Origin: Marinobacterium mangrovicola
Lineage (GTDB): Bacteria > Pseudomonadota > Gammaproteobacteria > Pseudomonadales > Balneatricaceae
Length of the DNA: 64,000 bases
Assembly (NCBI RefSeq): GCF_004339595.1
Contig: NZ_SMFU01000009.1
Span: forward strand, 248,001 to 312,000
Direction: 5' to 3'
Made by a program: the position numbers and the translations under genes. Within the stretch, counting starts at the first letter, position 1. The number at the start of each line of letters is the position of its first letter. Positions 1 through 64,000 of this stretch are shown here, piece after piece. The notes beneath the pieces are model-generated. The model searched no databases, had not been told where the DNA came from, and saw nothing but the letters and a program-made list of their open reading frames with translations.

Positions 1-1841
1 CCTGCCAGCCACCAGATATGCCAGATCAGTGCAAAGCCCATCACGGTCAGGAAGCCCGCCATCAGAATGCCTGCAGAGGTGTTACGCGGCATGTGGATCG
101 GCGCAAACTTCTCAGGACGCCAGCCGGCATAACCCTTCTCTTTCGCCGTGGTGTAGGCATCGATGCCTTCAACGATCGGCGTAGAAGCGAAGTTGTAGAA
201 CGGCGGCGGTGAAGTGGTGGACCACTCCAGGGTGTGACCATTCCAGGGGTCGCCTTCAGCCTTGTTCTGCTCGCGATCGCGGATGCTGACGAACAGCTGT
301 ACCAGCTGGCAGACAACACCGATCAGGATCAGGCCGGCACCGAAGGCAGCCAGGTAGAGCCAGGGCTCCCACAGCGGGTTGTCGGTGTGGTTCAGACGAC
401 GGGTCATACCCATGAAGCCGAGCACGTACAGCGGCATGAAGGCCACGTAGAAACCGATCTGCCAGAACCAGAACGCTGCTTTACCCAGACGCTCGTTCAT
501 GTGGAAACCGGTCGCTTTCGGGAACCAGAACGCAATACCGGCCAGGTAACCGAACACCGCACCACCGATGATGGTGTTGTGGAAGTGCGCGATCAGGAAC
601 AGGCTGTTATGCAGCACAAAGTCCGCGCCCGGTACCGCCAGCAGAACGCCGGTCATACCACCAATGGTGAAGGTCACCATGAAGCCCAGGGTCCAGAGCA
701 CCGGCACGGCGAAACGCAGACGGCCGCGGTAGATGGTGAACAGCCAGTTGAACAGCTTCACACCGGTCGGTATGGAGATGATCATGGTCGCCACACCAAA
801 GAAGGCGTTGACGTTAGCGCTGGAACCCATGGTGAAGAAGTGGTGCAGCCAGACAATGAAGCCCAGGATAGAGATTGCACCGCTCGCCCATACCATGGAC
901 TTGTAGCCGAACAGACGCTTGCCAGTGAAGGTGGAGATCACCTCGGAGAAGATACCGAACGCCGGCAGAATCAGGATGTATACCTCGGGGTGACCCCAGG
1001 CCCAGAACAGGTTGATATACATCATCGCGTTACCACCACCTTCATTAGTGAAGAAGTGGAAGTCGAGGTAACGGTCCAGGGTGAGCATACCCAGTACAGC
1101 GGTCAGGATCGGGAAAGATGCAACGATCAGGATGTTGGCCCAGGTGCAGGTCCAGGTGAAGATCGGCATATCCATCAGTTTCATGCCCGGTGCGCGCATC
1201 TTGAACACGGTCACCAGGAAGTTGACGCCGGTTAACAGCGTCCCGAGCCCCGATATCTGTAGTGCCCAGATGTAGTAATCCACACCGACGCCGGGACTGT
1301 ACGAGAGCCCGGACAGCGGCGGGTAAGCCACCCAGCCGGTCTTGGCGAACTCGCCCACACCCAGAGAGATGTTGATCAGCACGGCACCGCCAACCGCCAG
1401 CCAGAAGCTGAGGTTGTTAAGGAACGGGAAAGCCACGTCGCGAGCACCGATCTGCAGCGGCAGAACGATGTTCATCAGACCGATCATCATCGGCATCGCC
1501 ATGAAGATGATCATGATCACACCGTGCGCGGTGAAGATCTGGTCATAGTGTTCCGGCGGCAGATAGCCTTCGGAGCCACCGGTGGCGACAGCCAGCTGCG
1601 TACGCATCATCACGGCATCGGCGAAGCCACGGATCAGCATCACCAGCGCCAGGATGATGTACATGATACCCAGACGTTTGTGGTCGACAGAGGTCAGCCA
1701 TTCGCGCCAGAGGTAACCCCATTTACCCATTTTGGTAACGGACGCCGCCACAAACAGGCCAACAAGGCCGACTACCGCGAGCGTGATAACGATAATCGGC
1801 TCGTGGTAGGGAATGGCGTCCAGAGTGAGTTTTCCGAACAT
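1..1841 (-). CDS. cyoB: Cytochrome bo3 ubiquinol oxidase subunit I (partial, 3' end outside window)
   Basis: Haem-copper oxidase subunit I, the catalytic proton-pumping core of the quinol oxidase in the inner membrane. About 613 residues are visible, of roughly 660 in the family; the C-terminus runs off the left edge. Seen: N-terminus [15 protein letters not shown], the [13 protein letters not shown] loop (CuB ligand and cross-linked Tyr region), [16 protein letters not shown] (two His, CuB ligands) and the HFHNTIIGG haem-ligand segment, plus many hydrophobic helices. The [11 protein letters not shown] wording and the upstream cyoA distinguish it from cytochrome c oxidase CtaD. The ATG lies 6 bp after the cyoA stop, so the two are one operon. 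cyoC, cyoD and cyoE presumably follow outside the window. Confidence 0.96.
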
Positions 1842-1847
1842 ATTTGC

Positions 1848-2810
1848 TTACTCCTGCGCCAGATGCTGTTTGTCAGCGTCTGCGCTTTCCTGGCCATGCG
1901 TGCTGGCCTCTTCATGCATTTCCATGCCGTGCATGCCCTCTTCTCCCTCGGAAGGCATCGTCATGTACTGCTGCAGAATGCTGGTAAAGAGGCCCGGCTC
2001 CACGTCGGAGAAGGTCTCTACCGGGTGGTTGATGGAACGCTCGGCCAGCTGCTCGTAACGCGCCTGGTTCAGCGGCTCGCTACCTGCACGTACCTGTTCA
2101 ACCCAGGCGTCAAAGTCCGCTTCGCTTGCCAGCGCATCGGTCTTGAAGTTCATGCCGGTAAAGCCGCCGCCACTGTAGTTGGCGGAGAAACCATCATAGG
2201 TACCGGGTTCATCGGCGATCAGGTGAAGCTTGGTTTCCATGCCAGCCATGGAGTAGATCTGGCTACCGAGCTGCGGGATGAAGAAAGAGTTCATCACGGA
2301 GTCGGAAGTGATCTTGAAGGCCACTTGACGATGAGCAGGAATCACCAGCTTGTTGACGGTGGCGATCTGCTGTTCCGGGTAGATGAAGAGCCATTTCCAG
2401 TCCAGTGACACCACTTCCACGGTCAGCGGATCCTCTTCACCGGCAACGCCTTTCAGCGGCTGGTAAGGATCAAGCTCGTGGGTACTGCGCCAGGTCAGGG
2501 TGCCAAGCACGATAATGATCAGGCAGGGAACCAACCAGACCACTAGTTCGATCTTGGTGGAATGCGCCCATTTAGGCGTGTATGTAGCTTTGGTGTTGCT
2601 GGCACGATATTTCCAGGCAAACACCAGAGTCAGGACAATAACGGGGATGACGACGATCAGCATCAGCAGAGTTGCTGTGATAATCAGCGATTTAACATCC
2701 GCCGCGACCTGCCCTTTGGGATCAAGAACACCGTTCTTGCAACCGGCCATGACGACCGTCAGCAACAGCAATATCCCGCCCCGGACAAGAGAAGAGGCTC
2801 TGTCTTTCAT
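1848..2810 (-). CDS. cyoA: Cytochrome bo3 ubiquinol oxidase subunit II
   Basis: Subunit II of the bo3 quinol oxidase (320 aa, usual family size). It begins with a lipoprotein signal peptide (LLLLTVVMAGC, lipobox Cys near residue 23), then two membrane helices (about 42-65 and 85-107), and a periplasmic cupredoxin-fold domain with the WKWLFIYPEQ and FFIPQLGSQIYSMAGM segments. The CuA ligands of cytochrome c oxidases are absent, as expected for a quinol oxidase. The C-terminal tail (after about residue 285) is rich in Met, His and Glu. A possible Shine-Dalgarno AAGG precedes the ATG. First gene of the cyo operon; its long leader carries a candidate FNR box. Confidence 0.96.
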   Translation of the reverse strand: MKDRASSLVRGGILLLLTVVMAGCKNGVLDPKGQVAADVKSLIITATLLMLIVVIPVIVLTLVFAWKYRASNTKATYTPKWAHSTKIELVVWLVPCLIIIVLGTLTWRSTHELDPYQPLKGVAGEEDPLTVEVVSLDWKWLFIYPEQQIATVNKLVIPAHRQVAFKITSDSVMNSFFIPQLGSQIYSMAGMETKLHLIADEPGTYDGFSANYSGGGFTGMNFKTDALASEADFDAWVEQVRAGSEPLNQARYEQLAERSINHPVETFSDVEPGLFTSILQQYMTMPSEGEEGMHGMEMHEEASTHGQESADADKQHLAQE

Positions 2811-3367
2811 CTTACAACCTTCGGTATGAAAGTGGCTAAGTGGGTCGCGGGACGTTCAACGCGGCCCTGGGATACCGAGTGGAACCAAGGCATTGCTGGA
2901 GACACGTTGAACGGCTCGCGAAGGGTCATGGAACGACCGCACTGTGAATTGAATCATTGCCAACGAATTTCCCGGTCCCTGGGTTCTAATACCTGATCGA
3001 AGCCGATACGCGGAACGGGGAGATGAAGTTTCCCGCGGGAACGGCCTCACAGAGACACTCTTGGCGATAAGATGAAATCCGAAGTTGTGAACAATGATCC
3101 AGATCAACAGCGCGTGAAACATAACTCTCAGGCGCACTTGACCTCAAAGGAACGGACCATTGCAAAAAACAACCTAATAAGACCTTAGTCGAACTGCATT
3201 ATTACAAATCAATGACTTAAAGCAGTAAGAACAAAATTCATACAGATGACTAACAGACAATCCCAAAAATGGAACAATTACAGATCTGGCTTTACAGCTG
3301 TATAAGCGGCGAACAAAGACCATAAGGATACTGTTCCATTAGCGCCGCTTTTGAGAGGGCCAGACAA
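2811..3367 (-). promoter_or_regulatory. Gene-free cyo upstream region
   Basis: About 560 bp between cyoA and the gabD terminator with no convincing gene. The half nearest gabD (3150-3340) is AT-rich and looks promoter-like. One 93-codon open frame (2856-3137, minus) has no recognisable domain or good ribosome site. The only specific site I can name is the FNR/Anr-type box at 3094-3107. Confidence 0.5.
3094..3107. promoter_or_regulatory. Candidate FNR/Anr binding site upstream of cyoA
   Basis: ATGATCCAGATCAA matches the FNR/Anr consensus TTGAT-N4-ATCAA at 9 of 10 conserved positions. It lies about 285 bp upstream of cyoA. In E. coli FNR represses cyoABCDE under low oxygen, so the location makes sense; the binding itself is inferred. 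Confidence 0.55.
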
Positions 3368-3394
3368 AGAAAAACCCGGCTGTTCCGGCCGGGT
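3368..3394 (-). terminator. Intrinsic terminator of gabD
   Basis: On the minus strand, GACCCGGC and GCCGGGT arms (7-bp GC-rich stem 3374-3380 / 3388-3394) are followed by a T-rich run, about 30 bp after the gabD stop. Confidence 0.85.
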
Positions 3395-3424
3395 CTTCGA
3401 TAATTTACTCAACACTTTGAGGGC

Positions 3425-4873
3425 TTAGATACCGCCCATGCAGAGGTATTTGATCTCCAGATAATCGTCGAGTCCATGCTTGGAACCTTCGCGGCCAAGA
3501 CCGGACTCTTTGACGCCGCCAAAAGGCGCCACTTCGTTGGAGATAATGCCTTCGTTGATACCGACCATGCCGTATTCCAGCCCCTCACCGACGCGCCAGC
3601 AGCGGCCGATATCACGGGAATAGAAGTAAGCCGCCAGTCCGAACGGAGTGGCATTGGCGCGCTCGATCACATCCTCTTCATCATCGAAGACAAACAGCGT
3701 AGAGATCGGGCCGAACAGTTCCTGGTTAGCAATCGCCATCTGTTCGGTGACGCCGCTGAGCAGGGTCGGCTCATAGAACAGCTCGCCGGCACTGGAGCGC
3801 TTGCCACCAAGCACTAGCTCAGCACCCTCACCCACTGCGTCTTTAACTACCTGATCGACGCGGTCGATCGCCTTTTTGTTGATCAGCGGGCCGATTTCGA
3901 CCCCATCCTGATCACCGGCGCCCACTTTCAACTCACTGACTGCCGCCTTGAACTTCTCAACGAAGGGGCCGACCACCGAGCGCTGCACGTATATGCGGTT
4001 GGTGCAGACACAGGTCTGACCGGCGTTGCGGTACTTGGAGATCAGCAGACCTTTGACCGCCGCATCCAGATCGGCATCTTCAAACACGATAAACGGCGCG
4101 TTGCCGCCCAGCTCCAGGGATACCTTTTTCACCGTATCCGCGGCCTGATGCAGGATATGTTTACCCACCGGCGTTGAACCGGTGAAGGAGACCTTGCTCA
4201 CCAGCGGATGAGAAGTGAGCGTATCTCCCACGGCAACCGGGTCGGTTGTGGTGACAATGTTGATAACGCCCGCCGGGAAACCCGCCTCTTCGGCCAACGC
4301 CGCCAGCTCCAGCGCCGACAGCGGCGTATCTTCGGCGGGCTTGAGCACCACGGTGCAACCCGCGGCCAGGGCCGGTGCGATCTTGCGGGTAATCATCGCG
4401 AGCGGGAAGTTCCAGGGCGTAATCGCCGCTACTACGCCAATCGGCTGACGGATGGTGACGATGCGGGAGGTCGGCGACGGTGATGGGATGTGCTCGCCAT
4501 AGGCGCGCTTGCCCTCTTCCGCGAACCACTCGGCAAAGGAGGCGCCATAGGCCACTTCGCCGCGGGCTTCGGCCAGCGGCTTGCCCTGCTCGGCGGTCAT
4601 CAGTCGCGCCAGGCGCTCCTGATTGTCCATGATCAGCTCATACCAACGACGCAGCATCTGGGCACGCGCTTTTGCGGTGGTCTTTTTCCAGCTGGCGAAC
4701 GCCTTGTGCGCTGCTTCTACCGCAGCGCTGGCTTCCTCGGCGCTCATGTCCGGCACATCAGCCAGATGCTCACCGTTGGCAGGATTCAGGACCGCCAGGG
4801 TTTTACCGGAGGCGCTCGAGACCCACTGTCCATCGACATAGGCCTGGGTCTTGGTAATCAGTGTGCTTGTCAT
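3425..4873 (-). CDS. gabD: Succinate/glutarate-semialdehyde dehydrogenase (NAD(P)+)
   Basis: Aldehyde dehydrogenase superfamily, 482 aa as in GabD/DavD. Seen: PWNFPLAMITRKIAPALAAG cofactor-site motif, the SFTGST nucleotide-binding motif, ELGGNAPFIVFEDADLD with the general-base Glu, and NAGQTCVCTNR with the catalytic Cys. Oxidises succinate semialdehyde to succinate; GabD/DavD enzymes also act on glutarate semialdehyde. Last gene after glaH and lhgO on the same strand, the order known from the E. coli csiD-lhgO-gabD locus, but separated from lhgO by about 155 bp with a hairpin. In this context the glutarate-semialdehyde step is as likely as the GABA step (inference). Confidence 0.93.
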   Translation of the reverse strand: MTSTLITKTQAYVDGQWVSSASGKTLAVLNPANGEHLADVPDMSAEEASAAVEAAHKAFASWKKTTAKARAQMLRRWYELIMDNQERLARLMTAEQGKPLAEARGEVAYGASFAEWFAEEGKRAYGEHIPSPSPTSRIVTIRQPIGVVAAITPWNFPLAMITRKIAPALAAGCTVVLKPAEDTPLSALELAALAEEAGFPAGVINIVTTTDPVAVGDTLTSHPLVSKVSFTGSTPVGKHILHQAADTVKKVSLELGGNAPFIVFEDADLDAAVKGLLISKYRNAGQTCVCTNRIYVQRSVVGPFVEKFKAAVSELKVGAGDQDGVEIGPLINKKAIDRVDQVVKDAVGEGAELVLGGKRSSAGELFYEPTLLSGVTEQMAIANQELFGPISTLFVFDDEEDVIERANATPFGLAAYFYSRDIGRCWRVGEGLEYGMVGINEGIISNEVAPFGGVKESGLGREGSKHGLDDYLEIKYLCMGGI

Positions 4874-4914
4874 AGTCGTTTCCAGAACTCGTTGGGTGAT
4901 GCTGGGATACTAAC

Positions 4915-4934
4915 ACCGGCATTTAAGTGCCGGT
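4915..4934 (-). other. Intercistronic hairpin between lhgO and gabD
   Basis: ACCGGCA and TGCCGGT form a perfect 7-bp stem with a 6-nt loop. No U-run follows on the minus strand, so it is more likely an mRNA-stabilising or processing element than a terminator. Confidence 0.5.
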
Positions 4935-5028
4935 TGATCGCCTGTAAACGTTCAGTTTCATCACTCTCAAACAATCAATATCAGTGTGCCCTTTTCGACG
5001 CATCCCCCGCTATTCAGGCGCTGCGACC

Positions 5029-6225
5029 TCAGAGATCAAATTGACTGCTCGCCTCGGCGATGATGTAACGACCGATCGGTAGCGCCGAGGTCGCCGCCGG
5101 CGAAGGCGCGTTGCAAACGTTGATGGTGCGCGGGGTTTTCACGAACAGGAAGTCATCCACCAGCTTGCCATCGCGGGAAACCGCTTGGGCCCGCACGCCT
5201 GCAGGGTAGGAAGTGAGGTCGGACTTTTCCACCATCGGGCAGTATTTCTGCACCTCTTTCAGGTAACCGCCCTTGAACAGGGAGTTTTTCATCTCGATCA
5301 GGCCCGGCTTGAAGTTCTTCTGCAGCACCTTGCGGATTCCCGGGTAGCTCAGGGTTTCAAAACTGTCGGCCAGCGAGATATCAGTCTTGCGGTAACCTTC
5401 ACGCTTCCAGGCCAGCACCGCATTGGGGCCAACGGTGACGGTGCCATCGATCATGCGGGTCAGATGCACCCCCAGGAACGGCATCGATGGGTCGGGGATC
5501 GGGTAGATCAGATGATTGACGATCCGGTTATGTTTTTCCGGCAGCAGGTAGTATTCGCCACGGAAGGGACAGATACGGAATTCAGGCTCCATACCCAGCA
5601 TCCGCACGACCCGGTCGGCCATCAGGCCTGAGCAGGAGATCAGGTAACGGCCGCTGAAGCTGCCCTGGGTGGTACTGGCACGCACCTCGCTGGCCGACTC
5701 GCTGAGCCCGGTCACCTCAGCGCTGTAGCGGATCTCGCCACCTTTCTCGACAAACCGGCGCGCCATCGCTTCGGTGACCTGCTTGTAATTGACGATACCG
5801 CTGGAGGGCACAAAGATACCGCCGATACCGGTGATGTTGGGCTCGCGCTCGCGCAGCTCGCCGGCATTGAGCCAGTAGCGCTCCAGACCGTTGGCCTCGG
5901 TTCGCTCCCAGAGCGCCTTCATCCGCTCCATCTCCAGCTCGTTGGTGGCCACCAGCAGCTTGCCGCACTCTTCGTATTTGATGCCGTTTTCCTGGCAGAA
6001 CACCTTGGTATCGCGATTACCCTCCAGGCAGAACTTCGCCTTCAGGCTGCCCGGGGTGTAGTAGACGCCGGCATGGATAACACCGGAGTTATGGCCGGTC
6101 TGATGCTCCGCGGGGCCGCCCTCCTTCTCCAGTACCAGTACCTTTTTATCCGGGTAACGCCCCAGCAGCTGCATCGCCGTGGACATGCCGACGATACCAC
6201 CGCCGATAATCAGAAAATCGTACAT
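5029..6225 (-). CDS. lhgO: L-2-hydroxyglutarate dehydrogenase/oxidase
   Basis: FAD-dependent enzyme of the DAO superfamily that oxidises L-2-hydroxyglutarate to 2-oxoglutarate, passing electrons to the membrane quinone pool. It begins MYDFLIIGGGIVGMST (Rossmann GxGxxG with FAD-binding), followed by GHNSGVIHAGVYY and the LISCSGLMADRV motif, typical of LhgO (YgaF). 398 aa from the chosen ATG at 6225, which has AGGAAAGAG just upstream; a longer TTG-initiated frame starts at 6255 but has no good ribosome site. It consumes the product of glaH directly upstream. Three 13-bp tandem repeats sit just before the start. Confidence 0.93.
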   Translation of the reverse strand: MYDFLIIGGGIVGMSTAMQLLGRYPDKKVLVLEKEGGPAEHQTGHNSGVIHAGVYYTPGSLKAKFCLEGNRDTKVFCQENGIKYEECGKLLVATNELEMERMKALWERTEANGLERYWLNAGELREREPNITGIGGIFVPSSGIVNYKQVTEAMARRFVEKGGEIRYSAEVTGLSESASEVRASTTQGSFSGRYLISCSGLMADRVVRMLGMEPEFRICPFRGEYYLLPEKHNRIVNHLIYPIPDPSMPFLGVHLTRMIDGTVTVGPNAVLAWKREGYRKTDISLADSFETLSYPGIRKVLQKNFKPGLIEMKNSLFKGGYLKEVQKYCPMVEKSDLTSYPAGVRAQAVSRDGKLVDDFLFVKTPRTINVCNAPSPAATSALPIGRYIIAEASSQFDL

Positions 6226-6245
6226 CTCTTTCCTCATATAAGGGG

Positions 6246-6284
6246 TTCTTAGCAAGAGTTCTTAAAAAGAGTTCTCACGAAGAG
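6246..6284. repeat. Three tandem 13-bp repeats in the glaH-lhgO gap
   Basis: TTCTTAGCAAGAG, TTCTTAAAAAGAG and TTCTCACGAAGAG follow each other without spacer, 20 nt upstream of the lhgO ATG. Each unit is itself weakly self-complementary (TCTT...AAGA type). Function unknown. Confidence 0.75.
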
Positions 6285-6293
6285 CGCCGAACT

Positions 6294-6320
6294 GAAAACC
6301 ACCGGTCGCACTGCCGGTGG
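6294..6320 (-). terminator. Terminator-like hairpin after glaH
   Basis: Minus strand CCACCGG-N8-CCGGTGG (arms 6299-6305 and 6314-6320) is followed by TTTT, 38 bp after the glaH stop. It probably reduces readthrough into lhgO. Confidence 0.55.
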
Positions 6321-6358
6321 CCTTTGATCTTAGCGTTTTTGGTTTGGCCGTCACCAGA

Positions 6359-7324
6359 TTACTGGTTGGGATTGCGTAAGGTTTTGGCTCGAGTGAAATA
6401 ACCGCGCTGCCGCATCAGTTCACGACGCAGCCCCGGGTTAGCGGTGAACTTGTCGCGGCCATGCAGCCAGAAATGGTTGTTGATCAGCAGGAAGCTACCG
6501 GTAGGTACAGGCACGGACAGGATCGACCGGCTGCCCTCCAGCGACTCGGACAGATCGGTCAGCCAGTTGCCTTCGATATCGTCTTTGGGCTGCACGAACT
6601 GGTCGATATAGGACATGATCGGGCGCCCGGAGCGGTCCAGATCGAAAACCGGATGGAAGACGTCTTTCGCCGTGTTTTTGCTCGGCGGCGCGGCCCAGCG
6701 CATTTCGCGACTGCCCAGCTCGTCGCCGCTGAATCTGTCAAGGTCTTCCCAGTCGTCCAGGTGCAGCAGCAGCGAGTTGCCGCCCTCCATGTTCTGCTCG
6801 TCGATCTTCAGCATCAGTACATAGTCGGTGTCCTGCTCAACGTAGGTGCCATCGTTATGCAGCTCCATAACGCGGTGCGCCTGGCGCAGGTAACTGTCGG
6901 AGTTATCCTCGTTCTTCACCACGAAGCGGGCGTAGTACTGACCGCTCATCGCATCGAAGTTGGAACGACCAAACAGGTGCGCCACGGCGGTGGTGAACTT
7001 GACCATCTCCTCGGCCTGCTCCACCTGGTTCAGCCCTTCAGGCGTGATGATCAGTGCCCCGGTATTGCGATCCACCAGCGTATCCACCAGCAGCGGCTGC
7101 AGCTCGTTATTACACAGCTCATCCAGAATCCGGGCGACACGAAAACGCAGCATCGACTTGTATTCCAGCGCCTGAACAGGCCAGTGCGCCACCGCCTGCA
7201 GAAAAGCTTCGACCAGCTGCGCATCAAAACGCAGCTCCAGCAGGCGCGGGCTTTGGGTGGAGGGTTCCAGGGTAAAACCGGCTGCACTTCCAGCGTCAGT
7301 TGAGACCATAGCGGCTAGGGACAT
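6359..7324 (-). CDS. glaH: Glutarate 2-hydroxylase (CsiD/GlaH)
   Basis: Fe(II)/2-oxoglutarate-dependent dioxygenase that hydroxylates glutarate to L-2-hydroxyglutarate, with 2-oxoglutarate going to succinate. 321 aa, close to E. coli CsiD. Seen: MELHNDGTY carrying the HxD iron ligands, the distal His in [10 protein letters not shown], and the Arg of the following RRELMRQRG that binds 2-oxoglutarate. [20 protein letters not shown] is a CsiD-family signature. First gene of the glutarate unit, divergent from a GntR regulator. Confidence 0.94.
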
Positions 7325-7426
7325 GGGGCTACCTCGATAATTTTTATGTTGGCATTGGTATGGAGATGGATCTTTTTATCGGTGTGCCTGTGTTGGGGTA
7401 CACAGCATCAATATTTACGTTTTGTA

Positions 7427-7455
7427 AAAATATCTACATTTTATAATTTCGTCAA
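7427..7455 (-). promoter_or_regulatory. Candidate sigma70 promoter of glaH
   Basis: Minus strand TTGACG (7455-7450), 17-bp spacer, TATTTT (7432-7427). The same AT-rich block reads ATGT-N5-TTTT and TGTA-N8-TACA, plausible half-sites for the divergent GntR repressor. Confidence 0.5.
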
Positions 7456-7468
7456 CAAAACACACCTT

Positions 7469-7498
7469 TTGCTGCATTCTTATCCCTGTCGCTATAAT
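7469..7498 (+). promoter_or_regulatory. Candidate sigma70 promoter of the GntR regulator
   Basis: TTGCTG (7469-7474), 18-bp spacer, perfect TATAAT (7493-7498), about 34 bp before the chosen ATG at 7532. Confidence 0.55.
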
Positions 7499-7531
7499 CC
7501 GCCCATCATCAGAACTGATACCGGACACCCC

Positions 7532-8221
7532 ATGGCCGAACCCGAAGAGAAGAACAACCTGGCAAATCTCGCCTATGTCGCCCTGAAACGGGATATCACC
7601 GAAGGCGCGTTCCAGCCCGGGGACAAGTTGCTGATGAGCGGCCTGAAGGAGCGCTATGACATCGGTGCGGGCCCCATGCGTGAGGCGCTATCACGGCTGG
7701 TTTCAGAACGCCTGGTCACGGCGATCAGCCAGCGCGGTTTTCGTGTAGCGCCCATGTCTATCGATGAACTGAAAGATATCTACTTCGCCCGCGCCCAGCT
7801 GGAAGCGATGATCACCGAGCTGGCGGTGCAGCGCGGTGGCGATGAATGGGAAGCCGGCGTGATCGCCACCGCTCACACCCTGTCACGGGTCAAAGAGGTG
7901 CAGAACACCGACGAGATGCTGGGAATTTGGGACAACCGTCACAAGGCTTTTCACTACGCCATCGCCAGCGGCTGCGGCTCAGCGAAGCTGATGGAGTTGC
8001 GTGAAACCATGCTTGATCAGGCCGAGCGCTATCGTCAGCTTTGGCTCAGGGAGATGGTGTTTTCAGGCGAGGCGCTGAAGTCCAAGCAGGAAGAGCACCG
8101 GGAGCTGATCGACGTACTCATGTCCGGCGACGCCCAGGCCGCCCGCCAGCTGATGTTCGAGCATATGATGAACCCAATTCCGATTATCGTGCGGATTCTC
8201 GAATCACGCGGGCTCGCCTGA
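7532..8221 (+). CDS. glaR: GntR-family regulator of glutarate catabolism (CsiR/GlaR-like)
   Basis: FadR-subfamily GntR regulator, 229 aa. N-terminal winged helix (about residues 10-75: YVALKRDITEGAFQPGDKLL, then GAGPMREALSRLVSERLV with the classic recognition-helix wording) and C-terminal all-helical FCD ligand domain (about 85-215) with the metal-site His residues (RHKAFHYAI). I start at ATG 7532: the open frame extends upstream but reads through the promoter. Divergent from glaH, like the E. coli csiR repressor of csiD-lhgO-gabDTP, which releases DNA in response to glutarate. The regulatory target is inferred from position. Confidence 0.85.
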   Translation: MAEPEEKNNLANLAYVALKRDITEGAFQPGDKLLMSGLKERYDIGAGPMREALSRLVSERLVTAISQRGFRVAPMSIDELKDIYFARAQLEAMITELAVQRGGDEWEAGVIATAHTLSRVKEVQNTDEMLGIWDNRHKAFHYAIASGCGSAKLMELRETMLDQAERYRQLWLREMVFSGEALKSKQEEHRELIDVLMSGDAQAARQLMFEHMMNPIPIIVRILESRGLA

Positions 8222-8236
8222 CCGACGGTCAATCAT

Positions 8237-8269
8237 AAAAAAGCCGGCGCTTCCGATAGAAGGGCCGGC
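8237..8269 (-). terminator. Intrinsic terminator of the aminotransferase gene
   Basis: Minus strand GCCGGC / GCCGGC with an inner CTTC/GAAG stem, then six Ts. Located in the convergent gap between glaR and the aminotransferase. Confidence 0.8.
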
Positions 8270-8357
8270 AATAGCACGATGTGACAATCCACAGTGGAGT
8301 CCACACCAGGGTGTGCTTTAAACGACGTCGCGATCCTCAGACCACGGCGTCACTCTT

Positions 8358-9671
8358 TCAGGCAAACATTTCCCGCGCGATGGAGCCGAGGGTATCGACG
8401 ATCTGGTCGATATGCTCTTTCTCGATGATCAGCGGCGGAGAGAAGGCGATGATGTCGCCCACGGCGCGCACCGACAGACCTTTCTCGTAGCAGCGCTGCA
8501 TGATCTTCGGCCCCACCAGTGAGCCATCCGGCGCGGCGTACTGAACCGCCGCCACCAGGCCGCAGTTACGCACATCGACGATGCCCGGCTCGCCCTTCAG
8601 GCTGTGCAGTGCCGCCTCGAAGTACTCGCCGATCTCACCGCTGGCACGCTCCAGCAGGCCTTCGCTTTCGTAAATATCCAGGGTAGCCAGACCCGCAGCA
8701 CAGGAAACCGGGTGCGCGGAGTAGGTGTAACCGTGGAAGAACTCGATGGTGCCTTCCGGCGCCGCGTTAACCACGGTGTCGTAGATCTCGTCACGGACAA
8801 AGACCGCACCCATCGGCGCTACACCGTTGGTAATACCCTTGGCTGAGGTGATCATGTCCGGCTCGACATCAAACTTCTGCGAGGCGAACGGTGCACCGAG
8901 GCGGCCCCAACCGGTGATCACTTCATCAAAGATCAGCAGAATGTCGTGACGGGTACAGATCTCACGCAGCTTCTTCAGGTAACCGATCGGCGGCAGCACC
9001 ACGCCACCTGCACCGGATACCGGCTCGACGATCACGGCAGCGATAGTTTCGGCGCCGTGGAACTGGACCAGGTTTTCCAGCTCCAGCGCTTTTTCAATGC
9101 CGTGTTCCGGCAGGCCTTTACTAAACGCATTGCGGCTCAGGTCCAGGGTGTGCGGCAGGTGATCAACCGGCAGCAGCGGACCGAAGCCTTTGCGGTTAGG
9201 TGTCAGGCCGCCGACGGAGATACCGCCGAAGTTAACACCGTGATACGCCTTTTCGCGGCCGATAAAGCGGTACTTGCCGCCTTTACCACGGGCATTCTGG
9301 TAGGCCAGCGCGATCTTCAGAGCACTTTCCACCGCTTCGGAGCCAGAGTTGGCAAAGAACACGCGGTTGAGGTTTTCCGGAGTGTATTTGACCAGACGCT
9401 CGGCGAATTCAAAGCCGATATCGTGGCCCAGGTTAAACGGTGAAGTGTAATCCAGCTTCATCGCCTGCTGGCCCATCGCCTCGGCGATCTGGCGGCGGCC
9501 GTGACCGGCGTTGACACACCAGAGACCGGCGGTAGCATCCAGGATCTTGTCGCCACGATCGTTATGCAGCCAAACACCTTCCGCCCGTTCGATAATCCTT
9601 GGCGCGTTCTTGAAAGCCCTGTTCGCGGTGAACGGCATCCAGAAGTGATCCATGCTCTGATAGTTTTTCAT
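8358..9671 (-). CDS. Class-III omega-amino acid:pyruvate aminotransferase
   Basis: PLP-dependent fold-type I, class III aminotransferase, 437 aa. Seen: MDHFWMPFTANRAFK start and GLWCVNAGHGR typical of beta-alanine/omega-amino acid:pyruvate transaminases, FANSGSEAVE (phosphate-binding), AYHGVNFGG, IFDEVITGWGRLG with the ring-stacking Asp, and TSAKGITNG with the Schiff-base Lys. These enzymes convert beta-alanine, GABA-like omega-amino acids or amines to semialdehydes. Placed next to gabD/lhgO/glaH it may replace GabT/DavT and feed succinate or glutarate semialdehyde to GabD (inference). Divergent from a LysR gene, its likely regulator. Confidence 0.88.
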   Translation of the reverse strand: MKNYQSMDHFWMPFTANRAFKNAPRIIERAEGVWLHNDRGDKILDATAGLWCVNAGHGRRQIAEAMGQQAMKLDYTSPFNLGHDIGFEFAERLVKYTPENLNRVFFANSGSEAVESALKIALAYQNARGKGGKYRFIGREKAYHGVNFGGISVGGLTPNRKGFGPLLPVDHLPHTLDLSRNAFSKGLPEHGIEKALELENLVQFHGAETIAAVIVEPVSGAGGVVLPPIGYLKKLREICTRHDILLIFDEVITGWGRLGAPFASQKFDVEPDMITSAKGITNGVAPMGAVFVRDEIYDTVVNAAPEGTIEFFHGYTYSAHPVSCAAGLATLDIYESEGLLERASGEIGEYFEAALHSLKGEPGIVDVRNCGLVAAVQYAAPDGSLVGPKIMQRCYEKGLSVRAVGDIIAFSPPLIIEKEHIDQIVDTLGSIAREMFA

Positions 9672-9959
9672 CGTGCTAACCTTGTTTGGCGTCTTGGGGG
9701 CCGGTCGTTGCCGGGCCGGTTAAATGACCATAGCAGCAGTTTAGGCCCGACAGCCGGACAGGAAAAAGGTTGGCCGATAAAAGCCCAGTTTTATCCGCAT
9801 CAAACTTTGCATCACACCTTGCACCACACTTCTCATCAAGCTTTGCCTCAAGCTTTTACGCCGCCCACAGCAAAACCCTCAGTCCAGAAAACAGGCTATT
9901 GGGTAGTCGGCCGGCTTTGACTAAGATGCGCTATTCCGCTTTTTCAGGATCCAGATGGT
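9672..9959. promoter_or_regulatory. Divergent region between aminotransferase and LysR gene
   Basis: 288 bp containing a run of degenerate CTT/TTGC-rich repeats at about 9795-9860 (ACTTTGCATCA, CCTTGCACCA, ACTTCTCATCA, GCTTTGCCTCA, spaced about 11 bp). No gene. The phased repeats could be regulator contacts. Confidence 0.4.
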
Positions 9960-10898
9960 ATGAGTTCACGCAAATACTGGCTAGGCCAGGTCGGCGACTT
10001 CGAAATAAAACAGCTTCGCGTCTTCACCACGGTGGTGCAGTGCGGCGGTTTTTCCGCGGCTGAGGCGGAGCTCAACATCACCCGCTCGACGATCAGCATC
10101 CATATCGCCAACCTGGAAGCGCGACTCAATCTGAAACTCTGCCATCGCGGCCGTTCCGGTTTTTCGCTCACCGACGAGGGCAAGATCATCTACGAGTCGG
10201 CGCAGAACCTGTTTGGCACCCTGGAAGAGTTTCGCGCCACGGTAAACAACCTTAACGCGACCCTGTCGGGGGATCTGCGCCTGATCTTTTCCGATACGGT
10301 CAGCGGCGACTCGCGCCTGGGCCTGTCGGAACTGATCAGCCAGGTTAACGAGCGGGCGCCGGACGTTTACATCACGGTGGATGTCGCTTCCATGGCCGAG
10401 ATCGAACAGATGGTGATCAACGAGGAAGCCGAAGTGGGCTTTATCCCCAGGCACCGCAGCATCGAAGGCCTGGATTACCTGCACCTGTTCACCGATACCT
10501 GCCGCATCTATTGCCACAGCAGCCACCCGCTGTACGAGCTGCCGGATGAGCAGATCACCGATGCGGTGATCGAGAGCTACCCGTTCATCCAGGCTGGCCT
10601 CAAACCCCACGAGGGCGCCGCCAGCCTGATCGAACACAAGGAGCTGCGCGCCACCGCTTACTACTATGAAACCCGGCTGGCCCTGATCCGCTCCGGACGC
10701 TACCTGGGTTTTCTGCCGGAATATTATGTGGCCAGCGAAACCAGGCCCGGCGAGCTGCGGGCACTGAACCCGCAGAGCAATCATTACGATCTGGATCTCT
10801 GCGCTATCGTGCGCAAGTCATCACGCGCCAACAAGGCACGGGACCTGTTCGTCCAGCTACTGCAGGAGAAGATGAACCAGCTCCATAACAAGGATTAA
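9960..10898 (+). CDS. LysR-family transcriptional regulator
   Basis: 312 aa. Winged helix at about residues 13-72 (IKQLRVFTTVVQCGGFSAA, then NITRSTISIHIANLEARL) followed by a periplasmic-binding-protein-like effector domain. The inducer is unknown. It lies between the divergent aminotransferase and the downstream liv-type transporter in its own orientation, so it may control either or both. Start is the ATG at 9960; about 12 residues precede the helix-turn-helix, somewhat longer than usual. Confidence 0.88.
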   Translation: MSSRKYWLGQVGDFEIKQLRVFTTVVQCGGFSAAEAELNITRSTISIHIANLEARLNLKLCHRGRSGFSLTDEGKIIYESAQNLFGTLEEFRATVNNLNATLSGDLRLIFSDTVSGDSRLGLSELISQVNERAPDVYITVDVASMAEIEQMVINEEAEVGFIPRHRSIEGLDYLHLFTDTCRIYCHSSHPLYELPDEQITDAVIESYPFIQAGLKPHEGAASLIEHKELRATAYYYETRLALIRSGRYLGFLPEYYVASETRPGELRALNPQSNHYDLDLCAIVRKSSRANKARDLFVQLLQEKMNQLHNKD

Positions 10899-10899
10899 T

Positions 10900-10923
10900 A
10901 ATCACTGATTTAACGTGATTTTT
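10900..10923 (+). terminator. Weak terminator after the LysR gene
   Basis: AATCAC-N9-GTGATT followed by TTT directly after the stop codon. Confidence 0.45.
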
Positions 10924-11036
10924 ACTGAAAACCTGCCTGTACCGACAAAAATCTTCTGTGTAATATCGGATGAATAACAGTCAACCATTGAACGATCCTT
11001 CACCGGATCAGAAAAAGATGGACAGAGGGGAGAAAC

Positions 11037-12158
11037 ATGGCGATTAAGATGAAAGGCTTCAGCAAAACGCTGCTGGCAACCGCCGCAGCGCTGGCTATTG
11101 CAGGGACCGCTCAGGCGGAAACACTGAAGATCGCGCTGGCTGGCCCTGCCACCGGCCCGGTTGCCCAGTACGGTGATATGCAGAAGATCGGCGTTGAAGC
11201 GGCGATCGACTACTTCAACGCCAACGGCGGCATCAACGGTATGGAAGTGGAAGGCGTGATCTACGATGACGCCTGCGACCCGAAACAGGCCGTGGCCGTA
11301 GCCAACAAGATCGTCAACGATGGTATCACCCACGTGGTGGGCCACCTCTGCTCCAGCTCTACCGAACCGGCCAGCGATATCTACTACGAGGAAGGCATCC
11401 TGATGATCACGGCGGCCTCCACCTCGCCGAGCATCACCGAAAAAGGCTACGACACCATCTTCCGTACCATCGGTCTGGACAGCCTGCAGGGCACGCTGGC
11501 AGCCGATTACATCTCCGGCACCGTCAAGCCTGAACGCGTCGCGGTTATCCATGACAAACAGCAGTATGGCGAAGGCCTGGCCACCACTGTGCGTGATTCC
11601 CTGGTTGAAGCCGGTATCGAGCCGGTGATGTTTGAAGGTGTCACCGCCGGTGACAAGGACTTCTCCGCCCTGATCGCCAAGCTGCAGAAAGCCGATGTGG
11701 ATTTCGTCTACTACGGCGGCTACCACCCGGAGCTGGGGCTGATCCTGCGTCAGAGCAAGGAGAAAGGCTTTGAAGCCCAATTCATGGGTCCTGAAGGCAT
11801 AGTCAACTCCGACCTGGCGAAGATCGCCGGCGACGCCACCGAAGGCGTTCTGGCCACCGCACCGAAGAGCTTCGATAAAAACCCGGAAAACGCCCTGCGC
11901 GTAGCGGCCATCGAAGAGAAGGGTCTCGACCCGACCGGCCCGTTCGTATTCCCGGCCTACGCTGCGGTACAGATCATGGCTGACACCATCGATGCGATCG
12001 ACAGCACCGATCCAATGGCCATGGCCGAGTACATCAGCGCCAATGAGTTCGAGACCGCGATCGGTCACGTCAAATATGACGACAAGGGCGACCTGACCGA
12101 ATCCACCTTCCTGGTGTACGAACTGCACGCCGACGGATCCAAGACCGCGGCCGAGTAA
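11037..12158 (+). CDS. livJ: Branched-chain amino acid ABC transporter, periplasmic binding protein
   Basis: Type-I periplasmic binding protein of the LivJ/LivK family, 373 aa. Sec signal peptide MAIKMKGFSKTLLATAAALA ending AQA, with cleavage after residue 27, then KIALAGPATGPVAQYGD, DACDPKQAVAVANKI and the HLCSSSTEPAS disulfide loop, typical of the family. The start is fixed by AGGGGAGAAAC before ATG. First gene of a complete livJHMGF set. Actual ligand is uncertain: such systems also carry other aliphatic amino acids, and the neighbouring omega-amino acid genes make that worth considering. Confidence 0.93.
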   Translation: MAIKMKGFSKTLLATAAALAIAGTAQAETLKIALAGPATGPVAQYGDMQKIGVEAAIDYFNANGGINGMEVEGVIYDDACDPKQAVAVANKIVNDGITHVVGHLCSSSTEPASDIYYEEGILMITAASTSPSITEKGYDTIFRTIGLDSLQGTLAADYISGTVKPERVAVIHDKQQYGEGLATTVRDSLVEAGIEPVMFEGVTAGDKDFSALIAKLQKADVDFVYYGGYHPELGLILRQSKEKGFEAQFMGPEGIVNSDLAKIAGDATEGVLATAPKSFDKNPENALRVAAIEEKGLDPTGPFVFPAYAAVQIMADTIDAIDSTDPMAMAEYISANEFETAIGHVKYDDKGDLTESTFLVYELHADGSKTAAE

Positions 12159-12183
12159 TCGAACCGCCTTCCAACCAAACCCT

Positions 12184-12218
12184 ATACCCCTGCGCCGTTT
12201 GGCCAGGGGTATCTGTTT
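12184..12218 (+). other. Strong hairpin between livJ and livH
   Basis: ATACCCCTG / CAGGGGTAT form a perfect 9-bp stem with an inner GCC/GGC, followed by CTGTTTT. It is suited to keep binding-protein mRNA in excess over the permease genes by partial termination or 3'-end protection. Confidence 0.7.
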
Positions 12219-12233
12219 TACTGGTAAGCCTCG

Positions 12234-13163
12234 ATGACTGAAGCCAGCCTCTATCTTCTGCAGCAGATAATCAACGGACTGACCATCGGCTCAACCTATG
12301 CCTTGATCGCCATCGGTTACACCATGGTTTACGGCATCATCGGAATGATCAACTTCGCCCACGGCGAAATCTACATGATCGGTTCCTACATCTCTTTTAT
12401 CGTGATCACGGGCCTTTTGGCGATGGGCCATATCGCCCTGCCCGCGGTGCTGTTTGTCGCTCTGGTGGTGGCGATGCTGGTGGCCAGCAGCTACGGCTGG
12501 GCCATAGAGCGCGTTGCCTACCGGCCGCTGCGCGGCTCCAACCGCCTGATCGCCCTGATCTCCGCCATCGGCATGTCCATATTCCTGCAGAACTACGTGG
12601 TTCTGGCCCAGGGTTCCCGCGACGTGGCGATGCCGCCGCTGATCTCCGGCAGCCTGGTGGAGTTCGGATCTCTGGAGACCTTTGAGGTCACCATCTCCTG
12701 GATGCAGCTGCTGATCTGGGTAGTTACGCTGATCTCCATGACCGTATTGACCCTGTTTATCTCGCGCTCGCGGATGGGACGCGCCTGCCGTGCCTGTGCC
12801 GAGGATATCGGCATGACCAACCTGCTCGGCATCGATACCAACCGTATCATCGCCATGACCTTCGTCATCGGCGCCGCGCTGGCGGCCATTGCCGGCCTGT
12901 TGTTGGGACTCTACTACGGTGTGGTTAACCCCTTCGTTGGCTTTATCGCCGGCCTCAAGGCGTTCACCGCGGCGGTCCTGGGTGGCATCGGCTCAATCCC
13001 CGGCGCCATGCTGGGCGGCCTGATCCTGGGTGTGACCGAAGCACTGACTGCGGCCTACTTCCCGTCCGAATACAAGGATGTGGTGTCGTTCGGGCTGCTG
13101 GTACTGATCCTGCTGTTCCGGCCCACAGGCATTCTGGGTAAACCGGAGGTGGAGAAAGTCTGA
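12234..13163 (+). CDS. livH: Branched-chain amino acid ABC transporter permease
   Basis: Inner-membrane permease, 309 aa, about eight helices. [21 protein letters not shown] and [13 protein letters not shown] at the N-terminus are LivH signatures; [19 protein letters not shown] near the C-terminus is the loop that contacts the ATPase. Stop codon overlaps the livM start by one base. Confidence 0.94.
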
Positions 13164-14419
13164 TGCGCAGATCTCTGTATAACGCTATTTTCGCGGCGGG
13201 CATCACCTTTGTGCTGACCTGCCTGATGCTCGGTGTGCAGCTGGGCGCCGAAGGCACCACACTGACCGTTACCGGCGCCGACGCCACTCGCTGGACCTGG
13301 ATAGGTATCGGCATCGCGGCGGTATTCTTCGTGCAGCTGTTCTCCGACAAGGTCGATGCCTTTTTCGGCCGCATCCCCAAGCCGAACCTGGCCGCGCTAA
13401 AACCGGAAGAGACCAAGTGGCGCCGCATCAAGCCCTGGGCACTGGCGGCCCTGGTGGTGGTGATGCTGGTCTGGCCGTTCATGGCCTCCCGCGGCGCCGT
13501 GGATCTGGCCACCCTGACGCTGATCTACATTATGCTGGGGCTGGGTCTTAACATCGTGGTCGGCCTGGCCGGTCTACTCGACCTGGGTTACGTGGCATTT
13601 TACGCCGTGGGCGCCTACACCTACGCCCTGCTGTCGGAATATTTCGGCTTCTCCTTCTGGGCCTGCCTGCCCATCGCTGCCCTGCTGGCCGCCACCTTCG
13701 GCTTTATTCTCGGCTTTCCGGTACTTCGCCTGCGCGGTGACTACCTGGCGATCGTTACCCTGGGCTTCGGTGAAATTATCCGTATTCTGCTCAACAACTG
13801 GACCGATCTGACCGGTGGCCCCAACGGTATATCCGGTATCGAAAAACCAACCCTGTTTGGTCTTGAGTTCAGCCGTCGCGCCAGCGAGGGCAGTCAGACC
13901 TTCCACGAGTTTTTCGGTATCGACTACGACAGCAGTCAGAAGGTGGTTTTCCTCTATCTGATCGCCGTGGTGCTGGTGTGCATCGTGGTCTACCTGATCA
14001 ACCGCCTGATGCGGATGCCTATCGGCCGTGCCTGGGAAGCACTGCGCGAGGATGAGATCGCCTGCCGCTCGCTGGGCCTTAATCGCACGGTTATCAAGCT
14101 GTCCGCTTTTACGCTGGGTGCTTCCACCGCAGGTTTTGCCGGCTGCTTCTTCGCCGCACGTCAGGGCTTTATCAGCCCCGAATCGTTCATCTTTATCGAG
14201 TCGGCGATCATCCTGGCGATCGTGGTACTCGGCGGCATGGGCTCCCAGGTGGGCGTAATTTGTGCGGCCATCGTGATGACGATTCTGCCGGAGCTGGCCC
14301 GTGAGTTCTCCGAGTATCGAATGCTGATGTTCGGCCTGCTGATGGTGCTGATGATGCGCTGGCGTCCTCAGGGACTGGTACCGATGAAGCGTCCCCACCT
14401 GGAGTTGAAACAACAATGA
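13163..14419 (+). CDS. livM: Branched-chain amino acid ABC transporter permease
   Basis: Second permease, 418 aa, with an N-terminal extension containing two extra hydrophobic segments as in E. coli LivM. Seen: [34 protein letters not shown] and the ATPase-contact loop [17 protein letters not shown]. Translationally coupled at both ends (TGATG with livH, ATGA with livG). Confidence 0.94.
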
Positions 14420-15183
14420 GTCAGTTACTGCTTGATGTTAACGAGCTGACCATGCGCTTCGGTGGTCTGCTTGCGGTCAACGAGGTCAATCTGAAGGTCA
14501 AGAACCGTCAGATTGTCTCCATCATCGGCCCCAACGGGGCCGGCAAAACCACGGTGTTCAACTGCCTGTCGGGGTTTTATATCCCCACCGACGGCAGTGT
14601 GCTGTTCAACGGCCAGCAGCTGGCCGGACTGAAGGATTTCCAGATCTCCCGCAAGGGGCTGGTGCGTACCTTCCAGCACGTGCGTCTGTTCAAGCGGATG
14701 ACGGTGATAGAGAACATGCTGGTGGCCCAGCATCGCCATCTGAACACCAACCTGTTCTCCGGTATGTTCAAAACGCCGGCCTACCGCCGCCTGGAAAAGG
14801 AAGCGATGGACCGCGCGATCTACTGGCTGGAGGAGGTCAATCTGCTGGAGCACGCCAACCGTGAGGCCGGTTATCTCGCCTACGGTCAGCAGCGCAAGCT
14901 GGAGATCGCCCGCTGCATGTCGACCCAGCCGGAGCTGCTCCTGCTCGACGAACCGGCGGCGGGCCTCAACCCGAAAGAGACCAAGGAGCTCGACGAGCTG
15001 ATCATCCGGCTGCGCGACGAGCACGAAATCTCCGTGCTGCTGATCGAACACGATATGAGCCTGGTGATGGGTATCTCCGATCACATCTACGTGATCGCCC
15101 AGGGCACGCCGCTGGCCGATGGCATGCCGGATGAGATCAAGAGCAACCCTGAAGTCATCAAAGCCTATCTGGGGGAGAGCTGA
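14416..15183 (+). CDS. livG: Branched-chain amino acid ABC transporter ATPase
   Basis: 255 aa ABC ATPase. Walker [10 protein letters not shown] (residues 36-44), Q-loop region RTFQHVRLF, signature [15 protein letters not shown], Walker [14 protein letters not shown] and the H-loop [21 protein letters not shown] is a LivG wording. 4-bp overlap with livM. Confidence 0.95.
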
Positions 15184-15185
15184 GC

Positions 15186-15887
15186 ATGCTGACACTCAGA
15201 AATGTAAACACTCACTACGGCCAGATCCAGGCGCTGCACGATGTTTCCATCGAGGTAAACCAGGGTGAGATCGTTACTCTGATCGGTGCCAACGGCGCCG
15301 GTAAAACCACGCTGATGATGACCGTCTGCGGCTCGCCCCAGGCCTCCTCCGGCAGCATCGAGTTCGAGGGTGAGGCGATCGAAAAGCAGCCCACCTCGGT
15401 GATCATGCGCAAGGGGCTGGCGGTCGTACCTGAAGGCCGCCGCATCTTCCCGGGCCTTACCGTGGCGGAAAACCTGCACATGGGCGCCTACTTCAGCGAC
15501 AAGGCCGCTTACGAGGCGCAACGCGACCACGTGCTGGAGCTGTTCCCCCGCCTGAAGGAGCGCTACCACCAGCGCGGCGGCACCATGTCCGGTGGCGAGC
15601 AGCAGATGCTGGCGATCGGCCGCGCGCTGATGAGTCATCCACGTCTGCTGCTGCTCGATGAGCCTTCGCTGGGCCTGGCACCGATCATCATCCAGCAGAT
15701 ATTCGAGATCATCGAACAACTACGTGATGAGGGTGTCACCATCTTTCTGGTGGAACAGAACGCGCACCAGGCGCTTAAGATCGCCGACCGTGGTTATGTG
15801 CTTGAGAACGGTCGGGTCGTGATGAGCGATACCGGCGCCGCCCTGCTTCAGGATGATGCCGTCAGCAAAGCATACCTCGGCGGCTAA
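15186..15887 (+). CDS. livF: Branched-chain amino acid ABC transporter ATPase
   Basis: 233 aa ABC ATPase pairing with LivG. Walker A GANGAGKTT, signature MSGGEQQMLAIGRALM, Walker B LLLLDEPSLGLAP and H-loop FLVEQNAHQAL, all typical of LivF. Two bases after the livG stop; last gene of the operon, followed by a terminator. Confidence 0.95.
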   Translation: MLTLRNVNTHYGQIQALHDVSIEVNQGEIVTLIGANGAGKTTLMMTVCGSPQASSGSIEFEGEAIEKQPTSVIMRKGLAVVPEGRRIFPGLTVAENLHMGAYFSDKAAYEAQRDHVLELFPRLKERYHQRGGTMSGGEQQMLAIGRALMSHPRLLLLDEPSLGLAPIIIQQIFEIIEQLRDEGVTIFLVEQNAHQALKIADRGYVLENGRVVMSDTGAALLQDDAVSKAYLGG

Positions 15888-15926
15888 GCGGGTGAACTCG
15901 AGATCCAGCCCCTGGTCACCTCAGTG

Positions 15927-15964
15927 GGTTGGATCCGTTTTCATTGATCCGACCTGCTCTTTTT
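15927..15964 (+). terminator. Intrinsic terminator of the liv operon
   Basis: GGTTGGATC (15927-15935) pairs with GATCCGACC (15946-15954), nine pairs with one G-U, followed by TGCTCTTTTTATT. Confidence 0.75.
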
Positions 15965-16151
15965 ATTCTCTGGCCATATTGCCACTTTTAACCAGAGTGC
16001 AAGTTGCTAGACTAAGAAGCTGGGGACCGCCGCTGCAACGCTCAGGCGGGTTCCACTATCAGGTAACACCTAGCTTCCTGGAAACGATTTCGTTGGACAC
16101 CGGCATGGCATTCGGCGGGCCGGAGATTTGCTGTATGGATGGAGTCAAATC

Positions 16152-17729
16152 GTGCGACTGATCATTATCTCCCTTTCGGCCCTCTTTATCAGCCTGGCAC
16201 TGGTAATCGGCGGCAATGCCTACCTGCTCACCTACTTGGGTGTCCGACTCGGTGCCGAGGGCGTGCCGCCGACCCAGGTCGGTTTCATCATGGTTTGCTA
16301 CTCCATCGGTTTTGCCATCGGCTCCCACTACGCCACCCACCTGGTGGCCAAGGTCGGACACATCCGCACCTTTGCCGCCATGGCCGCACTGACCGCCATG
16401 GCGTCGATGAGCTATCCGCTCATGGATTCGGTCTACTTCTGGGCCACCCTGCGTTTTGTCGGCGGTATCACCGCGGCCGGTCTCTACGTGATCATCGAAA
16501 GCTGGTTCAGTGCGGTTGCCTCCAACAACAACCGCGGCACGCTGTTCGCGCTCTATCAGGTGGCCGCCTACGGTTCTTCCACCCTGGCCCAGATGACGGT
16601 GGGCTACAGCGAACCGCTGAGCTCGGTGCCGTTCACCGGTGCTGCACTGGTACTGCTGGCGGCGATCATCCCGCTCTGTCTGTCACGCATGCAGTCACCG
16701 CATATCGAACCCGGTCCGAAAATGTCGCTGCTGACGCTATATCGTGAGGCACCGCTCGGGCTCACCTGCGCGTTTACCGGCGGCATCATGCTCGGGGCGT
16801 ATTACTCGCTGGTGCCACTGTTCGGCAGCCTGACCAACATGAGCGTCAAGGAGGTGTCTCAATTGATGACCGCCTCCGTGCTGCTCGCGCTGCTGCTGGC
16901 CTGGCCGGTGGGCTGGATCTGTGACCGGGTTCAACGCAGCCAGGTGATGCTGGTCATCACCCTGACGGCGGCTTTCCTCAGTCTGGCCGTGGCGCTCAGC
17001 GTCGATATGTCGTTCCTGATCCGTGTCGTACCCGCTGCCGTGCTGCTCGGCATGCTGTCACTGGTTAACTCGGTAGCCGTGGCGCTCACCCACGACCGCA
17101 TCGATGCCAGCGCCAGGGTCGCGGCCAGCTCAGCACTGATGCTCTGCTACGGTGTGGGCAGTATCATTGGTCCGATCGGCAGCTCGATGCTGATGGAAGC
17201 GTTTGCACCGGAAACCATGTTTGTGGGCTTTGCTGTGCTGCTTGTCACGCTGGCCAGCTACGTTCGTTATCGTCAGAAACGGATGCCGCCGCTGCCGATT
17301 ACCGCCCAGGAGCATTACGTGGCAACCATGCCGGAGACCCAGCTTTCCTCCGAGTTTGACCCGCGCTATGAAACCGAGGAGGAAAACGAAACCTCCGTGG
17401 AAGATATCTTCCCGGAAGAGTGGGTTGAAGCCTGGGGCGACGACGCCAGCGAAGAGAAAGACGAGGAGAAAGAGCCCGAGCCTTCCGCCACCAGTGAAGA
17501 GATCGAAGTGGGCGGCGAAATGATCGGCATGGAAGAGCGCGATTCCAGCTACTGGGAGGAAAAGCGCAAGGCCGGGGAAGCCGCTCAAGCACCAGACAGT
17601 GATCAGGGAGAAGCGCCAGCGGCGGAAAAACCCGCCACCAATGCGGAGCAACCGGAAGCAACGGAGCCAGGCGCCGACGAAAAAACTGACGCTGAAGCGG
17701 ACAAGGATAAAGACAAGAAACCGGACTGA
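16152..17729 (+). CDS. MFS permease (YcaD-like) with long acidic C-terminal tail
   Basis: Major facilitator superfamily protein, about 525 aa. Twelve hydrophobic segments occupy residues 1-380; the N-half resembles YcaD-type transporters (GFIMVCYSIGFAIGSHYATH, WFSAVASNNNRGTLFALYQV). Substrate unknown. Unusual is a hydrophilic tail of about 135 residues after the last helix, very rich in Glu, Asp, Lys, Ala and Pro, ending in KDKDKKPD. I choose the GTG at 16152 because TGGAGTC stands seven bases before it; an ATG at 16128 in the same frame would add eight residues but lacks a good site. Followed by a terminator. Confidence 0.82.
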   Translation: MRLIIISLSALFISLALVIGGNAYLLTYLGVRLGAEGVPPTQVGFIMVCYSIGFAIGSHYATHLVAKVGHIRTFAAMAALTAMASMSYPLMDSVYFWATLRFVGGITAAGLYVIIESWFSAVASNNNRGTLFALYQVAAYGSSTLAQMTVGYSEPLSSVPFTGAALVLLAAIIPLCLSRMQSPHIEPGPKMSLLTLYREAPLGLTCAFTGGIMLGAYYSLVPLFGSLTNMSVKEVSQLMTASVLLALLLAWPVGWICDRVQRSQVMLVITLTAAFLSLAVALSVDMSFLIRVVPAAVLLGMLSLVNSVAVALTHDRIDASARVAASSALMLCYGVGSIIGPIGSSMLMEAFAPETMFVGFAVLLVTLASYVRYRQKRMPPLPITAQEHYVATMPETQLSSEFDPRYETEEENETSVEDIFPEEWVEAWGDDASEEKDEEKEPEPSATSEEIEVGGEMIGMEERDSSYWEEKRKAGEAAQAPDSDQGEAPAAEKPATNAEQPEATEPGADEKTDAEADKDKDKKPD

Positions 17730-17746
17730 CTCGACCGGTTTTGGAC

Positions 17747-17767
17747 AGGCGCCTGCGGGCGCCTTTT
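17747..17767 (+). terminator. Intrinsic terminator after the MFS gene
   Basis: AGGCGCC-TGCG-GGCGCCT then TTTT; perfect 7-bp stem with a tetraloop. Confidence 0.85.
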
Positions 17768-18060
17768 ATCGTTTTACCCTCCGATCGCGAGCCTTAAGCG
17801 ACTCTGTTTAAGCGCGCAAAAGCACCAGATTCGGGCACTTCATCATCTGAACAGCCGCATCAACCCTGCGCTTTCCTCGACTCTGCTAAGAATCCACTGA
17901 GCCGGTATCGATAAAAGGAACCGGGATTCAAATCTTTAGTCTATTTTTTATACAACTCTTCCCTATTCCCGTCTCTGAACGGGAAGCCCTAACCGGTCAC
18001 GGCACGGCAATTGCTCATATCTGTTAACGCTTCACGCCATTCAACAAGCGGGAGAACGTC
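17768..18060. other. Gene-free region upstream of the racemase-like gene
   Basis: About 290 bp without a gene. AT-rich around 17935-17960 (CTTTAGTCTATTTTTTATAC), a plausible promoter zone for the downstream gene, but I see no convincing -35/-10 pair. Confidence 0.4.
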
Positions 18061-18882
18061 ATGATAAGCCAGCTGCTTGAGCCTTCACGTCCCCTGGACG
18101 ATATCGCCCCGCTGGGCCGTATCGGCTTGGTGGCCCTGTCCACCGACTTCAACAGCGAACAGGACCTGCGCCGCTTCTATCCCGCCGGCGTCGAGCTGTT
18201 TACCAGCCGCGTCGCCAACCACAATCCGATGACGCTGGAGAATCTGCGCGCCATGGCGCCCGGTATCACCGGTGCAGCGGAACTGATCCTGCCCGGTATA
18301 AAGCTGGATGTGATGGTCTATGGCTGTACCGCTGGCACCCTGGCGATCGGCCAGGACAGAATAGAGGACCTGATCAGACTGGCGCGCCCGGGGGTTCCGG
18401 TCACCACGCCACTGCAGGCAGGGATTGAAGGCTGTCGCGCCCTGGGGGCCAGCCGGATCTCTCTACTCACGCCCTATACCGAGGATGTGAATCTGCAGCT
18501 GGCGGACCAGTTCACCGCGCGGGGCTTCGAGGTGCTCAGCGTCGCGGGTCTTGGCTTCACCGATGACCGCCTGGTCACCGGCGTTTCCCCACTGGATATT
18601 GCCGATGCCGCCGTGGCCGCCTGCGATCCCCTGGCGGACCTGCTGTTTATCTCCTGCACCGCCCTGCGCGCCTCTCTCGCGATCGAAGCGATCGAGACCC
18701 GCCTCGGCAAGCCGGTGGTCAGCAGCAACCAGGCAATCGCCTGGCACAGCCTGCGTCTGCTGGGCTATACCGGCCGGATCGAGCACTTTGGCCGTCTCTT
18801 CGAACAGCCCGCCGATGATAGCAGCGCCAGCCTCGCCCACCTTATGAAGCTGCCTACCGATCCGGGGGCTTCGCCTGCCTAG
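18061..18882 (+). CDS. Maleate isomerase / Asp-Glu racemase superfamily enzyme
   Basis: 273 aa. Two catalytic-type cysteines sit in YGCTAGTLAIG (about residue 88) and FISCTALRAS (about residue 199), the two-Cys arrangement of the maleate cis-trans isomerase, arylmalonate decarboxylase and EutA families; VSSNQAIAWHSLRL near the C-terminus fits too. Ectoine-utilisation EutA is a relative, but no ectoine genes are nearby. The substrate is therefore open. Preceded by GGGAG nine bases before ATG; monocistronic, with a GC-rich hairpin downstream. Confidence 0.8.
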   Translation: MISQLLEPSRPLDDIAPLGRIGLVALSTDFNSEQDLRRFYPAGVELFTSRVANHNPMTLENLRAMAPGITGAAELILPGIKLDVMVYGCTAGTLAIGQDRIEDLIRLARPGVPVTTPLQAGIEGCRALGASRISLLTPYTEDVNLQLADQFTARGFEVLSVAGLGFTDDRLVTGVSPLDIADAAVAACDPLADLLFISCTALRASLAIEAIETRLGKPVVSSNQAIAWHSLRLLGYTGRIEHFGRLFEQPADDSSASLAHLMKLPTDPGASPA

Positions 18883-18906
18883 CGTTCGACCCACTTAGAT
18901 AGAGCG

Positions 18907-18926
18907 AGGGCGGCGGCAACCGCCCT
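18907..18926 (+). terminator. Hairpin after the racemase-like gene
   Basis: AGGGCGG-N6-CCGCCCT, 7-bp perfect stem, no adjacent U-run; possible factor-assisted terminator. Confidence 0.45.
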
Positions 18927-18968
18927 TGATCAGCTGAAAAACACTCGCAAATTTTTTTTCGTTTTCCG

Positions 18969-18996
18969 TGTAAGGAATGCGTTTCGCCGTCGACTA
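18969..18996 (+). promoter_or_regulatory. Possible ECF-type promoter of the bufferin operon
   Basis: TGTAAGGAA (18969-18977) and CGTCGACTA (18988-18996), about 85 bp before the precursor gene. GTAA-type -35 and CGTC-type -10 elements are typical of ECF sigma promoters, and bufferin operons in other proteobacteria are ECF-controlled. The spacing is shorter than usual, so this is tentative. Confidence 0.35.
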
Positions 18997-19080
18997 TCGC
19001 AGCAAGAAGGGAAGTAGCTGTTTCTCTTCTCGATAAAACGGCTGCTTCAGCCAACGCACCCAACAAATCGGAGAACAATC

Positions 19081-19374
19081 ATGTCTATGAAGACTACCAC
19101 CTCTACGACACTTGCACTGGCTCTGGGTACCGCCGTCAGCCTGACCTCCCTGCCGGCCACCGCTGCCGATATGGAGAAATGCTACGGCGTCTCCCTGAAG
19201 GGGCAGAACGACTGTAAGGCGGGCCCCGGTACCTCCTGCGCAGGCACCGCGAAAAAGGACCACCAGGGTAACGCCTGGAAAATGGTTCCCGCCGGTACCT
19301 GCACCGAGATGGAATCCACCACCTCACCCACAGGCATGGGCCAGCTCGAAGCCTTTGAAGAAAAGATGTCTTAA
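19081..19374 (+). CDS. bufA1: Bufferin-type RiPP precursor (DUF2282)
   Basis: 97-aa secreted peptide. A Sec signal peptide (residues 1-29, ending ATAA) is followed by a core with four cysteines (C34, C45, C53, C74) in the DUF2282 pattern EKCYGV...[14 protein letters not shown]...GTC. Members of this family (bufferins) are ribosomally made, cysteine-modified by a DUF692 MNIO enzyme with a DUF2063 partner, exported to the periplasm and bind copper. All those partners follow directly here. Unlike most RiPPs the leader is a normal signal peptide. RBS GGAG upstream. Modification and metal binding are inferred from family. Confidence 0.88.
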
Positions 19375-19409
19375 GGAACTGACCAGTAGCGCCAGCGGGA
19401 GGTTTAACG

Positions 19410-20297
19410 ATGAAAAGCGATCAACACAGTCAAACAGGCCCATACAAACCTCCCGCCGGCCTGCCCTCTGGCGCAGGCATAGGGCTGAAGCCGGAGCACT
19501 TTCAGCCGCTGCTTGAGACCCGCCCGAAATTGGGTTTTGTCGAAGTCCATGCCGAAAACTACATGGTGGCAGGTGGCCCCATGCATCACTATCTGCAGCG
19601 GATACACGAACACTATGCACTGTCAGTTCATGGCGTGGGACTTTCCATCGGCGGCAGCGAGCCGCTTGATGAGGCCCATCTGGAACGGCTTAAAACACTG
19701 ATAGCGCGACATCAGCCTGAGCGTTTTTCCGAGCACCTGGCCTGGTCGAGCCACAACGGCCAGTTCATGAATGACCTGTTGCCGCTCCCCTACACGCCGG
19801 AACGCTTAGAGAACGTCTGCGATCACGTGGACAGAGTGCAGGAAAAACTCGGCATACAGATGTTGCTGGAAAACCCGGCAACCTATCTCCAGTATCGCGA
19901 CTCCAGTTACACCGAACCTGAATTTATTGCCGAGGTGATCCGTCGCACCGGCTGCGGCCTGCTACTGGATGTGAATAACGTCTATGTCAGCGCCATCAAC
20001 CACGGCTTCAGCAGCCACGCCTATATCGACGCTCTGCCCTGCCACCGGGTCGGCGAAATACACCTTGCCGGATTCGCTCGCGACAGCGACTCCCAGGGCG
20101 CACCGCTGCTGATCGATAGCCATGATGCACCGGTGGCTGAGGCGGTGTGGAAACTTTACGACTATGCATTAGAGCAAACCGGCGCGGTGGCCACGCTGAT
20201 CGAGCGCGATGCCAACCTGCCTCCCCTGACGATCCTGGTGGCTGAGGCACAGAACGCCGCGCGCAGGCTCCAGGCGATTTCGCGGGAGGTGGCGTAA
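19410..20297 (+). CDS. bufB: MNIO-family (DUF692) peptide-modifying iron enzyme
   Basis: 295-aa TIM-barrel protein of the DUF692 family (relative of methanobactin MbnB). Candidate iron ligands are visible in order: VEVHAENYM, LSVHGVGLSIGG, SEHLAW, LLENPATY, LLDVNNVYV, EIHLAGF, LIDSHDAPV and the terminal ERDANLP. These enzymes use two or three iron ions and oxygen to turn precursor cysteines into heterocycles. Start fixed by GGGAGG before ATG; its stop overlaps the bufC start (TAATG). Confidence 0.9.
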   Translation: MKSDQHSQTGPYKPPAGLPSGAGIGLKPEHFQPLLETRPKLGFVEVHAENYMVAGGPMHHYLQRIHEHYALSVHGVGLSIGGSEPLDEAHLERLKTLIARHQPERFSEHLAWSSHNGQFMNDLLPLPYTPERLENVCDHVDRVQEKLGIQMLLENPATYLQYRDSSYTEPEFIAEVIRRTGCGLLLDVNNVYVSAINHGFSSHAYIDALPCHRVGEIHLAGFARDSDSQGAPLLIDSHDAPVAEAVWKLYDYALEQTGAVATLIERDANLPPLTILVAEAQNAARRLQAISREVA

Positions 20298-21064
20298 TGG
20301 ATATTAAAGCGAACAGCGACAGTCGATTTCAGCACGCACTACTGAACCCGGAGCTTGCACCGCCTGATGGCGTCTCTGCCTGGGACTCAGAGACCGGCAG
20401 CAAACGCTTCGACGTATATCGCAACAATGTCATCGTTTCGCTGATCGATGCACTGGCCAACTGCTTCGATGTGGTGAAACAGCTGGTTGGAGAGCCGTTC
20501 TTTCGGGCCATGGCGCGGGAGTTTCTGCGCGATCCCGCCAACCTGCCCGCCTCACCGGTACTGGCCCATTACGGCGAACGCTTTCCCGCGTTTATTGCAG
20601 ATTTTGAGCCCGCCGCTACTCTTCCCTATCTCAGTGACGTGGCGCAGCTGGAGTGGTTAAGGCTCCAATCTCTCCACGCCGCTGACGCGAACTCTGCTGA
20701 TAGTAAGCACTTATCTACAGTGGTCAAAAAAGCACTGTCCAACGAGACCGGCTGCATACCTTTCAAGCTGTTTTTTCATCCATCCTTAGCCCTGTTCAAA
20801 AGCCGCTATGCCGCAGTCTCTATATGGGCTGCTCACCAGGGGCTGGCAAAACTGGCCAACATAGACCCAAACACACCGGAGCAGGCGCTGATCCTGAGAC
20901 CTGAGCTGGAAGTGGAAACCATCCCGCTGAGCCATGAGAGCGCCGATTTTATCGACCGCTGCATGGCCGGTGAGCCGCTGCGCAACCCCCCGCTTGGCCC
21001 AACCCTGGAGTTGCTGGTGCAAAAAGGCGCAATTACCGGCATAGCGCTATTCGAGGAGGAATAA
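20297..21064 (+). CDS. bufC: DUF2063 partner protein of the MNIO enzyme
   Basis: 255 aa. The N-terminal DUF2063 domain (about 10-100) reads RFDVYRNNVIVSLIDALA and DVVKQLVGEPFFRAMAREF, diagnostic of the family. The C-terminal part is expected to form the precursor-recognition (RRE-like) module. Works as a complex with the DUF692 enzyme. One-base overlap upstream, three-base gap downstream. Confidence 0.88.
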   Translation: MDIKANSDSRFQHALLNPELAPPDGVSAWDSETGSKRFDVYRNNVIVSLIDALANCFDVVKQLVGEPFFRAMAREFLRDPANLPASPVLAHYGERFPAFIADFEPAATLPYLSDVAQLEWLRLQSLHAADANSADSKHLSTVVKKALSNETGCIPFKLFFHPSLALFKSRYAAVSIWAAHQGLAKLANIDPNTPEQALILRPELEVETIPLSHESADFIDRCMAGEPLRNPPLGPTLELLVQKGAITGIALFEEE

Positions 21065-21067
21065 ACC

Positions 21068-21577
21068 ATGAACAGTTCAGCCTCCAACTCATTGATCGGT
21101 CTGATCTGCAAAGCCAATACACTGCTCGGCCGTATTCCTGAAAATCTGGTTCAGCTGCTGGCACGGTTTTCCCTGGCCGCGATCTTCTGGATCTCCGGGC
21201 AGACGAAAGTAGAAGGGTTCGCGCTGAATATCATCGACGGTACGGTCGAACTGGGCTGGCCCCGTTTTGCCGGTTCAACGCTCTATCTGTTCAGGGAGGA
21301 GTACGCCCTGCCGCTGATTCCCGTGGAACTCGCTGCAACCCTGGCCACGACTGCTGAGCACCTGTTCCCGGTGCTGTTACTGCTGGGCCTTGCCACCCGC
21401 TTTTCGGCACTTGCCCTGCTGATCATGACGCTGACGATTCAGCTGTTCGTCTACCCCGGCGCTTACCCGACCCACGGCATCTGGGCCACCGGCCTGCTAT
21501 TCCTGATGATGCGCGGTGCTGGTACCCTGTCTGTGGATTACTGGCTGAAGCGACGCTGCGGAGATTGCTCCCCTTAG
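21068..21577 (+). CDS. bufD: DoxX-family membrane protein of the bufferin operon
   Basis: 169 aa with four hydrophobic segments, typical of DoxX ([40 protein letters not shown]). DoxX-like proteins are a common fourth member of DUF2282-DUF692-DUF2063 operons; role unknown, perhaps in redox handling or export. Strong ribosome site GAGGAGGAATAAACC before ATG. Operon ends with an intrinsic terminator. Confidence 0.85.
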
Positions 21578-21612
21578 CCGTTCGCAGGCTCAACTCCCCT
21601 GAAAGCACGAAG

Positions 21613-21637
21613 GGCCGCATTCTTGATGCGGTCTTTC
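21613..21637 (+). terminator. Intrinsic terminator of the bufferin operon
   Basis: CCGCAT-TCTTG-ATGCGG followed by TCTTTCTGTTT. Confidence 0.7.
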
Positions 21638-21668
21638 TGTTTCTGCGCTAACTGGAAAGGATACTCCG

Positions 21669-22565
21669 TTGCTGATACCCGCCGCTTACCTCACCGTTGT
21701 CGTCATCTGGTCCACCTCGCCTCTGACGATCGCCTGGAGCGGCGAAACCGTGGATCCGATCATCGCGGCGGGACTGAGAATGGCGCTGGCGGCCGCCGCC
21801 GGCCTTCTGCTGCTGGCGGCACGGCGAGTACCTCTGCCGCTGAACGCCAAGGCGTTTCGCTCCTATCTCTGCGCCACACTGGGGGTTTACGGCGCCATGT
21901 GCAGTGTCTATCTGGCTGCACGCTATGTGCCCTCTGGCCTGATCTCTGTCCTCTTTGGCCTCGCGCCGATACTCTCGGCCCTGTTTGCCCGGGTGCTGTT
22001 CCGCAGCGAGCATTTTCCCTTCTATCGCTGGCTCGCCTGCGCGCTGGCACTGGCCGGTCTTGCCGTGATTTTCATGGACGATGTGGCGCTTGGCCCCGGC
22101 AGTCTGCCCGGCGTTCTGCTACTGCTACTGGGTGTGAGTCTGTTCAGCCTCAGCGGTGTGCTGGTCAAACAGCAGCGGGCGCAGCTGGATCCGCTGGCAC
22201 AAACCGTTGGTGCCCTGATGCTTTCGATTCCCTGCTATCTGGTCACCTGGCTGCTGATCGGCGGTGACTGGCAACCACTGGATCCCGCGTCACGCTCATT
22301 CTGGTCAATTATCTACCTGGCGCTGATCGGCTCGCTGCTGGGTTTTGTCTCTTACTACTTCGTGCTCAAGCACCTGAGCGCCAGCACCGTAGCGCTGGTA
22401 ACCTTGATTACACCGGTATTTGCGCTATTCCTTGGGCATCTACTTAACGATGAGCCTCTGAGCGAACAGCTTTATCTGGGCTCTGCTCTGGTGCTGATGG
22501 GGCTGGGTCTGTTCTTCTTCGGCGGCTCGCTTAACTCGCTACGGCGATTGGGTTCAACGCGCTGA
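21669..22565 (+). CDS. DMT-superfamily (EamA) permease
   Basis: 298 aa, ten predicted helices in two EamA repeats, as in RhaT/YdcZ-type drug/metabolite exporters. VIWSTSPLTIAWS near the N-terminus and LKHLSASTVALVTLITPVFAL with the conserved Pro in the second repeat. Start is TTG at 21669, with GGAAAGGA eight bases upstream. Substrate unknown. Confidence 0.85.
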   Translation: MLIPAAYLTVVVIWSTSPLTIAWSGETVDPIIAAGLRMALAAAAGLLLLAARRVPLPLNAKAFRSYLCATLGVYGAMCSVYLAARYVPSGLISVLFGLAPILSALFARVLFRSEHFPFYRWLACALALAGLAVIFMDDVALGPGSLPGVLLLLLGVSLFSLSGVLVKQQRAQLDPLAQTVGALMLSIPCYLVTWLLIGGDWQPLDPASRSFWSIIYLALIGSLLGFVSYYFVLKHLSASTVALVTLITPVFALFLGHLLNDEPLSEQLYLGSALVLMGLGLFFFGGSLNSLRRLGSTR

Positions 22566-22627
22566 ATTGCCTTTACACCTATCGCAGTCAATACTTCAGG
22601 GGCTAAGCCTTCCCGGAGAGCGCCCGC

Positions 22628-23122
22628 ATGAAGCAGTTAACCCTGATCCGCCACGCCAAATCGAGCTGGGAGAATCCCCAGCTTTCGGATTTCGAGCGTC
22701 CGCTGAATCCACGCGGCCAACGTGACCTTCCCGCCATGGCTGAGCGGGTGCGGGCCAAGGAGCTGATTCCCGATCTGCTGCTCTACAGCAGCGCGCTGCG
22801 CACCACCCTGACGGCCCAGGAGCTCAGCTCCTGCCTGTTGCTACCGGCATCCCACTGCAAGGATGTGCCGGAGATGTATGAAGCCTGCTGGGAAACACTG
22901 CTGAACCTGTTGCAGGGGCAGTCAGATTCACACTCTCGCCTGATGCTGGTGGGTCATAATCCAGGCATCGCTGAGCTCGGCGCCTACCTCAGCGGCACCC
23001 CGCTGCCACACTTCCCCACCTCCTGTGTACAGCACCTGATTCTCAACGTACTGAGCTGGAGCGAACTGGCCGAAAGCTGCGGTACCAGCCAGTGGTTTGA
23101 CTATCCAAAACTGCACCGCTGA
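22628..23122 (+). CDS. sixA: SixA-type phosphohistidine phosphatase
   Basis: 164 aa histidine-phosphatase fold. LTLIRHAKSSWE gives the RHG-like catalytic His at residue 9; second catalytic His in MLVGHNPGI (about 109). RHAKSSW is the SixA signature. SixA acts on phosphohistidine in HPt domains or PTSNtr proteins; the local context gives no partner. Confidence 0.85.
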   Translation: MKQLTLIRHAKSSWENPQLSDFERPLNPRGQRDLPAMAERVRAKELIPDLLLYSSALRTTLTAQELSSCLLLPASHCKDVPEMYEACWETLLNLLQGQSDSHSRLMLVGHNPGIAELGAYLSGTPLPHFPTSCVQHLILNVLSWSELAESCGTSQWFDYPKLHR

Positions 23123-23289
23123 AAAGCTACATCGATGAAAAACCACATCGATAAAAAGCGGCAAAACAAACCACCGTTGCAGCGCCAAGTCTCTGTCCGC
23201 TGATCCCGCTGTTGCCAAGTGCAGACTGATAAGAGAGAGCCGATTCGGGTACACTTATTACCCCTCTCTCTGCTTCTAAGGGATTAGCG

Positions 23290-24246
23290 TTGGAACTCTA
23301 CCTCCAGACTCTCGCCTTCACCGGCAATATCGTCGCGCCCATCTTCCTGATCATGTTCATCGGTTATTTACTGGTCAGGGTCGGAGTATTCAACGAAAAC
23401 TTCGTGAATGTGGGTTCCCGCTTCGTTTTCACCGTCACTCTGCCGACGCTGGTGTTTCTCTCCATTGCACGGATGGATTACCACGCCACGTTCAACCCGG
23501 CGATGTTGCTGTTTGTCTTTATCACCACACTGATCTCTTTCGGCCTGATCTGGTGGCTCGGAAAACGCTGGATCGACTCGCCGGAGGACCTTGCCTCGTT
23601 CATTCAGGGCGCGTTTCGAAGTAACTACGGCATTCTCGGGCTGGCGATCAGCTTCAACCTGTTTGGCCAGGCGGGGCTTGCGGAGGGTTCGCTGATCCTG
23701 GCGCTGGTGATCCCTATGTATAACGTGCTGGCGATCATCTGCCTGACCGTACCGCTGCAGAAAAGCGGCGGTCTGGATGTGATGAAAACTGCCTACCAGA
23801 TTATCCGCAACCCGCTGATTATCGCGGTAATCATCGCCCTGCCCTTCTCCTATTTCGGCCTGGAACTGCCGCATATCGCTGAACGCACTGCACGTTATTT
23901 TGCCGATATCACCCTGCCGCTGGCGCTGCTGACCATCGGTGGCTCACTCAATATGAAGAGTTTGAAAAGCACCTCGGGATCAGCCTTCTGGGCAACCCTG
24001 ACCAAGCTGGTGCTGCTGCCACTGGTGCTGGTGCCCCTGGCCTGGCTGTTCGGCTTCTCCGGTCAGGACATGGTGATGCTGATGGTGCTGTTCGGCTGCC
24101 CGAGCGCCGCCGCCGGCTTCGTCATGGCCAAGGCGATGGGCGCCAACGCCCAGCTCGCCGCCAATATCATCCTGACCACCACGCTGGGTTCGGTGGTGAC
24201 GCTGAGCACCGGCATCTTCATCGTGCGCTTTATCGGCATTATCTGA
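23290..24246 (+). CDS. AEC-family (auxin efflux carrier-like) transporter
   Basis: 318 aa, ten helices in two inverted halves. APIFLIMFIGYLLVRVGV, RSNYGILGLAI and GCPSAAAGFVMAKAMG are typical of AEC permeases, often malate/malonate or unknown exporters. Start TTG at 23290 with AAGGGATTAGCG upstream. The following gene starts 24 bp after its stop. Confidence 0.85.
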   Translation: MELYLQTLAFTGNIVAPIFLIMFIGYLLVRVGVFNENFVNVGSRFVFTVTLPTLVFLSIARMDYHATFNPAMLLFVFITTLISFGLIWWLGKRWIDSPEDLASFIQGAFRSNYGILGLAISFNLFGQAGLAEGSLILALVIPMYNVLAIICLTVPLQKSGGLDVMKTAYQIIRNPLIIAVIIALPFSYFGLELPHIAERTARYFADITLPLALLTIGGSLNMKSLKSTSGSAFWATLTKLVLLPLVLVPLAWLFGFSGQDMVMLMVLFGCPSAAAGFVMAKAMGANAQLAANIILTTTLGSVVTLSTGIFIVRFIGII

Positions 24247-24270
24247 TCGCCGAGAAACAGGGGCTGAGAC

Positions 24271-24882
24271 ATGCTGAAGATTTTTAAAGATGCACGGACT
24301 GCCAAACTGGTAAATGCGCTGCGCAGCGGCAACAGGGAAACGCTGAACAAACTGGCCGGCAAGTTCACGCCAGAACAACTGACCGAGCCGCTGGCCGATA
24401 ACTTCAATGCACTGGAGCTCGCCTTACAGGCTGGACAGGCAGCATCGCTGCGCTGGGTAATGGAGCAGCTGCCGCAGCATGCCCAGCGGGACGCTGATGA
24501 CACGCCCTACCTGCTGCACGCGCTGCAACATCCAGACGAGAGCCTGGCCCTGATCACTGCAATGCTGCAATCCGGGTTTGATGCCAATATCAGCCACGAA
24601 GAGCGCAGCCTGCTGGAGTGGTGCTTCGAGCACTGTGAGCAGCAGACGCTGATGCTGCACCTGAGCCGGCTCACCCAGCACGGCGCAACGTTGGAACAGG
24701 CCGAGATACTGGTGATCCGTTCAATGGAGCGCGAAGACCAGGCCACGCTTAACTTTCTGATCAGCTCCGGCGCACCGCTACCCGGAGACCTGAGCGGTAT
24801 CCAGTGCAGTGACGAACTACGCGCCTACGCCCGTCGCTGCGCCGATGACAAAAAGATCCGTGAAATGATGCTGGGGCGCTAA
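24271..24882 (+). CDS. Ankyrin-like hypothetical protein
   Basis: 203 aa, soluble, all-helical by composition. Repeats such as NALELALQAGQAASLRWVME and SLALITAMLQSGFDANISHEE match ankyrin spacing loosely (residues 45-165). No catalytic motif. Probably co-transcribed with the AEC permease. Its stop codon lies in the loop of an 8-bp hairpin. Confidence 0.65.
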   Translation: MLKIFKDARTAKLVNALRSGNRETLNKLAGKFTPEQLTEPLADNFNALELALQAGQAASLRWVMEQLPQHAQRDADDTPYLLHALQHPDESLALITAMLQSGFDANISHEERSLLEWCFEHCEQQTLMLHLSRLTQHGATLEQAEILVIRSMEREDQATLNFLISSGAPLPGDLSGIQCSDELRAYARRCADDKKIREMMLGR

Positions 24883-24890
24883 GCCCCAGC
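24870..24890 (+). other. Hairpin spanning the ankyrin-like stop codon
   Basis: GCTGGGGC-GCTAA-GCCCCAGC; perfect 8-bp stem whose loop contains the TAA stop. No U-run. May act as a 3'-end stabiliser. Confidence 0.55.
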
Positions 24891-24946
24891 GTTCAGAGCG
24901 GCAAGTCTGTCCGGCTATTTACCAATCCCCTTTTACCAATAGCTTT

Positions 24947-26425
24947 TTACCAATAGCCCAGCAGCTTCCACCAGAGAATCCCCACCACAGCCCAGACCAG
25001 CAGGTTCACAAGGCTCATCACGAAGCCGGCGCGCCACCACTCACCCAGGGTCAGGTAACCGGAGCCGAAGATCACCGGTGAAGTACCGGTGGCGTAATGG
25101 GTCAGGGTCATCATGATCGATGAGGCCGCGGCCATCATCAGCACAAACGGCATACTCGGTACGCCCAGGCTCAGCCCCACGGTCAGGAAGGCCCCCATCA
25201 TCGCGGTGATGTGTGCTGTGGTGCTGGCGAAGAAGTAGTGCGAATAGAGGAAGATAGCGACAATCAGCACACTGGCCAGCGGCCAGCCCATGCCGGTATC
25301 GGTAATCCACTGCTGAACGCTGTGTGAGAACCAGTCGATCACACCCAGTTTGTTCAACTGGGTTGCCATCATCACCAGGGCGCCAAACCAGATCAGCGTA
25401 TCCCAGGCGTTCTTCTCCTCGAGGATATCTTTCCAGTGCAGCACACCGGTCAACAACAGCATCGACAGCCCAAGGAATGCGGTGGTGGTGGCATTCAGCT
25501 TGAAACTCTCGCCCAGCAGCCAGGCCGGCAGATCCGCCCAGAACACCAGCAGCAGCAGGAACACCGCGAGCATCAGCTTTTCATCGCGGCTGACCGGCCC
25601 CAGCTCGGCCAGCTTATCTTTGGCGAAGCGGCGCGCGTCCGGTGTTTTGCGGACCTGAGGCGGATAGAGCCAGTAAAGCACCAGCGGCATCAGGGCGATG
25701 GCGGCCAGTCCGGGCAGCAGCATCGCCAGCGCCCAGGTGGTCCAGGTCAGATCGATCTGGGCCCCGGTGGCATCGGCCACCAATTTAACGGTCAGTGGGT
25801 TAGGGGCGGTGGCGGTAACAAACATCGCCGAGGTGATCGGGTTGCTGTGGTAGTTCACCAGCGCCAGGTATTTGCCGATTTTGCTCTCTGTCCCCTCCGC
25901 AGGAGAGGAGCCAAAGCTTTTCGAGATGGAGCGCATGATCGGATGCATGATACCGCCGCCACGGGCGGTGTTACTCGGTGTCACCGGTGCCAGCGTCAGC
26001 TCCGAGAGCGCCAGCCCGTAACCTATACCCAGGGTGCTGCGCCCGGTCAGGGCGATAAAGTGATAGCCGATTCGCGCACCTAGACCGCTGTTGATCAGGC
26101 CACGGGAGATCATCACGGCAATAGCGATCAACCAGATGAGCGGGCTGGAAAAGCTGCTCAGCGCGTCTTTGATCGCGGTGCCCGGGTTGTCACTGGTCAC
26201 GCCGGTGGCGGCCACCAGGGCGATCGCCACAATGGAGATCGCACCAATCGACATCGCCTTGCCGATGATCGCCGCGATGGTGCCGATAAAGATCGCCAGC
26301 ATCAGCCAACCCTGGTCACTGACCATCTCGGGCTGAGGCAGGAAATAGACGAGAGTACCCAATCCCAGCGCAACCAGCGCCGGAGCCAGCCGCAGGTCGG
26401 AGGGACTTTTATTTGAGGGAGGCAT
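24947..26425 (-). CDS. DASS-family (SLC13) dicarboxylate transporter
   Basis: 492 aa, about 12 helices, divalent anion:sodium symporter family (CitT/TtdT/2-oxoglutarate-malate translocator branch). Family motifs: TPSNTARGGGIMHPI (substrate SNT motif), TATAPNPLTVKL and HYATGTSPVIFGSGYL (second SNT-like site). Substrate probably a C4/C5 dicarboxylate or tartrate, possibly 2-oxoglutarate; not assigned. A TTACCAAT motif is repeated three times at its 3' end (24917-24956). Confidence 0.88.
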   Translation of the reverse strand: MPPSNKSPSDLRLAPALVALGLGTLVYFLPQPEMVSDQGWLMLAIFIGTIAAIIGKAMSIGAISIVAIALVAATGVTSDNPGTAIKDALSSFSSPLIWLIAIAVMISRGLINSGLGARIGYHFIALTGRSTLGIGYGLALSELTLAPVTPSNTARGGGIMHPIMRSISKSFGSSPAEGTESKIGKYLALVNYHSNPITSAMFVTATAPNPLTVKLVADATGAQIDLTWTTWALAMLLPGLAAIALMPLVLYWLYPPQVRKTPDARRFAKDKLAELGPVSRDEKLMLAVFLLLLVFWADLPAWLLGESFKLNATTTAFLGLSMLLLTGVLHWKDILEEKNAWDTLIWFGALVMMATQLNKLGVIDWFSHSVQQWITDTGMGWPLASVLIVAIFLYSHYFFASTTAHITAMMGAFLTVGLSLGVPSMPFVLMMAAASSIMMTLTHYATGTSPVIFGSGYLTLGEWWRAGFVMSLVNLLVWAVVGILWWKLLGYW

Positions 26426-26502
26426 GAAAGATCCTTTTTCTACAACAGGATTTATCCGGCACTCAATCGCCGGAACTGCTAATCACTTACAGCCAGCGTG
26501 AA

Positions 26503-26904
26503 TCAGTGCCACTCGATCGCCGGGCAGCGATCCATCACCACGTCGAGCCCCGCCGTTCGCGCGCGCTCTGCGGCGGCCTCATTAATCACGCCGAGCTGCA
26601 TCCAGACCGACTTGGCGCCTGCGGCGATCGCTTCATCGACCACCGCACCGGCGTCTTCGGAGTTACGGAAGATATCCACCATATCGATGGTGCCGGCAAT
26701 ATCGGCAAGACTGGCGACCACGGGACAACCGAGCAGGTTCTGACCTGCCAGCCTGGGGTTCACCGGCACCACGGTGTAACCCTGGCGCAGTAGAAACTCC
26801 ATCACCCGATGGCTGGCCCGATGCGGCTTATTGCTGGCACCTACCAGGGCGATCATACGGACTTCATGTTGCAGTCGTTCGATCAGTGCTTTGTCGTTAC
26901 TCAT
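26503..26904 (-). CDS. CoA-binding domain protein (YccU-like)
   Basis: 133 aa single Rossmann domain: [27 protein letters not shown] and [10 protein letters not shown] at the N-terminus are typical of YccU/CoA-binding_2 proteins; [17 protein letters not shown] and [10 protein letters not shown] close the domain. Biochemical role undefined. 18 bp downstream of the moeB gene. Confidence 0.85.
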
Positions 26905-26922
26905 GATCGCGCTCCCTATCGG

Positions 26923-27684
26923 TTATCTGGCAGTACTCTTTGCACTGCATACCGGGCAAGATGGGTCCGGTCTGAGCTTGAGGTTACGCCACTCCATACG
27001 ACGGGCATCGAGCATCAAAAGCTTACCTACCAGCGGTTCACCGATACCGGCCAACACCTTCAACGCTTCAGCGGCCTGTGTCGTTCCCACTATACCTACC
27101 AACGGCGCAAAAACGCCTGATTCAGAACAACTTAGCTCTTCGTCCTCGCCCTCGGCGTAAAGGCACTGATAGCAAGGGGCGCCCTCCACGCGGGAGTCGA
27201 ACACGCTGATCTGACCGTCGAAACGGATCGCCGCACCAGATACCAGCGGCGTACCAGTGGCCACACAAACCCGGTTTAGGGCAAAGCGAGTGGTGAAGTT
27301 ATCGGAGCAATCGAGCACCAGATCCGCCGCTTCCACCTGCTCGGTCAGGGCCTCGCCCTCCAGCCGAGTGGCCAGGGTATCGATTCGGATCTCGGGATTC
27401 AGCGCCTGCAGGGTTTTGCGTGCAGACTCCACCTTGGACTCACCGACCCGGTCACTGGTATGCACTATCTGACGCTGCAGGTTGGTAATATCCACAACAT
27501 CATCGTCCACCAGCACCAGGTGACCCACACCTGCCGATGCCAGGTAGATAGCGGCGGGGCTACCCAGCCCGCCAAGCCCCACGATCAGCACCCGGCTGTT
27601 GAGCCAAGCTTCCTGTCCGTCGATCTCCACTTCCGGCAGCATGACCTGACGGCTGTATCTCAGCAGTTGTTCATCGGATAACAC
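26923..27684 (-). CDS. moeB: ThiF/MoeB-type sulfur-carrier adenylyltransferase
   Basis: E1-like enzyme that adenylates the C-terminus of MoaD or ThiS. Rossmann ATP site RVLIVGLGGLGSPAAIYLASAG, VDDDVVDITNLQRQ, and two zinc CxxC pairs (CYQC and the C-terminal CPVC). No rhodanese domain. GTG at 27684 is preferred because AGGAG is properly spaced and LSDEQLLRYSRQ then aligns with the usual MoeB start; a TTG eight codons upstream is the alternative. Position next to prmC-prfA-hemA is conserved in gammaproteobacteria. Confidence 0.87.
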   Translation of the reverse strand: MLSDEQLLRYSRQVMLPEVEIDGQEAWLNSRVLIVGLGGLGSPAAIYLASAGVGHLVLVDDDVVDITNLQRQIVHTSDRVGESKVESARKTLQALNPEIRIDTLATRLEGEALTEQVEAADLVLDCSDNFTTRFALNRVCVATGTPLVSGAAIRFDGQISVFDSRVEGAPCYQCLYAEGEDEELSCSESGVFAPLVGIVGTTQAAEALKVLAGIGEPLVGKLLMLDARRMEWRNLKLRPDPSCPVCSAKSTAR

Positions 27685-27729
27685 CTGTTCACTCCTGTCC
27701 TGTTTCAAGCGTTGGGCGCAGGGATAGAT

Positions 27730-28578
27730 TCAGCCGGGCCAGCGCGCCTTTGTCACGCGTGGCTGGCCGGCCAGATCACGGATCAGTTCGATCTTGTCAT
27801 AACCGCTAGCAACCAGCAGTCGCTCTACCGCCTCTGCCTGATTGTAGCCGTGTTCCAGCAATAGCCAGCCACCGGACTTGAGACGGGTTCGGCACTGGTC
27901 AGCGATCAGGCGGATATCGGCAAGACCGGACTCGGCAGCTACCAGCGCCGACAGTGGCTCATAACGCACATCGCCCTGGCTCAGATGCGGGTCATCAGCC
28001 TCTATATAGGGCGGGTTGGAGACAATCATATCGAACTCGCCATGCAGTGGTTCACACCAGCTGCCGGTGAGGATTTCCACGTTCGGTACCGCATTTCGGG
28101 TCTGGTTACGCCGCGCCAGTTCGGCGGCGGCTTCCACACGATCACAGGCCTGCACCTGCCAGTGCGGTCGTTCGCTGGCCAGAGCCAGGGCGATGGCGCC
28201 GGTACCCGTGCCCAGATCGGCCACCCGGAAGGCACCATCCGGCAACAGCACCAGCGCGGCCTCCACCAGGGTTTCGGTATCGCCCCGTGGAATCAGCGTA
28301 TCGGGGCTGACTTCCAGGGTCAGGGTCCAGAAATCGCGCAGGCCGGTCAGGTGCGCCACCGGCTCACCGGCCACCCGACGCTCCAGCAGCACGAGAAACT
28401 CGTCGCGCTGCGCGACGGTCAGTTCCTTGTCCGGCCAGGTAAACAGGTAGCTGCGCGGTTTATCGAGCAGATGACAAAGCAGCAGCTCCGTGTCGAGACG
28501 GGCGGTGTCGGAATCGATACGGGAGGCGCCCAGGCCGAGCGCCGCCTCGATCGACAAAGGAGATGAAGGATCGCTCAT
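27730..28578 (-). CDS. prmC: Release factor glutamine N5-methyltransferase
   Basis: 282 aa SAM-dependent methyltransferase that modifies the GGQ Gln of RF1 and RF2. SAM motif VADLGTGTGAIALALA and the catalytic NPPY in VSNPPYIEADDPHL. N-terminal substrate-binding helices. Starts two bases after the prfA stop, so it is translated with its own substrate. Confidence 0.95.
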   Translation of the reverse strand: MSDPSSPLSIEAALGLGASRIDSDTARLDTELLLCHLLDKPRSYLFTWPDKELTVAQRDEFLVLLERRVAGEPVAHLTGLRDFWTLTLEVSPDTLIPRGDTETLVEAALVLLPDGAFRVADLGTGTGAIALALASERPHWQVQACDRVEAAAELARRNQTRNAVPNVEILTGSWCEPLHGEFDMIVSNPPYIEADDPHLSQGDVRYEPLSALVAAESGLADIRLIADQCRTRLKSGGWLLLEHGYNQAEAVERLLVASGYDKIELIRDLAGQPRVTKARWPG

Positions 28579-28580
28579 AT

Positions 28581-29669
28581 TCAGCCCTCGGCCGAAAGTT
28601 CACCCAGCTGTTCCGCCTGATGCTCCTGCAGCAGCGGTCCGATCACTGAATCCAGATCGCCCTGCATCACTTCGCTGAGCTTATAGAGCGTCAGGTTGAT
28701 ACGGTGATCGGTGACACGTCCCTGGGGGAAGTTGTAGGTACGGATACGCTCGGAACGATCACCGGAACCCACCAGGCTTTTGCGGGTGCTGGCCTGCGCC
28801 GCGTTGTGCTTGTCCATCTCCGCCTGCTGCAGACGCGACGCCAGCAGCCCCATCGCCTTGGCGCGGTTCTTGTGCTGGGAACGCTCTTCCTGACACTCCA
28901 CCACCACACCGGTGGGAATATGAGTAATACGGATCGCGGAGTCGGTTTTGTTGACGTGCTGACCACCGGCGCCGGAGGCACGGAAGGTATCCACGCGCAG
29001 ATCGGCCTTGTTGATCTCGACAGCCGCCGCCTCATCCATCTCCGGCATCACTGCCACGGTACAGGCAGAGGTGTGGATGCGTCCCTGGGATTCAGTCTCC
29101 GGCACACGCTGTACGCGGTGTGCGCCGGACTCAAACTTCAACCGCGAATAGACCGCATCACCGGCCACCCGGGTAATAATCTCTTTATAACCGCCGTGCT
29201 CACCCTCACTGGCGCTGATCACTTCAACGCGCCAGCCATGCTGTTCAGCGTAACGGGAATACATGCGGAACAGGTCACCGGCGAAGATCGCCGCCTCGTC
29301 ACCGCCGGTGCCGGCGCGGACTTCGAGAAAGACGTTGCGACCGTCATTGGGATCTTTCGGCAGCAGCAGGATCTGCAGTTCAGCTTCCAGCGTCTCGATC
29401 TGCTCCTTCGCCGCATCGATCTCCTCCTTCGCCATTTCGCGAAGATCGGGATCGGAATCCTCCAGCATCAGCTGTGCTTCAGCGAGGTTTTCCTGCGCCT
29501 GGTTCCAGTCGCCAAACGCCTTTACGACAGCTTCCAGCTCAGAATACTCACGGGAGTAATCACGAAACCGGTTCTGATCGTTGATCACCTCGGGCTCGCT
29601 GAGCAGAGCAGCAAGTTCCTCGTAACGATCACTAAGCTTCTCGAGCTTGGTCTGAATCGAGTCTTTCAT
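28581..29669 (-). CDS. prfA: Peptide chain release factor 1
   Basis: 362 aa class-I release factor for UAA/UAG. PET tripeptide anticodon in [12 protein letters not shown] and the peptidyl-hydrolysis motif GGQ in [15 protein letters not shown]. Thirteen bases after hemA on the same strand. Confidence 0.97.
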
Positions 29670-29682
29670 CTAACGGAGCCTG

Positions 29683-30954
29683 TCAGTTATCGCGTTCGGC
29701 GGGAGGGCTGAGCTGGTAGAGTTCCTGAACCAGCCCCGCCAGATCGGTACGCCCTTCGGCGGAGGCCTTGCGCAGCTGCACCGTAGGCTGGTGCAGCATC
29801 TTGTTGGTAATTCCGCGAGCCAGCTGCTGCAGCACCTGTTCGGCATCACGCCCCTGCGCCAGCTGCTTCATCGCTTTTTCCAGCTCGTTGTCACAGATCG
29901 CCTGGCCCTGCTCACGCAGCGCAGTGAGCGTATCAACCGCTTCGAGCTCGCGCAGGCGGCTGAGGAATGCATGAGCGCCCGCTTCGATAATCGCTTCCGC
30001 ATCGGCGGCCGCGGATTCGCGGTTACGCTGGTTTTCCTCGATCACCTCGGTCAGGTCATCGACAGTATAAAGGTAGACATCATCAAGCTCCGCCACCTGG
30101 GGTTCGATATCCCGGGGGACAGCAATATCGACCATGAACATGGGCCGGTGCTTACGCTTTTTCAGCGCCGTTTCCACCGCGCCCTTGCCAAGAATCGGCA
30201 GCTGGCTGGCAGTAGATGAGATCAGAATATCAGCCTTGGGCAGCGCGTCGGGCATGGCCGAGAGTTCAATCGCCTCGCCGTTCACCTCGTCAGCCAGGGC
30301 GTGTGCCCGCGCCAGCGTCCGGTTGGCTACGGTGATCGAGCGCACACCCGCCTGTTTCAGGTGACGGGCCACCAGCTCGATCGTTTCACCGGCGCCGATC
30401 AGCAGGGCATGGCTCTCGCCCAGATCTGCGAATATGTGCTCCGCCAGACTCACCGCTGCGTAAGCGACAGACACGGGGTTCTGGCCGATGGCGGTTTCGG
30501 TACGCACCTGCTTGGCGATGGAGAAGGTATGTTGGAACAGGCGCCCGAGTTCCGCACCGACCATACCGGCCTGCTGGGAGACGCTAAACGCGCTCTTCAG
30601 CTGACCGAGAATCTGCGGTTCGCCCAGCACCAGCGAATCCAGTCCGCTGGCCACGCGCATCATGTGGCGTACCGCTTCTTCGTCGCGATAGATATAGCTG
30701 CACTTTTCCAGCTCGGCGGGGTCAAGACCGTGGTATCGGCCGATCCACTCCAGCACCAGGCGGATATCGGTCAGATCGGTGGCGCAGTAGAGTTCGGTAC
30801 GGTTGCAGGTGGAGAGAATCGCCACTTCCTGCAGGCTGGCGTGGTCACGGGCAGCACTCATCGCCTCGCCGAGCTGCTCGGGAGCGAAAGACACGCGCTC
30901 CCGTACCTCGACCGGAGCCGTCTTGTGATTGATCCCTAATGCCAGCAACGCCAT
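29683..30954 (-). CDS. hemA: Glutamyl-tRNA reductase
   Basis: 423 aa. First committed step of C5 haem synthesis, using glutamyl-tRNA and NADPH. Catalytic Cys in [13 protein letters not shown] (about residue 50), then [16 protein letters not shown], and the NADPH Rossmann domain ([16 protein letters not shown]). Divergent from the TPR-lolB genes, the standard gammaproteobacterial arrangement. Confidence 0.97.
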
Positions 30955-31162
30955 ATACTGAGGTTCGCACTACCCTACTTGGACAAGCGCGACATCATAC
31001 ACCTTTCAACGCCACGGATTAAGCCATGCCCTTAGCTAACACTGCCGCCAAGATCAAGGGAAGCGGTTTTTCTTCTGACCGGTCGGCAACTTCCCTTCGC
31101 CCTTCGCTGTCCTCTATAGTGCAACTTTGGGACTCAAGATCAGACTCAGGATCAGAGCAGCA

Positions 31163-32878
31163 ATGAGAACAACCGGGATCACACTACTGATCGGCACTCT
31201 GCTACTCGGCGGCTGTGCCAGCGTATCGCCGACCTCCAGCCAGCAAAGTGGAATTGACACCGACTATCAGCCGGGCCAGCCCGTCTACACACCGGGGGAG
31301 CTGAACCGGGAGTCGCTGTACGAATTGATGGCTGCGGAGATCGCCGGCCAGCGGCGTAATTTCGACACGGCACTGGATTACTACCTGAGCCAGGTCAGAA
31401 AATCCCGCGACCCGGCGGTGGCGGAGCGCGCCACTCGGATTGCACAGTTCATGCGTAACCCTGATGCGGTGCTCGAGGCCGCCACTGTCTGGTCTGAAGT
31501 ATCGCCGGACAACCCCGAACCGGATCATATTCGCGCCACCATCCTGATCAGCGAGGAGCGTTTCGACGAAGCGCTGCCGGTACTGGAGCGCATACTCGAC
31601 GACGGCAGCTCCGAGGCAGTACTGATTCTTGGCAGCAAAAGCCAGGAGCTCACAGCGGATTCCGCCAAACGCTATGACGAACTGCTGTCCCGCTACTCTG
31701 AACGTGATCCCGAGCGCCTCGATCTGCTGCTGACCCGCGCCCTGCTAAAGCGCCGCGCCGGCGATGATGATGGCGCGCTCGCCCTGCTCGACCAAGGCCT
31801 GGCCACAGAGCCTGGGCAGACCGACCTGCTGCTGCAAAAAATCGACATCCTGCGTACCCGTGGCCAGCAACAGGCCGCGCTGTCGTTGATCGACGAGGGT
31901 CTCGATGCCAGCCCTAACCAGAGCCAGCTGCGGGTACAGAAAGCACAGCTGCTGATCGCCACCGACCCGGACACCGCCGTCGAACTGATCGATGATGTCA
32001 TTGCCGACCAGCCGGATGAAAGCCAGCTGCACTATTACTTCGCGCTGCTCACCCTCGAGCATGAGCAGTACGCAGCCAGCCGCCGTATCCTGGAACAGAT
32101 GGCGGAGAAGGATCCCCATAACAGCAATCTGAACTTCTACCTAGGCGTGATCGACGAGGCTGAGGGCAATACCGAAAGCGCTCTGCAGCATTTCCTCGAG
32201 GTCAGATCAGGCCCCAACCTGCCGCAGGCCTACAGCCACGCAGTTGAGCTGTTCAACAGCCCGGACGACCGCGCTCAGGTAGCAGCGATCATCGATCAGG
32301 GTATCGAACGCCACCCCGGTCTTAACAGCCGCCTGCAACTGACCGAAGCCAACTGGCTGCATACCCATGGGCTGGAGACCGAAGCACTGAGTCTGCTGGA
32401 AAACGCCCTAAAACGTGAACCTGCCGATGTGGGCCTTCTATATACCTACGCACTGTTGGTCGAAAAACAGGATCCAGAGAAGATGCTTGCGAACCTGGAA
32501 CGTGCCATCGAGCTGGATCCGGACAACGGCATGTTGCAGAACGCTCTGGGCTATTCACTGACGGTCTATTCCGATGATTACGATCGTGCCCATGACCTGA
32601 TCTCCAAGGCGCTGGAGCAGCACCCGGATGATGCCGCCGTGCTCGATTCCATGGGCTGGGTGCTGTTCAAGCTTGGCCGTGAAGCCGAGGCGCTCAACTT
32701 CCTGCAGCGCGCTTATGATGCTTCCGGTGATCCTGAAGTTGCCAGCCACCTGATCGAAGTGCTCTGGCAACAGGGTGAAACCGAACAGGCTCGCCAGTTA
32801 CTGCAGGAAAACCTCGACGCGACACCTGAAGACGAACACCTCAATGAAATCGCTGAGAAACTCGGAGTTGATCAGTGA
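31163..32878 (+). CDS. TPR-repeat outer-membrane lipoprotein
   Basis: 571 aa. Lipoprotein signal peptide from ATG 31163: MRTTGITLLIGTLLLGGC with lipobox LGGC. Rest consists of about 12 tetratricopeptide-like units (for example ERAIELDPDNGMLQNALGYS and DSMGWVLFKLGREAEALNFL). An upstream in-frame TTG (31127) would bury the signal and is rejected. Sits before lolB, a common pairing; role probably in envelope assembly or as an adaptor, not proven. Confidence 0.85.
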   Translation: MRTTGITLLIGTLLLGGCASVSPTSSQQSGIDTDYQPGQPVYTPGELNRESLYELMAAEIAGQRRNFDTALDYYLSQVRKSRDPAVAERATRIAQFMRNPDAVLEAATVWSEVSPDNPEPDHIRATILISEERFDEALPVLERILDDGSSEAVLILGSKSQELTADSAKRYDELLSRYSERDPERLDLLLTRALLKRRAGDDDGALALLDQGLATEPGQTDLLLQKIDILRTRGQQQAALSLIDEGLDASPNQSQLRVQKAQLLIATDPDTAVELIDDVIADQPDESQLHYYFALLTLEHEQYAASRRILEQMAEKDPHNSNLNFYLGVIDEAEGNTESALQHFLEVRSGPNLPQAYSHAVELFNSPDDRAQVAAIIDQGIERHPGLNSRLQLTEANWLHTHGLETEALSLLENALKREPADVGLLYTYALLVEKQDPEKMLANLERAIELDPDNGMLQNALGYSLTVYSDDYDRAHDLISKALEQHPDDAAVLDSMGWVLFKLGREAEALNFLQRAYDASGDPEVASHLIEVLWQQGETEQARQLLQENLDATPEDEHLNEIAEKLGVDQ

Positions 32879-33438
32879 CACGGGTACTGCTGATTTCGAT
32901 CGCCCTGCTATTAAGTGCCTGTTCTTCGATTCAGGCACCGCCATCCGCGCCGGACGCCAGCCTTCAGGGCAAGCTCGACAATGACTGGCAGTTCACCGGC
33001 AAGGCGGGTATCCGCCAGGGCAATAGCGCGGATTCCGCTAATATCGACTGGCACCAGCAGGGTCAGGCCTACGAGGTCCGCCTCAGCGGCCCGCTGGGTC
33101 AGGGCGGCGCTGTGATCAGCGGCGATAGCCGCGCTGTCGAGATGCAGGTATCCGGCGAGGATGAAACATTTCGCGGCGCCACCCCCGAAGAGGTGATGTA
33201 CCAGGCGCTGGGCTGGTACCTGCCGGTAAGTCAGGCGCGCTACTGGGTGCAAGGATTGCCGGACCCGACCCTTCCCTCTACACCGCTGGCCGATGCCAGG
33301 GGTTTTGAGCAGCTGGGGTGGCGGGTCGAGATCCAGCGCCTGAGCGAGGTTTCCCCCGAGCTGACACTGCCCGGCAGACTTGAGTTCAGCTACCAGGATC
33401 TGCGTCTGAGACTGGTGATTCGGGAGTGGCAACCGTAA
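32875..33438 (+). CDS. lolB: Outer-membrane lipoprotein insertion protein LolB
   Basis: 187 aa. Lipoprotein signal ending LLLSACSS, then the LolB beta-barrel-like fold ([56 protein letters not shown]). Accepts lipoproteins from LolA and inserts them in the outer membrane. GTG start overlaps the preceding stop by four bases. The usual next gene, ispE, is absent. Confidence 0.93.
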
Positions 33439-33531
33439 ATCATCTCAAATTCCCCATCAGGGGTTGATTTTCCCAACCTGTTTACCGAAAATACGCGCCT
33501 TCTTGGATTGGCGGCACGCCGCCATGAATAC

Positions 33532-33606
33532 AGGGGTATCGCCAAGCGGTAAGGCACTGGATTCTGATTCCAGCATGCGCAGGTTCGAATCCTGCTACCC
33601 CTGCCA
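33532..33606 (+). tRNA. tRNA-Gln (CTG)
   Basis: 75 nt with encoded CCA. Acceptor AGGGGTA/TACCCCT, anticodon loop ATTCTGATT, T-loop GGTTCGAATCC. Identical to the copy at 38582. It lies 76 bp upstream of prs, with no terminator between them. Confidence 0.97.
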
Positions 33607-33682
33607 AATTAAGTTATCGATGACTGACTCCCTTTCAGCGACTTCGTCCGCCAACCCAGACTCAATCAAAAAGGTACGCGCC

Positions 33683-34624
33683 GTGTCTAAAATGATGGTT
33701 TTCACCGGCAACGCTAACCCTGCGCTGGCGCAGAAAGTGGTAGAACGGCTGGACATCCCGCTGGGCAAGGCAAACGTCACCCGCTTCAGCGATGGCGAAG
33801 TCAGTGTCGAGATCCAGGAGAACGTACGTGGTAAGGATGTTTTCATCATCCAGTCCACCTGTGCTCCGACCAACGACAACCTGATGGAACTGATCGTGTT
33901 CGCTGACGCCATCCGCCGTGCATCGGCGACCCGTGTCACCGCGGTCATCCCGTACTTCGGTTACGCCCGTCAGGATCGTCGCCCGCGTTCGGCCCGTGTA
34001 CCGATCAGCGCCAAGGTCGTAGCCAGCATGATCTCCAACGTCGGCATCGACCGCGTTATGACAGTCGATCTGCACGCCGACCAGATTCAGGGCTTCTTCG
34101 ATATCCCTGTGGACAACGTTTACGGCTCTCCGGTACTGCTCGATGACATTCTCGATCAGACCTACGACTACCCGATTGTTGTATCCCCGGACGTGGGCGG
34201 TGTAGTCCGCGCACGCGCTGTCGCCAAACAGCTCGACTGCGACCTGGCAATCATCGACAAGCGTCGTGAGAAAGCGAACGAAGCCCAGGTAATGAACATC
34301 ATTGGTGATGTCTCCGGCCGTACCTGCATCCTCGTCGATGACATGTGCGACACCGCCGGCACCCTGTGCAAAGCGGCCAAAGCCCTGAAAGACAAGGGCG
34401 CATCCCGTGTGGTTTCCTACGTGACCCACCCGGTACTGTCTGGCCCGGCCATCAACAACATCACCAATTCCGAGCTGGATGAACTGGTCGTCACCGACAC
34501 CATCCCGCTTTCAGATGCAGCTGTTAAATGTGACAAGATCCGCCAGCTGACTCTGGCTCCGATGCTTGCCGAAGCGGTACGCCGCGTCTGCAACGAGGAG
34601 TCTATCAGCGCCATGTTTCGCTAA
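33683..34624 (+). CDS. prs: Ribose-phosphate pyrophosphokinase (PRPP synthetase)
   Basis: 313 aa. Makes PRPP from ribose-5-phosphate and ATP. GTG at 33683 with AAAAAGGT upstream gives [13 protein letters not shown], matching the N-terminus of Pseudomonas Prs; the frame is open further upstream but runs through the tRNA. Motifs: [20 protein letters not shown] (ATP/flexible region), [13 protein letters not shown] (metal site) and [14 protein letters not shown] (PRPP-binding loop). Confidence 0.95.
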
Positions 34625-34687
34625 GCGATTCAGGCCTGAAAGTACCGGCTACGTCCGGTACATACGCACCCGCAAGGGTTAAGAAAT

Positions 34688-34723
34688 ACTGCACGCTTCT
34701 GGTCGCGGAAGCCTGCAGTTTTT
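34688..34723 (+). terminator. Intrinsic terminator/attenuator between prs and rplY
   Basis: ACTGCA / TGCAGT and inner GCTTC / GAAGC stacked with one C-C mismatch, followed by TTTTT. Only 22 bp before the rplY ATG. Confidence 0.75.
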
Positions 34724-34745
34724 ATCTATTTAAAGGTAAACGAAA

Positions 34746-35330
34746 ATGTCTACGATTGTACTGAACTCTCAGACCCGTAACGATCAGGGCAAAGGTGCGA
34801 GCCGCCGCCTGCGTCGCGAAGGTCAGATCCCGGGCATCCTGTACGGAAGCGGTGAGCCGGTAAGCCTGTCCGTTAACGCTAACGAGCTGTACAAAGCTGA
34901 ACTGCTGGAAGGCTTCTTCTCCTCCAAGCTCTCCCTGAACGTTGATGGCCAGGAAACTACCGTCATCATCAAGGACCTGCAGCGTCACCCGTTCAAGCCG
35001 CTGATCCTGCACGCTGACTTCCAGCGCGTTGATGAAAGCAAGAAGATCAAGATCCAGGTTCCGCTGAGCTTCGTTAACTTCGGTCGTTCCGCAGCTGCCA
35101 AAGCTTCTGCCAAGTTCGCCGTTGAAGCTCAGACTGTTGAAATCCTGTGTCTGCCGACTGCTCTGCCGGAAGCTCTGGAAGTTGATCTGTCCAACATCGA
35201 ACTGGGCCAGATCGCTCACCTTTCCGACATCACTCTGCCGGAAGGTGTTGAGATCGTCGCTCTGCGTCGCGGTGAAGACCACGACCAGGGTATCGGTTAC
35301 TGCTACTCTCCGCGTGGCGCTAAGAAGTAA
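34746..35330 (+). CDS. rplY: 50S ribosomal protein L25, long CTC form
   Basis: 194 aa: N-terminal L25 5S-rRNA-binding domain (1-95; GKGASRRLRREGQIPGILYG) plus the CTC/TL5 C-terminal beta domain. Codon use is markedly biased, as in highly expressed genes. AAAGGT ribosome site. Preceded by a hairpin with a U-run, which could allow attenuation. Confidence 0.95.
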   Translation: MSTIVLNSQTRNDQGKGASRRLRREGQIPGILYGSGEPVSLSVNANELYKAELLEGFFSSKLSLNVDGQETTVIIKDLQRHPFKPLILHADFQRVDESKKIKIQVPLSFVNFGRSAAAKASAKFAVEAQTVEILCLPTALPEALEVDLSNIELGQIAHLSDITLPEGVEIVALRRGEDHDQGIGYCYSPRGAKK

Positions 35331-35351
35331 TCATAGCGTGACCGTATCGGC

Positions 35352-35945
35352 ATGAATGACACTATCTCTCTGATCGTCGGGCTGGGTAATCCTGGCCCCC
35401 AATATGAGCAGACCCGTCATAATGCCGGTGCTGAGCTGGTGGAGCAGCTTGCTGCCCACCAGCACACTACCCTGCAGCCCGAAAGCAAATACAAGGGGCT
35501 GTACGGCAAGATTCTGATTGAAGGTCAGCCGGTACACCTGCTGATACCGACCACCTTCATGAACCTGAGCGGACAATCCGTCGCCGCCCTCGCCAATTTC
35601 TTTAAGATCCCGGTCAGCGCCATTCTGGTAGCTCATGACGAACTCGATATCGCCCCTGGCACCGCACGCCTGAAAAAAGGCGGAGGTCACGGCGGCCATA
35701 ACGGCCTGCGCAGCATCATCAGCCAGATGGGCAACAATCGTGACTTCTACCGCCTGCGCCTTGGTATCGGACACCCGGGACACGCCAGCCAAGTCTCCAA
35801 CTTTGTGCTCAGCAAAGCGCCGAAGCAGGAAAGAGAGCTAACCCAGGCGGCCATTGACGAGGCGCTGCGCCAGTTACCGCTGGCCATCAAGGGCGACTGG
35901 TCCCGCGCCATGAACCATCTGCACAGCTTTAGTGCAAACGCCTAA
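35352..35945 (+). CDS. pth: Peptidyl-tRNA hydrolase
   Basis: 197 aa. [20 protein letters not shown] carries the catalytic His; [14 protein letters not shown] and [15 protein letters not shown] are family signatures. Recycles peptidyl-tRNAs. Follows rplY by 21 bp, as in related genomes. Confidence 0.96.
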
Positions 35946-35995
35946 AGAGTTTTAACGCGAGCGCCTGACCCCAGGCCCTAAACAGGATTTTCATC

Positions 35996-37087
35996 ATGGG
36001 ATTCAAATGCGGCATCGTAGGCCTGCCCAACGTCGGTAAGTCCACACTGTTCAACGCCCTGACCAAGTCTGGCATCGCGGCGGAAAACTTCCCGTTCTGC
36101 ACCATCGAGCCCAACTCAGGCATCGTTCCCATGCCCGATCCGCGTCTCGATGCACTGTCTGCCATCGTCAAGCCAGAGCGCGTTGTACCGACCACCATGG
36201 AATTCGTTGATATCGCGGGCCTCGTGGCCGGCGCATCCAAGGGAGAAGGTCTGGGTAACAAATTCCTGGCCAATATTCGCGAGACAGACGCAATTGCTCA
36301 CGTGGTTCGCTGCTTCGAAGATGACAACGTTATCCACGTGGCTAACCGCATCCACCCGCTGGAAGATATCGAAACCATCAACCTGGAGCTGGCGCTGGCT
36401 GACCTGGAGTCCTGCGAGAAGCAGCTGCAGCGCGTTCAGCGCAGCGCCAAGGGTGGTGATAAAGAGTCAGTTGCAGCCAAGGCGGTACTTGAAAAGCTGA
36501 TCCCGCACCTGGAAGAGGGCCAGCCGGTCCGCTCCCTGGAGCTGTCCGAAGAGGACCAGAAGCTGCTGCCGAGCTTCCACCTGCTGACCACCAAGCCGAC
36601 CATGTACATCGCCAACGTGGCCGAAGACGGTTTCGAGAACAACCCCTGGCTGGACCAGGTCCGAGAGATGGCGGCCAACGAAAACGCCAGCGTCGTTCCT
36701 GTCTGCAACAAGCTGGAAGCCGAAATCGCCGAACTGGAAGATGACGAAAAGAGCATGTTCCTGGAAGAGATGGGCATGGAAGAGCCGGGCCTGGATCGCG
36801 TCATCCGCGCCGGTTACTCACTGCTCGGTCTGCAGACCTACTTCACCGCTGGTGTGAAAGAAGTGCGCGCCTGGACAGTACGCATCGGTGCCACTGCACC
36901 GCAGGCAGCCGGAGTTATCCACACCGACTTCGAAAAAGGCTTCATCCGCGCTGAAGTGGTCAGCTATGACGACTTTATCGAATATAAGGGTGAACAGGGC
37001 GCGAAAGACGCCGGCAAATGGCGCCTGGAAGGCAAGGAATATATCGTCAAAGACGGCGACGTAGTGCACTTCCGCTTCAACGTCTGA
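35996..37087 (+). CDS. ychF: Redox-regulated ATPase YchF (OLA1 family)
   Basis: 363 aa Obg-class P-loop protein. G1 [15 protein letters not shown], switch region with [20 protein letters not shown], NxxE-type specificity loop in place of NKxD, and C-terminal TGS domain (TFYFT-type segment [19 protein letters not shown]). Normal gene order pth-ychF. Strong terminator follows. Confidence 0.96.
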
Positions 37088-37102
37088 TCATCTAGACCGA
37101 TC

Positions 37103-37133
37103 AAAAAAGCCAGCTTCAGAGCTGGCTTTTTTT
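37103..37133 (+). terminator. Intrinsic terminator of ychF, bidirectional
   Basis: AGCCAGC-TTCAGA-GCTGGCT with As upstream and seven Ts downstream; also serves the convergent Sel1 gene. Confidence 0.9.
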
Positions 37134-37184
37134 GTACCCGTTCCCCCCCCCTACTCGGCCTTTTCCGCAGGAGCGGCGCACCTC

Positions 37185-37985
37185 CTACTGCATCTCCCGC
37201 AGGGCTCGCTTGGCAGACACGTGTCCCTGACCCGCCGCCTGTTTCAGCCAGCGTTTGGCCTTGTCACCGTCTTTGGACATACCGGCTCCGGTCATTAGCA
37301 TCACGCCAAGCGCATACTGGGAACTGGCATCGCCAAGCTCCGCAGCCTGGAGAAACAGCTCCGCAGCACGATTAAGATCCTTCTCTACATGCACGCCGGA
37401 CTCATAGATCCACGCCAGACGATTGATCGCCGCCGGATCGCCCTGCTGTGCCAGCTGTGTCAGTAACTCTACCGCCTGGCGGGATTCGCCATCGAGCAGC
37501 AGCGCCTCCGCTTTCTGCATTCCATCACCGGTTGTCGAATTGTCGGTCATTCCCTGAAGCAACTTTGCCGCGTCGGCATCTCCGTCCAATGCCGCTCTGG
37601 AAAGCCAGTAACGCGCCTCATCAATATCAGTCGCCATACGTGGATCTCGCAGATAAAGGAGCCCCAGTCGGTAGGAGGCTGAGCGACTTCCCGCCAGTGC
37701 AGCTTCCCGGTAATACGCCAGAGCCCGGTGTAAATCGGCCTCAACGCCCAGCCCATCGTCGTACAGGATGCCCAGATTAAATCGCGCCTCGGCCCGAGCG
37801 CTGCCATCGATGCTCAACCACATCTGCTGAGCAATTTCATAGTTCGCCATCTTGAACTCGGCATAGGCCTTGAACAGCTGAACCGTGGGCTGTGCCGCGT
37901 AGAAATCATCCGGCAGCTCGGTCACCTCAGCGGCCTGCGCGAGAGGCATGCAAAAAAGGGCCATTAACGGCCAGGTACGCAGCAC
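37185..37985 (-). CDS. Periplasmic Sel1-repeat protein
   Basis: 266 aa. Signal peptide MLRTWPLMALFCMPLAQA, then about five Sel1-like repeats (ARFNLGILYDDGLGVEADLH, YRLGLLYLRD, NRLAWIYESGVHVEKDLN, YALGVMLMTGAGMSKDGDKA). Such proteins scaffold protein complexes; the partner here is unknown. Monocistronic. Confidence 0.82.
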   Translation of the reverse strand: MLRTWPLMALFCMPLAQAAEVTELPDDFYAAQPTVQLFKAYAEFKMANYEIAQQMWLSIDGSARAEARFNLGILYDDGLGVEADLHRALAYYREAALAGSRSASYRLGLLYLRDPRMATDIDEARYWLSRAALDGDADAAKLLQGMTDNSTTGDGMQKAEALLLDGESRQAVELLTQLAQQGDPAAINRLAWIYESGVHVEKDLNRAAELFLQAAELGDASSQYALGVMLMTGAGMSKDGDKAKRWLKQAAGQGHVSAKRALREMQ

Positions 37986-38257
37986 GGCATCACTCCTTAT
38001 TATTTTTATTCTGTAGCGCGACGCCTTAACAAAGAGACTGATTCAAATAGCCATGCAAACAGTCCCAACGCAGCGTCAGGCAGCTGTACGTTTTCTCGCC
38101 AGCATAGGTCTAGCGGGACTGACCCACAGACACTTATTGAATTGAAGTCCGCCTGCGCCCGGGCGGCAATACCACCTTGGTATCCCCTCGCTCTGCAATG
38201 AATTGAGGAAATGACTCAAGTCTATAAAAACAACCAGTTTTTTGTCGGCTTTGAGTG

Positions 38258-38286
38258 TTGACAGGCAATGAGAAAAAGAGAATAAT
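38258..38286 (+). promoter_or_regulatory. Promoter of the tRNA cluster
   Basis: TTGACA (38258-38263), exactly 17 bp, AATAAT (38281-38286). Predicted transcript start is about 11 bp before the first tRNA. CG-rich discriminator follows (TCGCGCC), typical of stringently controlled stable RNA. Confidence 0.75.
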
Positions 38287-38303
38287 TCGCGCCTCTAAAG
38301 CGT

Positions 38304-38380
38304 GGCAATATAGCTCAGTTGGTTAGAGCATCGCATTCATAATGCGAGGGTCGCAGGTTCGAGTCCCGCTATTGCCACCA
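38304..38380 (+). tRNA. tRNA-Met (CAT), elongator type, copy 1
   Basis: 77 nt with CCA. Acceptor GGCAATA/TATTGCC, anticodon loop ATTCATAAT, T-loop GGTTCGAGTCC. The paired first base argues for elongator, not initiator; CAT could also be a lysidine-modified Ile tRNA. Confidence 0.93.
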
Positions 38381-38398
38381 TTTAGACTTTACATGTGT

Positions 38399-38473
38399 AG
38401 GGGTATCGCCAAGCGGTAAGGCAACGGGTTTTGATCCCGTCATGCGCAGGTTCGAATCCTGCTACCCCTGCCA
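38399..38473 (+). tRNA. tRNA-Gln (TTG)
   Basis: 75 nt with CCA; differs from the CTG isoacceptors only in the anticodon arm (loop TTTTGAT). Confidence 0.97.
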
Positions 38474-38486
38474 CGTTTTTGAGTGT

Positions 38487-38563
38487 GGCAATATAGCTCA
38501 GTTGGTTAGAGCATCGCATTCATAATGCGAGGGTCGCAGGTTCGAGTCCCGCTATTGCCACCA
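38487..38563 (+). tRNA. tRNA-Met (CAT), copy 2
   Basis: 77 nt, identical to the copy at 38304. Confidence 0.93.
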
Positions 38564-38581
38564 TTCAAAGATCTACATTGT

Positions 38582-38656
38582 AGGGGTATCGCCAAGCGGT
38601 AAGGCACTGGATTCTGATTCCAGCATGCGCAGGTTCGAATCCTGCTACCCCTGCCA
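38582..38656 (+). tRNA. tRNA-Gln (CTG), second copy
   Basis: 75 nt, identical to tRNA-Gln at 33532. A CTCCCTTTTT run follows and may help termination. Confidence 0.97.
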
Positions 38657-38802
38657 CCTCCCTTTTTAGCAGCTCCCGGTACATTCCACTACCTTCTGAT
38701 TTACTGCCCATTTACGTACTCTCGCGTATGTATTCATGCGCTGACAGTAGGGTTTACTCAGGCTAGTATGTAACCTCGCGTCTAATAATAGTCAGACAGG
38801 TT

Positions 38803-40917
38803 ATGAAAGCCCTATCAGAATCCAGCTACGCACTTCTCGACAAGCTATCCTCCGGATCGCAGCAGCACCGCTCCCTTAATCTGCTTTTCGTGGGTTTTCC
38901 GAGCGAAAAGGTCGACCCGTTGCTTTCTCTGATCCGCACCGGTCGCATGGCCCCAAGGGGGCGCCATGTAAATACGCGAGAGGAGCTTTCACAGGCCCTG
39001 AGCGAGCGCTCCTGGGATTTACTCCTCTGCACCAGCAGTAAGGATGACCCACACCTGCCTTATAACGTGGTGCATCAGTTAGCCCAGCATGACAGGGATA
39101 TCCCGGTTATCGAACTGAGTGAAGATCCCTCGCCTGCTGCCCAACTCCGTTCCTACAAGGATGGTATTCAGGCCCTGCTGCCGAACAATCCGGGTGAGCT
39201 GCTTCTGCACGTAATGCGCCACCTGATCAAAGAGCTGGATACCCGCCGGCGCCTGCGTCAGACGGAAGCGATGCTGGAAGTCGCCGAGCGCCATTATCAC
39301 CGGCAGGTATCAAGCTCATCGAGCGCCATCGGTTATCTGGGTGAAGAGGGTTTCATTTTCGCCAACGATAGCCTGGTTACCCTGCTCGGCTTTGACGACG
39401 AACGTCAGCTTCTGGCACATGCGTTGTCAGAACTGCTACCGCCGGCGGATCAGGAACTACTGAACGACCCACTCAGCCGCCTGTTCGAGAAGCATGAACC
39501 GGTGGATTGTACCCTGGATCTGTCCCTGCAGCGTGCCGATAACACCACAATCAGCGTCAGCGCCGAGCTCCAGACCAATCGCTATGAAGGACAGCTCTGC
39601 CTGACCCTGGCGGTGAAATCTGATTACGATCTGGAGCTGGCAATGGGCAAGCGTGAGGAAGATCCTCTGACCGGCCTGAAAAACGGCACCTACCTGACGC
39701 AGAAACTGGATGAGACGGCCCAGCGTGCACTGACCGGCGGCCACGACAGCCACCTGATTTACCTGCGCCTTAACCAGTACGCCCAGGTTACCGAGACCCA
39801 GGGACAGGAAGCGGGCGAAACCCTGCTTACGGCGATTGCAGAACGTCTGGCCAAAGCCTTCCCGGCCCCACACCTTCCCTGCCGACTCGAAGATGACAGC
39901 TTCGCTATTCTCTTTGCGCATTCGGATACCGAAGCAACCCAGACAATAGGCCGCAAACTCTGCCGCCAGGTCACCGATCTGCGCGTGCCTTTCGGTCAGA
40001 GCGCGGTCAGCAGCTCCGCCGCAGTGGGCATCGTCACTATCAACGACAATGCACCGCCGGCCAGCGAGCTGCTGAATCGCGCCCATATCGCGGTGAACTC
40101 GCTCGATGATGGCAAGGGTTGCGCCGTATACCGCAGCCCATCCAGCCTGCATCAGCACCAGGATGACGATGCGATCAAACGTATTCTCGATGCGATCTCA
40201 GACTGCCGCCTGAAAATGCTGTTCCAGCCTGTCGTCTCGCTGACCGAAGAGAGCGAAGAGCACAACTACGAGGTACTGATCCGCCTGCTGGATGAGAATA
40301 ACGCCCCGCTGGCTCCCAACCTGTTCATGACTTCTGTGGAACAGAGCGATGTCATGGTGAAGATGGACCGCTGGGTCGTCGAGCGCTCGCTACAGATGCT
40401 CAAAGACGAGCTGGACAAGGGCTTCCGCAACCGCCTGTTTATCAACATCGCCGGCCGTTCTCTGCAGAGTAAATCGCTGCTCAGCTGGGTCGAGCACGTG
40501 ATCAGCGAACTGGATATTCCACCACAGCTGGTGGTGTTCCAGATCAGCGAAACCGACGCCGCCAGCGATATCGAACAGGCTCGCGTGTTCACCGAAAAGG
40601 TTCATACGCTGAAGTGCCAGATCTGTTTGAAACATTTTGGCAGCTCACCCAACTCCCACCGGGTATTCGCCAGCATCCACGCCGATTACATCAAACTGGA
40701 TGCGGCTTATGTTCAGGACCTGGAAAGCGGAGATATGAGCATCAAGGAGATGCAGGAGCAGCTGCAGCCAGTCACCGCAGAGAGCCGGATACTGATTGCA
40801 CCGATGGTGGAAAACAACAAGATTATCAGCAAGCTGTTCCGTTGCGGTATACAGCTGATTCAGGGCTACTACCTGCAGCCACCACGTGAGGCGATGGATT
40901 ACGATTACTTTGAGTAA
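38803..40917 (+). CDS. fimX: FimX-like degenerate GGDEF-EAL c-di-GMP effector
   Basis: 704 aa with FimX order: N-terminal receiver-like domain (about 22-130, phosphoacceptor not obvious), PAS (about 155-270), GGDEF-like (285-440) and EAL-like (455-700). The GGDEF motif is replaced by LEDDSF (about 362) and EAL by EVL (about 490), as in Pseudomonas FimX; DDFGTG is KHFGSS (about 610). It should therefore bind c-di-GMP through the EAL domain without making or degrading it, and steer type IV pilus assembly. No pilus genes are nearby. Confidence 0.85.
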   Translation: MKALSESSYALLDKLSSGSQQHRSLNLLFVGFPSEKVDPLLSLIRTGRMAPRGRHVNTREELSQALSERSWDLLLCTSSKDDPHLPYNVVHQLAQHDRDIPVIELSEDPSPAAQLRSYKDGIQALLPNNPGELLLHVMRHLIKELDTRRRLRQTEAMLEVAERHYHRQVSSSSSAIGYLGEEGFIFANDSLVTLLGFDDERQLLAHALSELLPPADQELLNDPLSRLFEKHEPVDCTLDLSLQRADNTTISVSAELQTNRYEGQLCLTLAVKSDYDLELAMGKREEDPLTGLKNGTYLTQKLDETAQRALTGGHDSHLIYLRLNQYAQVTETQGQEAGETLLTAIAERLAKAFPAPHLPCRLEDDSFAILFAHSDTEATQTIGRKLCRQVTDLRVPFGQSAVSSSAAVGIVTINDNAPPASELLNRAHIAVNSLDDGKGCAVYRSPSSLHQHQDDDAIKRILDAISDCRLKMLFQPVVSLTEESEEHNYEVLIRLLDENNAPLAPNLFMTSVEQSDVMVKMDRWVVERSLQMLKDELDKGFRNRLFINIAGRSLQSKSLLSWVEHVISELDIPPQLVVFQISETDAASDIEQARVFTEKVHTLKCQICLKHFGSSPNSHRVFASIHADYIKLDAAYVQDLESGDMSIKEMQEQLQPVTAESRILIAPMVENNKIISKLFRCGIQLIQGYYLQPPREAMDYDYFE

Positions 40918-40963
40918 TCGGGCTACAGGCGAGCGCGAACAACCGCTCGAATAACCACAAACT

Positions 40964-40995
40964 AAAAGGCCGGCTCAGATAGCCGGCCTTTTATT
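40964..40995 (+). terminator. Intrinsic terminator after fimX
   Basis: AAAAGGCCGGCT-CAGAT-AGCCGGCCTTTT, 12-bp stem including A/U flanks. Confidence 0.9.
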
Positions 40996-41084
40996 CTCGC
41001 TCCTTGGATATAAGCAGGGCTCGATGTCTCATGACTACCTGAGCGCAGCACTCTATCCCCTTTGGCACAGCCGAGCATCGCAGG

Positions 41085-41291
41085 CTGAAAGAGAAACAAG
41101 GGAAAGGCTGTTTGAGCCGCGAAGCGGCGACTGATTTTTCAAAAGAAAGCCTTTCCCGCTCTTTCAGATGAGAAGCACAGGGCAGTCGGCGTAGCCGACC
41201 AAGCCATAGGGCCGGTTTGGGATTGATAAGGTACCTTTCCCCCATACAGCAGCGCACAAGTACCTTATCTCGCCAGCAGGCGAAACCGGCC
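41085..41291. repeat. Palindromic non-coding element with three nested stem-loops
   Basis: Three adjacent inverted repeats. First: CTGAAAGAG/CTCTTTCAG (41085-41093, 41159-41167) enclosing GGGAAAGGCT/AGCCTTTCCC (41100-41109, 41148-41157) and GCCGC-GAA-GCGGC. Second: GTCGGC-GTA-GCCGAC (41185-41199). Third: GGCCGGTTT/AAACCGGCC (41210-41218, 41283-41291) enclosing GATAAGGTAC/GTACCTTATC (41225-41234, 41260-41269). It looks like a REP/MITE-like intergenic element or structured RNA. An 88-codon frame across it (minus) is not credible as a gene. Confidence 0.7.
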
Positions 41292-41352
41292 TCACAAAGA
41301 GCGTCGATGCGTCGTCATACCAGCAAGTTCTTTCAGTCGAAGAAAACTGGAA

Positions 41353-42570
41353 TCAAAGCGCCCTATCGCGATCCCGGAAGCCGATCAGATAGAGGATGCC
41401 ATCCAGGCCCAGCGTTGAAATCGCATTCTTGGCGCTACGGCGTACCAGCGGCTTGGCTCGGAACGCGATACCCAGGCCAGCGATCGACAGCATCGGCAGA
41501 TCGTTGGCGCCATCGCCCACAGCGATGGTCTGCTCCAGACGCACACCTTCCTTCTCGGCGATTTCACGCAGCAGTTGCGCCTTGCGCTCACCGTTTACGA
41601 TCTCACCAACCACCTCACCTGTGACCTTACCATCCTGGATATCCAGCTCGTTGGCGTGGATATAGTCAAAGCCCAGTTTCTGCTGCAGGTGACGGGCGAA
41701 ATAGGTAAAGCCGCCGGAGAGAATTGCGGTTTTGAAGCCCAGTGCACGCAGGTTAGAGACCAGCTCCTCGACACCCTCGGTCATCGGCAGGCGCTCAGCA
41801 ATCCGCTCCAAAACCTGGGCATCCAGGCCTTTCAGCAGCCCCACACGACGGCGGAAGCTCTCATTGAAATCGATTTCGCCACGCATGGCCGCTTCGGTTA
41901 TCTCGATCACCTGATCGCCAACACCGGCTTCTTTCGCCAGCTCGTCGATCACTTCCGCCTCAATCAGCGTGGAATCCATATCGAACACCACCAGGCGACG
42001 GTTACGGCGGTAGATATCATCCTTCTGGAAGGCGATATCCACATCCAGCTCGGAGGCGGCTTTCAAAAACGCTTCACGCAGCTCACCAGCATCAGCAGGC
42101 ATGCCACGCACCGAAAACTCGACGCAGGCGTTGGTCTTCGAGCTTCGATCCTCATCCAGACCAACACGGCCGGACAGACGGCTGATGTTATCGATATTAA
42201 GACCATGACAGGCTGCGATATCGGTCACCCGGGCAATATGGGTCGCGCTGATACGACGCGCCAGCAAGGTGATGATATGGCGAGTTTTACCCTGGCCTTC
42301 GACCCATTCGGAGTAGGCGGAGTCGCTGACCGGCTCAAAACGAACCTGCAGATTGAGTTCATGAGCCTTGAACAGGATATCGCGCAGTACCGGCGAAGAC
42401 TCAGCCTCATGCGGCACCTGTATCAGAATACCGAGGGACAGGGTGTTGTGGATAACCGCCTGGCCGATATCGAGAATACCGATCTGATAACGAGCCAGAA
42501 TCGCCGTCATCTCAGAGGTCACACCGGGTTTATCCTCACCCGACAGGGTGAGCAGAATAATTTCGTGCAT
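41353..42570 (-). CDS. serB: Phosphoserine phosphatase
   Basis: 405 aa. Two N-terminal ACT-type domains (about 1-85 and 95-180) and a HAD phosphatase domain with the nucleophile motif VFDMDSTLIEAE (Asp about 197), AILSGGFTYFARHL and VGDGANDLPMLSIAGLGIAF. Last step of serine synthesis. Long ACT-containing form as in Pseudomonas. Confidence 0.95.
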   Translation of the reverse strand: MHEIILLTLSGEDKPGVTSEMTAILARYQIGILDIGQAVIHNTLSLGILIQVPHEAESSPVLRDILFKAHELNLQVRFEPVSDSAYSEWVEGQGKTRHIITLLARRISATHIARVTDIAACHGLNIDNISRLSGRVGLDEDRSSKTNACVEFSVRGMPADAGELREAFLKAASELDVDIAFQKDDIYRRNRRLVVFDMDSTLIEAEVIDELAKEAGVGDQVIEITEAAMRGEIDFNESFRRRVGLLKGLDAQVLERIAERLPMTEGVEELVSNLRALGFKTAILSGGFTYFARHLQQKLGFDYIHANELDIQDGKVTGEVVGEIVNGERKAQLLREIAEKEGVRLEQTIAVGDGANDLPMLSIAGLGIAFRAKPLVRRSAKNAISTLGLDGILYLIGFRDRDRAL

Positions 42571-42716
42571 CGCGTATAGATCCGTCCGTCGCCGAACTCG
42601 TGAATAGGAGTGGGTCAGGATTATACCGTTTTTCGCGGCCCCTACCGAGTCGGGCTAGGAATCCAGTATAGTTTCCTAATGAGTTTCCCCATGCCCTGAG
42701 ACTGTGCCGTGATTCC

Positions 42717-44042
42717 GTGACCGAACAATTACTCGACCTGGCCCGAGAAAACCCGCTCCTCCTGCCACTGCTGGTAGGCCTGCTTTCCTTTGCCGAGAGT
42801 GTGGCCTTCATCGGCCTGCTGGTGCCGGGTGTAGCGATCCTCTTTGCCCTCAGCGCCCTATCGGGCAGCCTGGAAGCGGCTCTGCTGCCACTGCTTGCCG
42901 GCGGCGTGATCGGCGCCATTGCCGGTGATCAGCTCAGTTTTCTGCTCGGCCGCCATTTTGCTCCTCATCTTCAGCGGCGCTGGCCACTGAACCGCTACCC
43001 CGAGTGGCGTCAACGGGGAGAAAGCTTTTTCCTGCGTCGCGGTGGCGCCAGCATCGTCATCGGCCGCTTTATCGGGCCTGTACGACCGCTGATCCCGTTT
43101 ATCGCCGGCAGCTGCAAAATGCCATCGGCGCGCTTCACGCTGATCAATGGCTGCTCTGCCCTGGCCTGGTCACCGGCCTACCTGCTACCGGGCTATCTGA
43201 CCGGCCTGGGCTTCAAACACCTGCCACTGATCGAGGAACAGGGCACCTTCATTCTGGTGGCTATCATCAGTCTTATCATCGGCTTCCAGCAGATCCATGT
43301 GCGCATGCATCCCGGCGCCGGTCTCTGGCACTGGCTGGCCGAACGCCGCATCAACCCTCAGCTCACATCGATCCTGAGCCTGCTAGTCATCAGCACGGCT
43401 CTGTTTGGACTGAGCATCTGGGCGCAACTATCCGGTCGCTTTAGCGCGATCAATGAAGGGCTTTATACACTGCTTTACGGCATCGGTCAGAAGATCAGCC
43501 CCATCGCCCAGTTCATCACCCATGCCGGCGATCCACCACTGTTGATAGCTCTGCTTGCACTCGCCTCGTTAACCGGTCTGCTGATCTACCGCGAACGTCG
43601 CAGCATCTCATTGCTGTTCGCGGGTTTGAGCACAATCCTGGTCAATCATCTACTAAAAGAGAGTTTCAGGGTCGCCCGGCCTGAAGCCGGACAGGCGCTG
43701 CTGGACAGCTACAGCTTTCCCAGCGGTCACTCCAGCGGTGCCTGTGCCATCTACGCCATACTGGCGATCTGGCTGCTGCGCGGGCAAAGTCACAAAGCAC
43801 GCCATATCGGCTATATGCTCACTGCGGTGCTGATACTGATGATCGGCCTGTCACGAGCGTTTCTGGGAGTGCACTGGCCACTGGATATTATTGCGGGTTT
43901 AGCGGAGGGGCTGGCCATAGCGACGCTCTACCGTCTCTGGCTGCATCGCTATCCACCGACTCAGACACTGACGCTGACAAAGACCCTGCCGCTATTCCTG
44001 CTGCCGGTGCTGGTTTATGCCGGTGTGATGACTCTTTTCTAA
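42717..44042 (+). CDS. DedA-PAP2 fusion membrane protein
   Basis: 441 aa from GTG 42717. Residues 1-190 form a DedA/SNARE-associated domain (FAESVAFIGLLVPGVAILF; FFLRRGGASIVIGRFIGPVRPLIPFIAG). Residues 270-410 form a PAP2 phosphatase domain with all three motifs: KESFRVARP, PSGHSSG and SRAFLGVHWPLD. DedA proteins move undecaprenyl-phosphate or phospholipids across the membrane and PAP2 enzymes dephosphorylate the pyrophosphate, so the fusion could couple lipid-carrier recycling (inference). Divergent from serB. Confidence 0.88.
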   Translation: MTEQLLDLARENPLLLPLLVGLLSFAESVAFIGLLVPGVAILFALSALSGSLEAALLPLLAGGVIGAIAGDQLSFLLGRHFAPHLQRRWPLNRYPEWRQRGESFFLRRGGASIVIGRFIGPVRPLIPFIAGSCKMPSARFTLINGCSALAWSPAYLLPGYLTGLGFKHLPLIEEQGTFILVAIISLIIGFQQIHVRMHPGAGLWHWLAERRINPQLTSILSLLVISTALFGLSIWAQLSGRFSAINEGLYTLLYGIGQKISPIAQFITHAGDPPLLIALLALASLTGLLIYRERRSISLLFAGLSTILVNHLLKESFRVARPEAGQALLDSYSFPSGHSSGACAIYAILAIWLLRGQSHKARHIGYMLTAVLILMIGLSRAFLGVHWPLDIIAGLAEGLAIATLYRLWLHRYPPTQTLTLTKTLPLFLLPVLVYAGVMTLF

Positions 44043-44105
44043 TACTCGGATCTAAAGCTCTGTTCTGAAACCCGGGGTCAAGCTCAGTATCGAATCTGCA
44101 AAAGT

Positions 44106-44128
44106 AAGCCGGGCTTTCGCCCGGCTTT
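44106..44128. terminator. Bidirectional terminator between dedA-PAP2 and rnr
   Basis: AAGCCGGGC-TTTC-GCCCGGCTT, perfect 9-bp stem, followed by TATAA; lies between the convergent genes. Confidence 0.75.
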
Positions 44129-44169
44129 ATAACTTCAAGATTTAGGACTTAGAGCCGAGTTAACGAGCC

Positions 44170-46629
44170 TCAGGATTTACTGCGTCGAGCCCGCGGCGGG
44201 TGTTTGGGTTTGGTAGACGCCTTGCGCTTGGTTTTACGCGGCCCCTTATCATCAGAGACCCGAGCACGGGCTTTACCGTTACCGCCCTTGGAACCGCGCG
44301 AATCACGGCCATCACTGCGGCCATCAGGCCCCAACTTACCGGATGCCAGCAACTCACGTTTGCTCGGTTTTTTGGTCGGTGTAGAACCCGGCTGATCCGC
44401 CAGCTCAAAGTCGATCTTACGCTCATCCAGGTCGACACGAACCACCTTCACCTTCAGCGGATCGCCCAGCTTGAACACCTTACGGGTGCGCTCGCCGATC
44501 AGACGCTGCTTGGCGGCTTCGAAGTGGTAGTAATCGCTCGGCAGTGCGGTGATATGCACCAGACCCTCGACATAAAGGTCGGTCAGCTCGATAAACGCGC
44601 CAAAACCGGTGACGGCGGCGATAACGCCCTCGTACTCTTCACCGATCTGGCTCTGCATGTATTCACACTTCAGCCAGGCGACCACGTCACGGGTAGCATC
44701 ATCGGCACGACGCTCGGTCATGGAGCAGTGCTCACCCAGGGAGAGCATCTGTTCCATGCTGTAACCCAGCTGGAACGCAGGATTGGCTTTAAAGCCTTTG
44801 GGCCGCTCCACATGCTTGAGCTTCTTGTCGCTATGGATTGCGGCGCGAATTAGGCGATGCACCACCAGGTCCGGGTAGCGACGGATCGGCGAGGTGAAGT
44901 GGGTATAGGCATCATAAGCCAGACCGAAATGGCCATGATTATCCGGACTGTAGACCGCCTGCTGCATGGAGCGCAGCATCATGGTCTGGATGATGTGGCG
45001 ATCCGGACGGCTTTCGATAGTCTCGGACAGACGCAGGTAATCCTTCGGCTCCGGCTTTTCGCCACCGGGCAGGTTAAGACCCAGCTCGCTCAGGTAAGCA
45101 CGCAGGTTTTCCAGCTTCTGCTCTTTCGGGCCTTCGTGGATACGGTACAGCGCCGGTTTCTTCAGCTTGTCGAGGAAGCGCGCCGTGGCCACGTTGGCCA
45201 TCAGCATGCATTCTTCAATCAGCTTATGCGCATCGTTGCGGCGCACCGGAACCAGCTCTTCGATCTTGCGATCTTCGCTGAAGACGATGCGGGTTTCGGT
45301 GGTTTCGAAATCCATCGCACCACGCTCTTCACGGGCCTGGCGCAGCTTTTTATAGAGGCCATACAGCGCTTCCAGATCCGGCACCACTTCAGCGTATTCT
45401 TTACGCCACTGCGCGCCTTCGTCGCTGTCGGGCTCCTGCAGCATGGCGCCCACCTTGGTGTAGGTCAGGCGTGCCTTGGAGTTGATCAGGCCTTCGTAGA
45501 AGGTGAAGTCCGAGAGCTTACCGGCACGGGTAATGTTCATCTCGCAGACCATCGCCAGACGATCAACCTTCGGATTCAGCGAGCAGAGACCGTTGGAGAG
45601 CAGCTCCGGCAGCATCGGCACCACGTACTCTGGGAAGTAGACCGAGTTACCGCGATTGATCGCTTCCTGGTCCAGCGCAGAGTCCGGACGCACGTAGTAA
45701 GAAACGTCAGCAATAGCAACGCGCAGGCGCCAGCCACCAAAACGCTTCTTCTCGCAGTAGACCGCATCGTCAAAGTCGCGCGCGTCTTCGCCGTCGATGG
45801 TGACAAACGGGAGATCACGCAGGTCGACACGGTTGGTCTTGTCGGACTCACGCACTTCCGGCGTCAGTTCACCGATCTCCTGGTGAACCTGGTCCGGCCA
45901 TTCATTGGGGATATCGTGGCTGTGGATAGCCACCTGGATCTCCATACCCGCGGCCAGATGATCGCCGAGCACCTCGATAACGCGGCCACGCGCCGGCTGG
46001 CGGCGGGTGGGCTGCTGCATCAGTTCCACCACGACGAGCTGACCGGTTTCGTAGCTCAAGCCTGTGGAGGGATCGGGGATGACCATCACCTGGTTGGTGA
46101 TACGCTGGTTTTCCGGCACGATGCTGCCGAAGCCGTTTTCACCGTCAAACTTACCCACCAGCTTGCGGGTGTTGCGCTCGAGCACTTCAACGATCTTGCC
46201 TTCGCGGCGACCTTTGAAGTCGACACCGATCTCCTGCACCAGGGCGCGGTCGCCGTCGAACAGCTCACGCATGTTGCGCGGGCTCAAAAACAGGTCATCG
46301 CCGCCAGCATCGGGTTTGAGGAAGCCGAAGCCATCACGGTGGCCGATTACGCGGCCGGGGATCAAGTTCATCTTCTCGATCAGACCAAACTCACCCTTAC
46401 GGTTGGAGATCAGCTGACCATCGCGGCACATAGCGATCAGACGGCGACGCACCGCTTCGATGTCGTCCTCATTTTCGAGGCCAAGCTCGCGGCACAGATT
46501 GGGATGCTTGATGGGGGAGCCCCACTTCCGCAGGAATTCCAGCAGGAACTCGCGGCTCGGGACGGGGTTGTCGTACTTGCTTGCCTCTTCCTGGGCGTTG
46601 GGATCTTTATCTTTCCAGTTGTTACTCAT
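44170..46629 (-). CDS. rnr: Ribonuclease R
   Basis: 819 aa 3'-5' exoribonuclease. N-terminal helix-turn-helix and cold-shock domains, RNB catalytic core with VTIDGEDARDFDDAVYCEK (Asp cluster binding Mg), then S1 domain (YEGVIAAVTGFGAFIELTD) and a very basic Ser/Lys/Arg tail (last 60 residues). A 615-codon open frame on the opposite strand is a compositional shadow. The start ATG has GGAAAACGA upstream. Confidence 0.96.
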   Translation of the reverse strand: MSNNWKDKDPNAQEEASKYDNPVPSREFLLEFLRKWGSPIKHPNLCRELGLENEDDIEAVRRRLIAMCRDGQLISNRKGEFGLIEKMNLIPGRVIGHRDGFGFLKPDAGGDDLFLSPRNMRELFDGDRALVQEIGVDFKGRREGKIVEVLERNTRKLVGKFDGENGFGSIVPENQRITNQVMVIPDPSTGLSYETGQLVVVELMQQPTRRQPARGRVIEVLGDHLAAGMEIQVAIHSHDIPNEWPDQVHQEIGELTPEVRESDKTNRVDLRDLPFVTIDGEDARDFDDAVYCEKKRFGGWRLRVAIADVSYYVRPDSALDQEAINRGNSVYFPEYVVPMLPELLSNGLCSLNPKVDRLAMVCEMNITRAGKLSDFTFYEGLINSKARLTYTKVGAMLQEPDSDEGAQWRKEYAEVVPDLEALYGLYKKLRQAREERGAMDFETTETRIVFSEDRKIEELVPVRRNDAHKLIEECMLMANVATARFLDKLKKPALYRIHEGPKEQKLENLRAYLSELGLNLPGGEKPEPKDYLRLSETIESRPDRHIIQTMMLRSMQQAVYSPDNHGHFGLAYDAYTHFTSPIRRYPDLVVHRLIRAAIHSDKKLKHVERPKGFKANPAFQLGYSMEQMLSLGEHCSMTERRADDATRDVVAWLKCEYMQSQIGEEYEGVIAAVTGFGAFIELTDLYVEGLVHITALPSDYYHFEAAKQRLIGERTRKVFKLGDPLKVKVVRVDLDERKIDFELADQPGSTPTKKPSKRELLASGKLGPDGRSDGRDSRGSKGGNGKARARVSDDKGPRKTKRKASTKPKHPPRARRSKS

Positions 46630-46752
46630 TCGTTTTCCATTTGGGCCGCCCGCTTACGCCTCGTGCGCAAAAACCTTCAGGGCGGTGTATACATTTCGTA
46701 CTAGAATAGTCGTTCATAGCCCCTGCGCCTACACATGGGCGACGCGAAAAAC

Positions 46753-46780
46753 AAAAAAGCCGGCATAAGCCGGCTCTTTT
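46753..46780 (-). terminator. Intrinsic terminator of secF
   Basis: Minus strand AGCCGGC-TTAT-GCCGGCT followed by TTTTTTG, right after the secF stop. Confidence 0.88.
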
Positions 46781-46788
46781 TGCGTGGA

Positions 46789-47718
46789 TCAGGGCATTTC
46801 GTCCACTTCGTTCTCTTCTTTCGGCGGCGGAATCAGGTCTTCACGGTCTACCTTCAGCAGCAGCAACAGGTTTGCGGCGACATAGATAGATGAGTAAGTA
46901 CCGATACCGATACCGCACAGCAGCGCCACCGCAAAGCCGAAGATGGTGGTGCCACCGAATATAGCCAGCGCCATCAACACCAGCAAGGTGGTGAAGGAGG
47001 TCATCAACGTACGGCTCAGCGTCTGGCTCAGCGAGTTGTTCATTACCTCAACCGGAGTACCGGTGCGCATGATACGGAAATTCTCACGGATACGGTCGTA
47101 CACAACGATGGTATCGTTAAGCGAGTAACCGATCACCGCCAGAATCGCCGCCAGTACCGTCAGATCGAACTCCAGCTGCAGTAGCGAGAAGATACCGAGC
47201 ACGATCAGTACGTCGTGTACCAGCGCCAGTACCGCGCCAATAGAGAACTTCAGCTGGAAGCGGAACGCCAGGTACAGCATGATCATCGCCAGCGCCAGCA
47301 GCATGCCGAGGCCGCCCTGCTCACGCAGCTCTTCACCTACTTGCGAACCGACAAACTCGTTACGGCGCAGCTCCAGCGTCTGATCGGGTTCATCCGCCTG
47401 CAGGCTGGCTAGAATCGTATCACCCAGTTTGGGATCGTGAGTTTCACCCAGGCGGATCAGCACATCGGTGGCTGCACCGAAGGTCTGTACCGTCACATCG
47501 GGATAACCCGCCTCTTCCATGGACTGGCGGATCTTACCCAGATCTGCAGGCTGCTCGTAGCCGATCTCCACCAGGCTACCGCCGGTGAAGTCGAGTCCGA
47601 ACTTAAGACCATTCACCGCCAGCGACCCGATAGAGATCAGCAGCAGAATGATCGAGAAGGCCGCCATGATCTTGCGCGGCCCCATGAAGTTATAAATTTT
47701 CTGAGTCTTGGACATCAT
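46789..47718 (-). CDS. secF: Protein translocase subunit SecF
   Basis: 309 aa, six helices. FGLDFTGGSLVEIGY in the first periplasmic loop, VIGYSLNDTIVVYDRIRENFR and SQTLSRTLMTSFTTLLVLMA are SecF signatures. With SecD uses the proton gradient to drive late steps of Sec export. AGGAGCAGG precedes the ATG; ten bases after secD. Confidence 0.96.
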   Translation of the reverse strand: MMSKTQKIYNFMGPRKIMAAFSIILLLISIGSLAVNGLKFGLDFTGGSLVEIGYEQPADLGKIRQSMEEAGYPDVTVQTFGAATDVLIRLGETHDPKLGDTILASLQADEPDQTLELRRNEFVGSQVGEELREQGGLGMLLALAMIMLYLAFRFQLKFSIGAVLALVHDVLIVLGIFSLLQLEFDLTVLAAILAVIGYSLNDTIVVYDRIRENFRIMRTGTPVEVMNNSLSQTLSRTLMTSFTTLLVLMALAIFGGTTIFGFAVALLCGIGIGTYSSIYVAANLLLLLKVDREDLIPPPKEENEVDEMP

Positions 47719-47728
47719 CCTGCTCCTC

Positions 47729-49582
47729 TCAAAGGCCCAGCTTCTTCAGCGTCCGACCGCCATAGGCCAGGTTGACCAGGGCACGGGTGACGAGAATCGC
47801 AGTAAACATGGAAGTGATGATACCGACCGACAGGGTCACGGCGAAGCCCTTCACAGGCCCTGTGCCCATGGCGAACAGGATCACCGCAGCCAGCAGCGTG
47901 GTGATGTTGGCATCGAGGATGGTGGTATGTGCCCGCGAGAAACCTGCGTTGATCGCCGACTGCACCGGCAGACCGTTTTTCAGCTCCTCTTTTATTCGCT
48001 CAAATATCAACACGTTGGCATCGACCGCCATACCGACCGTAAGGACGATACCGGCAATACCAGGCAGCGTCAGCGTGGCCGACAGGATCGACATCACCGC
48101 CACGATCAATACCAGGTTCAGGGTCAGCGCCACGTTGGCCAGCAGACCGAACACGCGGTAGTAGAGCAGCATGAACGCCAGCACCAGGGCGAAGCCGATC
48201 TGCACCGAGGTCACACCCATTTCGATGTTCTCGGCCCCCATGCTCGGGCCCACGGTACGCTCTTCTACGAAGTAGATCGGTGCAGCCAGGGCACCTGCAC
48301 GCAGCAGCAGTGCCAGCTCAGAGGATTCCTGTGAGCTTTCGAGGCCAGTGATACGGAAGGAGTTACCCAGGGTGCTCTGGATGGTCGCCAGCGAGATGAT
48401 GCCCTTCTCGGTGTACGGCACGCGCTTCTCAACGACTTCACCGTCGATGCGCTGCTCCACCATACGGGACTTGTGCTCAACAAACAGTACCGCCATGCGG
48501 CGCTGAATCGCGTTGCGGGTCACGCGGCTCATCATCTGACCGCCCTTGCCGTCCAGGGTAATGTTTACCTGGGGCTGGCCGTTCTCATCGAAAGAAGCCT
48601 GAGCGTTGGCAACGTTGGAACCGGTGATAATGATGTCACGCTCCAGCTCGGCGGTACGGCCCGGCGTGGTGCGGAACGGGTAAACCTCGGTGTTGGCACG
48701 ACTTTCGTCCGGCTTGGCTTCAAGACGGAACTCCAGGTTCGCGGTTTTACCGATGATACGTTTCGCCGCAGCGGCGTCCTGAATACCCGGCAGCTGCACA
48801 ACGATACGGTTGCGGCCCTGGCGCTGAACCAGCGGCTCGGCAACACCCAGCTCGTTGACTCGGTTACGCAGCGTGGTCAGGTTCTGTTTGACCGCATAGT
48901 CTTCGATCTCACGGATCGTCTGCTCGGTCAGGTTGATATAAACGAAGTTGCCCTCGTCGTTATCTTCCGTTTCGGTCAGGAACTCGGGGAAGTTGCCACG
49001 CAGCAGATTTTCGGCCTGATCGCGGGTCTCCGCATCGGCAAAGCGAACCGACAGGCGACCGTCATCCAGGTGCTCTACCTGGCGATAGCGCAGGCGCTCG
49101 TCGCGCAGCTGGCCCTTGATATCGCTGACGTAAACGTCGAGACGCTGGCCAACGGCCTGGGCCATGTCGACCTCAAGCAGGAAGTGCACACCACCGCGCA
49201 GGTCGAGACCAAGTTTCATCGGTCCGGCACCAATATCGGTAAGCCATTCGGGCGTGGTCGGCGCCAGGTTCAGGGCAACCACATAGTTGCCGCCCAACTC
49301 CTCGGCGATCATATCCTTGGCGCGCAGCTGAGCATCGCCATCGGCAAAGCGCAGGAGACCGGTGCCATCGTTCAGTTCAGCCGCCTTGTATTCGACCCCG
49401 GCCTGCTCCAGATTCTGTTCGAGTCGGGACATCAGCGCCGAATCAACCGTGTAAGCTTCACGGGTGCCCGATACCTGGACGGCGTAATCTTCGGGGTAGA
49501 GGTTGGGTGCAGCGTAGATACCGGCGATGACCAGTACGAGAAGTATCAGGAGATTTTTCCAGAGTGGATAGCGGTTGAGCAT
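47729..49582 (-). CDS. secD: Protein translocase subunit SecD
   Basis: 617 aa. GLDLRGGVHFLLEVDMAQA at the start of the large periplasmic P1 domain, then six helices (GVTSVQIGFALVLAFMLLYY; GMAVDANVLIFERIKEELK, with the conserved Asp). A strong terminator-like hairpin separates it from yajC. Confidence 0.96.
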   Translation of the reverse strand: MLNRYPLWKNLLILLVLVIAGIYAAPNLYPEDYAVQVSGTREAYTVDSALMSRLEQNLEQAGVEYKAAELNDGTGLLRFADGDAQLRAKDMIAEELGGNYVVALNLAPTTPEWLTDIGAGPMKLGLDLRGGVHFLLEVDMAQAVGQRLDVYVSDIKGQLRDERLRYRQVEHLDDGRLSVRFADAETRDQAENLLRGNFPEFLTETEDNDEGNFVYINLTEQTIREIEDYAVKQNLTTLRNRVNELGVAEPLVQRQGRNRIVVQLPGIQDAAAAKRIIGKTANLEFRLEAKPDESRANTEVYPFRTTPGRTAELERDIIITGSNVANAQASFDENGQPQVNITLDGKGGQMMSRVTRNAIQRRMAVLFVEHKSRMVEQRIDGEVVEKRVPYTEKGIISLATIQSTLGNSFRITGLESSQESSELALLLRAGALAAPIYFVEERTVGPSMGAENIEMGVTSVQIGFALVLAFMLLYYRVFGLLANVALTLNLVLIVAVMSILSATLTLPGIAGIVLTVGMAVDANVLIFERIKEELKNGLPVQSAINAGFSRAHTTILDANITTLLAAVILFAMGTGPVKGFAVTLSVGIITSMFTAILVTRALVNLAYGGRTLKKLGL

Positions 49583-49599
49583 CGTGCTCCGTCCTCAGC

Positions 49600-49633
49600 A
49601 AAAACAAAAGCGCCAGTGCTTTGCACTGGCGCT
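49600..49633 (-). terminator. Strong intrinsic terminator between yajC and secD
   Basis: AGCGCCAGTGC-TTT-GCACTGGCGCT, perfect 11-bp stem; minus strand continues TTTTGTTTTT. Lies 15 bp after the yajC stop. Confidence 0.85.
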
Positions 49634-49648
49634 GTCGGCGCGGTTCGA

Positions 49649-49984
49649 TCAGATACCCTTGATCGTACCTTTGGGCAGTTCCGCAGCTACATGGGCTTTC
49701 TGGAACTTCATTTCGGTGCCTTCGGCCACTTCCAGCACGACATAGTCGTCGTTCAGACGGATAACCTTGCCGATGATGCCGCCGGCGGTGATCACTTCAT
49801 CACCCTTGGCCAGACCACCGATCAGGTTTTTGTGCTCCTTGGAGCGCTTGGCCTGGGGGCGCCACATGAAGAAGTAGAAAATCAGACCGAAACCGACCAG
49901 GAATATGATGTTGAACAGACCCGAGTCCATCTGACCTGCGGGTGCGCCTTCAGCGGCCTGGGCGGTAGCGATAAGGAAGCTCAT
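49649..49984 (-). CDS. yajC: Sec translocase accessory subunit YajC
   Basis: 111 aa, one N-terminal helix (IIFLVGFGLIFYFFMWRPQ) followed by the conserved RPQAKRSKEH and DEVITAGGIIGKV cytosolic part. Member of the SecDF-YajC complex; queA-tgt-yajC-secD-secF order is standard. Confidence 0.95.
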   Translation of the reverse strand: MSFLIATAQAAEGAPAGQMDSGLFNIIFLVGFGLIFYFFMWRPQAKRSKEHKNLIGGLAKGDEVITAGGIIGKVIRLNDDYVVLEVAEGTEMKFQKAHVAAELPKGTIKGI

Positions 49985-50042
49985 TAAAGCGTTCTCCTGA
50001 AACTTGATTAGAAATCTTTATGTGGGGTTCCGGGTACGTTTT

Positions 50043-52231
<2,189 letters not shown>

Positions 52232-52389
52232 CAGGAAGAAGGAATCACAATCCAAAGGGGCGCGAATTTTACCAGATTAGTCAGCTTTTTAGCACTCCCT
52301 GCACAGAGTGGATTGACCCGGCCCGCCAACTGCATATAATGTCGGCCTTCCACATCGCTGATGTCTACCCTAACGACTGCAGCAACAGT

Positions 52390-52476
52390 GCCGGTGTGGT
52401 GAAATTGGTATACACAGGGGATTCAAAATCCCCCGCCTTAACGGGCGTGTCGGTTCGAGTCCGACCACCGGCACCA
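52390..52476 (+). tRNA. tRNA-Leu (CAA)
   Basis: 87 nt with CCA and a long variable arm. Acceptor GCCGGTG/CACCGGC, anticodon loop ATTCAAAAT. Marks the junction between core genes and the island; tRNA-Leu 3' ends are common integration sites. Confidence 0.97.
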
Positions 52477-52520
52477 CTCAAATAGAAACGCCCCATACAG
52501 CGCATTCTGCGGCCTTTCAG

Positions 52521-52561
52521 CACTACCTTATATATGTAGTGTCAGACTTAGGTGTCAGACT
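52521..52561. repeat. Inverted and direct repeats just after tRNA-Leu
   Basis: CACTAC-N9-GTAGTG hairpin (52521-52541) followed by two copies of GTGTCAGACT (52539-52548 and 52552-52561) separated by three bases. Could be operator sites for the R-M gene or recombinase arm sites. Confidence 0.55.
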
Positions 52562-52714
52562 CATCTCCCAGCTGTTTAGATTAATTTCCTCTCGATAAGA
52601 CCATAACTCGACTACCCGTAGGGTCAAGGACCGGCTGCCCCTAGCACTGTGATTTTCAGCTTCACCAAGGGTAGACTCCCTAGCTGATTGTCATACCTGC
52701 ACGGAAAGCCACCA

Positions 52715-55700
52715 ATGTCTGCACTCTCCCAGCTTCTTGATACCTACAGATCAATTTCAGTCACTGAACGCGAGAAAGGCACTTACTTCGAGGAGCTGAC
52801 CTGTTGTTATCTGCGAAACGAAGCCACCTACCGTGACCTCTACGACAAGGTATGGATGTATGGCGACTGGGCGGAAGAACAGGGGCTGATCAAACGTGAC
52901 ACTGGGATCGATCTGGTAGCCCGCACCCAAGGCACAGGGGAGTATCACGCCATCCAATGCAAGCTGTACGCGGAAGATCACCGAGTGCAGAAGAAGGACA
53001 TCGACAGTTTCTTTACCGCATCCGGCAAGAAACCATTTACCCATCGCGTCATAGTCGTCACCAACAACAACTGGAGCGACAACGCCCGTGAGGCCCTGAA
53101 GGATCAAACCCCCGCAGTTACCCTGATTGACCTCCAGGCGCTCGAAGACAGTCAGATTGACTGGACCAGCTATCAGCCCCAGCAAGCGCCAGACCTAAAG
53201 GCTTTCAAAGAACTGCGCGAACACCAGAAAACTGCGTTGGCTGCAGTAACGAAGGGACTGGCAAGCCACGATCGCGGTAAGTTGATCATGGCCTGCGGCA
53301 CAGGCAAGACCTTCACAAGTCTCAAGATTGCTGAGAATCTTGCGGGTGCAGGTAAACGGGTACTATTCCTCGTGCCGAGTCTGTCACTGCTTTCCCAGAC
53401 CCTTACTGAGTGGACGCAGGAGAGCACAACTCCACTGCACAGCTTCGCTGTTTGCTCTGATAGCGATGTTGGAAAGAAAAAGCGCCAGCAGTCCGATGAC
53501 CAGGTTTTCACCCTGGTTCATGAATTGCGCTATCCAGCTACCACCACCCCCCACAGCCTCGCCACCGAAGTCAGCAAGCGCCATGACAGCGACCACATGA
53601 GTGTGGTGTTCTCCACTTACCACTCTATCGACGTGATCAGCCAAGCCCAACAGGGTTACGGCCTTGCCGACTTCGACCTGATCATCTGTGACGAGGCACA
53701 CCGCACCACCGGAGCGACCTTTGCTGACGATGACGAAAGCGCCTTTGTCCGCATCCATGACTCAGCCTATATCCGGGGACAGAAGCGGCTCTACATGACC
53801 GCCACACCCCGCGTATATGGCGATAGCGCCAAGATCAAAGCCGAAACGGATAATGTCGTGCTGTACGACATGAACGACGTGTCTTACTACGGCCCTGAAC
53901 TCCATGTCCTGACCTTCTCCGAAGCCGTACAGCGCCGCCTACTGGTGGACTACAAGGTTTTGGTATTGGCTGTCGAGGAGAGCCACGTCAACCGCCGCCT
54001 GCAGAACCTGTTGAAGGACGAAAACAACCAGCTAAAGGTAGATGATGCCGCCCGGATCGTCGGATGCTGGAAGGCGCTGGCTAAGCAGGGACTAACAGAT
54101 GACCTGATCGGTGACGGCGATCCCATGAAGCGCGCCGTGGCCTTCTGCCAGGTTATCGAACCCGAGTACAGGGGCAGCAAGCACAAGGTCAGCTCCAAGA
54201 ACATTGCCGGCATTTTTCAGGCCGTAGTGGAGGCCTACCAGGAATCGGAAGACATCGAGCCAGCCACCCGTCTGACTTGCGAAGCCGCCCATGTGGACGG
54301 CAGCATGAATGCAAGCCAGAAGGAAGAAAAGCTGGCTTGGCTGAAGGAAGACACCCCGGAAAACACCTGCCGTATCCTCAGCAACGTGCGCTGTCTGTCT
54401 GAAGGCGTGGACGTTCCTGCTCTGGACGCCGTGCTGTTCCTCACCCCGCGCAACTCTCAGGTAGACGTCGTGCAATCCGTTGGTCGCGTAATGCGCAACG
54501 CTCCTGGCAAGCAGCGCGGCTACGTCATCCTACCTGTGGTAATTCCCGCTGGCGTGGAACCCCACGAAGCCCTTAACGACAACGAGACTTATAGAGTGGT
54601 CTGGCAGGTGTTGCAGGCCCTGCGTTCCCACGATGACCGCTTTGACGCGACCATCAACAAGCTGGACTTGACCGGACCAGACCCGCGCAAGATGGAGGTC
54701 ATCGCCATCACAGACAAGCTGCAGCAGAAGGCTAAGGCCCACAGCAAGGGCAATCAGATCAAGGATTCAGCCAAGGGCAGCTACAACATCGGCCAGCGTC
54801 AGCAAAAGAACCACGACGCCGAAGGACAGATGACCGAGCAACACGGCCTGACCTTCGAGGTGGGAGAAATCGAACGCGCCATCTATGCCCGCATCGTGCA
54901 GAAGTGTGGCAATCGACATCACTGGGCCGACTGGGCCAACGACATTGCAAGGATTGCCCGAACCCACATTGACCGCATCCACTCGATCCTGGAAGACCCA
55001 TCTCACACCGAGGAGCGGGCCACTTTTGCTGCCTTTGCCGAAGAGCTGCGCGATGACTTGAACGACAGTATCACCGATCACGAGATCGTCGAAATGCTGG
55101 CGCAGCATCTGGTAACCAAGCCGGTCTTTGATGCCCTGTTCGACGAGTACAGCTTTGCCAACCACAACCCCATGTCACTGGCTATGCAAGGCGTGCTGGA
55201 CGCCTTGCACGAACACCACTTGGCCAAGGAAGCCGACACCCTGCAGAAGTTCTATGAAAGTGTAAAGCTGCGAGCCGAAGGCATCGACAGCGCCCAGGGC
55301 AAACAGAAGATTATTGTGGAGCTGTACGACAAGTTCTTCCGCAACGCCTTCCCTCGCATGACCGAGCGACTGGGTATCGTTTACACCCCGGTGGAGGTGG
55401 TGGACTTCATCATCCACAGCGTCAACGACCTGTTGCAGCAGGAGTTCGGCCAGACGCTGGGTAGCCCCGGCGTACATATCCTAGACCCCTTCACAGGCAC
55501 CGGCACCTTCATCACCCGTTTGCTACAAAGCGGCCTGATTGCACCGGAGCAGTTGCCGCACAAGTACAAGCACGAAATCCATGCCAATGAGCTGGTCCTG
55601 CTTGCCTACTACATTGCCGCCATCAACATCGAAGCGGCCTACCACGGCCAAGTCGCTAACGAATATTCCCCCTTTGCCGGCATCTGCTTGACAGACACCT

Positions 55701-57634
55701 TCCAGATGTATGAAAAGGATGATTTGGTAGACGCTCTGCTGGTAGACAACAGCGCCCGCCGCAAGCGGCAGAAGGCACTGGATATTCGCGTCATTATTGG
55801 CAACCCGCCGTACTCAGTAGGCCAGGGCGATGCAAACGCCAACAACCAGAATGTGGGCTACCCCCATTTGGATTCCCGCATCCGGGATACCTATGCCGCC
55901 CGCTCCAGTGCTACCAACAAGAACGCACTGTATGACAGCTATATTCGCTCCATTCGCTGGGCCAGTGACCGGCTAGGTGACAGCGGAGTCATCGGCTTCG
56001 TCACCAATGCAGGCTTTGTCGAGTCCAACACCGCCGACGGTCTTCGCCAGTGCCTGGCCGAAGAATTTTCCAGCCTCTATATCTTCCATCTGCGAGGCAA
56101 CCAGCGCACGGCCGGCGAAACCTCCCGTCGGGAAGGCGGTAAGATCTTCGGCAGCGGCAGCCGCGCCCCAATTGCCATTTCCTTACTAGTAAAGAACCCC
56201 AAAGCCAGCCAGTACGGGGCCATCCACTACCATGATATTGGCGACTATCTGAGCAGGGAAGACAAGCTGGAGCGCATCAGCGAATTGGCCAGCGTGGCCG
56301 GCATCACTGCAGAACAGGGCTGGCAGATCATCACACCGGATGAACATAGTGACTGGCTGAAGCAGCGGGATACCAGCGTGGACAGTTTCATCGTCTTAGG
56401 TGACAAGCGCAATGATTCGACTATCACACTGTTTTCCAACTATTCAGCCGGAGTGAAGACCCAACGCGATGTCTGGTGCTACAACTCCAGCAAGGCGAAG
56501 TCTGGCGAAAACATGGCACGCATGATCGGTTTCTACAACGCCGAACTGCGCAGCTTCAATCAGCACCACCAAGGTATGGACAGGAAGCAGCGTGAAGCTG
56601 TAATGGATGGCGTCATCAACACCGACCCGGCCAAAATCAGCTGGACACGCGCCCTAAAGCACGACTTTGCCAAAGATCGCGCACTAACCTTCGACGCCAG
56701 CAACATCGTGCCGGCGCTGTATCGCCCGTTCCAGAAGCAGTGGATGTACTACAGCCGCCGGGTCAACGAAATGGTTTACCAGATGGCACGAATTTTCCCG
56801 GACGGCATAGCGGAAAACCGCATGATCATGATCAAGCAACGCTGGAGCGGCCAAGGTCAGCTGGCACTGATGGTAAATTGCATTCCAGAGCTGCAGACCG
56901 ATGGCGGTACTCAGTGCTTCCCGCTCTACCTGTACGACGAAGCCCCGGAAGCCAGCCAGCAGCCGCAAACCGGCCTGTTCGACGCCCCGGCCAGCCCCGA
57001 GCGCCAGCGCCGTGACGCCATCACCGACGAAGGGCTGGCGCACTTCCTGGCCGCCTACCCCGGCGATCAGATCAACAAGGAAGACGTTTTCTATTACGTC
57101 TATGGCCTGCTGCATTCGCCGGACTACCGCGAACGCTACGCCGACAACCTGGCCAAGGAGCTGCCGCGAATCCCCTGCGTAAAGACAGCTGCCGACTTTT
57201 GGGCCTTCAGCACGGCCGGCCGTAACTTGGCCGACCTGCACCTGAACTACGAAACCCAGCCGCCCTACCCGGCCACCATCGGAGGCAACGCCAAGACCGC
57301 CGATGACTACCGCGTGGAGAAGATGAAGTACGGCAAGAAGGGTAAGGACAAGGATCTCACCGTCCTACACTACAACGCCCATATCACTGTCCGGGGCATC
57401 CCACTCGAAGCCTATGACTACGTAGTCAACGGCAAGCCAGCGCTGGACTGGGTCGTGGAACGCCAGTGCGTCAAGACCGACAAGAAAAGCGGCATCGTCA
57501 ACGACGCTAACGACTGGGCCACCGAAACGATGAATAACTCACGTTATCCGCTGGATCTGTTCCTGCGCGTCATCACAGTCAGCCTAGAGACCATGAAGAT
57601 TGTACGCGGCCTGCCCGCACTCGATATAGATTAG
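52715..57634 (+). CDS. Type ISP (single-polypeptide) restriction-modification enzyme
   Basis: 1639 aa. Domains in order: Mrr-type PD-(D/E)XK nuclease (GIDLVAR about 64-70, then IQCKLY about 80-85), superfamily-2 translocase (Walker A ACGTGKT about 193; DEAH box ICDEAHRTTG about 326; SVGRVMRN motif VI), a coupler, gamma-class N6-adenine methyltransferase (DPFTGTGTF about 923; NPPYS about 1030), and a C-terminal target-recognition region. This is the LlaGI/LlaBIII layout (about 1,580 aa): one protein methylates one strand of its site and cleaves after head-on translocation. All motifs look intact. Start is ATG 52715 (GGAAAG upstream), rather than an upstream TTG. Confidence 0.93.
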   Translation: MSALSQLLDTYRSISVTEREKGTYFEELTCCYLRNEATYRDLYDKVWMYGDWAEEQGLIKRDTGIDLVARTQGTGEYHAIQCKLYAEDHRVQKKDIDSFFTASGKKPFTHRVIVVTNNNWSDNAREALKDQTPAVTLIDLQALEDSQIDWTSYQPQQAPDLKAFKELREHQKTALAAVTKGLASHDRGKLIMACGTGKTFTSLKIAENLAGAGKRVLFLVPSLSLLSQTLTEWTQESTTPLHSFAVCSDSDVGKKKRQQSDDQVFTLVHELRYPATTTPHSLATEVSKRHDSDHMSVVFSTYHSIDVISQAQQGYGLADFDLIICDEAHRTTGATFADDDESAFVRIHDSAYIRGQKRLYMTATPRVYGDSAKIKAETDNVVLYDMNDVSYYGPELHVLTFSEAVQRRLLVDYKVLVLAVEESHVNRRLQNLLKDENNQLKVDDAARIVGCWKALAKQGLTDDLIGDGDPMKRAVAFCQVIEPEYRGSKHKVSSKNIAGIFQAVVEAYQESEDIEPATRLTCEAAHVDGSMNASQKEEKLAWLKEDTPENTCRILSNVRCLSEGVDVPALDAVLFLTPRNSQVDVVQSVGRVMRNAPGKQRGYVILPVVIPAGVEPHEALNDNETYRVVWQVLQALRSHDDRFDATINKLDLTGPDPRKMEVIAITDKLQQKAKAHSKGNQIKDSAKGSYNIGQRQQKNHDAEGQMTEQHGLTFEVGEIERAIYARIVQKCGNRHHWADWANDIARIARTHIDRIHSILEDPSHTEERATFAAFAEELRDDLNDSITDHEIVEMLAQHLVTKPVFDALFDEYSFANHNPMSLAMQGVLDALHEHHLAKEADTLQKFYESVKLRAEGIDSAQGKQKIIVELYDKFFRNAFPRMTERLGIVYTPVEVVDFIIHSVNDLLQQEFGQTLGSPGVHILDPFTGTGTFITRLLQSGLIAPEQLPHKYKHEIHANELVLLAYYIAAINIEAAYHGQVANEYSPFAGICLTDTFQMYEKDDLVDALLVDNSARRKRQKALDIRVIIGNPPYSVGQGDANANNQNVGYPHLDSRIRDTYAARSSATNKNALYDSYIRSIRWASDRLGDSGVIGFVTNAGFVESNTADGLRQCLAEEFSSLYIFHLRGNQRTAGETSRREGGKIFGSGSRAPIAISLLVKNPKASQYGAIHYHDIGDYLSREDKLERISELASVAGITAEQGWQIITPDEHSDWLKQRDTSVDSFIVLGDKRNDSTITLFSNYSAGVKTQRDVWCYNSSKAKSGENMARMIGFYNAELRSFNQHHQGMDRKQREAVMDGVINTDPAKISWTRALKHDFAKDRALTFDASNIVPALYRPFQKQWMYYSRRVNEMVYQMARIFPDGIAENRMIMIKQRWSGQGQLALMVNCIPELQTDGGTQCFPLYLYDEAPEASQQPQTGLFDAPASPERQRRDAITDEGLAHFLAAYPGDQINKEDVFYYVYGLLHSPDYRERYADNLAKELPRIPCVKTAADFWAFSTAGRNLADLHLNYETQPPYPATIGGNAKTADDYRVEKMKYGKKGKDKDLTVLHYNAHITVRGIPLEAYDYVVNGKPALDWVVERQCVKTDKKSGIVNDANDWATETMNNSRYPLDLFLRVITVSLETMKIVRGLPALDID

Positions 57635-57652
57635 GCTCGGTACGATCGAGGC

Positions 57653-57688
57653 AACTGCCCGTTTGCCCTGCGGCGGCAGCTGGCAGTT
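57653..57688 (+). other. Hairpin after the Type ISP gene
   Basis: AACTGCC and GGCAGTT arms with a GC-rich interior, 19 bp after the stop; no U-run. Possible terminator. Confidence 0.4.
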
Positions 57689-57837
57689 GTTACAGCATCG
57701 CCCCCGCTTTGGCCATGAAAGGCATAACAATCAATCACTTGGATCGCTTTTAGCAAATGGCGATTGTAAACGCAGATCCATTGAATTAGTTTTGAAGACA
57801 ACAGAGAGCAAGGAAGGCTTCTGGAGGTAGGGAAGGG

Positions 57838-57868
57838 GCTCATCTTGGTCGCCACAACCAAGATGAGC
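57838..57868. repeat. Perfect 12-bp inverted repeat upstream of the small gene
   Basis: GCTCATCTTGGT-CGCCACA-ACCAAGATGAGC. No U-run, so probably a structured RNA element or a protein-binding/recombination site. The 320 bp around it (57635-57955) contain no gene. Confidence 0.65.
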
Positions 57869-57924
57869 GCATAGGGCGCTAACCCAAATTGTACGAATCG
57901 AGTATCGCCCTCTATCCCTAAAAG

Positions 57925-57941
57925 TTCAACTTCAAGTTGAA
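57925..57941. promoter_or_regulatory. Operator-like palindrome before the 37-codon gene
   Basis: TTCAACTT-C-AAGTTGAA, perfect 8-bp arms around one base, ending four bases before the ribosome-binding site. Confidence 0.55.
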
Positions 57942-57955
57942 TAAGGAGGGTACGT

Positions 57956-58069
57956 ATGGCTGAGCCACGGTACTCACTGCAACTTGTACACATTGTGCTG
58001 AATAGTTCGGCGGTAACCGCCTTCTTTGGCACCTTGGCGTGGATGCTTGTGGACTACTTGCCCAAGTAG
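57956..58069 (+). CDS. 37-residue predicted membrane microprotein
   Basis: ATG preceded by AAGGAGGG at ideal spacing; product begins MAEPRYSLQLVHIVLNSS and ends FFGTLAWMLVDYLPK, with a likely single membrane helix (about residues 10-33). I do not recognise the family. It is a complete small transcription unit: palindrome, strong ribosome site, gene, intrinsic terminator. It lies between the R-M gene and a serine recombinase. A toxin, a holin-like or a phage-defence effector are possible but unsupported. Confidence 0.6.
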   Translation: MAEPRYSLQLVHIVLNSSAVTAFFGTLAWMLVDYLPK

Positions 58070-58092
58070 CACCACTTCAACACCATCCGACG

Positions 58093-58117
58093 AGCGGCCT
58101 CAAGGCCGCTTTCTTTT
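58093..58117 (+). terminator. Intrinsic terminator of the 37-codon gene
   Basis: AGCGGCC-TCAA-GGCCGCT followed by TTCTTTT. Overlaps the last codons and stop of the convergent recombinase gene. Confidence 0.8.
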
Positions 58118-58777
58118 AAGCACCCTCGCCACTGCTGCCCTAGTCCACTCACACCCACGCGGCGTGCCGATCTGCTGCTCATTAAGCCAGCCGGCGATCT
58201 GCCCTAAACTCGACAGACCTTCACCTTGAGCACTCTGAATCTCTCGCATGACGAGATCAGCGTGACGGTTTGCCTTCACTTTGCGGGCCTTTCGCGCCTT
58301 AGCCGTCACATCGCCCGTGCGAGCCTCTCTGGCAGCCGCAAGATTCGGGTTACCCAGCTGCACACCCCTGGCTTTAGCGGCCTGCAGAGCGGCCCTGGTA
58401 CGCACAGAGATCGCCTTGCGCTCAGCTTGAGCCATGACCGACATGAGCTGCACCATCGTCTCGTTAGCCTCCGGCATGTCGCAGGCTACGAAACGCACAC
58501 CGGAATCCTGAAGCTGAGCAATAAAGCCGACAGAACGAGAGAGTCGATCAAGCTTCGCAATGACCAAACGACCACCGACTAACTGACAGCGTTCGATTGC
58601 CGCCTGCAGCTCCGCCCGGTCACTCTTACCGCCTGATTCGATCTCAGTGAACTCTGCAATCACGGTCGCGCCAGAACCAGCCGCATAGGCTTCTACGTCT
58701 CTGCGCTGGGCCTCAAGTCCCAGGCCGCTCTTACCCTGCTTACTGGTAGAGACCCTGTAGTACGCGATCAGCTTCAT
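58100..58777 (-). CDS. Serine recombinase (resolvase/invertase family)
   Basis: 225 aa. Catalytic Ser10 in AYYRVSTSKQG, RLVIAKLDRLSRS with the conserved Arg cluster, the E-helix, and a C-terminal helix-turn-helix (LGQIAGWLNEQQIGTPRG). Small-resolvase size, without the long C-terminus of phage-type large serine integrases. It may resolve or invert DNA within the island. AGGAGGG precedes the ATG; an AT-rich palindrome CATAT-AACA-ATATG (58819-58832) upstream could be a crossover or operator site. Confidence 0.9.
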   Translation of the reverse strand: MKLIAYYRVSTSKQGKSGLGLEAQRRDVEAYAAGSGATVIAEFTEIESGGKSDRAELQAAIERCQLVGGRLVIAKLDRLSRSVGFIAQLQDSGVRFVACDMPEANETMVQLMSVMAQAERKAISVRTRAALQAAKARGVQLGNPNLAAAREARTGDVTAKARKARKVKANRHADLVMREIQSAQGEGLSSLGQIAGWLNEQQIGTPRGCEWTRAAVARVLKRKRP

Positions 58778-58875
58778 CCGTTACCCTCCTGGCCAGCTGT
58801 TACGAACCGTTAAACGAACATATAACAATATGATACAGGACCAATAGCGGCTTCGCGGGCTCCCGTCAGGTAAGT

Positions 58876-59373
58876 TCAATCAGCTGTTCCGAGCTCGTGG
58901 AAACGCTGAATCCGCTCCTCACCCAACCACTTTTCTATCGGAACAAAACCGTAGTTACTAAGTTCAAATAGCCCCCTTCGATTTAGCAAGGTTAACCCAG
59001 CGTCAAGACACCGTTTCTTCTCGAAGCACTCAAAACGCTCACCCGTATCCCAACTCGCCAGAACTTTGAACAAGCCAACGCAATGGGTAGTACGCGGTCG
59101 TCCACGATCCATCGCCTCGTTCGTGTGGTACACGAGGTCTTCATTATCGTATTCCTGCATCTTGCTCGATAGACGACTCGCTATCCGGGCGGACAAGCCT
59201 GTGCCCACATACGCCAACTCTGTACCGGGAAAGTCCAGCCGATACAGAAATTTGATGTGGCCCGCCACCGGCCCGTATTCAAATAATGATCGTCTTAGCT
59301 CCCTTTCCAGAAAACACACTTGTTTTCTCGTCTTCACCTCAAGATTTAGATCGTATATGACGTTGAGACTCAT
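58876..59373 (-). CDS. GIY-YIG-like nuclease domain protein, Fur-controlled
   Basis: 165 aa of uncertain family. Residues about 43-75 read FLYRLDFPGTELAYVGTGLS then ARIASRL, resembling the GIY...YIG strand pair with a conserved Arg; later FECFEKKRCLDAGLTLLNRR gives the Glu and Asn expected at the end of the domain. Confidence in the nuclease call is moderate. GAGGT ribosome site. A near-perfect Fur box stands about 50 bp upstream, so expression should rise under iron limitation. Confidence 0.55.
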   Translation of the reverse strand: MSLNVIYDLNLEVKTRKQVCFLERELRRSLFEYGPVAGHIKFLYRLDFPGTELAYVGTGLSARIASRLSSKMQEYDNEDLVYHTNEAMDRGRPRTTHCVGLFKVLASWDTGERFECFEKKRCLDAGLTLLNRRGLFELSNYGFVPIEKWLGEERIQRFHELGTAD

Positions 59374-59424
59374 TACTTTTACCTCTTATGGTTGGGTTAG
59401 ACGTAATGATACATAAATCACTTA

Positions 59425-59449
59425 TTAAATGATAATGATTATCATTTAA
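59425..59449. promoter_or_regulatory. Fur box
   Basis: TTAAATGATAAT-G-ATTATCATTTAA is a perfect palindrome with 12-bp arms. Read on the minus strand it matches 16 of 19 positions of the classical Fur consensus, including a GATAATCATTATC run. It overlaps the probable promoter of the gene at 58876-59373. Confidence 0.85.
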
Positions 59450-59571
59450 GTCAGTAGTGACTTACCACCGCCATCACAGAGATAGAGAATGATTAGTAGG
59501 CAGACAAGGCAGCCTATATCAGTCCAAACAGAAGAAACCATACGATTTTAATGGTTTTGTTTATTCAACAG

Positions 59572-59957
59572 CTATAACCCCTCGACATCCATCCCATGTG
59601 TCGCCAGCCACTGCTTGCGCTCGGCATAGTCGGGCATAGCTCTTTCGAGACGAAGCCAGAAGTCGGCTGAGTGATTCGGCTCATGAAGGTGGACCAGCTC
59701 GTGGACCACGACGTACTCGGCGATGCGTACCGGCAGCAAAATGGTCTTCCAGTGGAAGTAGAGCATGGCGCCCTTACCGCATGACCCAGCGAAACCCGAG
59801 GTCCTGCACCTTGAGCCCTGCAGGCTCTACTTCCAGACGGCCAGCAAAGGCCCTCACACGCTGCCAGAGCCACGTTCTGCCACGCTCTCTATACCCATCG
59901 AAGAAATGCTTACGCGCCTCTGACTGGGCGCTACTGCGCAAATTGAAGTACTCCTGG
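59572..59957 (-). pseudogene. Frameshifted remnant of a YgjP-type metallopeptidase
   Basis: Two adjacent frames together give the C-terminal half of a YgjP/DUF45 zinc metallopeptidase. The first runs EARKHFFDGYRERG...VQDLGFRW; the second GSCGKGAMLYFHWK, then VVHELVHLHEPNHSADFW with the HExxH zinc site. At 59785-59787 the minus strand has GGG where five Gs would restore RWGSC, a two-base deletion. The N-terminal part is also missing (in-frame stop upstream). It has decayed inside the island. Confidence 0.82.
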
Positions 59958-60128
59958 ATTCACCGAAGAGGTACGCCACGCTCCTAAACTAAATGAATAA
60001 GTTATGCTGCTTGGAGCGTTGGAATCCTTGACCCTTGGGCTTCGCCCCTTACAGTAGAGCGAAATTTGGGGCTCCCGAGCAGCCCCGCCGGCGCCCGGCT
60101 GACGCCGAGCCCGTAGGGAGTGTCGGAA

Positions 60129-60371
60129 TCACGCTTCGGTCGACTTTTCGCGCATCTGGACAGCGAAACCCGCGAGTCCGAACACAGCAGCACCGGCCAG
60201 CATGAAGGCCCCGATCGTCTGGAAGTGCTCCTGCTTCTTGATCATCCGATTTGCCAGCGCCGCATCGATCGACCACGCATTATCGATACGCTCCTCGCTT
60301 GGGGCCTCTGAGAACACGTAACCTGAGCCCAGGGCGATGCACAGTGCTACCGCGTAGAGTAATTCTTTCAT
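60129..60371 (-). CDS. Small two-helix membrane protein, hypothetical
   Basis: 80 aa from ATG 60371, which has GGAAGCAGGA upstream (an in-frame start ten codons earlier lacks this). Helix 1 about residues 3-20 (LLYAVALCIALGSGYVF), helix 2 about 53-71 (IGAFMLAGAAVFGLAGFAV), charged linker between. No family recognised. A perfect 9-bp palindrome lies about 40 bp upstream. Confidence 0.6.
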   Translation of the reverse strand: MKELLYAVALCIALGSGYVFSEAPSEERIDNAWSIDAALANRMIKKQEHFQTIGAFMLAGAAVFGLAGFAVQMREKSTEA

Positions 60372-60409
60372 TCCTGCTTCCTTTTCAGTTATTTGCCGCA
60401 CCGGATCAT

Positions 60410-60433
60410 ATTGACCTGTTTCATCAGGTCAAT
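60410..60433. promoter_or_regulatory. Operator-like palindrome upstream of the 80-aa gene
   Basis: ATTGACCTG-TTTCAT-CAGGTCAAT, perfect 9-bp arms; 39 bp before the ATG on the minus strand. Confidence 0.5.
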
Positions 60434-61411
60434 GTTTGTGTGCCGTGAGAGCAGGTGATCGACCTCTGCGTGGCGTCGCATCTGTCCGCCACCAGGTTCC
60501 CGCTGCTTGAGTGCTAGCTATGTGAGCTTAGCGTTAGCCCTGGATTACAACTTGGTCATACGGTGTGGTTTGAGTTTGCCATCAAATGAACCCGCCAAAT
60601 TCACGATAGTACCCATAGATAGCACTGAAAGAGCTCAGAAATTCACTATTGCGGTTATGTTAGAGCTGCGTGTCGCAGTGAACCGACCACGGTACGCTAG
60701 CCAAGGCAAATCAAACACCGCCATGGAGCCTACCACCGATCCACTTAGCTCAGTTGTATATCCATGTTGATATAGGGTTGCAGCACGTTGCACGAATACG
60801 GCCACGAATCTCGCCTCGCACGACAGCGACCTCTCTCTGAGGCCCGTTATACCTGAGCCTTTACTTAGCATGAGCGGTCTTAGTGTAAGAGTGAAATCAC
60901 CGAGAGGCAGAGACAGAATGAGCACCGGGCTTGAGGCTAAACCTTATATCGAGACGGCCCCTACATTCAGAAAAGCCGCAAATACTACCAACTGTTTACC
61001 AACCAAAATCAACCCTCTCCCGGCCAGTCACCTGTATAAGGAACCGCTCGATTCCTACATTCCACACAGGACGCATCCGGGTCGAGGCTACAAGGCTGCT
61101 CTAAGACTATGACAAGTACATCCACACTTGCTCCGAGCGGACACAAGAGCCCATTAGCATTCACTCACCGGGTGCTGTGGGTACAAGCAAGATTAGCAGG
61201 CAGCTCCCTGACGCAGACTGCTGCAATTGCGTGATACTACTGCTCAGACTGTTCTGTCACGCTGAGAGCTCCTGTGAGCGCCCCTGAGCGACTTTCTCGC
61301 TCTACAGCTATGGAGACCAGCTTATTTCTCACGCCCCATACAAGCGATCTGAGACGCCCCCAATTAATTTAACTTATTGTTAAAAAAGGTTTTTGGCTCC
61401 GGGCCACCCGA
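60434..61411. other. Gene-poor stretch of about 1 kb
   Basis: Short open frames on both strands lack ribosome sites and recognisable sequence, and base composition is less GC-rich than the core. It ends in an AT-rich TTAATTTAACTTATTGTTAA block (61373-61392) just past the rep stop. Could hold a replication origin, decayed genes or an RNA; nothing can be assigned. Confidence 0.4.
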
Positions 61412-62353
61412 TTAAATCCTACCCTGAGCCTTGAGTAGCTGCTGTTGCTCATAGGCATCGGCGTAAAGATCCGCAGCCCTGCGACGCAGGTCCTGAGGTG
61501 CGTAGATTGGTGAACCTTTGAAGCGCACCCTGTTCGATAGCACCTGCTTGCTGATGTAGTCGGCGGCACCGATGTTCACCGGTAGCTTCATCGAGTAACC
61601 ACCACGTCCTCCTTTTTTCTTTTCATAAGCATTAAGTCCGTGCTCATCATCCAGCTCAATCGCAGACGCCACGAAGGAGCCGGACTTAGGCTTGAGCATC
61701 AGTTCGAAATCATCCTGGATCTTGGTGTTATCCGAGTAGTGCCGCATGACCACCATAAGAGCCTCGCGATCTTCAGGGTGGTAGGAAATTACGACGTGGG
61801 CGTGCAGACGCTTATTCTCGCTGAATCCCTGTTCAACAACCAAGAAGAAGCTGGCGTCATGAACCAGCGCCTTGAGCGACTTCTGGAGCGAATCAGAAAA
61901 CGCTCCTGCAGGGCCTTTCTTCCGTTGCTTGAGACGGCGTTCGTATTCTCGGCTGAAGTGCAAGGTGACAAATGATGTGCAGTAGCCTTCGCGCTCCACA
62001 GTCCAAGTGACCAGTGCGTCATACAGGAAACGAAGCTGATAGCTGACTCGACGCTTACCACGATAGTCGATCAGTTTTCTCTTCTTCGGGTGGGGGAGAT
62101 AGGGTAGCTCTTCCGTGGGTATTAGAGCACTATTCATAGTATCTACTGGGAGAAGGTCATTACGCAGAAGCGCAGACTTCTCCAGATACCGCATGATACG
62201 CGGGTTGGGAGTCAAATCACCCGCGTTGCTTTCAGCTTTCATTTTCGCAAAATGCACCCTTTTAGATGAGGAAGCCCCAACTGCCGCTGGGAGTGTGACT
62301 ACATACTCAATGCGGGAGATCTTCGAGACTTCAAGTGCTGGAAGGGTGGCCAA
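61412..62353 (-). CDS. HUH-type rolling-circle replication initiator
   Basis: About 313 aa from a TTG at 62353 (an internal ATG at residue 38 is an alternative). Residues 182-190 read KRLHAHVVI, the HxH metal motif (His184, His186), preceded by a CTSFVTLHFS strand (motif I) and followed by AADYISKQVLSNRV with the likely nicking Tyr266 and a Lys. This is the layout of single-Tyr HUH Reps from plasmids and ssDNA phages. No other plasmid or phage genes are visible, so it may be the core of a small integrated replicon. Confidence 0.7.
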   Translation of the reverse strand: MATLPALEVSKISRIEYVVTLPAAVGASSSKRVHFAKMKAESNAGDLTPNPRIMRYLEKSALLRNDLLPVDTMNSALIPTEELPYLPHPKKRKLIDYRGKRRVSYQLRFLYDALVTWTVEREGYCTSFVTLHFSREYERRLKQRKKGPAGAFSDSLQKSLKALVHDASFFLVVEQGFSENKRLHAHVVISYHPEDREALMVVMRHYSDNTKIQDDFELMLKPKSGSFVASAIELDDEHGLNAYEKKKGGRGGYSMKLPVNIGAADYISKQVLSNRVRFKGSPIYAPQDLRRRAADLYADAYEQQQLLKAQGRI

Positions 62354-62401
62354 TAGCGTCGTATTCTATGGCGATAAACAATACTGTTATGGATAACACC
62401 G

Positions 62402-63322
62402 ATGGCACGGAGACGCCGCACCTCGCCTCTCGAGGACCTGGTTCACATCGCGACCAAGCTACCAGCATGGGTTAGCCTTCTTATCGCTCTCGCGTCCTAC
62501 CTGGTGCTTCATCACTATGCCAGTCAGCCGGTCGTGGTAGACACACAGCCGGGCTCCCTGCTCCCGACCAATATGACTGCCATGATGTTCCGCCCGCTCT
62601 TGATAGCAGCGCAGTACCTGATCCCGTTCGCTTTTGTCATTGGTGCAACCGTTAAGGCTATCAAAGCGCTCTCTGGGCGCCGTTTGCGCGAGCAATACAT
62701 AGCCGTGCCGGAAGTAGAGATACCGACTCAGAGCCCCTCTCAGAGCCGCGCCAAGCCTACTGCGGAAATGAGCTGGAGCCAGTTCGAGCTTCTGGTCGGG
62801 GAAGCATTCCGGCAGTCAGGCTATCGCGTGATCGATGGCGGAGATACCGGGCCGGACGGAGGCATCGACGTCAACTTGAGCAAAAACGGCCAGCGGTACC
62901 TGGTCCAGTGCAAACACTGGAAGACGCAGAGGGTCGGTGTCGCGGTGATCCGAGAGCTCTTCGGGGTCATGGTCGATCAGGGGGCCAAGGGCGCCTTCAT
63001 CGTCACCTCCGGCGACTTCACCGAAGAGGCGAACCAGTTCGCCAACGGTAAGCCCATTGGCCTGATCAACGGGGCCAAACTCGACAAGATGCTACGCAAG
63101 GCAGAGCAGTCAATGCCTGAAGACACTCTCAGGGCCACGGAGACAGCCCCTGAGACGCTTTCTTGTCCAAAATGCAGCTCGCCTATGGTTAAGCGAGTCG
63201 CGCGTAAAGGAGCGAATGCGGGCCGGGAGTTCTGGGGCTGCTCACGCTATCCGAAGTGCCGGGGCATTTTGAATATCAATGATCCGGAATCACGACCAAT
63301 GCGCAACTCTCGCGCCCGTTGA
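62402..63322 (+). CDS. Membrane-anchored Mrr-like restriction endonuclease with zinc finger
   Basis: 306 aa. Two N-terminal helices (about 22-38 and 63-86), linker, then an Mrr_cat PD-(D/E)XK domain: WSQFELLVGEAFRQSGYRV, GPDGGIDVNL (Asp about 155), LVQCKHWK (about 167-174), AFIVTSGDFTEEA. The C-terminus has a topoisomerase-I-type zinc finger (CPKCSSPMV...FWGCSRYPKC, about 254-290). Proteins with this layout occur widely; the target is not defined, but Type IV-like defence against foreign or modified DNA is likely. Divergent from the HUH Rep. Confidence 0.85.
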   Translation: MARRRRTSPLEDLVHIATKLPAWVSLLIALASYLVLHHYASQPVVVDTQPGSLLPTNMTAMMFRPLLIAAQYLIPFAFVIGATVKAIKALSGRRLREQYIAVPEVEIPTQSPSQSRAKPTAEMSWSQFELLVGEAFRQSGYRVIDGGDTGPDGGIDVNLSKNGQRYLVQCKHWKTQRVGVAVIRELFGVMVDQGAKGAFIVTSGDFTEEANQFANGKPIGLINGAKLDKMLRKAEQSMPEDTLRATETAPETLSCPKCSSPMVKRVARKGANAGREFWGCSRYPKCRGILNINDPESRPMRNSRAR

Positions 63323-63515
63323 CTTTTTAGCCTTATAAAACAACACATAACGCCCCCTATCCAACTCCCAGCTTCCCTTGTAAGCGAAAGATTCACGGGC
63401 GAGTTTAACTATTGAGTTCCTACTTATATCCCCCTGGGGGTAGTCATGTCAGGTTTTCGTAGCCTATGCTGTTGTCAAGGAAAGCCGTGTCATCAGGGAT
63501 GATTTCCCCTGCTCA

Positions 63516-64000
63516 ATGACAAAGGCCGCACGGATTGCCATGATGAGTGAAAACGTTGAGTTTGAGTTCAGAATCGATGCTCTGACGCCAGAAACGCTGT
63601 CTATGAAGCGGTTGGCAGAGTATCTGAAAGCCCTCGCTGTCGTCATGGGTGAGACCGATCACGTCTGTTTTCAGCGCGTCGAGAAAGGTAGTGCACTTCT
63701 TAAACAACAAGTAATTGGGCATGAAGCTGCCGAGCGAGTGGGGCAGCGACTGCGTGGTATCCGATCTCAGCAAGCACCAAAGGAAGCCGTGAAGGCTTTC
63801 CATGACATCAACAAACTCCTTCTACAAGACAACGCTGTGGGAACTCTGCGCCCACTCACTCAGGGCGTTGCTGCTAACTCCGATCTGTATTTCCCGGGAC
63901 GTGAAGAACCAGAAGAACCTGAAATCTTCGTCGGGGAGGAGTATGGCCACCTCGACGGCATCCTTGTGCAAATCGGTGGCCGGGATACAACGGTACCGGT
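63516..64000 (+). CDS. Unknown protein, 3' end beyond window
   Basis: 161 codons visible, no stop. N-terminus MTKAARIAMMSENVEFEFRI, followed by a helical part (LSMKRLAEYLKALAVVMGE; GHEAAERVGQRLRGIRSQQ) and a more acidic segment (REEPEEPEIFVGEEYGHLDG). ATGs at 63516, 63540 and 63543 are all possible starts and none has a strong ribosome site. No family recognised. Confidence 0.6.
   Translation, partial: MTKAARIAMMSENVEFEFRIDALTPETLSMKRLAEYLKALAVVMGETDHVCFQRVEKGSALLKQQVIGHEAAERVGQRLRGIRSQQAPKEAVKAFHDINKLLLQDNAVGTLRPLTQGVAANSDLYFPGREEPEEPEIFVGEEYGHLDGILVQIGGRDTTVP

Follow-up and report, generated by a model that had tools for sequence, protein, structure and literature searches.

A 165-amino-acid (165-aa) protein encoded in a defence island of Marinobacterium mangrovicola is most likely an orphan GIY-YIG nuclease of such islands whose gene has come under Fur repression in this lineage. 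The gene lies in a window of 64,000 nucleotides, the whole stretch of DNA that was analyzed, where it forms half of a 1.37-kb cassette consisting of an inverted repeat, the GIY-YIG-like gene, a 40-bp palindrome, and a serine recombinase gene (Table 1). The gene family is rare, with three members known. The explanation as a whole, a Fur-controlled GIY-YIG-type nuclease in a defence-island cassette, is held here with about even confidence. The combination of features is real and unusual; the iron link is based on one genome, and the nuclease reading is based on a modest model.

Table 1. Features of the cassette and its surroundings, in positions of the window.
Feature	Position	Strand	Remarks
tRNA-Leu(CAA)	52390..52476	plus	3′ end (52461-52476) is the left attachment repeat
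Type ISP/IIG restriction-modification enzyme (Mrr_cat_2, helicase, N6-MTase, ISP specificity domain)	52688..57634	plus	same island
Serine recombinase (resolvase/invertase family), 225 aa	58100..58777	minus	PF00239, E 1.2e-27, residues 4-139
40-bp imperfect palindrome TGTATC..TGTTCGTTTAAC..GATACA	58798..58837	.	upstream of recombinase; kept in four loci
Orphan GIY-YIG-like gene, 165 aa	58876..59373	minus	ATG start; Y44, Y55-V-G57, R63, E118, N131 invariant in three homologues
Predicted promoter, -35 TTATCA / 18-nt spacer / -10 TATCAT	59406..59435	minus	consensus match only
25-bp perfect palindrome with exact 7-1-7 Fur core TGATAATNATTATCA	59425..59449, core 59430-59444	.	sequence match
Second inverted repeat TAAGTCA-N4-TGACTTA	59447..59464	.	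left cassette end; overlaps Fur palindrome by three bases
YgjP-like metallopeptidase remnant	59571..59998	minus	frameshifted near 59787, 5′-truncated

An earlier, sequence-only reading of this DNA had described a 165-aa gene and, overlapping its promoter, a 25-bp perfect palindrome matching the Fur consensus at 16 of 19 positions. These points were borne out; the cassette to which the gene belongs had escaped that reading. The open reading frame is present on the minus strand, with an ATG and a Shine-Dalgarno sequence (AGAGG, 59382-59386), and the arms of the palindrome are 12 bp long and 100% complementary around a 1-nt center. By eye, the reverse-complement consensus GATAATGATTATCATTATC agrees with 59431-59449 at 16/19 positions, so that the earlier figure stands, versus 15/19 for GATAATGATAATCATTATC as written. 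An exact 15-bp 7-1-7 core is present as well. The palindrome covers the predicted -35 element (59435-59430), the -10 element lying at 59411-59406; the promoter itself is a consensus match, and the number of promoter-like matches found here is close to that in shuffled sequence (3 versus 1.6). A palindrome placed over the predicted -35 element would occupy the classical position of a repressor.

The genome as a whole was scanned for the motif. Exact 7-1-7 cores were found three times in the 4.98-Mb genome, compared to about 0.003 expected at the GC content of the window; there were 8 sites with at most one mismatch and 37 with at most two, versus 1 for a reversed-pattern control. Genes starting just downstream of other sites encode an IucA/IucC siderophore synthetase, an adjacent MATE exporter, a sigma-70-family (ECF-type) factor, and a TonB-dependent receptor. 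Two Fur-family proteins are encoded in the genome as well, one a strong match (142 bits) and the other a weaker one. Given the genome-wide enrichment, the sites at iron genes, and the presence of Fur, the motif is well supported as the Fur-type operator of this organism rather than a chance AT-rich palindrome. Its position strongly suggests that Fur represses the 165-aa gene, which would then probably be turned on when iron is short. Because some other sites (e.g., at loci L006 and L009) adjoin genes not obviously related to iron, a site alone is no proof of regulation. At L006 (∼1501-1515), an exact Fur core lies between chemoreceptor-like and arylsulfatase-like genes with no obvious iron function.

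Homologues of the 165-aa protein were sought with the single protein and with a profile in the genus (8 genomes), the family (116 genomes), and samples of the class (369), order (390), and phylum (398), as well as in plasmids, phages, viral contigs, and GTDB contigs. Two true homologues were identified among the 116 family genomes, in an Amphritea sp. metagenome-assembled genome (MAG; 47% identity) and in Neptuniibacter pectenicola (44%), and none beyond these two was accepted in the class, order, and phylum samples, plasmids, phages, or viral contigs. Two further matches were rejected as chance. One, L004 (E 0.004), falls within a glycine dehydrogenase gene or antisense to it; the other, L074 (E 3e-5), is an antisense-type frame only, in a ribosomal protein gene region.

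Neither homologue has a Fur box upstream (0/2); each has a TTGTTT-16-TATCGT promoter, as judged by eye, directly after the inverted repeat. Iron control as a general rule for these genes is therefore not supported. The site could be a real operator that is nonetheless incidental, having come about through promoter replacement or drift, with a product that has no iron-related use. The shared alternative promoter of the two homologues fits such an account, as does the decay of the island, where the YgjP-like gene is frameshifted, but an exact 25-bp palindrome is unlikely to last without selection, and the excess of exact cores across the genome also speaks against it; overall, we consider an incidental site somewhat unlikely. 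With three copies, two of which are sister-like (75% identity), gain of the Fur box in the window lineage and its loss in the other are indistinguishable. Rewiring to Fur repression in the window lineage is stated here as the most likely reading.

Copies of the cassette are also present next to restriction genes in Amphritea and Neptuniibacter, with the same gene order and strand in 3/3 copies. Between the latter two genomes, a 1371-bp block spanning the inverted repeat through the recombinase gene is 81% identical, and the flanks are unrelated, with YgjP and DUF6988 genes in Amphritea and hsdR and TIR genes at the second homologue locus. The equivalent left-end repeat is perfect with changed bases in Amphritea (TAAGTAA-N4-TTACTTA) and retains 5/7 pairs in Neptuniibacter. 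This repeat marks the edge of the conserved block, and the two-sided base changes keep its pairing in Amphritea. The 40-bp palindrome is probably a binding site of the recombinase, a crossover site, or an operator; no second copy was found in the islands.

The two cassette genes diverge unequally. The window recombinase is 78 to 79% identical to its partners in both homologous cassettes, compared to 44 to 47% for the GIY-YIG-like protein. Between the Amphritea and Neptuniibacter copies, the GIY-YIG-like gene has a dN/dS of 0.30 to 0.45, indicating purifying selection that is weaker than that on the recombinase (0.06 to 0.08); dS is saturated between the window copy and its homologues. The recombinase also occurs without the GIY-YIG-like gene, in two genomes (G065 and G053) and as a broken copy in a third (G067), and is therefore independent of the nuclease-like gene. 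Among the plasmid relatives of the recombinase that were examined (Methylobacterium and Pontibacter), none is immediately preceded by an annotated nuclease gene in the same orientation. Another, distinct small protein, whose motifs look like GIY-YIG (GVYAIW...FYCGMSG; L026, 3064-3414), is encoded ∼2.5 kb from another related serine recombinase.

These observations bear on the possibility that the pair is a mobile-element module, in which the GIY-YIG-like protein would help the recombinase to move or rearrange the cassette (by nicking, homing, or site choice) with no direct defence role, and the Fur box would tie movement to iron stress. The constant adjacency, order, and strand of the two genes, the homologous block that ends at the inverted repeat and the recombinase amid unrelated flanks, and the conserved palindrome before the recombinase are all in keeping with this account. 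The solitary recombinases, the failure to find a second 40-bp site in the islands, and the very different evolutionary rates of the two genes are not, and we regard such a module as unlikely.

All three complete cassettes (3/3) are within islands at tRNA-Leu(CAA). The window island is 14.2 kb long (52461-66652) and is delimited by a 16-bp repeat of the tRNA 3′ end, the right copy of which (66637-66652; L027) is beyond the window. At its far end (about 64960-66528) is a 522-aa open reading frame that is integrase-like by sequence, with a Pfam match to DUF6538 only and no integrase domain match. The description of the locus as a defence island is supported by these boundaries and by the restriction genes inside them. 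The further statement that the gene is next to restriction genes is loose: the type ISP enzyme starts about 1.2 kb and an Mrr-like gene of the island about 3 kb from the 165-aa gene, and its nearest neighbors are the serine recombinase gene and the broken YgjP-like gene. The latter is intact at the same place in Amphritea, and the C-terminal part of the window remnant is 92% identical to the Amphritea protein. Thus, the window and Amphritea share the order of YgjP and cassette, and the window copy has since decayed.

Near the cassettes in the other islands, the cargo includes type I restriction-modification, PrrC, and TIR genes and the PADLOC candidate-defence gene PDC-S52. The Neptuniibacter island at tRNA-Leu(CAA) also adjoins queA-tgt. 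In a Neptuniibacter relative (G067; L024, 300-11295), the frameshifted recombinase has a Tn7-like transposon on one side and a Dsr1-type SIR2 gene on the other, with an integrase remnant alongside. Within the window island, a gene at 61412-62353 has a weak match to a G2P-type replication protein model (PF23343) and is possibly left over from a filamentous phage or a rolling-circle element.

The probable assignment of the 165-aa protein to the GIY-YIG fold was derived from its motifs and a structural model. The FLY (42-44) and YVG (55-57) motifs lie on predicted strands 39-47 and 54-58, R63 is in predicted helix 61-66, and E118 is in predicted helix 112-124 and is followed by N131; at the sequence level, these three correspond to the catalytic Arg of the first helix, the Glu of the later helix, and the Asn after it that mark the superfamily. 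All of these residues are invariant in 3/3 members although the homologues are only 44 to 47% identical to the window protein overall, and the conserved stretches of the three-protein alignment include E118-K and DAGL.LLNR. An AlphaFold2 model from the three sequences (pLDDT 70, pTM 0.68; pLDDT 39 when run without the alignment) additionally contains helix 78-89 and strand 95-104. When the model was compared with the PDB by VIA-align, the top five rows were all GIY-YIG enzymes, namely CMoRE/PD-T4-3 (9u7u, Z 4.8; 9u75, 4.6; 9u7z, 4.4) and I-TevI (1ln0, 4.5; 1mk0, 4.1), scores of 4.1 to 4.8 being below the level that excludes a chance arrangement; a Z under 5 can reflect a common arrangement. 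The next rows were unrelated folds at Z 3 to 3.7 (the little finger of Y-family polymerases and acetone carboxylase), and UvrC came further down (1yd6 and 1yd2, Z 2.7 and 2.1). Foldseek returned no significant match for the model against the PDB or viral structures; many of the best viral matches, none of which reached significance, are annotated as GIY-YIG or homing nucleases. An hhalign comparison with 31 GIY-YIG relatives had the right register at an insignificant probability of 1.5%, with 1/100 shuffles scoring better.

The protein has no match in Pfam, NCBIfam, PHROG, PADLOC, or PDB sequences (E up to 1-10). In the absence of a sequence-profile match, it is named GIY-YIG-like here and is not filed as a member of the superfamily, a profile match being a criterion of detection that lies outside the definition of the superfamily. 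The GIY-YIG-like motifs named in the sequence-only reading are moderately supported, by the invariant residues and the best PDB alignments and without recognition by HMMs, and the structure prediction that it proposed as a check places GIY-YIG enzymes first, at Z 4 to 5 and with Foldseek results that are not significant. That the motifs are fortuitous and the product is an unrelated small alpha/beta protein, as could be argued from the lack of an HMM match at any threshold, the low Z of a model built on three sequences only, and the other folds close behind, is quite improbable given that the motif spacing and topology fit GIY-YIG and that such enzymes fill the first five places of the VIA-align ranking and account for many of the best viral matches. 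On this basis, we consider that the GIY-YIG fold is probable and that the protein is most likely a small GIY-YIG-type nuclease without a recognizable target-sensing domain; the conserved residues weakly suggest nuclease activity.

Under the preferred reading of a Fur-controlled nuclease, the cassette would be carried in tRNA-Leu defence islands of a family that includes Amphritea and Neptuniibacter. Iron-loaded Fur would bind the palindrome, block the -35 element, and silence the GIY-YIG-like gene, and perhaps the recombinase gene too, by read-through. Upon iron scarcity, Fur would be released and the nuclease made, and it would degrade incoming phage or plasmid DNA at the time when siderophore receptors are derepressed. 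Siderophore receptors are common phage entry points. The gene may thus limit phage or foreign DNA under iron scarcity; its company in defence islands hints at the cutting of foreign targets and at an anti-phage role. The most far-reaching version, an iron-gated restriction-type defence in which a new GIY-YIG family is mobilized with a serine recombinase via tRNA-Leu islands, silenced by Fur, and armed under iron starvation when siderophore receptors are exposed, is speculative, and we consider it very doubtful. If Fur control and nuclease activity are both true, the gene would exemplify immunity that depends on metal status, of which no published case was found in the open-licence literature, and the idea that a defence is deployed at the highest receptor exposure would become testable. 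Even without the iron link, the conserved pair of nuclease-like gene and recombinase is a small unit that may serve to move genes of defence islands.

Several known systems resemble parts of this arrangement; no paper joining GIY-YIG with Fur-regulated expression was found in the open-licence literature. Like the catalytic domain of I-TevI and the N-terminal domain of UvrC, the 165-aa protein has a predicted beta-beta-alpha-beta-alpha order with comparably placed Y, YxG, R, E, and N residues, but it has no detectable sequence similarity to them and carries an additional N-terminal strand and helix. Its Arg is also two residues nearer the YVG motif: the catalytic Arg is 10 residues after the YVG-equivalent Tyr in I-TevI and UvrC, compared to 8 for R63. 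CMoRE/PD-T4-3 is a single-gene type IV restriction enzyme with a GIY-YIG domain, about 246 aa long; its C-terminal domain senses 5hmC, and its GIYxY-YIG motif includes a third Tyr (PMC12923530). The two proteins have in common the best structural alignment (Z 4.8 over 92 residues, 14-128), a small single protein, and a defence context. In contrast, the 165-aa protein stops ∼35 residues past the core, with no C-terminal modification-sensing domain, and lacks the third Tyr, with Y44-R45-L46 in the window and a single Tyr there in 3/3 members. Since both the third Tyr and the sensing domain are absent, it is not CMoRE.

Serine recombinases beside anti-phage genes, such as PinQ, are a recognized and poorly explained pattern (PMC12529663). 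The window recombinase is similarly a small serine recombinase within a defence island and differs in that an orphan GIY-YIG-like gene accompanies it in a discrete cassette of 1.37 kb. Microcin E492 is a Fur-repressed accessory gene (PMC6071977). In both cases, a gene that does not serve uptake has a consensus Fur site at its promoter, whereas the gene in the window is nuclease-like and is located within a restriction island.
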